Below, one piece after another: positions 1 to 33,005 of a DNA stretch of 33,005 nt. The stretch comes from Treponema sp. (GTDB lineage Bacteria > Spirochaetota > Spirochaetia > Treponematales > Treponemataceae), in the NCBI GenBank assembly GCA_024693915.1, contig JAILKG010000195.1, positions 1 to 33,005 of the forward strand, given 5' to 3'. Each line of letters starts with the position of its first letter. Within the stretch, counting starts at the first letter, position 1. Under the pieces are notes generated by a model, which worked only from the letters and a program-made list of their open reading frames with translations, searched no databases and was not told where the DNA came from. The position numbers and the translations under genes are program-made.

Positions 1-860
1 ACCTGAGTTGAAGCAAAGTATTCGAAAACTTCGCCGATTTCGCTTCTCTGAAGGTTTCTAAGGTCATCTGCAAGGTTTGCGATGATACCAAAAGCAACGT
101 TCATCTCAAGAAGAAGGCGGAGAACGTGTTCCGGTTCAACAAGCTGGTTTGAATATTCTGATGGAGTGAGCCCAAGATATTCTGTGTAGATTTTTTCCAG
201 TTCTTCAGGATCTTTTACAATCATTGAAGGACCGTTGTAAGAACCAACCGGACCTGCAAGTTTTCCTACAAGCTGGTCAGAAAGTTCTTCAATGCGGAGA
301 ATTGATTTTCCAAGGCGGCTTACGAATTCAGCGATGCTCCAGCCAAAAGTGATTGGTACAGCGTGCTGACCGTGAGTTCGGCCAACCTGAGGAGTTGCGC
401 ATTCTCTTTCTGCAATGTCGCAGAGGTATTTTTCAAGCTGCTTCAATTCAGGAAGAACAACGTTTTTTGTAACGTCCCGCATTCGGCAGCTCAAAGCAGT
501 GTCAAGAATATCAACGGAGGTTGCACCCATGTGGATGTAAGGTCCGATTTCTGCGCTCACTTTTGTTTTCATTACATTTACAAGGGCGCGGATATTGTGC
601 TTTGTTTTTTCTTCTTCTGTGTAAACTTCTTCCGGATCAATTTTTTCTGCAACTTCGTCCAGATTTTTTGCGATTTCGTCTGTCAGACTTCCGCGGAGTT
701 TGAGGTGAGCTTTTACAAGAGCTGCTTCACATTTTGCACAAGAGCGGATGCTGGCTTCTTCAGAAATATATTTAGAAAGACCCTCAAAAACTGAGGCTTC
801 CGACAAAGAGTATCTGTGGTCGATACAAGAAAGGTTTTCAAAAATGTTTCGTGTTTCCAT
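1..860 (-). CDS. purB: Adenylosuccinate lyase, N-terminal part (runs off the window start)
   Basis: Reverse complement reads METRNIFENLSCIDHRYSLSEASVFEGLSKYISEEASIRSCAKCEAALVKAHLKLRGSLTDEIAKNLDEV...GPYIHMGATSVDILDTALSCRMRD...GRTHGQHAVPITFGWSIAEFVSRL...GPVGSYNG; fumarase/aspartase-superfamily motifs of PurB. Absent from the ORF track because it is open at the window edge. Confidence 0.88.
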   Translation of the reverse strand, partial: METRNIFENLSCIDHRYSLSEASVFEGLSKYISEEASIRSCAKCEAALVKAHLKLRGSLTDEIAKNLDEVAEKIDPEEVYTEEEKTKHNIRALVNVMKTKVSAEIGPYIHMGATSVDILDTALSCRMRDVTKNVVLPELKQLEKYLCDIAERECATPQVGRTHGQHAVPITFGWSIAEFVSRLGKSILRIEELSDQLVGKLAGPVGSYNGPSMIVKDPEELEKIYTEYLGLTPSEYSNQLVEPEHVLRLLLEMNVAFGIIANLADDLRNLQRSEIGEVFEYFASTQ

Positions 861-990
861 AAGATAAATTATACTGAAATTTATATATTGGGGCAATTAG
901 TGGAGATGGCACAATATCAGGGCAAACGCATTATGAATTCTATACATAAAAAAATTGGAATGGGGAAGCATGCCGCGGACAAAAAAGACT

Positions 991-1070
991 CTGTTTGTGG
1001 TTGCCGCGAAAGCGGCATACAATAGTACCTCAGCCACAAACAGCGTCTAGCGCATTAATGCGCGTTTTTT
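991..1070 (+). other. Structured interior of the MITE: nested stem with GAAA tetraloop, then a hairpin plus T6
   Basis: CTGTTTGTGG (991-1000) pairs with CCACAAACAG (1034-1043), enclosing TGCCGC-GAAA-GCGGCA (1002-1017). A 14-bp palindrome GCGCATTAATGCGC (1050-1063) is followed by GTTTTTT. Confidence 0.55.
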
Positions 1071-1132
1071 GGACCGTGGCAATGCCGACCAGAGCGCTTT
1101 TATTTGTAAAACATATTAATAATGCGTTTGCC
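1065..1132 (+). repeat. Dispersed 68-bp repeat, copy 1 (right end of the MITE)
   Basis: TTTTTTGGACCGTGGCAATGCCGACCAGAGCGCTTTTATTTGTAAAACATATTAATAATGCGTTTGCC; matches 14845-14912 with one mismatch. Confidence 0.95.
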
Positions 1133-1176
1133 CTGGCACAATATTGGCGCTACTTCCCCCCAGAATGTTTTTTCTA

Positions 1177-1182
1177 TATAAT
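1177..1182 (+). promoter_or_regulatory. Candidate -10 box (TATAAT) immediately upstream of argH
   Basis: TATAAT ends 8 nt before the ATG at 1191; no clear -35 box and no Shine-Dalgarno sequence. Confidence 0.35.
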
Positions 1183-1190
1183 TGTAACAT

Positions 1191-2594
1191 ATGGAACATG
1201 GTACAATTACTCAGGATAATCACGCAGCCTTGTGGCACGGTCGCTTTGAAGATGGCCCTGACGCAGCGGCAGTTGCTTTTGAAACTTCAATTCACGTTGA
1301 TGAAAGAATGGCTTTTGATGATATAAAGGGAAGTATTGCTCATGCAAAAATGCTTTCTAAATGCGGTATAATTTCCCAGGAAGAAATGAAGGCCATTGTT
1401 TCTGGTCTTGAATCCATCGAAAAGGATTTGCAGGACGGAAGCTTAAAAATTGACTACAGTGCGGAAGATATTCATTCTTTTATTGAAGCCACACTGACAG
1501 ACAGAATAGGTGAACCGGGCAAAAAAGTTCATACAGGCAGAAGCCGAAACGATCAGATTGCTTTGGACGAAAGGCTTTATCTTTGCCGTTTTATTCCTGA
1601 TATGCAGAACAGACTAAAAACTCTTGTATCTGCCCTTGTTCAGATTTCTGAAAAGCACAAAGCCGACATTATGCCTGGCTTTACCCACATGCAGCACGCT
1701 CAGCCGGTAACTTTGGCTCATCATCTTTGTGCATGGAGCTGGATGCTTGTTCGAGACTACGGACGCCTTGAAGACGCTTTAAAGAGAATTAAAAAATCGC
1801 CTATTGGTTCTGGCGCTCTTGCGGGAAGCGGTCTGCCTTTGGATAGAGAATACGAAGCCAGTCTTCTGGGCTTTGACCAGATTACAGAGAACTCTATGGA
1901 CAGCGTTTCCGACAGGGATTACTGCATCGAAGTTGCTTCTGCTTTGAGCCTTGTTCAGATGCACCTTTCCCGCTTTTGCGAAGAGGTAGTTCTCTGGTCT
2001 ACAACTGAATTCGGTTTTATCAATTTGAGCGAAAAGTGGTCCACCGGTTCTTCCATTATGCCTCAGAAAAAGAATCCTGATTTTGCAGAACTTATTCGCG
2101 GACGCACAGGCCGGGTTTACGGTGATCTGATTGCTCTTTTAACAATGATGAAGGCGCTTCCACTTTCCTATGACCGGGATATGCAGGAAGACAAGCAGAG
2201 TCTTTTTGAGGCTTGTGACACAGTTCTTTCATGCGTGCAGATTTTTACCTACATGATTTCCAGTGCAGACTGGAACACTTCAAAAATGAAGGATGCCTGC
2301 CAGGACGGATTTTTGAATGCCACTGATGTTGCAGATTATCTTGTTCGCAAGGGCTTGCCTTTCAGAACAGCACACGGAGTTAGTGCAAGAAGTGTTCGCA
2401 TGGCAATTGACCGGGGCTGTCGGCTTGAAGATCTTTCTTTGGAAGATTTTCGTTCTTTGAGCGATTTGATTGAAAAGGATATTTTTGATGTAATTCCACC
2501 AGAGAAGTGCGTTAATGCAAGAAGCACTGCGGGAGGTCCGGCTGCTTCTTCTGTGGAAAAACAGCTTTCTGCCTTAAAGGAATTCTGCAAATAA
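1191..2594 (+). CDS. argH: Argininosuccinate lyase
   Basis: 467 aa; LWHGRFEDGP, HTGRSRNDQ, GFTHMQHAQPVTLAHHL, signature GSSIMPQKKNPD. Confidence 0.95.
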   Translation: MEHGTITQDNHAALWHGRFEDGPDAAAVAFETSIHVDERMAFDDIKGSIAHAKMLSKCGIISQEEMKAIVSGLESIEKDLQDGSLKIDYSAEDIHSFIEATLTDRIGEPGKKVHTGRSRNDQIALDERLYLCRFIPDMQNRLKTLVSALVQISEKHKADIMPGFTHMQHAQPVTLAHHLCAWSWMLVRDYGRLEDALKRIKKSPIGSGALAGSGLPLDREYEASLLGFDQITENSMDSVSDRDYCIEVASALSLVQMHLSRFCEEVVLWSTTEFGFINLSEKWSTGSSIMPQKKNPDFAELIRGRTGRVYGDLIALLTMMKALPLSYDRDMQEDKQSLFEACDTVLSCVQIFTYMISSADWNTSKMKDACQDGFLNATDVADYLVRKGLPFRTAHGVSARSVRMAIDRGCRLEDLSLEDFRSLSDLIEKDIFDVIPPEKCVNARSTAGGPAASSVEKQLSALKEFCK

Positions 2595-2709
2595 TTTTGT
2601 ATATAATGACCGATTTTTTCTGATTTTTCAGGCAATACCGGCATTTATAAATCTTTAAAAAAAGGCAGGAATTTCTGAAGGAACTTTTTTCTGAGGAAAT
2701 TTTGCCAAA

Positions 2710-3525
2710 TTGGAGAAAAAAATGAAAAAAATTGCTGTAATTGCTCTTGCAATTCTTGCGTCGGGTCTTTTGTTCAGTTGTAAAAAAGCTGTAAAAGAAG
2801 ACAATTCTCTGGAAGATATTAAAAAACGCGGCGTTTTTATTCTTGGTCTTGATGATTCATTTCCACCACTTGGATACCGTGATGAAGACAGCAATATCGT
2901 AGGTTATGATATTGATCTGGCTAAAGAAGTAAGCAAGCGTCTTGGACTTGAATTTAAGGCTCAGCCAATTGACTGGGATGCAAAGGAAATGGAACTTTCT
3001 ACAGGAAAAATTGACTGTATCTGGAACGGTTTTACAATCACAAAAGAAAGAGAAGAAGCACTTTCTTTTACAAAACCTTATTTGAACAATGAACAGGTTC
3101 TTGTTGTAAGAAATAACAGCGGAATTAAGTCTTTGAGCGACGCTGCCGGAAAAGTTGTAGGTATTCAGAGTGGATCCAGTGCTCAGGAAGCAGTTGAAGA
3201 AAACAAGACTTTTGCAGATTCTCTTAAAAATATCGTATTCTTTAAGGAAAATGTAACTGCTTTGAATGACCTTGAAATGGGTGGTGTTGATGGCGTTGTA
3301 ATGGACAGCGTTGTTGCAGCTTTTGATATTACTGTTTCTTCAAAGCCTCTCAATATTGTTCCTGAAGTTCTTGCTAACGAAGCTTATGGTGTTGCTTTCA
3401 GAAAAGAAGATGTAAAACTTCGCGATGAAGTTCAGAAAATCCTTGAAGAAATGGAAGCAGACGGAACTGTAGAAGCAATTAGTGAGAAATGGTTCGGCCG
3501 GAACATCAGCGTAATCGGAAAATAA
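2710..3525 (+). CDS. Polar amino-acid ABC transporter substrate-binding lipoprotein (SBP_bac_3 type)
   Basis: 271 aa; lipobox-like LASGLLFSC; GVFILGLDDSFPPLGYRDEDSNIVGYDIDLAKEVSKRLG...EKWFGRNISVIGK. Confidence 0.9.
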   Translation: MEKKMKKIAVIALAILASGLLFSCKKAVKEDNSLEDIKKRGVFILGLDDSFPPLGYRDEDSNIVGYDIDLAKEVSKRLGLEFKAQPIDWDAKEMELSTGKIDCIWNGFTITKEREEALSFTKPYLNNEQVLVVRNNSGIKSLSDAAGKVVGIQSGSSAQEAVEENKTFADSLKNIVFFKENVTALNDLEMGGVDGVVMDSVVAAFDITVSSKPLNIVPEVLANEAYGVAFRKEDVKLRDEVQKILEEMEADGTVEAISEKWFGRNISVIGK

Positions 3526-3578
3526 ACCATTTTTACGCAGTTCTAACCAGAAAGTCCTACCGGGACTTTCTGGACGCG
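3491..3578 (+). repeat. 88-bp direct repeat copy 1 (3' end of the SBP gene plus hairpin)
   Basis: Compared by eye with 3642-3729: 5 mismatches in 88 positions, no gaps. Contains CCAGAAAGTCC-TACCG-GGACTTTCTGG (3547-3573). Confidence 0.92.
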
Positions 3579-3587
3579 GATAAAGGA

Positions 3588-3629
3588 AGAGGCTAAAACG
3601 ACCCTGGCGGCTCGTTTTTTAACGCCTCT
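3588..3629 (+). other. Inverted repeat / hairpin between the two 88-bp repeats
   Basis: AGAGGC(T)AAAACGA ... TCGTTTTTTAAC GCCTCT. Confidence 0.6.
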
Positions 3630-3641
3630 ACGATATGCGCG

Positions 3642-3729
3642 GGTTCGGCCGCAACATCAGCGTAATCGGAAAATAAACCGTTTTTACGCAGTTCTGATCA
3701 GAAAGTTCTACCGGGACTTTCTGGACGCG
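3642..3729 (+). repeat. 88-bp direct repeat copy 2, just upstream of the permease gene
   Basis: Repeats the SBP C-terminal codons FGRNISVIGK-stop (one synonymous change) and the same hairpin, with a C-to-T change that keeps pairing as G-U. Confidence 0.92.
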
Positions 3730-3753
3730 AAAATAAAATATCTGGAGTCAAGT

Positions 3754-4428
3754 GTGAGCGAAAAATATGTAAAAATGCTTAAGGCTATGCTTAATGGTTC
3801 GATAACTTCTATTGAAGTTTTCTTTTTAACTCTCATATTTTCTGTTCCACTGGCTCTTTTGATTTGCGGCGGGCGAATGAGCAGGGCAAAAGTGCTCTCC
3901 TGGATTACCCGCATTTTTCTGCTTATAATCAGGGGAACTCCCCTTATGCTTGAGCTGCTGGTTGTTTATTTTGGACCAGCACTTTTTGTCCGCTGGCTTA
4001 AAAGTTTTGGAATTGAGGCAACAAGCTGGAACCGCTTTACTGCCGCAATCGTTGCTCTTTCAGTAAATTATGCCTGCTACTTTGCAGAAATCTACCGTGG
4101 AGGAATTGAATCTATTCCCCGGGGACAGTACGAGGCAGGCAAGGTTTTAGGTTATACTCCTTCACAGACATTTTTTAGAATTATTATTCCCCAGGTTGTA
4201 AAGCGCATTATGCCAGCCATGGGAAATGAAGTTATTACTCTTGTAAAAGACACTGCTCTTGTTTCCGTTATCGGTGTGGCCGAGCTTTTGATGGTTGCAA
4301 AGGAAAGACAGAGCGCTCTTTTTTCTTTTACCCCTCTTTTTATTGCTGGTGTTTTTTATTTTGTTATGAACTGGTTTGTTACAATGGGATTTTCAAAATT
4401 AGAGAAAAAACTTTCTTATTATAATTAG
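3754..4428 (+). CDS. Amino-acid ABC transporter permease
   Basis: 224 aa, GTG start with TCTGGAG upstream; TRIFLLIIRGTPLMLELLVVYF and EAGKVLGYTPSQTFFRIIIPQ (EAA loop). Confidence 0.92.
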   Translation: MSEKYVKMLKAMLNGSITSIEVFFLTLIFSVPLALLICGGRMSRAKVLSWITRIFLLIIRGTPLMLELLVVYFGPALFVRWLKSFGIEATSWNRFTAAIVALSVNYACYFAEIYRGGIESIPRGQYEAGKVLGYTPSQTFFRIIIPQVVKRIMPAMGNEVITLVKDTALVSVIGVAELLMVAKERQSALFSFTPLFIAGVFYFVMNWFVTMGFSKLEKKLSYYN

Positions 4429-4536
4429 TTATAAATGGTCTAATTCTTGGTTCAAAAAAAGATAAATTTGGCGAAAGTGGGGATACGATAAAAAAAGTTC
4501 TCTGCGTAAGCATGACGACTTTTCAGGGAAATTATT

Positions 4537-5286
4537 ATGGAAGCAGTTATTAAAGTTTCTGGACTAAAAAAATCTTTTAATGGTGTTGAAATTATCAAGG
4601 GAATTGATTTTTCCCTGCCTAAAGGAAAGGTTCTTGGAATTATAGGGCCTTCTGGAAGCGGAAAATCCACTGTTCTTCGCTGCTTAAGTCAGCTTGAAAA
4701 GGTAGACGGGGGAAGTATAGAAATTTGCGGACAGACACTTGTAAAGAAGGGTCTATACTGTTCAAAGCAGGAAGCAAGAAAAATTGCACTTTCTTCCGGG
4801 CTTGTTTTTCAGAATTTTAACCTTTTTCCTCATATGAGCGTTTTGAAAAACATAATGGATCCTCAGATTCATGTTTTGAAAAAATCCAAAGAAGAAGCCA
4901 GAGAAACTGCTTTAAAACTCCTGGACAGAATGAATTTGAGCGAGAGAGTAGATTATTATCCCTGCCAGCTTTCAGGTGGTCAGCAGCAGAGGGTGAGCAT
5001 TGCAAGAGCTCTTGCATTAAATCCCCAGGTTCTTTTCTTTGATGAGCCTACAAGCGCTCTTGACCCGGAGCTTACAGGGGAAATTTTAAGCGTAATTAAA
5101 GATTTAGCCAGCGAAAAGATGACAATGATAATTGTAACCCACGAAATGGCTTTTGCCAGGGATACAAGTGACCATATAATTTTTATGGACGGCGGCGTAA
5201 TTGTTGAAGAAGGCCAGCCGGTAGATGTTATTTCAAATCCAAAACAGGAAAGAACAAAACTTTTCCTTTCCCGCTTTTCAAGCTGA
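4537..5286 (+). CDS. Amino-acid ABC transporter ATP-binding protein (GlnQ-like)
   Basis: 249 aa; Walker [10 protein letters not shown], signature [15 protein letters not shown], Walker [15 protein letters not shown]. Confidence 0.95.
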
Positions 5287-5304
5287 TAAAAATGATAAAC
5301 AGGG

Positions 5305-5329
5305 CGCCTGTGTAAGGCGATTTTTTTTT
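5305..5329 (+). terminator. Rho-independent terminator after the ABC operon
   Basis: CGCCT-GTGTA-AGGCG followed by A and a 9-T tract. Confidence 0.75.
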
Positions 5330-5367
5330 GTTCTTACCTTTTTAAGAAAGTTCAGGAAAAATTGATT

Positions 5368-7308
5368 TTATGCCTGGTGAACCTGATATTCACCGCTTAA
5401 AAGCTTTTGCAGGAAGATTTCTTTTTGTAAAGGTTTTCCAAAAAGATAGCCCTGAAGACGCTGACAGCCAATTTTCTTTAAGAAATCATAAGCTTCCTGG
5501 GTTTCTACACCTTCGGTTAAAGTTTCCATTCCGATTCTTTTGGCCAGTTCTATGATGCTGGTAAGAATTGGCTGAGTTTTCTGATTATCAGAAAAGTGGG
5601 AAAGAAACTTCATATCAATTTTCATTGTATCAAAAGAAAAATCTTTCAGAACGTTTAAGCCGGAATAGCCGGAACCAAAATCATCAAGCCATAGAGAAAA
5701 GCCCTTTGCCCTAAAGTCTTCAATGGATTCTTTCAGGCTGGAATCTTCGTCTGTAAGGGCGCTTTCCGTTATTTCGATGTGGATGTCATCCTTGTTAATA
5801 TTGTATTTTTTAATAAAATCAGAAATTTCATTCACAGGATTACCCAGTTGAAAATCAAGACGGGAAAAATTGACGGAGATTGGGAATGAAGGATAATTGT
5901 TTTTGTGAGATTTTTCTATATCCTGGCAGACGGTTTCAAGAATGTACATATCAAGTTTGTGAATCTGATGGTATTCTTCAAGAACCGGAATAAAGGTTGC
6001 AGGGGCAAGGAATCCGTGGATTGGATCATTCCAGCGGGCAAGAGCTTCCGCTCCGCAAACTTTTCCGTCTTCAGCCCAAATAACAGGCTGGTAATAAACT
6101 TCAATGTCGCCCTTTTTAAGGGCGTTATCTATATTGTTGATGATGTACTGTTTAACCTTAAATTCCCGGTTCATTTCCCGGTTGTATTCTGCAATGTTTT
6201 GAAAGTAGTTTTTTTTGATTGAAATACAGGCGTATCTGGCGCAGTCCAGAGCAACACTAGGGTCAATAAGGCGGTCTGCAGGCATGTAGAGACCGCATTT
6301 TAAGCCTAGAGAAACTCCGTTTTCTTCTTCTTGAATTCTTTCTTTGAAGGTATTGATTTTTGCTTCCAGACCGTCAATTTTGGAAAGCGAGATAAAGTGG
6401 TCGTCGGAAAAGCGGGCTATCAGGTCGTCGTTAAAAACTTCTTCCATAATTTTTGCAACTTTGCGCAAAAAGTTATTTCCTGCTCTAAAACCGTGTCTTT
6501 CATTGTAGTTTTTAAAATTTTCAATATCCGTGTAAACAAAGCGCAGGGTTGAAATATCTACACTTTCATCAGAAATTGTTTTTATAGCATGACGCTGAAA
6601 AGAGTCAAGGTTAGAAAGTTTTGTAAGTTCATCTTTTAAGGATTTGTCCCGCAGATAAATTGTGAGTTTTTCAAGATTTTCATTTTTTGTTGCTTCTATA
6701 CAGCGCTGGTGGTGAATATTTATTCCTGTCATCAGCAGGGCAATCCACATTGTAGCAGAATTTATCAAAATGCTGAGGGAAATGGTTCCAAAGCGTCTTT
6801 GCAGATGGTAATAGATAGCAAAAGAAAGGGTGAGGAAAATAAAATGATTGATTGGATGCCAGACTAAAAGGCTAAGGCAGAGGGTTTCCATTGTAAGAAA
6901 TGCAAAAACCTGACCGCTTTTATCGTAGCTGTTGTAGGAAATGTAGAGTCCAAAAGCGATTGCCACTATTGAGAAGAAAAGTCTGAGTCCAGAACCGATT
7001 ATTTTATTTTTGATCTTTCCCTTTATGTATAGAAGTGAATAAATCAGAATAGAAACGGAGGTGACCAGAAGGATAATGTAGGAAATAATGTGGTTAATAA
7101 TCCAGGTTTCTGATAATTTTCTGTCTCTGGTTACATTGCCTGAAAAAACAAAAATCAGCATAAAAATTTCCAGAATGGAAATTACTGTACTGAGATAAAT
7201 ACTGGAGCGGACATTAGACATAAAAAGATAGTCTTTTACATAAGGTGTATAGAAAAGTCCGGGAAAGTGATTTTTTATTCTTGTTTTATGTTTAGAAAAT
7301 AAATTCAT
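5368..7308 (-). CDS. Membrane-anchored GGDEF(degenerate)-EAL protein, probable c-di-GMP phosphodiesterase
   Basis: 646 aa; several N-terminal TM segments; GGDEF position reads ARFSDDHF; EAL domain VYYQPVIWAEDGKVCGAEALARW, ITESAL, WLDDFGSGYSGLNVL, TLTEGVET intact. Confidence 0.9.
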   Translation of the reverse strand: MNLFSKHKTRIKNHFPGLFYTPYVKDYLFMSNVRSSIYLSTVISILEIFMLIFVFSGNVTRDRKLSETWIINHIISYIILLVTSVSILIYSLLYIKGKIKNKIIGSGLRLFFSIVAIAFGLYISYNSYDKSGQVFAFLTMETLCLSLLVWHPINHFIFLTLSFAIYYHLQRRFGTISLSILINSATMWIALLMTGINIHHQRCIEATKNENLEKLTIYLRDKSLKDELTKLSNLDSFQRHAIKTISDESVDISTLRFVYTDIENFKNYNERHGFRAGNNFLRKVAKIMEEVFNDDLIARFSDDHFISLSKIDGLEAKINTFKERIQEEENGVSLGLKCGLYMPADRLIDPSVALDCARYACISIKKNYFQNIAEYNREMNREFKVKQYIINNIDNALKKGDIEVYYQPVIWAEDGKVCGAEALARWNDPIHGFLAPATFIPVLEEYHQIHKLDMYILETVCQDIEKSHKNNYPSFPISVNFSRLDFQLGNPVNEISDFIKKYNINKDDIHIEITESALTDEDSSLKESIEDFRAKGFSLWLDDFGSGYSGLNVLKDFSFDTMKIDMKFLSHFSDNQKTQPILTSIIELAKRIGMETLTEGVETQEAYDFLKKIGCQRLQGYLFGKPLQKEIFLQKLLSGEYQVHQA

Positions 7309-7447
7309 TTTTTTACCGTTTCTTAAATTATAACTCTCTAAGAGATAAAAAACAAATTAATTCATGCTATGATTTTTTGAATTTTTTTTATATATTTAAC
7401 TTAAAAAATGTTTCTGGGCGTGAAGGCGTCAGTAAAAAAGGTAAAAG

Positions 7448-8296
7448 ATGAAAAAAGGACTTGTACTTGAAGGCGGAGCTATGAGAGGTATGTTTACCTC
7501 TGGAGTTCTGGATGTTTTTTTGGAGAATGGACTTGTTTTTGACGGAGCAATAGGAGTTTCCGCAGGGGCAACTTTTGGTTGCAATTATAAATCCAGACAA
7601 ATAGGGCGGGCCATACGATACAACAAAAAGTATTCAAAGAACTGGAGATATTGTTCCCTGCGTTCCCTGATTTTTACCGGGGATTTGTATGGAGCTGATT
7701 TTTGCTACAATAAAATTCCAAATGAACTGGATTATTACGACCTGGAAAGCTACAGAAAAAATCCCATGAAGTTTTTTGTGGTAGCCAGCGACTGTAAGAC
7801 TGGAAAAGCTGTTTACAAAGAACTTCCCCTGTGCGATAAAAATGAACTTGAATGGATGAGGGCCAGCGCTTCCATGCCTCTTGCAAGCCGGGTGGTAAAA
7901 GTTGACGGCTATCAGCTTTTGGACGGAGGAATTACAGATTCCATTCCCCTGGAAAAGTTTGAAAGCATGGGCTATGAAAAAAATGTGGTAATCCTTACTC
8001 AGGAAAAGGAATACAGAAAGGAAAAGAATTCTCTGATGCCTTTGATACGCCTTTTTCTGAAAAAATATCCCCTTCTGGTAAAGGCTATGGAAGAAAGGCA
8101 TTTGATGTACAACCGGGAAAAGGATTTTGTTTTTGAAGAAGAAAAGAAGGGAAAGTGCCTGGTAATCTGTCCGGATGAAAGTCTGGGAATAAGCAGAACG
8201 GAAAAAAATCCTGACGAACTTGAGAGAGTTTATCAGGAAGGAAGAAGGAAGGGCGAAGAAGTTCTTGAGAAGGTGAAGGAATTTCTGGAAGGATAG
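7448..8296 (+). CDS. Patatin-like phospholipase family protein
   Basis: 282 aa; LVLEGGAMRGMFTSGVLD (oxyanion motif), GVSAG (GXSXG), LLDGGITDSIP (DGG). Confidence 0.92.
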   Translation: MKKGLVLEGGAMRGMFTSGVLDVFLENGLVFDGAIGVSAGATFGCNYKSRQIGRAIRYNKKYSKNWRYCSLRSLIFTGDLYGADFCYNKIPNELDYYDLESYRKNPMKFFVVASDCKTGKAVYKELPLCDKNELEWMRASASMPLASRVVKVDGYQLLDGGITDSIPLEKFESMGYEKNVVILTQEKEYRKEKNSLMPLIRLFLKKYPLLVKAMEERHLMYNREKDFVFEEEKKGKCLVICPDESLGISRTEKNPDELERVYQEGRRKGEEVLEKVKEFLEG

Positions 8297-8332
8297 CTTT
8301 GAAAAAGCCTTTTGCGCCGGCGCGTGTAAGGG

Positions 8333-8388
8333 TTGCGGTCTAAAAAGCTGACTGAAGCGAAAGCGTAAGGAAGTTTTTTAGACCGCAA
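8333..8388. other. Long hairpin downstream of the patatin gene
   Basis: TTGCGGTCTAAAAA (8333-8346) perfectly inverted at 8375-8388 (TTTTTAGACCGCAA); further out CTTTTGCGCCGG and CCGGCAAAG partly pair. Confidence 0.75.
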
Positions 8389-8645
8389 GGACCGGCAAAG
8401 AGTGGGTGAGCTGGCTGTGGCCTGGCCGGAACAGTGGGATTTTAAGAGTCCGGATTTTTATTGAAGATGGCGGGCTTTGCCGGGACCGAGCGTTGGCGGG
8501 CCCTGGAAGGCGCCTGGGAAGAGAAGGGGCTGGATCAGAAAGTTTAATTCACAGGGGCAATGAGCAGGGCGGAAACAGGGGCAATTTTTTATAATTGTTA
8601 GATTGCCCCGTGTTGCGCCCAAAAAAAAGAAAAAAGAGGAAAATT

Positions 8646-10121
8646 TTGAGTTTAAATTGCAACGAAATAAATCTTGTTTTAGAGGAACTGGCTCTGGAAG
8701 GGGCTTTTATTCAGGATATTGTTCAGCCGGGTTACGAAAGTATTGCTTTTTATGTGTACGGGGAGCAGGGGGCTAAGACGGTTCTAGTTTCCACTTCTCA
8801 GAAGGGCTGCCGAATTAATGAAACCAGGCGAAAAATCGTGAAAAATGATAAGCCTTTGCGTTTTATGGAAATTTTAAAGTCCAGAATAAAGGGGTCTAAG
8901 ATTGAAAAATGCCGGCAGCTGGATTTTATGAGAATTATTCTGATGGAACTGAGTCACGGTGAGGAAAAATTCAGGCTGTATTTCAGGTTATGGAGCGGAA
9001 ATCCTAATATTATTCTGTGCAATCAGGAAAATTTGATTCTGGACACTATGTTCAGGCGGCCAAAAAAGGGTGAAATTACTGGCCAGACTTTTATTTTGCC
9101 GGAAAATACCGGAAGTAAAGAAGACGCCAAAAAGTGGCAGATAAGGGATTTTAGCGAGCTTAAGGAAATTCTGGAAGAAAAAAAAGAGGAGAAGGACGGC
9201 CTGCAGAGGAGCAGTTTCCCGGATTTTGACAGTCTTTCTTTTAACCAGAAGGTGGATATCTGGTACAGCGAAGAGTCGGATAGCCTTTCAAGAAAAAGTC
9301 TTCTGGAGCAGGCTGAAAAATGGTTTCAGGCCGGTCTTGCCCGTCTGGAAGGGGCTCTGGAAAAGCTGAAGGAGAAAAAACGGCTTTTTGAAAATTCGGA
9401 AAATTTGAAGCATCAGGGGGACTTGCTTCTTTCTAACGCTTATCTGTGGGATGGGAAAGCTTCCTTTCTGGAATGCGAGGACTATGAAAATGGAAGAAAG
9501 GTGAGAATCCTGATGGATCCAAAAAAGAGCCCTCAGGAGAATGCGGCCCTTCTTTATGAGACTTATAAAAAGCAGGAAAGCGGAAAAGAGGGGCTTTTAC
9601 ACGATATTGAAATTACTGAAAAGAAAATTCAGAAGTTGAAGGACCAGTATCAGGAAATTCTCAATGAAAAAAATCCTATAAAAATTGAGCAGCTTTTGAG
9701 GCGGGATACAAAACCAAAGCAACAGCAGAAAAAAAGTCATCCCGGGCTGGATTACACGGTGAACGACTGGTATATCCTTGTTGGGCGGGATGCCAATGAA
9801 AACGACGAGCTTTTGCGCCACCATGTGCGGGGAAACGATTTGTGGCTGCACGTAAGGGATTTTCCAGGAGGTTATGTTTTTATAAAAGCCCGCAATGGAA
9901 AGACGGTGCCCCTGGAGGTACTTTTGGATGCGGCTAATCTTGCGGTTTACTACTCTAAGGCAAGGAATAATACCAAGGTGGATTTGTATTACACTGAGGT
10001 GAAATATCTTCGACGGGCTAAAAATGGGCCTAAGGGACTTGTTCTGCCTACCCACGAAAAAAATCTCTGCATTACACCGGATAAAAAGAGGCTGGAAAGG
10101 CTGGAAGAAGAAAAGATATAG
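8646..10121 (+). CDS. NFACT family / RqcH-like ribosome quality-control protein
   Basis: ORF track starts at TTG 8595; TTG at 8646 preceded by AAGAGGAAA fits better (LSLNCNEINLVLEELALEGAFIQDIVQPGYESIAFYVY). C-terminal NFACT-R: DWYILVGRDANENDELLRHHVRGNDLWLHVRDFPGGYVFIKAR. Confidence 0.9.
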   Translation: MSLNCNEINLVLEELALEGAFIQDIVQPGYESIAFYVYGEQGAKTVLVSTSQKGCRINETRRKIVKNDKPLRFMEILKSRIKGSKIEKCRQLDFMRIILMELSHGEEKFRLYFRLWSGNPNIILCNQENLILDTMFRRPKKGEITGQTFILPENTGSKEDAKKWQIRDFSELKEILEEKKEEKDGLQRSSFPDFDSLSFNQKVDIWYSEESDSLSRKSLLEQAEKWFQAGLARLEGALEKLKEKKRLFENSENLKHQGDLLLSNAYLWDGKASFLECEDYENGRKVRILMDPKKSPQENAALLYETYKKQESGKEGLLHDIEITEKKIQKLKDQYQEILNEKNPIKIEQLLRRDTKPKQQQKKSHPGLDYTVNDWYILVGRDANENDELLRHHVRGNDLWLHVRDFPGGYVFIKARNGKTVPLEVLLDAANLAVYYSKARNNTKVDLYYTEVKYLRRAKNGPKGLVLPTHEKNLCITPDKKRLERLEEEKI

Positions 10122-10159
10122 GAAAGGCTGGGAGAAGAAAAAATATAGGAAAGGCTGGG
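10094..10159 (+). repeat. 27-bp tandem repeat (about 2.4 copies) spanning the rqcH-like stop codon
   Basis: Units GGAAAGGCTGGAAGAAGAAAAGATATA (10094-10120), GGAAAGGCTGGGAGAAGAAAAAATATA (10121-10147), GGAAAGGCTGGG (10148-10159). Confidence 0.9.
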
Positions 10160-10356
10160 AGTCTGCAGTTTTAAAAAGAGATTTGCGAATTTTCCAGCTG
10201 GAAGAATAAAAGATTTTTTTTATGGGAGATGTGATGTCCTGGGGAGGATTTTTTTTGAGGACTAAAAATTTTTTGCCGCCAGTGCTGAGGAGGCGTGTAT
10301 GCCGCGCCTGGGGAAAATGCTGATGTGGGGCACTCTGGAAATATTGTGAATAAAAA

Positions 10357-10408
10357 AAATATGGTGGTTGAGCTTCTCGTCCGAAGGCGCGAAGCAACCA
10401 CCATATTT
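10357..10408. repeat. REP-style palindrome 1
   Basis: AAATATGGTGGTT ... AACCACCATATTT, 13-bp perfect stem, inside TTGAGCTTCTCGTCCGAAGGCGCGAAGC. Confidence 0.8.
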
Positions 10409-10417
10409 AGTCTTCCT

Positions 10418-10469
10418 GGTCATTACTTCGCTTCGCTCCGTGCGCAAGCGGGCGACAGGCTCAATGACC
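10418..10469. repeat. REP-style palindrome 2, inverted relative to palindrome 1
   Basis: GGTCATT ... AATGACC; reverse complement GGTCATTGAGCCTGTCGCCCGC...GCGAAGTAATGACC aligns with palindrome 1 GGTGGTTGAGCTTCTCGTCCG...GAAGCAACCACC. Confidence 0.7.
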
Positions 10470-10508
10470 GTATGGGGTAAAATTATTGGATAGCCCTATC
10501 AGCTCAGC

Positions 10509-12908
10509 TTAGAAGCGCTCAGCTTTTCCGCTCTTTTTTTTGTAAAGACCGGCGCTACCGCTTCTTTCAGTTGGAGTATGGAAGTTAGGTCTGGAAGAGC
10601 GGCTTTTTGAATACTGTTCTTTTTCAGAAAAGCGCCGTCTTTCACCCCTTTCGCCTCTTTCTTCTTTATCGAATCTGTCGAATCGCTGGCGGTCAGAAGA
10701 GTCGCTGCGATCCGATCTGTCTGAGCGGTTGCGGCGTTTTCTGTCGGAAAAGTCCCTGAAATCTCCCCGGGAATCCCTGCTCCGGCGGCTTTTTGAAAAA
10801 TCCCCTTCCTTTGTGTCTATGTGCATGTGAGGAATTCTGCTTGAGCCCTTTGACATTTCCAGAGCTTTTTTTGCAGCCGCCTTTGGAAGGCTGATAAGAG
10901 AGAAGGTCTGGGCAATGTCGATGCGGTCAACCTGTCGTCCTGGAATGTGAAGCAGGCGTGAAAAATAGTCGGCCAGGCTTCGTGCGTTGTAGCCGTCTTT
11001 TTTTCCAAGCTGAACATAAAGACGTAGCTGGTCTTCCGAATTTCCATGGGCCTGAATTTTTCCGTAGCGGGATTTATCCAGTTTGGAAGCGTACATTACA
11101 GAAAGCACGGCTGCAAGAACGTCCTGGGAATCATTGTTTCGGCAGAGTTCGCTTGCCATCTTTTCGAACATTGGAGAAACTTTAATCAGGCTGGAGTTGG
11201 TTGTGTCAACTTCCTTGATATCTTCAAAGATTTTTTCTTCTGCATCTGTATCAGTAAGGTTTGTGAGAGCAGGCATTTCATCTTCTGTATCTGAATCCTG
11301 GCCGTCAGTGGCAAAAGTTTCCTGATCTGAAGAGCTGGCTGAAAGTGAAGTGCCAGAAGCTGTGTTTTCAAGTGCTTCTGAAGAATTCTGGTTTTCCAGG
11401 TTTTCAGAATTTTCACCTGCCGGAGTATTTTTTGAAGAAGCCTTTTCTTCTTTGCCAGAATCAGCAGCTTTCTGGTTGAAAAGTTCATTTTCCTCATTTT
11501 CTACAGAACTTTGTGCCTGGTCGGCTTCGTCCTCTTTTTTCTGAAGGTGAAGGGTATTCAGACCCAGCTGATTTTTGAGTTCAGAGAAAATGCGGGCTTT
11601 TTTCTTGTTCAAAACTTCATCGATTGTAGGAATCTGTTCTTCTTTTAATTCACCTTTGCTGGCTTTTCTGATTGCCCGCTGAAGGAAGGTGAGTTTTCTG
11701 CTTTCATTGAGAGCAACAAAAGTTACGGCTGTACCGGCTGAACCTGCGCGACCGGTTCGTCCGATTCGGTGAACATAAGTTGCGGCGTCGAATGGAAGAG
11801 AATAGTTTACTACGTGGCTAAGGCCTGAAATATCGATTCCTCTGGCAGCAACATCGGTTGCAACAAGAATACGGGTCTTTTTGCTTCTGAATCTAGAAAG
11901 AATCTTTTCACGCTGAGTCTGAGCAATATCTCCGTGGAGAGCAGCGGCTTCGTAGCCTTTTTCGTCCAGTGTTTTTGAAACGAAATCTGCGTCGTTCTTA
12001 GTCTGTGTAAAAACAAGACCGTAAAAATCATCTGCAATGTCGATAAGGCGGACAAGGGCATCGATTTTTTCGCTTTCTTTGAGAACCCAGAATTTCTGTT
12101 CAATCAAAAGAGGTTCGTCAAGAACTCCTTCTTCTTCAACGATTTCGTAATCGCCCATGAATTCTCCGGCGATTTTTAAAATTTCCGGTGGCATTGTGGC
12201 GCTGAACAAAAGAATGCGGGCATCCGGGTTTGCTTTTCTGAAAATAGCTTCGATATCATCAATAAAGCCCATGTCCAGCATTTCATCTCCTTCGTCAAGG
12301 ATGAAATAGTCGATTTTGCTTATATCCAGTGTTTTTCTTTCCAGGTGATCCTGAATACGGCCAGGAGTTCCAACTACGATTTCAGTTCCTTTTTTAAGGT
12401 CTTTTATCTGTGTTGCGTAAGAAGCGCCGCCGTAGAGTACGCAGGAGCGGGGAGATTTTCCCTCTGTAAATGACTGCATTTCGTTGCAAGTCTGAATTGC
12501 AAGTTCTCTGGTTGGTTCAAGAATAAGGGCTTTTACCTGTCCCTGACTTTCCCTGAGTTTTTGAATGATAGGAAGACCAAAGGCGGCGGTTTTTCCAGTT
12601 CCAGTGCGGGCCTTTGCAATCATGTTTGCTTCCCCGGAAAGAAGACGGGGAATAGCCAGTGTCTGAATTGGAGAAGGGGTTTTAAAACCTTTTTTTTCGA
12701 TTGCTTTTAAGGTGAGTTCGTCCAGTCCTAAATCTTCAAAAGAAATTTCGCCATCATCAAGGGCGTTTTCTTCATTTTGAACTGCTTGAGCAGTTTGACT
12801 TGCTGCTGTTTGTGATTCTGGGGCATTTTTTGCCTCCAGCTGTTCCTCCAAAGGAACAATTTCATCGTTTTCTGATAAATCCATAAAAATACCTGATACC
12901 TTTTTCAC
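10509..12908 (-). CDS. DEAD-box RNA helicase with DbpA-like RNA-binding domain and low-complexity linker and tail
   Basis: 799 aa; ARTGTGKTAAFGLP, PTRELAIQ, DEGDEML (DExD-type), SATMP, HRIGRTGRAG; C-terminal YVQLGKKDGYNARSLADYFSRLLHIPGRQVDRIDIAQTFSLISLP. ATG at 12884 is an alternative start. Confidence 0.93.
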   Translation of the reverse strand: MKKVSGIFMDLSENDEIVPLEEQLEAKNAPESQTAASQTAQAVQNEENALDDGEISFEDLGLDELTLKAIEKKGFKTPSPIQTLAIPRLLSGEANMIAKARTGTGKTAAFGLPIIQKLRESQGQVKALILEPTRELAIQTCNEMQSFTEGKSPRSCVLYGGASYATQIKDLKKGTEIVVGTPGRIQDHLERKTLDISKIDYFILDEGDEMLDMGFIDDIEAIFRKANPDARILLFSATMPPEILKIAGEFMGDYEIVEEEGVLDEPLLIEQKFWVLKESEKIDALVRLIDIADDFYGLVFTQTKNDADFVSKTLDEKGYEAAALHGDIAQTQREKILSRFRSKKTRILVATDVAARGIDISGLSHVVNYSLPFDAATYVHRIGRTGRAGSAGTAVTFVALNESRKLTFLQRAIRKASKGELKEEQIPTIDEVLNKKKARIFSELKNQLGLNTLHLQKKEDEADQAQSSVENEENELFNQKAADSGKEEKASSKNTPAGENSENLENQNSSEALENTASGTSLSASSSDQETFATDGQDSDTEDEMPALTNLTDTDAEEKIFEDIKEVDTTNSSLIKVSPMFEKMASELCRNNDSQDVLAAVLSVMYASKLDKSRYGKIQAHGNSEDQLRLYVQLGKKDGYNARSLADYFSRLLHIPGRQVDRIDIAQTFSLISLPKAAAKKALEMSKGSSRIPHMHIDTKEGDFSKSRRSRDSRGDFRDFSDRKRRNRSDRSDRSDSSDRQRFDRFDKEERGERGERRRFSEKEQYSKSRSSRPNFHTPTERSGSAGLYKKKSGKAERF

Positions 12909-13003
12909 GACTTATAAATCTTCAGACCAAAGCCTACCAGTGTATGTCCGGATTTATCTTTCGTGATTTTTTAATGAGAGAAAATTTCCCATTTTGAGAT
13001 TTC

Positions 13004-13032
13004 ACTATAATAGAAAAAAAATGAAAATTCAA
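13004..13032 (-). promoter_or_regulatory. Candidate sigma70-type promoter for the DEAD-box helicase gene
   Basis: On the minus strand TTGAAT, 17-bp spacer, TATAGT. Confidence 0.55.
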
Positions 13033-13064
13033 GCAAAGGACGGAATATTTCGCATGTAGCTGGA

Positions 13065-13117
13065 GGAGGAGTTGGATTAAGTGGAGGAGTTGGATTAAGT
13101 GGAGGAGTGGGGGGGGG
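13065..13117. repeat. 18-bp tandem repeat (about 2.5 copies) ending in a G9 homopolymer
   Basis: GGAGGAGTTGGATTAAGT at 13065-13082 and 13083-13100, then GGAGGAGT and nine G (13109-13117). Confidence 0.92.
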
Positions 13118-13236
13118 CTGACTGTATTCTGACTGGATTCTTTTTTTCGACCTTGAGTTAAAAAACGCAGCCATCGTAAGCATTAGTCCCTGGAAGAAAC
13201 TTTGAGTCTGATGGCTGATCTTTGTCTTACAAAAAA

Positions 13237-14784
13237 TTAAGCCTCTTCTTCCATTTTTGTAAGACTTTCTTTTATCAGAGTTGAGAAAAGATAGATTTTT
13301 TTGTACAGGTTCATGTTTACATCTTTTAATGGAACTTCTGAATACTTGTCCAGTTCTTTCCAGTTTCCGATTATCTGTGGTTTTGACTTTCCGTAATCTT
13401 CAATGAGGGTTTTTATGATTTTACCCATAGTGATAAGGTTACGGGTGCTGGCAACGATAAATTTATAGGCAGCTTCGTTAGCGTCGTTTACCAGGCGGTT
13501 TACGATATTTTTTGAACTTGAGTCCCTATCTGTTTTTGGAAGCAGGGTTTTGATTTTGATTCCGATTGGGCCGTCTTCTGCAAGTTCTGAGTCAAACTGA
13601 ATAATCTGGTCTGCTGTCTGAAGAAGGGAGTTATAGGCATCAGAGAAAGATGTAGAAAGAGGCTGGGTTTCCCACTGACCGCGAACAAGAACGATATCAT
13701 AATATTCACGGATATTCTTTTTGAAAATTTCCAGAAGGAAAGTTTTAAGGTAGCCCAGGGCTTCTACATTGTTGAAGGTATCCAGTCTTTTGTGTTTTAA
13801 AGTTGTATTCCAGTTTTCACTGTAATTCTTGAGGTTAGAAATTTCGATGTTAGGGAAAAGCTGGGAACAGATGTCGCCGGTTTTGTGAGCTTTTTCCTGA
13901 GCAATCAGCTGGTTTATTGTTTTTTCAGCGTCGCCTTTGATTTTGTCCAGGTGTGGCTCGATGATGTTAGGATTTGAGTCGCTGAGTTCAACTGTTGCAG
14001 AAGGATCTGAACTGATGAGCTTCATCATCATTTCAAAAGTTCCTGAAAGTTTAAGGCTCTGAATTCTCTGAATTACTTTTTTCCAGTTTTGCAGTGTTAC
14101 CGGTTCAACGCCCTTGTAGACACGGAGAAGCTTTATGCAGTTTGTCCAGTCAATGTCCAGAGGAAGAGTCCAGGCCGCTGCCATAAAATCTTTGAGCTCA
14201 CCAAGGATATATTCTGCGTTGATTTTTTCAAAGTTAGGCATGGTGTTAAAATCAGCTTCCCTCATTCCCTTGTTAAATTTTTTAAGGAAAAAGTAGAAGT
14301 CAAAAGTACAGAAATCTTTCATACAGATTAACTGCTTGTAAAGACCGTCAATTTCCGTAATTTTTTCAAGGGTAAAAAAATCTGAATATGTGCTGATTCT
14401 TTCCTGAGCCTGAGCCTGAAGATTTGCGATTGGAATTTCCTTGCTCATTTTTATCAGGTTTTCTTCGCTGATTGATTCTTCAATGTTTCTGATTTCTTCT
14501 GTTGTAAGAAAATCGATAGAAAGGCGTTTTAAAACATTAGGATTTGCCACGCTCTGGAACATTGTCTGAGCCGGGTAAATTACCTTATAAATTTCATACA
14601 TGAATTTTGCCAGAGTAGGAAGGGCTTCGTTTCCCTGAAATTTATAGAATTTATTGTAACGGGATTTTGAAAGCTTTTTTGAGATATTTTTAAGCTGCCG
14701 TCTTTTTTCTGCATCAGCATCGTTTTTTCCAAAAAGTGAATCTAAAATGCTCTGTAAAAATCCGTTGGAATTGCCTTTCTTCAT
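13237..14784 (-). CDS. Conserved hypothetical protein, possibly spirochaete-restricted (DUF5312-like)
   Basis: 515 aa intact ORF, MKKGNSNGFLQSILDSLFGKNDADAEKRRQLKNISKKLSKSRYNKFYKF...; family named from memory. Confidence 0.7.
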   Translation of the reverse strand: MKKGNSNGFLQSILDSLFGKNDADAEKRRQLKNISKKLSKSRYNKFYKFQGNEALPTLAKFMYEIYKVIYPAQTMFQSVANPNVLKRLSIDFLTTEEIRNIEESISEENLIKMSKEIPIANLQAQAQERISTYSDFFTLEKITEIDGLYKQLICMKDFCTFDFYFFLKKFNKGMREADFNTMPNFEKINAEYILGELKDFMAAAWTLPLDIDWTNCIKLLRVYKGVEPVTLQNWKKVIQRIQSLKLSGTFEMMMKLISSDPSATVELSDSNPNIIEPHLDKIKGDAEKTINQLIAQEKAHKTGDICSQLFPNIEISNLKNYSENWNTTLKHKRLDTFNNVEALGYLKTFLLEIFKKNIREYYDIVLVRGQWETQPLSTSFSDAYNSLLQTADQIIQFDSELAEDGPIGIKIKTLLPKTDRDSSSKNIVNRLVNDANEAAYKFIVASTRNLITMGKIIKTLIEDYGKSKPQIIGNWKELDKYSEVPLKDVNMNLYKKIYLFSTLIKESLTKMEEEA

Positions 14785-14844
14785 ATTGTAAATATAAATA
14801 ATTCAAGGCTTTGTGTCAAACTTTTAGCAGTGTTTTGAATAGTT

Positions 14845-14912
14845 TTTTTTGGACCGTGGCAATGCCGACCAGAGCGCTTTTATTTGTAAAATATATTAAT
14901 AATGCGTTTGCC
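14845..14912 (+). repeat. Dispersed 68-bp repeat, copy 2 (truncated MITE right end)
   Basis: One mismatch to 1065-1132. Terminal CTG absent; no left TIR seen upstream. Confidence 0.93.
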
Positions 14913-15049
14913 TTCTTGCTAAATCAACATATTATAGAAAAAAATTAAAAAATGCGTTACAATATTTTGTTAATTAGTCTTAATTTTAAGTATACAAATT
15001 TGAAACTTTAATTTATGGCTGATCATTAAAACTTTTTACGGAGTTTATT

Positions 15050-16099
15050 ATGAAAAGAATTATTATGGCTTCTGTGGCTATTTTGTCGGCGGCTCTGGTT
15101 TTTGCTTACAACCCGCCGGTAGGTTCTCAGAATTTATTCAATCTTTCTAGTCCGACAATTTTAACTTCTGCTACTTCAAGTGCAGGAGGTGGAATATTCA
15201 TGCCTGGAGCAGAGTCTATTTCTCTGAACCCGGCTTTGACTGCCCTGGAGCAGAGAACTCAGCTTGATATTGGTTTTACTGCCCTTATTTCTACAAACAG
15301 TGAAGAATCTGGTGGAGCAGCCGTTCAGACTGGAATTTTGATTCCAACAAAGGCTTTTGTTTCCAGCGGAATTTTGAACGGAGTTTTCTGTTCTGCTGAC
15401 TGTATGGATATTGCAAACACATTTAATATGCGGGCAGGAATTGCTAAGGAAATTACAGACCGCCTGAGTCTTGGACTCAGCCTGAACGGCGGTATTTTCT
15501 GGGGTGCAGATTCTGACTGGGCTCTGGGTGCTGATTTTGGTCTTCTTTACCGCCTGGGAAATCTGGGCTTTATGAAAGATTTTAGAATCGGTTTTGCAGA
15601 AATGAACCTGGGTAAGTATTATTCCAACACTCTTCCAGGACTGAACGATTCTTCTTCTACAGATGATTTCCCTGGAATTCTTACAACCCGTCTTGGTGTT
15701 GCAGCTCTGCTTTTCAGTACAGAGCAGTTTAAAGGCGGTTTCTCCTTTGATATGTCCATTCCAACCTTCAAAGATGTGATTTTTGATTTTGGTCTTCAGT
15801 TCAGCTTTAAGGATCTTGTTTACCTCTCTATTGCAGAAAAAATTGACGTTGTTGAAGCAAGCCAGGGACACGCAGATCTGATTCCAGCAATTGGGCTTAG
15901 CTTTAAGGTTAATTTGAATGCAAAGAACAACGATTACCTGAAGAGCCACAGCTGGGATTCAAGCGAAATGCTTGCAGGTCTTGCATGGCAGCAGAAATAT
16001 GAAGAAATTCAGGCTGTTTCAGGTGGTGCAAGAATCTATCTTGGACAGAAGGATGTAAATCCTCCTGTAATCCAGCTTTGGGTAGACGATAAAGAATAA
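15050..16099 (+). CDS. Outer-membrane beta-barrel-like protein (UPF0164 / treponemal family)
   Basis: 349 aa; signal peptide MKRIIMASVAILSAALVFAYNPPVGSQN; GGGIFMPGAESISLNPALTALEQRTQLDIGFTAL; ACGGAG RBS. Confidence 0.75.
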   Translation: MKRIIMASVAILSAALVFAYNPPVGSQNLFNLSSPTILTSATSSAGGGIFMPGAESISLNPALTALEQRTQLDIGFTALISTNSEESGGAAVQTGILIPTKAFVSSGILNGVFCSADCMDIANTFNMRAGIAKEITDRLSLGLSLNGGIFWGADSDWALGADFGLLYRLGNLGFMKDFRIGFAEMNLGKYYSNTLPGLNDSSSTDDFPGILTTRLGVAALLFSTEQFKGGFSFDMSIPTFKDVIFDFGLQFSFKDLVYLSIAEKIDVVEASQGHADLIPAIGLSFKVNLNAKNNDYLKSHSWDSSEMLAGLAWQQKYEEIQAVSGGARIYLGQKDVNPPVIQLWVDDKE

Positions 16100-16110
16100 G
16101 GTGGCACGCA

Positions 16111-19100
16111 ATGAAGAAAACTATTTTTAGAAATCTAGCTTTTTTTGCCCTTCTTTCAGTTTCCGCTCTTCTTTCTGCGGAAAAAAAGGAAAGGTACTTT
16201 TCTCCAAATAATGACGGTATTCAGGACGAATTTGTAGTTCCTTTGAAAATTTCAGACAGAAGATACATCACTTCCTGGAGCCTTACAATTGAAGACGAAG
16301 GCGGCAAGGTAATCCGAACAATTGGAAACAAAGTTGCTCTTCCAAGCCGACTGACTTTTAAGCAGTTTTTTAAACAACTTATTTCTGTAAAAACTGGAGT
16401 TACAATTCCATCAAATGTTTCCTGGAACGGTGCCATGGATAACGGTGAAACCGCTCCTGACGGAAAATATTTCTACTATTTTTCTGCAACTGATGACAAC
16501 GGAAACAAGGGTGTGACAGAAAAATACCCTGTTGTAATCGATACAGTTGCTCCATTTGTCGTGGTGTCTCAGCCAGCTGACAAGATTTTTGGTGAAGGAG
16601 CCAAGGCTGAGCTTGCATTAAAGCAGACTGGTTCAAGGGAAGACACCTGGACTGGCCGCTTCCGCAACGCTTCCGGCGATGTTGTTCGTACTTTCAAGTG
16701 GGAAGATTCAGAGCCTGCAAACTTTAAGTGGAACGGTTCTGACGAAGAAGGGCGCTTTGTTCCAGACGGAATCTATTCTTACGAAGTGAGCGCAACTGAC
16801 CGTGCAGGAAACGTTTCTGAGCCTGCATCGGTTTCAAACATCATTTACTCGGCAGAAAAACCTGCTACAAATATCGTTCTTGCAAGTTCAAAATATTTTT
16901 CTCCAAATACCGATTCAAAGAATTCTGCAGTTAAATTTGACGTAACAATTCCTGTTCCGGAAGCAAGCAGCGGAAACAAGCTTACTGCCTGGGCTGTAAA
17001 AATTGTTGATAAAAACGGTAAGGTTTACAAAACTCTGGATCAGACAAACAGCGGAGAAGTTCCACCTTCATCAATTATTTTTGATGGAACAGGAGATAAC
17101 GGAAAACTCATTCCTCAGGGAATTTATACAGCAGTGGTTTCTGCAGCATATTTGAACGGTTACGAACCAGCTGTAATCAAATCCCCTGAAGTAATTCTTG
17201 ATACAACAAAACCTTCTGCTCAGATTTCAGTTTCTGACAAGATTTTTGGTGCCGGTTCAAAAACTCACGTAAAAATCTCCATGCTTATGGATTCAACCGG
17301 AAAGTTTGCTTCTATTCCTGCATGGAAGGGAAAAATTTACGATGCCGAAAATCCTGAGTTCGTTGTAAAAGAGTATGATTTTGGTGAATTCCCTCCTGAA
17401 TCAATCGAATGGAACGGTTTTGCTTCTAACGGTAAGCTTTCTCCTGATGCAAAATACCGCTTTGAACTTAAGGCAACTGACCTTGCAGGAAATACCGGCG
17501 TAATTACCAGCGCAGATACTTTTGAACTCAGCACAAAAGACGTAAAAATTCTTCTTTCTGCCAGCGATGCAGCATTCAGTCCAAACGGAAACAAGGTTAG
17601 GGATTCTATAACATTCTCTCCTGTTTTGAAGGATGCTGATGGAATTGCAAGCTATGTTTTCAAAATTCTGGATTCAAAAGGAACTGCTGTAAAAACTGTA
17701 AAAGATTCTTCAAAGCTTCCTGCTAACTTTACATGGGACGGAAAGGACGAAAGCGGAATTATCTGCCCTGACGGAACTTATTCTGCTTCCCTTGAAATTG
17801 CTTCTACAAACGGTTCTTCTGCAACTGTAGCAACTCCTGCCTTTGTGCTTGATACTCTTCCACCAAAGCTTGACGCTCAGGCTCCATGGACAGCATTCAG
17901 CCCGGACGGAGACGGAGTTCAGGATACAATTCCTGTAACAATTACAAACAGCACAAAAGAAGCTCTCTGGAAGGTTGATGTTTTGAACGCTTCAGGAAAA
18001 GTTGTAAAAACTTACACCTGGCAGAACAATATCCGCACAAACGGAAAAGATATGTTTGAGTGGGATGGTTCTGATTCAAGCGGAAACCGTGCTGCAGACG
18101 GAAATTATTCCATCGTGATTTCTTCTGAAGATGAAGCAGGAAACTCTTTCCAGACAAAAATTGCTTCTCTCACACTTGATAGCCGTGAAACAAAGGCATA
18201 CATCACCGCTGAAAATGAAGGAATTTCTCCTAATGGAGATAATGTTCTTGATACTCAGAAATTTGATATTAAAACCAGTGTTGCTGACGGAATTCTTTCA
18301 TGGAACTTTGATATCAGAAATGAAAACGGTCAGTCTGTTCGTGGCTGGTCTGATAAGGATAGCGCAAATCTTCCTGCAAGTATTACCTGGGATGGTCTTA
18401 CTTCTGACGGCAAAGCTGCTGAAGGAAACTTTACAGGAACTTTGAACATTGTCTATAAGAAAGGTAACCGGGTTACTTCAACTTCTTCTTCATTTATTTG
18501 TACTGCCACAGCACCGGAACTTTCTGTTAGAACAGCTCCAGAATATTTCAGTCCTGATAACGACGGAACAGATGATGACCTCTTTATCAAACTCAGCGGA
18601 AAATCTAAGGCTCAGTTCAAAAACTGGTCATTTGTGATTGCTGATCCAAATGGAAAGCCATTCTGGCAGACAAAGGGAACTTCTTCAATTACAGACAGAA
18701 TCATCTGGGATGGTCTTTCTAACATTCAGAAGGATGCAGGCGGAAGGGCAGAAAGGGTACAGTCTGCAATGGATTATCCATATACATTCACAGTTACAGA
18801 TACACTGGGTATGACAAGCACTGTAAAAGGTGTAATTCCTATCGATGTACTTGTAATTGTTGACGGGCCTTACTTAAAGATGGCAGTTCCTTCTATTATA
18901 TTCCGTTCAGACAATGCTGACTTTAAGACCAGCAATGAAATCAAGAACGGCTTGAAACCGGAACAGGCTGCTAACAATGAAAAGGTTCTTAAACGAATTG
19001 CTGAAATTTTGAACAAGTTTAAGGAGTACAAGGTTACTGTTGTAGGTCATGCAAACCGTGTAACAGATAACGAAGCCGAAGAGACTGAAGACAATCCAAA

Positions 19101-19293
19101 ACTTTGGGGACCGGCTCTTATCCCTCTTTCTGGAAAGAGAGCTGAGTTCGTAAAGGATTACCTTGTAAAGAAGGGCGTTAGCGCAAGCCGTCTTTCAACT
19201 GAAGGTAAGGGTGGTACAGAACTGGTTGTTGACTACAAAGATAAAGACAACAACTGGAAAAACCGCCGTGTTGAATTTATTCTTGAAAAATAA
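16111..19293 (+). CDS. Large exported protein with repeated FlgD-Ig/CHU_C-like modules and OmpA-like C-terminus
   Basis: 1060 aa; signal peptide; repeated modules opening FSPNNDGIQDEF, FSPNTDSKNSAVKF, FSPNGNKVRDSITF, FSPDGDGVQDTIPV, ISPNGDNVLDTQKF, FSPDNDGTDDDLFI; C-terminal VTVVGHANRV...LSGKRAEFVKDYLVKKGVSASRLSTEGKGG...NRRVEFILEK. Confidence 0.88.
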   Translation: MKKTIFRNLAFFALLSVSALLSAEKKERYFSPNNDGIQDEFVVPLKISDRRYITSWSLTIEDEGGKVIRTIGNKVALPSRLTFKQFFKQLISVKTGVTIPSNVSWNGAMDNGETAPDGKYFYYFSATDDNGNKGVTEKYPVVIDTVAPFVVVSQPADKIFGEGAKAELALKQTGSREDTWTGRFRNASGDVVRTFKWEDSEPANFKWNGSDEEGRFVPDGIYSYEVSATDRAGNVSEPASVSNIIYSAEKPATNIVLASSKYFSPNTDSKNSAVKFDVTIPVPEASSGNKLTAWAVKIVDKNGKVYKTLDQTNSGEVPPSSIIFDGTGDNGKLIPQGIYTAVVSAAYLNGYEPAVIKSPEVILDTTKPSAQISVSDKIFGAGSKTHVKISMLMDSTGKFASIPAWKGKIYDAENPEFVVKEYDFGEFPPESIEWNGFASNGKLSPDAKYRFELKATDLAGNTGVITSADTFELSTKDVKILLSASDAAFSPNGNKVRDSITFSPVLKDADGIASYVFKILDSKGTAVKTVKDSSKLPANFTWDGKDESGIICPDGTYSASLEIASTNGSSATVATPAFVLDTLPPKLDAQAPWTAFSPDGDGVQDTIPVTITNSTKEALWKVDVLNASGKVVKTYTWQNNIRTNGKDMFEWDGSDSSGNRAADGNYSIVISSEDEAGNSFQTKIASLTLDSRETKAYITAENEGISPNGDNVLDTQKFDIKTSVADGILSWNFDIRNENGQSVRGWSDKDSANLPASITWDGLTSDGKAAEGNFTGTLNIVYKKGNRVTSTSSSFICTATAPELSVRTAPEYFSPDNDGTDDDLFIKLSGKSKAQFKNWSFVIADPNGKPFWQTKGTSSITDRIIWDGLSNIQKDAGGRAERVQSAMDYPYTFTVTDTLGMTSTVKGVIPIDVLVIVDGPYLKMAVPSIIFRSDNADFKTSNEIKNGLKPEQAANNEKVLKRIAEILNKFKEYKVTVVGHANRVTDNEAEETEDNPKLWGPALIPLSGKRAEFVKDYLVKKGVSASRLSTEGKGGTELVVDYKDKDNNWKNRRVEFILEK

Positions 19294-19348
19294 TATTTGA
19301 CGAAAAGCAGTTTTTCTTATTTTTGAATACTGTTTTTAGTAGGGAATG

Positions 19349-19382
19349 CGGGCTGCCTGTGATGGGCGGCCCGTTTTTTTTT
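19349..19382 (+). terminator. Rho-independent terminator
   Basis: CGGGCTGCC-TGTGAT-GGGCGGCCCG followed by a T tract. Confidence 0.8.
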
Positions 19383-19384
19383 AC

Positions 19385-19573
19385 TTATTAGAAAAATTCG
19401 ATGATGGAAAGGATAATTTTGTATCTGGATTTGATTCTGAAGATATAAAACAAGAAGCGACAGACTCCATAAAGTCGGTGAACGCCCTTTATGGCTACAC
19501 GCCTGAGTTTCTCGAAATATACGCTCAGGTGGGAGTTGTTTACGCTTCTCTTAATCCTAATATAGCTTGTTAG
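19385..19573 (+). pseudogene. Probable 3' remnant of a protein-coding gene
   Basis: Protein-like LLEKFDDGKDNFVSGFDSEDIKQEATDSIKSVNALYGYTPEFLEIYAQVGVVYASLNPNIAC-stop, abutting the preceding terminator with no plausible start of its own. Confidence 0.45.
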
Positions 19574-19591
19574 TGAGTGGATAGTGTTTTT

Positions 19592-19809
19592 CGGCTACTG
19601 CAGGTTTTGCCGTTACGGTTGCTGACTTCCTGTCAGCTCCCTCCACGGCGCCTTTGTTCGCTTTCGGGCACCTCCTGTGCCCTCATCGAATAAAATGCTG
19701 CGCCACTACTCGCTTTTTGGGCGCTCACTTCGGTTCAAAACCTGGTTATGGTTAATAAGAAAATTTGAGTTAAATAAAAAAAAGCTTCCTGATTTCTCAA
19801 GAAGCTTTT
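19592..19809 (-). repeat. 218-bp repeat unit A: tRNA-Asn 3'-end mimic, structured element, AT-rich tail, hairpin
   Basis: CGGCTACTGCAGGTTTTG (17/18 to the tRNA 3' end), element 19601-19744 closed by CAGGTTTTG/CAAAACCTG, GTTAAATAAAA, hairpin AAGCTTC...GAAGCTTTT. Confidence 0.85.
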
Positions 19810-20027
19810 CGGCTGCTGCAGGTTTTGGCATTCCAGTCAGCGACTTCCTGTCGCTTCCTTTCATGCCGGCTTCGCTCACTGTCGCCGCCGTCCTGGCGGC
19901 TTTTCACGGAAAACGCTCCGCACTGCTCGCCTTTTCCGTGCGTTCGCTCCGCTTCAAAACCTGATTTATATTTAATAAATATGATTTTACGTTAAATAAA
20001 AAAGGGTCTGAACTTATCAGACCCTTT
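19810..20027 (-). repeat. 218-bp repeat unit B: tRNA-Asn 3'-end mimic, structured element, AT-rich tail, hairpin
   Basis: CGGCTGCTGCAGGTTTTG (18/18 to the tRNA 3' end), element 19819-19963, GTTAAATAAAA, hairpin GGGTCTGA...TCAGACCC (the tRNA terminator). Confidence 0.85.
20003..20027 (-). terminator. Terminator of tRNA-Asn
   Basis: Minus strand AAAGGGTCTGATAAGTTCAGACCCTTTTTTATTT directly after the tRNA 3' end. Confidence 0.75.
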
Positions 20028-20100
20028 CGGCTGCTGCAGGTTTTGAACCTGCGACACATGGATTAACAGTCCATTGCTCTACCAGCTGAGCTAAGCAACC
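20028..20100 (-). tRNA. tRNA-Asn (anticodon GTT), CCA not encoded
   Basis: 73 nt: GGTTGCT TA GCTC AGCTGGTA GAGC A ATGGA CTGTTAA TCCAT GTGTC GCAGG TTCAAAA CCTGC AGCAGCC G; all four stems pair. Confidence 0.96.
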
Positions 20101-20126
20101 ATCAGTTCATTGCTGAACGTGAAAAT

Positions 20127-20155
20127 AATATACTCTTTTTCAAATATTTAGTCAA
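20127..20155 (-). promoter_or_regulatory. Promoter of tRNA-Asn
   Basis: Minus strand TTGACT, 17 bp, TATATT; a leader hairpin GTTCA-GCAA-TGAAC lies at 20105-20118. Confidence 0.7.
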
Positions 20156-20181
20156 TAGCAATAAAGGATTTATTTTAAATT

Positions 20182-22434
20182 TTATTTCAATATTTGCTCA
20201 ACGGTGTCTTTTATGGGTTTATTATCGTAAAGCCAGGCATACATGGAGGAAGCGCCTGTGAGTTTGCGACCGTATTCCCGGGTTTCGTCGTAGGGGGCAA
20301 TTTCAAGAAAGAGATCCATTGGCAGGCTGTTTTTTTGTGCAACCCAGCGGCGGATTCTTGTTATTCCGGTATTGTAAGAGAGCAGGGCCTGAATCTGAGA
20401 GCCGTTTAGTCTCCTAATCAGTTCTGCAAGATAAAATGCACCGAATTCTATATTCGTTTCGGCGTCCCTCAAATCGTATTCCTTTATTTTTAGTTTTTTT
20501 GCTACATCCCCTGCGGTGGAGTCCATCAGCTGGCTGAGTCCAACGGCGCTGGCAAAACTTTTTACATCTTTATCAAAAAAACTTTCGCTTCGGATAAGGC
20601 CGTACAAAAGCTCATCAGGGATTTCGTATTTTTCTGCGGCAGCATCGATAAGGGGCTGGTAATCTTTTGGAAAGAGAAGTTTCAGCTCTTCTTTTGTGAT
20701 TTTTCTGTCGCTCTTTTTAAGGGCTTTTGCCACCATTCTCAAACTCTGGGGATAATATTTTGGAAAGTTTTTTCCGCACTCGTTTAAAAAGGCGGAAAGT
20801 GCACAGATTGTATCCATGGAGAAAATTGAACCGGTAGAAGACAATTTTACAAATTCAGGATAAATTTTATCTGCAAAGCCAAAATCTGCGTAGCCTCGCA
20901 AAAGAATTTCTGCATTCCGGTCAGTTTTTTCACCCTTTTCTTTATCTAAAAGCCTGGTTTTGCAGACAATTTTTTCAATTTCTTTATTTGTAAGTTCCAT
21001 TCTGGAAATTGCGCTTACCATGTAATAAAAATCGTCAGCGGATTTTAGTGAAGCTTCAAATAAAGAGGAAGGTGAATCATCCTGGTCGTAGCTGCTGGAA
21101 TCTGCCAGTTTTTCCTGCAGAAGTCTGGCAGAGATATAGGCGTAGCGGCTTTCCATATATGGAGAAAGATAGCCCTGGGCCTTATTGTAGATTTTATAAA
21201 ATTCGTTCCATTTTCCTTCAGTTAGAAGGAGGTTGGAAAGCAAATCTAAAAGGTCGTCAAAGTAGGCGCTATTATGCCAGATTTTTGCATTTTCCTGGAT
21301 TGCCCGGCTTCCGTTCAGAGAATTTTTTCTGATGGCAAGTTTAAGCAGATACCAGAGGGCATTATCGGCATGATCATTCGAGGAAGAAAATTCCATGGCC
21401 TTTCTGTAGCAGTTTTCTGCCCTGGAATAATAGTCACCGGCCAGTTCGTAGATTCGTCCAGCATAAAAATTAAAGTAAAACGCTTCGTTTCTCCCGGCAT
21501 TTTCAGAATGCTTGTTTTCTGTCCAGTAAGATTTTTCCTGCCGGCTATTGATGTTATTTGTTTTAGAATTAAGTGAAGAATTTTGTGGCTGAAGAAAATT
21601 TTCCTTTTCTTTTACCATATCGGAAAGATATTTTTCAAGGATCCTAATATTCTGAAGGTAATTTTTATTTCCATAAAGAAGCACTTTTCCAATATCGGAG
21701 CACATTGTGGAAGGAATTTCCTTTCCTTCTGATTCAAAAAGATCGAGAATTCCCTGGACTTTTTCTACTGCTTCTGAATACTGTCGCTTAATTGCCAGCA
21801 GCCTGAAATTCAAAAGTTCTTTTTGATTTTCATTAAGATTTTCTTCAATGAATTCTGCGTTTTCTGTAAAAAAGTTCTGATGTTCGCTTGATAATGGACA
21901 TTCCAAAAACCACTTAAAGATTTCTTCTGGCAGACGGCTGTCATTTTTTTCTTTCATGGCCTTTAAGCGCAGGGCAATAAGGCTTGCACTGGCAGAATAA
22001 AAATCCAGTTCGTTTGTAAAAAAAATCACTCTGGAAAACTCTTTGCTTGTAAAATAGTCTTGGACTGCAAAAAGCAGGGCATCCTGATCCCTGTATTTTT
22101 CCAGGTACAAATCTTCCATTTCTATGCGGTTTTTCTGATTTTGTAATAAAATAAGATTTTCATAGCTGCGGCGGGCACACCACTCGCTGCCTTTTTTTGA
22201 GGTGAAGGAAAAATTTTTCTGGGCTTCCTGAATGTCGCCTCTTTGAAGGGCTTTGAGTCCCAGAAAATAGTTGACGTCGTTTCCATACTTCTTTTGAAGC
22301 TGATAGGAAGGCCGCTTGCAGGAAGCAAGAGAAAAAGAGCTTGCAAAAGAAGTGCAGAAGATTAGCAGAGAAAGAAACTTTTTTAATTTTCCTGAAGAAG
22401 TTCTTCCGGCATTCCTAAAAAATCTGGAAATCAT
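20182..22434 (-). CDS. Soluble lytic murein transglycosylase-like lipoprotein
   Basis: 750 aa; lipobox-like SLASC; C-terminal SLT domain LLYGLIRSESFFDKDVKSFASAVGLSQLMDSTAGDVAKKL...AFYLAELIRRLNGSQIQALLSYNTG. Confidence 0.92.
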   Translation of the reverse strand: MISRFFRNAGRTSSGKLKKFLSLLIFCTSFASSFSLASCKRPSYQLQKKYGNDVNYFLGLKALQRGDIQEAQKNFSFTSKKGSEWCARRSYENLILLQNQKNRIEMEDLYLEKYRDQDALLFAVQDYFTSKEFSRVIFFTNELDFYSASASLIALRLKAMKEKNDSRLPEEIFKWFLECPLSSEHQNFFTENAEFIEENLNENQKELLNFRLLAIKRQYSEAVEKVQGILDLFESEGKEIPSTMCSDIGKVLLYGNKNYLQNIRILEKYLSDMVKEKENFLQPQNSSLNSKTNNINSRQEKSYWTENKHSENAGRNEAFYFNFYAGRIYELAGDYYSRAENCYRKAMEFSSSNDHADNALWYLLKLAIRKNSLNGSRAIQENAKIWHNSAYFDDLLDLLSNLLLTEGKWNEFYKIYNKAQGYLSPYMESRYAYISARLLQEKLADSSSYDQDDSPSSLFEASLKSADDFYYMVSAISRMELTNKEIEKIVCKTRLLDKEKGEKTDRNAEILLRGYADFGFADKIYPEFVKLSSTGSIFSMDTICALSAFLNECGKNFPKYYPQSLRMVAKALKKSDRKITKEELKLLFPKDYQPLIDAAAEKYEIPDELLYGLIRSESFFDKDVKSFASAVGLSQLMDSTAGDVAKKLKIKEYDLRDAETNIEFGAFYLAELIRRLNGSQIQALLSYNTGITRIRRWVAQKNSLPMDLFLEIAPYDETREYGRKLTGASSMYAWLYDNKPIKDTVEQILK

Positions 22435-25118
22435 TACTGCTGAGGAAGTTCAATTACTGTTCCAGAAATAATGTGATCCGGATTTTTAATTTTGTTGTAT
22501 CTGGCAATCATGTGATATTTCCAAGGATTCTTGTAATAAGCGTCAGCAATATCCCAGAGAGTGTCGCCCCATTTAATCTTGTAAGTGATTGTTTTTGGAG
22601 TTTCGGGCTCTTTTGGAAGTTCAGGAACAACTGTCTCAATTACTTCAGGTTCAGTGATGACTACAATTTCATCTTCTTTTGCTGAAGTGTCAGGAATTTC
22701 TGGCTCCGGCTCTGGAATTACTTCCGGCTCTGGCTCTGCTTCTTTTACGATTGGAGCCGGGTCAACTGTATTTTTTGCATTTTTCTTTCCAAGAAGATTG
22801 TACTTTGAAGGTACAATGAAAAGAAGGAGGAGAACTGCGATTATACAGATTATTGCGCAGATTACGCAAATGATAACAGGAGCCTTTGTCTTTTTGCGGA
22901 CATCTTCCTGATCGTCTGTCTGATAAGAAGTTCCTTCTTTTGTTTCCTTGTCGTAAAGGCCGTCAAAATCAAGACCGCTTGCAACAGGTACTGAATCCAT
23001 TGTAGGGTCTTTTGGACTTTCTGTTTCATTGTCATCAAAATCCGGTAAATCAAAGGAATCGTCACTGCCGCTTTCATTTTCCGGAAGGTCAAAGTTTGTA
23101 TCGCTTAAAGTTTCGTCCAAATCAGGAAGGGCAAATGGATCTTCATCAGCAACCTGGCTCTGGTCAGAAACTTCAGTCTGGTCGTTTTCAGCAGTTCCTT
23201 CGTCCAGATCTGGCAGGGCAAAAGGATCTTCTCCTTCTTTGTTGTTTTCATTTTCCGGAAGGTCAAAGTTTGTATCGCTTAAAGTTTCGTCTAAGTCAGG
23301 AAGAGCGAATGGATCTTCATCAGAAACTTCAGACTGGTCAGAAATTCCACTGTCTTCAGCATTCTCTGTAAGGTCTGCACTTTCAGTCAAATCTCCGGCA
23401 AAATCCTCTGCAGTTTCAGTATTTTCCGCTCCGTCTGACAGGCTTTCATCTGCCATGTTTTCATCAGTCTGATCGCTGAAATTGAAGTCCAGGTTGTCGT
23501 TCACTTCATTATCTTCCGGCAGGTCAGAATCAAAAGTATCTGCAACTGTTGAGTCTGCATCTGCGTTCTCAAAAGCAGAATGTTCTGAACTTTCCTGCAG
23601 GTCTGCATTTTCAGGGTTTTCGTATTCAGCGTCGTCGCCTATTCCCTTGATAGCATCAGCTTTGCTTGCCATTGCGTCAGAAAGGACTTCTGTATCCTGC
23701 TTATTTTCTTCTTCCTTGCGTTTTGCCATCATTCTGGCTAAAAGTCCGCCACCAACTGCGCCTGCTGCCACTCCTGCGGCAATTGCACCTGCATTGCTTT
23801 TCTTTTCTTCAGTTTTTTCCTCTGCTGTGATGTCTCCGCTTTCCTCAGCCAGGTTTTCTTCTGTCTGGTTTTCTTCAGCAATTTCATCCGGCAAAACAGA
23901 CTCGGAAGCAAAAATGTCCTCATCTGTAACAGGATTTTCGATTACTTCTGCAGGCATGTCGTCTGCAACAAGATTGCTTAAAGGCGCAAGCTCGTCTGCT
24001 GTAAGGGTATCAGTTTCAGAATCGTCAGCAAAAGAAGCCGAGAAATTGTCGTCAGAAGAAATTGTCTGGTCACTATCAAAATCGTCAAGAGCAGGAAGTC
24101 CGTCATCGGAAGAGAGGTTATCGTCAAGGGCAGGAAGTCCGTCGTCGGAAGAGATGTTATCGTCAAGGGCAGGAAGTCCGTCGTCGGAAACAAGGGTTTC
24201 GTCGGCAGAGAAGTTGTCCTCGATTTCCGGAAGGCCTTCGTCAGCGGCAGAAAGGCTGTCATCCATGGCAGGAAGTCCCTGGTCGGAAGCCGGACTTCCG
24301 TCCATAGCAAATGTATCGTCGCTGGAAGCAAAATTCTCTTCCATAGCAGCAGGCCCCTCGCTTGTTGAAGAAAAATCATCATCCAGAGGCGGAAGGTTGT
24401 CAGCTGAACCAAAATCATCCGGCAGAGAAAATTCGTCCCCAGAAAAATCAGAGGAAGAAAGGTCATCTGCGCCAAAATCATCTTGGTCAGGGCTGGCTAA
24501 CATTTCAGCACTTTCATCAAAACTTGCCTCAGCGGCGTCACTTGTAGAAAAGTCTGCATTTCCGGCATCAAGGTCGTTTTCATTCTGGCCGTCGTCAACA
24601 TTATCAAATCCGGCGTCTTCCGGCAGATTCAAATCGTCCATATCGAGTCCGGCATTATCTGCATCCAGACTGCTGTCGCCTGTATCAAGACCCTTTTCGT
24701 CTGCTCCAAATGCATCGTCACCGCTATCAAGCCCAACCTCTTCTGGCATTTTTACATCGTAATTAGTTGGTTCAAGGCGTTCTTCCAGAGTTCTGGAAAC
24801 CAGAGTTATGGCTGCGTTGCTGGAAGCTCCTGTTTCAGGGTCGTTCATATCTGCGGAAAGCTTATTGTTTTCATCAAGTTTGATTTTTAAAGGAATATCC
24901 ATGCTTCCGTTAGGGTGCTGAACCAGATTATCAATCTGAAGGGAGTCAATGTATTCCGCGTCCTCCATAGTTCCTGTTGAAGAACGGTATAAATCTACAA
25001 TAACCCGTGTCTGGTTGTCCCTGACAGTTGTAAGACCTAAATTTTTATTTCCAGCTTTTCCATCTTCCATAATCGGATAAAATGAACCGTCCGCTAATCG
25101 GATTCCAATCTGCTTCAT
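22434..25118 (-). CDS. LysM-domain membrane protein with long acidic repeat region and Hsp70-SBD-like N-terminus
   Basis: 894 aa; N-term DNQTRVIVDLYRSSTG...LQIDNLVQHPNGSMDIPLKIKLDENNKLSADMND; acidic repeats; TM APVIICVICAIICIIAVLLLLFIVP; C-terminal LysM YKIKWGDTLWDIADAYYKNPWKYHMIARYNKIKNPDHIISGTVIELP. Confidence 0.88.
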   Translation of the reverse strand: MKQIGIRLADGSFYPIMEDGKAGNKNLGLTTVRDNQTRVIVDLYRSSTGTMEDAEYIDSLQIDNLVQHPNGSMDIPLKIKLDENNKLSADMNDPETGASSNAAITLVSRTLEERLEPTNYDVKMPEEVGLDSGDDAFGADEKGLDTGDSSLDADNAGLDMDDLNLPEDAGFDNVDDGQNENDLDAGNADFSTSDAAEASFDESAEMLASPDQDDFGADDLSSSDFSGDEFSLPDDFGSADNLPPLDDDFSSTSEGPAAMEENFASSDDTFAMDGSPASDQGLPAMDDSLSAADEGLPEIEDNFSADETLVSDDGLPALDDNISSDDGLPALDDNLSSDDGLPALDDFDSDQTISSDDNFSASFADDSETDTLTADELAPLSNLVADDMPAEVIENPVTDEDIFASESVLPDEIAEENQTEENLAEESGDITAEEKTEEKKSNAGAIAAGVAAGAVGGGLLARMMAKRKEEENKQDTEVLSDAMASKADAIKGIGDDAEYENPENADLQESSEHSAFENADADSTVADTFDSDLPEDNEVNDNLDFNFSDQTDENMADESLSDGAENTETAEDFAGDLTESADLTENAEDSGISDQSEVSDEDPFALPDLDETLSDTNFDLPENENNKEGEDPFALPDLDEGTAENDQTEVSDQSQVADEDPFALPDLDETLSDTNFDLPENESGSDDSFDLPDFDDNETESPKDPTMDSVPVASGLDFDGLYDKETKEGTSYQTDDQEDVRKKTKAPVIICVICAIICIIAVLLLLFIVPSKYNLLGKKNAKNTVDPAPIVKEAEPEPEVIPEPEPEIPDTSAKEDEIVVITEPEVIETVVPELPKEPETPKTITYKIKWGDTLWDIADAYYKNPWKYHMIARYNKIKNPDHIISGTVIELPQQ
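23072..23292 (-). repeat. Direct repeats inside the LysM gene, 174 bp apart
   Basis: TTTTCCGGAAGGTCAAAGTTTGTATCGCTTAAAGTTTCGTC at 23077 and 23251; encodes repeated DPFALPDLDETLSDTNFDLPENE. Confidence 0.9.
24081..24188 (-). repeat. 39-bp tandem repeat (about 2.8 copies) inside the LysM gene
   Basis: ATCGTCAAGGGCAGGAAGTCCGTCGTCGGAAGAGATGTT; encodes 13-aa SSDDGLPALDDNx units. Confidence 0.9.
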
Positions 25119-25470
25119 AAAACGCCTCGCTAATTTAAAATGGTTCTTCCTGTAGATTATCGGCTTAAATTGATATTTTCGCTACTTTTTTCTATAAAAA
25201 TACAGGGGAAAATCAGTCAGAAAAAATTCATTTTGGGCGGCGGAGTCACCCACGGGCTTTCCGGGGCCCGCCTAAGGCTTGGTGTCGCGCAAAGCGCTCC
25301 CCTGGGCTCCAGCCTTTTTGCCTTTATGCGGGCAGTTTACCCTTTCAATTTTCTTGCCCTGGAAGCTTTTTCATTTCAAAAAATGGCTTTCGCCCACCCC
25401 TCCAGGCCCGCGCCTGGAATTACCTTCTCTTTTTACTTTTCTTCCTTCCCGGCAGTTTGCTGCACATTTT

Positions 25471-25598
25471 CTTCTTTCTAAGTTTCGTAAGACAGGTAAA
25501 TTTGCAGGCCTGTTTATTTTCCGGCAGCTTCCTTTACGATTTCTTTTTTTTAAGTTTTCGTAAAACAGGTAAGCTTGCAGGTCTGCTTTTTTCCGGCA
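25471..25598. repeat. Diverged 72-bp-period intergenic direct repeat
   Basis: 25471-25526 and 25543-25598 share AAGTTT(T)CGTAARACAGGTAARYTTGCAGGYCTG...TTTTCCGGCA. Confidence 0.75.
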
Positions 25599-25629
25599 AG
25601 TGGCCGTCAGATTTTTCTTTTCGTTAAAA

Positions 25630-25675
25630 AAAAAGAGCCCGCAAAGTGCACTTCAAGTGCCAGAACTTCACGGGC
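25630..25675. terminator. Likely bidirectional terminator downstream of the YD-repeat gene
   Basis: A-tract GAGCCCG...CACGGGCTTTTT with internal GCACTT-C-AAGTGC. Confidence 0.65.
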
Positions 25676-25720
25676 TTTTTATCTCTTTATTTTTCCAGGC
25701 TTTTCTTCAGCCTGAAAAAA

Positions 25721-26569
25721 TTACTTCTGGTCTACAGTGTTGTAGTCGTAGATAAATTCTGTCATATCTGACATTTCGTTTACAGTTGTTCCGAATTTTC
25801 TAAGAACGGCGTAACCGGTAACTTTTGATGTATTTCCAAAGGAATCAGTTTTTACAAGGGAACGCTTTGTAATTTTTCCATCGGAATCGTAAGCAGTTAC
25901 TTCAGAAAGGGAATTGTCTGCTGCATAGCGGAAAACATCTTTTGATTTAATAATTCCGTTTGCATCGTAGTAGCTGATGGATTCTTTCTGGTTAGCAGCG
26001 TTGTAAGTATAACTTCTTTCTTCGTCCAGTGTTCCGTCTCCAAAGTATTCGTATTCGTGTTCAATTCTGTTTGAATCGTCATACTTGTAGATGATTTTCC
26101 AGACAAGCAGGCCGTCAGCATTGTAGTAGCTTTCGTCAGTAAGGTTTTTACCGGAATAGGAATAAATTGTTTTTCCCTTAAGGTAGCCGCTTTTTGTAAA
26201 TTCAGAACAGTCTGACTTCATGTTGTCTTTGTAAGTGATTGTTGTGTTCCAGATCTGAACGTTATCAGCATCATAGCAAACCTGGGCAGTAAGGTTACCC
26301 ATGTTGTCATAGGTGTTCACAATTTTATTTACAAGGGCATCTCTTGGAGTCAGTTCAGAAGATTCAGTGATTTTTCCCTGATCATCAAATTTGTAAATGA
26401 TTTTTGAACTTGGTGTACGGAAGTATTCACCGAATTTTGAAACGATTGTAAAGTCTGTTCTTGTTACAGTTCTGGCTTTAGTTTTAAGAGATGCTCCCGC
26501 TGCAATATCATAGGCAAAAAGAGAGGATGCAATTGCGCCTGCAAGTACGATACTCAATACCTTTTTCAT
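25721..26569 (-). CDS. Secreted protein with YD/RHS-like repeats
   Basis: 282 aa; signal peptide MKKVLSIVLAGAIASSLFAYD; repeats such as IYSYSGKNLTDESYYNADGLLVWKIIYKYDDSNRIEHEYEYFGDGTLDEERSYTYNAANQKESISYYDANG. Confidence 0.7.
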   Translation of the reverse strand: MKKVLSIVLAGAIASSLFAYDIAAGASLKTKARTVTRTDFTIVSKFGEYFRTPSSKIIYKFDDQGKITESSELTPRDALVNKIVNTYDNMGNLTAQVCYDADNVQIWNTTITYKDNMKSDCSEFTKSGYLKGKTIYSYSGKNLTDESYYNADGLLVWKIIYKYDDSNRIEHEYEYFGDGTLDEERSYTYNAANQKESISYYDANGIIKSKDVFRYAADNSLSEVTAYDSDGKITKRSLVKTDSFGNTSKVTGYAVLRKFGTTVNEMSDMTEFIYDYNTVDQK

Positions 26570-26646
26570 AAGTCCTCCATAAATATTATTCTACCATTAT
26601 AGACTTAATGCAGGTAATTTGTCAAAATGTATTAGGTGAATTTTGT

Positions 26647-27570
26647 ATGGACTTGTATGAATTGAGAGCTTTTATAGTTCTTCAGGAACAGCTTCATTAT
26701 GCAAAGGCGGCTTCAAGGCTGAATATGAGCGCTTCTGCACTTTCCAGAATTGTAAGCCGGCTGGAAGAAGAACTGGATACTCCTTTAATCGACCGTTCCA
26801 GTCGTTCTGTAACTTTAACAGAAAAAGGCAGGGTTTTTGCAGAATTTGCCAGGGAAACAATTGAGAAGGAAGAGGAATTAAAATCTTCTTTTCAGGGAGA
26901 AAAAGGTTCTGTTTCAGGAATTTTAAATGTCTACGCATCGGTAACGGCCTGCTACATGATTCTTCCTCTTTTTATCAAAAAACTTTCAGAAAAATATCCT
27001 CTTATAAAACTTTCCGTTCAAACAGGAGACCCTGCCGGAGCAATTCAGTCTGTTCGTGACGGCAGTGCTTCTCTGGCAGTTGCCGCAATTCCAGAAGATT
27101 CTCTTTCCTATCTTGAAACCATAAAATGCGTGCGAACGCCCCTGGTTTACGCCGCTTCAAAAGACGGTCCCTACACCAGCGTAAAGGGGTCGCCACAGGA
27201 CATTCTTTCTACCACTCCCCTGGTGCTTCCAAAAAACGGAATTGCCCGGGAACGCTTTGATCACTGGACCAAATCCAGAAACGTGCATCCAATAATTGCG
27301 GCGGAAACGGAGGGAAACGAGGCGATTCTTGCCATCGTTCAGCTGGGCCTGGGAATCGGCCTTGTTCCTCAGCTGGTTCTTGATTCTGCACCTTATAAAA
27401 ACGCTTTTGTAATTCACAGCGCCGGCAACACTATGGGCTACTACGATGTAGGCTTTATCCGTCGGTCTGAACTCTACGGGTCAAAGGGAAGCCGCCTGAT
27501 TCAAAAGGCTGTTGGAGAAGTGCTTCATTCAATTTCAAAGGAGGATTTTGTTCGCTATGACGGAAAATGA
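26647..27570 (+). CDS. LysR-family transcriptional regulator, IlvY-like
   Basis: ORF track start 26608; ATG 26647 (MDLYELRAFIVLQEQLHYAKAASRLNMSASALSRIVSRLEEELDTPLIDRSSRSVTLTEKG) fits LysR N-termini. GDPAGAIQSV and GNEAILAIVQLGLGIGLVPQLVL resemble IlvY. Confidence 0.85.
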   Translation: MDLYELRAFIVLQEQLHYAKAASRLNMSASALSRIVSRLEEELDTPLIDRSSRSVTLTEKGRVFAEFARETIEKEEELKSSFQGEKGSVSGILNVYASVTACYMILPLFIKKLSEKYPLIKLSVQTGDPAGAIQSVRDGSASLAVAAIPEDSLSYLETIKCVRTPLVYAASKDGPYTSVKGSPQDILSTTPLVLPKNGIARERFDHWTKSRNVHPIIAAETEGNEAILAIVQLGLGIGLVPQLVLDSAPYKNAFVIHSAGNTMGYYDVGFIRRSELYGSKGSRLIQKAVGEVLHSISKEDFVRYDGK

Positions 27571-28375
27571 GTGGAAAAGTTTTTGTTCCTTCAGGGAAGA
27601 TTTTAAGAAAAAAATAGAAGAGTGGAAGTCTCTTGCCCCGGAAATTTCCAGACTTTCCAAAGAAGCATCTTTAAAAGATACGCCTGCCTATCCCCTTGAA
27701 AATCCTCTGGTTTATAACACCGCCCTTGATGAAATACAAAAAGATGACTGTATCCGTCTTATTGTAATCGGAGACAATCCCGGCAAAAACGAGCAGCTTT
27801 CAAAAAATCAGAAATATCTTGTGGGGCAGTCCGGAAAACTGGCGGAAGGTTTTTTTAAGAAAAACGGCCAGCTGGGGGTGGATTTCAGGAAAAATGTTAT
27901 AATTTTGAATAAAACTCCTGTTCATACTGCAAAAACAAATCATTTGAAATATCTTCTGAAAAACGGAAGTCCTGAACTTTGCAATATAATAGAAGAAAGC
28001 CAAAAATGGATGGCAGAAAGGACGGCTTTTCTTCACCAGTCCCTTGATAACTGTTCTTTGTGGCTGGTGGGCTATTCTGAGCTCAAAAAAAACGGCATTT
28101 TCAAGGTTTACCGGGACTGCCTTTTTGCTTCCTATGGCGAAGGAAAGGGCGCAGATGTAGATACTGGCACAGCTGAAAAAAATGGCGCATCAGAAAAGAA
28201 TGGCGCAGGTGGAAATGGCAGTGCCTATGACCGGCTTTTTGTGTACCAGCATTTTTCCATGAACAGCTTTACCCGGGATTTGAAAAAGTTTATGGAAGCA
28301 CATTCTGCGCTGAGTCTGGAACAGGCACTGAATGAAATTGGAAGGGCGCATAGGGATGAAATATTTGGGGTGTAG
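27557..28375 (+). CDS. Uracil-DNA glycosylase-superfamily-like protein
   Basis: Starts inside the end of the LysR gene (MTENEWKSFCSFREDF); IVIGDNPGKNEQ...LVGQSGKLAEGFF resembles the UDG GE(x)PG...G(x)SG motifs. Confidence 0.65.
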   Translation: MTENEWKSFCSFREDFKKKIEEWKSLAPEISRLSKEASLKDTPAYPLENPLVYNTALDEIQKDDCIRLIVIGDNPGKNEQLSKNQKYLVGQSGKLAEGFFKKNGQLGVDFRKNVIILNKTPVHTAKTNHLKYLLKNGSPELCNIIEESQKWMAERTAFLHQSLDNCSLWLVGYSELKKNGIFKVYRDCLFASYGEGKGADVDTGTAEKNGASEKNGAGGNGSAYDRLFVYQHFSMNSFTRDLKKFMEAHSALSLEQALNEIGRAHRDEIFGV

Positions 28376-28392
28376 GAATAACTGCTTCCTAA

Positions 28393-29322
28393 TTAAAAAT
28401 AGCAGATAGTGTAATCAGTCAGCGGTATATAGCAGAGGGATTTGTAAAGGTTCTGCGCTGCTTTGTTTTCTTTTTTGACGTACAGAACGGGAAGCTTTCT
28501 TGCGTGGAGTATTTTTTTTGTAAGAACCAGAACGCATCTTCTGGCGTAATGTATTCCCCTCTGTTCCGGAAGTGTAAAAACGCCGCCGATTTGGGCGCAT
28601 TTAGTTCCGATGGCGTTTGTCTGGGCTTTTGAAATCAGGTTTCCGTTTCCGTCATCGATTGCAAGAATATACTGCCGCCTTAAAGAGGCTTTGAGCTTCA
28701 ATCTGGAAGAATCTTCGTTAAATTCAAAGCCCCGGGGTAGAACTTCTTCAAGTTCGTATTTTTTTTGAAGTTCAATCAGGCTTTGTAAAAGTGGCTCCGG
28801 AAGGTCTTTTTTGCATCGGACAAAGCTTTCTCCATTTGAAAATGCCTGTAATTCCAGAGAAAGAAAGTCTTTTACGTTCAGGCGCATGAAAATGTAGCGG
28901 TTTATAACTCTTGGAAAGGCATCTAAGTTTTCAAGGCTCTGCAAAATCAGGCTGGTGCCGCTTTCAACTCCGTTTACGCATTCCGGCAGGGCTAGTTTTT
29001 CGCTTCTGTAAAAGTCTGTTAAATCCCGGGTGAAGGTAAGACATTCATAATCCTGCCATTCTGATTTTTTAGCAAAGCCAGCGGAAAAGGAAGATCGTTT
29101 TTTTTCTGCAAAGGGCAGGCAGTGGAGTACGGTTTTTGAAAGCACCACAACGCCCCAGATTTTGTCTCCCTTTATGTCACCGTTAAAAACTACATACAGG
29201 GAAGCGGAATTTTTTCTTATGGCGCTGGAAAGCTGCACTGAAATCAATTCGTATTTTTTTACAAAGTTCAGAGCCTGCCCCTTCAGGCGGTCTGTTAATT
29301 CTTCAAAAGGAAAAAAAATCAT
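28393..29322 (-). CDS. GNAT-family acetyltransferase
   Basis: 309 aa; C-terminal IGGVFTLPEQRGIHYARRCVLVLTKKILHARKLPVLYVKKENKAAQNLYKSLCYIP. Confidence 0.78.
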   Translation of the reverse strand: MIFFPFEELTDRLKGQALNFVKKYELISVQLSSAIRKNSASLYVVFNGDIKGDKIWGVVVLSKTVLHCLPFAEKKRSSFSAGFAKKSEWQDYECLTFTRDLTDFYRSEKLALPECVNGVESGTSLILQSLENLDAFPRVINRYIFMRLNVKDFLSLELQAFSNGESFVRCKKDLPEPLLQSLIELQKKYELEEVLPRGFEFNEDSSRLKLKASLRRQYILAIDDGNGNLISKAQTNAIGTKCAQIGGVFTLPEQRGIHYARRCVLVLTKKILHARKLPVLYVKKENKAAQNLYKSLCYIPLTDYTICYF

Positions 29323-29401
29323 CTCTTCTGCCTGTATTTTTTAATTTTCGGAAATTGATTTTTATTTCCGCCAGCCTTCTTTTCTCTTGACGCCAGAATT
29401 T

Positions 29402-32022
29402 TTAGTCCTTTATAACCTGCAGGGATTTCTGCTGGAATTTTGGAATGAACTTTTTTGTTCCGCCGTTTTCAAACTGAACTGTGATTACAAAATCATCGCC
29501 ATCTGTCTGCTTGATTACAACTCCGTAGCCCAGTCGTCGTGGAATATTTTTGTACCCTTCTTGTATTTTTCTCTGAGGGGGTCTGAAAAAGTTCCGGCGG
29601 AAAAATTTCCACCAGAAAAAGCCGGGTTTTGGCCAAAAGCTGAACTTCCTTCAAATACAGACTTTTCTCCCAGATCATTTTCTCCCAGATTGTTTCCGCC
29701 GAATCCGGAATTTCTTCCAGAAGCTGAATAGTTTCCGTAGCCAGAACTTCCGCTACCGTAGGAATTGTAGCCGTATGAGTTATAGCCATAGCCGCTTCCA
29801 AAGCCAATGCTTGGGCAAAGATTCTGAATGTCCAGGGCTTCTTCTGCCTCTTTTAAGAAAATACTTGGTGCCATAGTCTGTATGTGACCATAGAGTTTTC
29901 TTGATCTGGTACAGATGAGGGTGAGTTCTTTTCTGGCCCGGGTTATTCCAACATAAAAAAGACGTCGTTCTTCTTCAAGGTCACTGCCTGTTTTGTCTTC
30001 CCTTGGGAAAATGCCGCTTTCCATTCCTGTTATGATTACCCGGTTAAATTCAAGACCTTTTGTGTTGTGTAAGGTTATCAGGGTTACTGCATCGGCATTT
30101 TCGTCAGTTTCTGAGTTTTCAGAAAGGGTTCTGTCCAGATTTATGCTGTCCAGAAAGTCCAGAAGTCCCAGTTTTGTGCATGGGTAGGTTGCACCATAGT
30201 TTGCAAGCTCCTGCATGTTTTCAACTCTGCTGGTGCCGTCAATTTCGTCCTGAGCCTTGTGGTATTCTTCCAGACCGGAATCTTTTATGATTTTTTCTAT
30301 AAAGTATGAAAGTGGCGGAGAAACGAAATTTTCGTCATCGCTGTTTTCTTCCGCTTTTATTGAATTTTCTTCCAGTTCCTCTTTAAGGCTTTTCATCAGG
30401 GAGGCTAATTCCTTTGCTCCTTCCTGGGCTTTTTTTGTAAGGGAGATATAAAGGGCAGGGGATGTGGTACTTTCACTGCTTTCCGCCATATTTTCCGCCT
30501 GTAAAATAAAATTGTCGGACTTGTCTGCCAGGGAAGCTGGACTTTGGCCGTCAGTCTTTTCCGCCATATTCTCTGTTAGTGAAATAGAATTATCGCTAGC
30601 GGACTTTTCTGTTTGGGAAATTGGCTTTTGGCTGTTTTCTGATGGAGCTTTCAGAGCCTTTCCTTCCCCGGCAAACTCGGCGGCTAAAATCAGGTCATTG
30701 ACCCCGGCTCTTTTTGCTCCCTCTATCAGTTTTTCCAGGGATTTTTCGCCTAAGCCCCGGACAGGTTTATTTGCAATTCGGTGGAAGGCAATTTCGTCCC
30801 GGCCATTAGCAAGGAGGGAAAGGTAGGAAAGAATATCCTTGATTTCTTCTCTTTCGTAGAATTTTAAGCTTCCAACAACTTTGTATGGAATTTCTTTGTG
30901 AAGAAATTCATGTTCAAATTCCAGAGACTGGGCGTTAGTTCTGTAGAGAATGGCAAAATCGCTGAATTTTGCGGGGCATTTTTCTGATGAAACGGCATTT
31001 TTTATCAGTTTTGAGCAGAGTTCGGCTTCTGCATTCTGGTCCCGGACGATGAGGGCGCATGGTCTTGTGCCTTCTTCTCCTTCTGCAATTAAAGTTTTAC
31101 CGATACGACCGGTGTTGTTCTGCACAACTGCATCTGCCACCTCAAGAATTCTTGCGGTGGAGCGGTAGTTTCTTTCCAGACGAATCAGCTGGGTATCTGG
31201 AAAAATATTTGGAAACTGAAGAATGTTCTGGATTTCTGCACCGCGGAAGCGGTAGATGGACTGGTCATCATCGCCAACGACGCAGACATAGGTGCTGCTT
31301 CCTTCCTGAACTCCGCTTAAAGCCTGCAAAAGCCTGAACTGGGCCACATTTGAGTCCTGGTATTCGTCTACCATTATTACTTTAAAATGATGCTGCATCT
31401 GCTGCCTTAGTTCAGGACTTCCTTCCAGAAGAATTACGGGAAGCATAATCAAATCGCCAAAATCTACGTTGCCTGTTTCTCTAAGTCTCTTCTGGTAGGC
31501 TTTGTAGGCTTCTTCCAGATCTCCGTCCTCGTCAAAGGAAGAAATATCGTCTTCCGGAGTAAGGCAGTAGTCCTTGCAGAGGGCAATTTTTTTTGCAAGC
31601 TGCTGGGCCTTCTTTTTTGTAAGGTGAGGCAGGGCTTTTTGAAGGAGACTTGCAGAATCTGAGTCATCGTAAACAGTAAAATTGTTGTCTATGCCTGCTA
31701 TAAGACCGTATTTTCTTAAAAACCAGGCTCCAAAGGAGTGGAAAGTTTTTATCTGAGATTCGCAGGCAGAAGGTTCCAGAGAAACGGCTCTTTCCCGCAT
31801 TTCATCGGCTGCTTTTTTTGTAAAGGTAACGGCAAGAATCTGCCAGCTTCTGATATTTTCGTGTTGAATGAGATATGCAATTTTAGTGGTAATTACCCTG
31901 GTTTTTCCGCTGCCTGCTCCCGCAAGAATTAAAAGGGGGCTTCCCTTGTGAACAACAGCTTCTTTTTGTTCCGGGTTCAGTTTATCTAAATATTCAAAAG
32001 CCATGGCTATAAAATAACGCAA
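29402..32022 (-). CDS. pcrA: UvrD/PcrA-like ATP-dependent DNA helicase, apparently frameshifted near the 3' end
   Basis: Track ORF 29515..32022 (835 aa): LILAGAGSGKTRVITTKIAYLI, VDEYQDSN, GDDDQSIYRFRGA, RLERNYRS, TLHNTKGLEFNRVIITGMESGIFP. A +1 shift at 29529-29531 continues the reading to a stop at 29402. Confidence 0.92.
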
Positions 32023-32132
32023 GTAAAAGCACCTTTCAAGGGTTTTCTTTTAATTTGACTTTGCTTTAATTCTAACTTTGACAAGGCTTCTGGCCAGTGA
32101 GTTTTTCTTCTGAAAGTGCGTTTACCGGATTC

Positions 32133-32984
32133 TTACAGATTTGTATTTTTGCCGCTGTCTTTTTTCTTGCCGCCTTTAAGCCAGAGCCAGATTTTTTTTA
32201 TGTTGAATTTGAAAGTTATACCGTATTCCATTCCCTGTTTAACGATTCCCTTTTCAATAAAAAAATCGTCTGCTCTGGTAACATTCATGCGGTAGCCAAA
32301 AAGGGCTTCAAGCAATACAAAATCTAATAAATTTTGCTTCCATCCTATCTGGGGACAGTGGGAGATGTAAGTGATGTTTTTTTCATCGCCGGTCATCAGA
32401 AAATCTGTTCCGATACCGTAACCAAAATAAAGATATTTCATTCCCACATTGAAAGGATAAATTCTTGCGTCTGCATTCAACCCAACTGTTGTAATCCAGT
32501 CGTGGTCATTGTCAGGTTTGAGGGTGATATGGGAAAAAGTTCCCTTGACTGATGCAAAGTCGAAAAGCTGCCTTTCGTAGGAAACTCCCAGCCCCCAGCC
32601 ATTGTTTTTTAGGCCAGCACTCATGTAGCCGAAATCCAGAGAGAAAATACCTTTTTCCACAAAAGAACTTTTATTAGTTGCTTCCTGACCTGCTGAATCC
32701 TGTGATGTGGGATTCCGGCTGGCAAAGCTTGTGCTGTCAGAATTTCGGGAGACTGAATTCTGACTTTCTGTATACCGGCTGGTCGACCCATTGCTGAAGG
32801 AATTATCGCTGACGGAACTATTGTTGACGGAACTATTGTTGACGGAACTATTGTTGACTGAAGTCTGCCGGCTTGAATTACTGCTGATTTCTTCAGAAAA
32901 AGATGGAAGCAGGCTTTTTACCAAATAAAAGGAAATGAAGAGAAGTTTAGCACTTTTATTTAAGGGGAGTCTCGTTTTTCTCAT
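32133..32984 (-). CDS. Exported outer-membrane-like beta-barrel protein with Ser/Asn-rich N-terminal repeat
   Basis: 283 aa; hydrophobic N-terminus; NNSSV repeats; alternating strands such as GWGLGVSYERQLFDFASVKGTFSHITLKPDNDHDWITTVGLNADARIYPFNVGMKYLYFGYGIG. Confidence 0.65.
   Translation of the reverse strand: MRKTRLPLNKSAKLLFISFYLVKSLLPSFSEEISSNSSRQTSVNNSSVNNSSVNNSSVSDNSFSNGSTSRYTESQNSVSRNSDSTSFASRNPTSQDSAGQEATNKSSFVEKGIFSLDFGYMSAGLKNNGWGLGVSYERQLFDFASVKGTFSHITLKPDNDHDWITTVGLNADARIYPFNVGMKYLYFGYGIGTDFLMTGDEKNITYISHCPQIGWKQNLLDFVLLEALFGYRMNVTRADDFFIEKGIVKQGMEYGITFKFNIKKIWLWLKGGKKKDSGKNTNL
32811..32855 (-). repeat. 15-bp tandem repeat, three perfect copies, in frame
   Basis: GACGGAACTATTGTT x3; encodes NNSSV units. 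Confidence 0.95.
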
Positions 32985-33005
32985 TTTGAGTTTTTGGGAA
33001 GGCAG

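Follow-up and report, generated by a model that had tools for sequence, protein, structure and literature searches.

The window, that is the whole stretch of DNA that was analysed (33,005 nucleotides of a Treponema genome), carries a tandem array at a tRNA-Asn gene, with the gene of an OmpA/FlgD-Ig protein on one side and a lytic transglycosylase gene on the other. The original prediction, made by reading the bare sequence, had drawn attention to an 18-mer of the tRNA-Asn 3' end that occurs at 20028 (within the tRNA), at 19810 (identical) and at 19592 (one mismatch), spaced 218 bp twice, and to two homologous elements of 144 and 145 bp between these copies. We reproduced the positions, the mismatch and the spacing, and located the two elements at 19601-19744 (144 nt) and 19819-19963 (145 nt), both of which fold far better than shuffled sequences. 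With up to two mismatches allowed, the 18-mer had 3 matches in the window and 0 in 100 shuffles; three copies at 218-bp spacing are more than chance.

On the minus strand, which is the tRNA-sense strand, the array begins with tRNA-Asn (20101-20027), its terminator, an AT-rich spacer, R'' (CAGGTTTTG) and module B, continues with R' and the tRNA 3' end (19827-19810), a second terminator, a spacer, R'' and module A, and finishes with R' and a tRNA 3' end containing one mismatch (19609-19592). R'' is an inverted (reverse-complement) copy of the host T-arm and R' is the 3' strand of the T-arm, and the two form the closing stem P1 of a module. The tRNA terminator and the terminator-like hairpin of unit A, both of which had been predicted, are present on the minus strand. 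The features of the array are as follows:

20027..20101, minus: host tRNA-Asn (GTT) gene, the proposed attachment target (ARAGORN; Rfam RF00005, 68 bits)
20028..20045, minus: tRNA 3' end from the T-loop onward (CAAAACCTGCAGCAGCCG), intact within the tRNA
20000..20028, minus: terminator hairpin behind the tRNA
19810..20027, minus: 218-bp stretch counted as proximal unit B
19819..19963, minus: folded module B (145 nt), 132 bits to model R1
19955..19963, minus: R'' of module B, reverse complement of the host T-arm and 5' strand of closing stem P1
19941..19951, minus: P2 5' strand of module B (CGGAGCGAACG); Watson-Crick pairs covary around nearly invariant G.A pairs
19905..19940, minus: H1 hairpin of module B, an optional slot with REP-like sequence
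19884..19900, minus: H2 hairpin of module B, loop AGGAC
19870..19880, minus: P2 3' strand of module B (AGTGAGCGAAG)
19827..19867, minus: H3 hairpin of module B, loop AGGAA, internal motifs GNA/GNA and GA/AG
19819..19827, minus: R' of module B, the T-arm 3' strand and 3' strand of P1; junction with the next unit
19810..19827, minus: second tRNA-Asn 3'-end copy (identical)
19779..19810, minus: terminator hairpin of unit A
19592..19809, minus: 218-bp stretch counted as distal unit A
19601..19744, minus: folded module A (144 nt), 132 bits to model R1
19736..19744, minus: R'' of module A
19722..19732, minus: P2 5' strand of module A (CGAAGTGAGCG)
19666..19682, minus: H2 hairpin of module A
19652..19662, minus: P2 3' strand of module A (AGCGAACAAAG)
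19609..19649, minus: H3 hairpin of module A
19592..19609, minus: third, displaced tRNA-Asn 3'-end copy (one mismatch) at the distal array end, with no terminator behind it

When unit B is taken from the T-loop junction, the cassette shifts by 18 bp and consists of the tRNA 3' end, the terminator, the AT-rich spacer and module B. Between the OmpA gene and the array, the plus strand also has a 61-codon open stretch (19385-19573) that ends in NPNIAC*, has no start and no Pfam match, and is possibly the remnant of an older cargo gene.

Fold and covariation of the module

In the module, P1 (R''/R') encloses P2 and H3, and P2 encloses H2 and the optional H1. The original prediction had the stems H2 and H3 and the loops right, and had missed the closing stem P1, which is specific for the host tRNA, and the G.A-based helix P2. 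The two strands of P2 have the consensus CGGAGYGARCG / AGYGARCGNAG, and P2 and H3 have a motif in common, in which nearly invariant GNA/GNA and GA/AG mismatches are flanked by Watson-Crick steps whose positions covary. The prediction had described the plus strand, whereas the minus (tRNA-sense) strand folds best: folded as single-stranded DNA on this strand, the two window modules gave z = -5.3 and -4.8 against shuffles.

The claim that stem pairs change on both sides found modest support in the two window copies alone and overwhelming support with 137 homologues. Among 38 modelled pairs, 36 change on both sides, and 91% of cells pair (136 distinct sequences). The covariation score of 0.55, compared with 0.16 for shuffled alignments, was not reached in 500 shuffles and was far above that of slid registers. 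This alignment is fitted to the covariance model, and plain MAFFT alignments made without the model gave the same outcome. Without guidance, RNAalifold recovered P1, P2 and H3, with 21/25 pairs doubly changed.

The sense strand was the better-folding strand in 119/124 modules. In the module stems G-T exceeds A-C by 39:10; therefore, the tRNA-sense strand is the folding one. Only 1.9% of the P2/H2/H3 pairs (39/2030) are G-U, compared with 9.7-10.1% in the acceptor and T stems of the tRNAs at the same loci. This scarcity of G-U is a hint, though no proof, that selection acts on a DNA fold; alternatively, it could reflect selection for strong RNA stems.

Since the folding strand is also the transcribed strand, the module could be read instead as a structured non-coding RNA made by tRNA read-through or co-transcription, in which P1 and the acceptor strand would be a tRNA-like processing end, the GGA loops would bind a protein such as CsrA, and the arrays would have grown by ordinary tandem duplication. 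Exactly two CA(N)SGANG hairpin loops were present in 104/124 modules, and both hairpin loops carry CA(N)GGANG, the known CsrA-type motif, with GGA found in 220/253 loops; several GGA motifs thus lie in predicted hairpin loops, as would be expected of a CsrA sponge. On the other hand, 33 loops have CGA in place of GGA, and the frequency of G-U pairs is one fifth of that in tRNAs. We consider an RNA of this kind rather unlikely to be the whole account, although an RNA function, for example via the GGA loops, could possibly coexist with mobility.

The core of H1 in module B (AAAACGCTCCGCACTGCTCGCCTTTT; window 19905-19940) recurs alone as short, near-identical matches in several genomes, which suggests a REP-type repeat that has come to occupy a slot of the module. 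In other modules the H1 inserts are different or much longer. Very many dispersed palindromic repeats (GCGCGGGGAACTTCGCGCTCCGCGC type; 42-71 matches per genome) were also seen in four genomes (G119, G107, G132 and G142), where they lie beside and inside some modules as well.

Spread of the family and matching to host tRNA genes

The covariance model and the search of other Treponema that the original prediction had proposed were carried out with a model (R1) built from ten copies. R1 matched 107/146 genomes of the genus, 127/195 genomes and 15/20 sampled genera of the taxonomic family, and 30/247 genomes and 14/125 genera across the phylum, other families and classes included. The number of copies per genome ranged from 1 to about 12, with 8 in G063, and those carriers that have names are Treponema from gut and rumen. 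Five strong copies were found in the genome of the window, of which two are at tRNA-Asn, a further two at tRNA-Ala(ggc), and the fifth lies 59 nt behind tmRNA. Units are 139-220 bp in size and usually contain no gene.

In Rfam, at gathering and lax thresholds, tRNA alone matched and all other matches were far below the gathering score. A blastn search of the array against phage and plasmid records gave no match, the exact module pattern had no occurrence in viral contigs, and a literature search that covered few subscription papers found no published description of such elements. It appears that the element family has not been recorded so far.

The proposed association with tRNA 3' ends was borne out: 111/128 copies examined singly have a same-strand tRNA upstream, mostly 45-90 nt away, with second or third units at 200-660 nt from the tRNA. 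The remaining 17/128 copies are at the edge of a contig, at tmRNA, or separated from the tRNA by a larger insertion, and those of them that were read have tRNA-type ends. Six genomes from other families and classes together have 36 copies, all of which (36/36) lie behind a tRNA, with ends that in nearly all cases match that tRNA. Neither of the contrary outcomes that the prediction had named, a lack of covariation or an ordinary insertion sequence without preference for tRNA ends, was encountered. At least 20 different tRNAs serve as hosts, plus tmRNA; the tRNAs include Asn, Met, Arg(gcg, tcg, tct), Gln, Pro(tgg, cgg), Leu(gag, cag, taa, caa), Ala(tgc, ggc, cgc), Gly(ccc), Thr, Glu, Val, Ser and Tyr.

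The ends of each unit follow its host. The 3' junction of the module repeats the host tRNA sequence starting at R57, and this copy matched its own host at a mean of 15.3/17 nt and other isotypes at 8.9/17, and R'' matched its own host at 7.6/8 and other isotypes at 5.5/8. In 87/100 copies the host junction is TTC|R57 of the T-loop. R'' is the reverse complement of the same host stretch and is usually 8-9 nt long; about a dozen loci have one of 15-22 nt, which reaches as far as the tRNA end. The R'/R'' sequences change with the host tRNA, as in AAAACCTG/CAGGTTTT and GAGTCCTG/CAGGACTC. The terminators belong to the host locus, and units that lie inside a tRNA operon lack one and are 157-159 bp long. 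A unit consists of the tRNA 3' end from the T-loop (TTC|RA), the host terminator or a spacer, R'' and the module, and this cassette anatomy is well supported.

These positions bear on the RNA reading in two ways. Some modules lie 5-7 nt behind a tRNA (at tRNA-Arg(tcg) of genome G437 only 5 nt separate tRNA and module) or inside a tRNA operon without terminator, and at those loci the module must therefore be transcribed. However, exact T-loop junctions and host matching at 20 or more tRNAs are left unexplained by a non-coding RNA.

The same positions could also be expected if the units were non-autonomous derivatives of tRNA-gene islands, formed at the T-loop by double-stranded attP x attB recombination through tyrosine integrases of phages or ICEs; the fold would then have another role or be a relic. 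As a rule, islands in tRNA and tmRNA genes have a crossover in the T-loop, a restored tRNA and a displaced 3' fragment (Islander, PMC4383910). Integrase-bearing elements are indeed found in the same tRNA-Met T-arm beside modules at two loci: phage-type tyrosine integrases (PF00589) of larger elements lie at 854-2323 in L136 and at 9830-11242 in L140, and these elements push the module arrays away from tRNA-Met. Tyrosine integrases that use tRNA genes are usually specific for one tDNA. An origin from such islands gives no reason for one module family across many isotypes, or for a conserved fold with the inverted host T-arm in its closing stem, and we regard it as unlikely.

Copies and species compared

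In three genomes, modules at two different tRNAs are 86-92% alike (Pro/Ala in G063, Arg/Gln in G024 and Arg/Gln in G014), and the likeness ends at R'' and R', with unrelated terminator and spacer. Either transposition or gene conversion between existing arrays would account for such likeness between different tRNAs, and the comparison of sister species is better evidence for movement. At tRNA-Leu(caa), G132 has the tRNA, its flank, R'' and an 8-nt module remnant, no perfectly empty site being seen there, while its sister G119 has one extra unit with a different spacer that starts at the tRNA T-loop, and the displaced 3' end in G119 retains the flank and the module remnant of G132. This is the one clear species comparison for insertion beside a tRNA, and the gain of a unit with a foreign spacer at the same tRNA is again left unexplained by a non-coding RNA. 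The Ser(cga) arrays of the sisters G142, G119 and G132 contain 3, 1 and 1 units.

In genome G110, which is of a related species, module B is 99% identical to that of the window, and the flanking genes are 84% and 75% alike. The segment with tRNA-Asn and the array is inverted at the same locus (L010, G110:C25, 1305-1733 versus window 20159-19729), and one breakpoint lies within R'' of module A. Arrays whose first terminator differs from the second (the window and L010 of G110) speak against simple target-site duplication, which was rejected for them; in L106, L104 and L097, by contrast, the copy ends directly behind the terminator. The tRNA-distant ends of arrays are often cut off inside a module; decay of the distal tRNA copies, taken as an ageing gradient, was not significantly greater (p=0.6).

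At one tRNA-Met locus (L135, G135:C6:14500-20500), two near-identical modules surround about 3.6 kb with ATPase_2 and Metallophos proteins (684-4332), so that larger gene-carrying units may exist. No integrase was found among the two largest ORFs of this 3.6-kb cargo unit.

Taken together, at least 20 tRNAs and tmRNA are used, the number of units differs between sister species, and only the module is common between tRNAs. Because of these observations, we favour the tRNA-targeting mobile element among the two readings that the original prediction had offered, with the structured RNA family as the less favoured alternative.

Proposed mobility, candidate recombinases and known systems

We propose, with a probability of about 60%, that the array is a tandem series of very small, integrase-less mobile cassettes, which use the T-loop of tRNA and tmRNA genes as integration site and of which the folded module is the part that moves. 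Each unit would bring the tRNA 3' end from R57, the host terminator or spacer, R'' and the module, whose 3' end would be joined to the displaced old tRNA 3' end (R'), and the tRNA would remain intact since each unit restores the 3' end. The sense-strand fold, formed on single-stranded DNA, may act as the attachment site and be read by its shape by a recombinase in trans, with P1 substituting for the tRNA T-arm, like attC hairpins in integrons. This proposal draws directly on the anatomy, the T-loop junction, the host matching, the fold, the copy-number differences between species and the spread over spirochaetes; from these we infer the single-strand recombination and the route by which R'' comes to match a new host tRNA. 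As some loci have full-length inverted copies, we suggest that R'' is made anew from the target and then shortened.

Among the 142 genus genomes searched for recombination enzymes, 42 have the integron integrase IntI (TIGR02249 over cut-off), and modules were present in 31/42 genomes with IntI and in 72/100 without (Fisher p=1). The TIGR02249 score of G000 was below the cut-off, and several further genomes of the genus have broken copies of the integron integrase. Since no tested enzyme is tied to the family, we take the likeliest agent to be either Xer, which is in nearly every genome, or a tyrosine integrase of phage type provided in trans.

Movement of another kind, by single-strand transposition with an HUH (Y1) transposase or by copying through an RNA intermediate, would make R'' a guide that pairs with the target. 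IS200/IS605 elements use such guide-target pairing, which the R'':R' pairing resembles, and at three loci (L106, L104 and L097) the direct copy of the tRNA 3' end and terminator stops just after the T-run, as a transcript would. However, association with the modules was found neither for the Y1 transposase (PF01797; 26/34 of the carriers among 142 genomes have modules, p=0.66) nor for reverse transcriptase (PF00078; 27/37 of the carriers among 142, p=1), and neither enzyme was found in the window's genome (82% complete). We consider this mode very improbable.

A broader and more tentative suggestion is that the T-loop cassettes represent a new class of mobile element: gene-less folded DNA that could insert at the T-loop of nearly any tRNA or tmRNA gene, with a structure-specific recombinase reading the shape of the module, the closing stem being rewritten for each host, and the common fold of tRNAs serving as the target code. 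The spirochaete phylum gains an apparently unrecorded element family at tRNA 3' ends that are annotated merely as spacer, and with this family one can test directly how an element keeps up with a target that is different at every site.

The cassettes have much in common with integron cassettes and attC sites, including those of Treponema chromosomal integrons (PMC3607928, PMC2727003): tandem cassettes added at one platform site, imperfect inverted R''/R' that close a folded site, a preferred strand and a junction in R'. As in attC, the fold is conserved while the sequence is free (36/38 pairs, 39:10, 119/124). The topology is also alike, with target, tRNA 3' end, spacer, R'', fold and old tRNA 3' end, and with the T-loop in place of attI; the same topology equally describes a tRNA-gene island reduced to its attachment sites. 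However, integron R''/R' boxes carry AAC and GTT triplets (PMC3607928), whereas R''/R' of the family have no such triplets and vary with the host tRNA. As platforms the family uses tRNA or tmRNA genes, of which there are many per genome; there is no link to IntI, and the units are normally gene-less. With tRNA-gene islands (PMC4383910) the family shares the T-loop crossover, tandem arrays, and a restored tDNA with a displaced 3' fragment in the same orientation. Unlike these islands, the units are 139-220 bp, have no integrase and usually no gene, and have a folded module and an inverted T-arm copy at 20 or more tRNAs. Because there are no GTT/AAC boxes, no IntI link and no integrase, the family belongs to neither integron cassettes nor tRNA-gene islands as defined.

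REP/BIME sequences and MITEs are likewise short, palindromic, non-coding and dispersed within genomes; in contrast to them, the modules are strictly behind tRNA genes, have host-matched ends, repair the tRNA, have a complex covarying fold and have no link to Y1. The CTXphi phage and IMEX elements have a folded single-stranded attP that is used by XerCD at dif, and they would resemble the family, as proposed here, in having a one-strand folded attachment site and a host recombinase acting in trans, the target of the family being a tRNA gene instead of dif. If the proposed mechanism is true, folded-strand recombination, so far found in integrons and a few phages, would extend to tRNA genes as general integration platforms.
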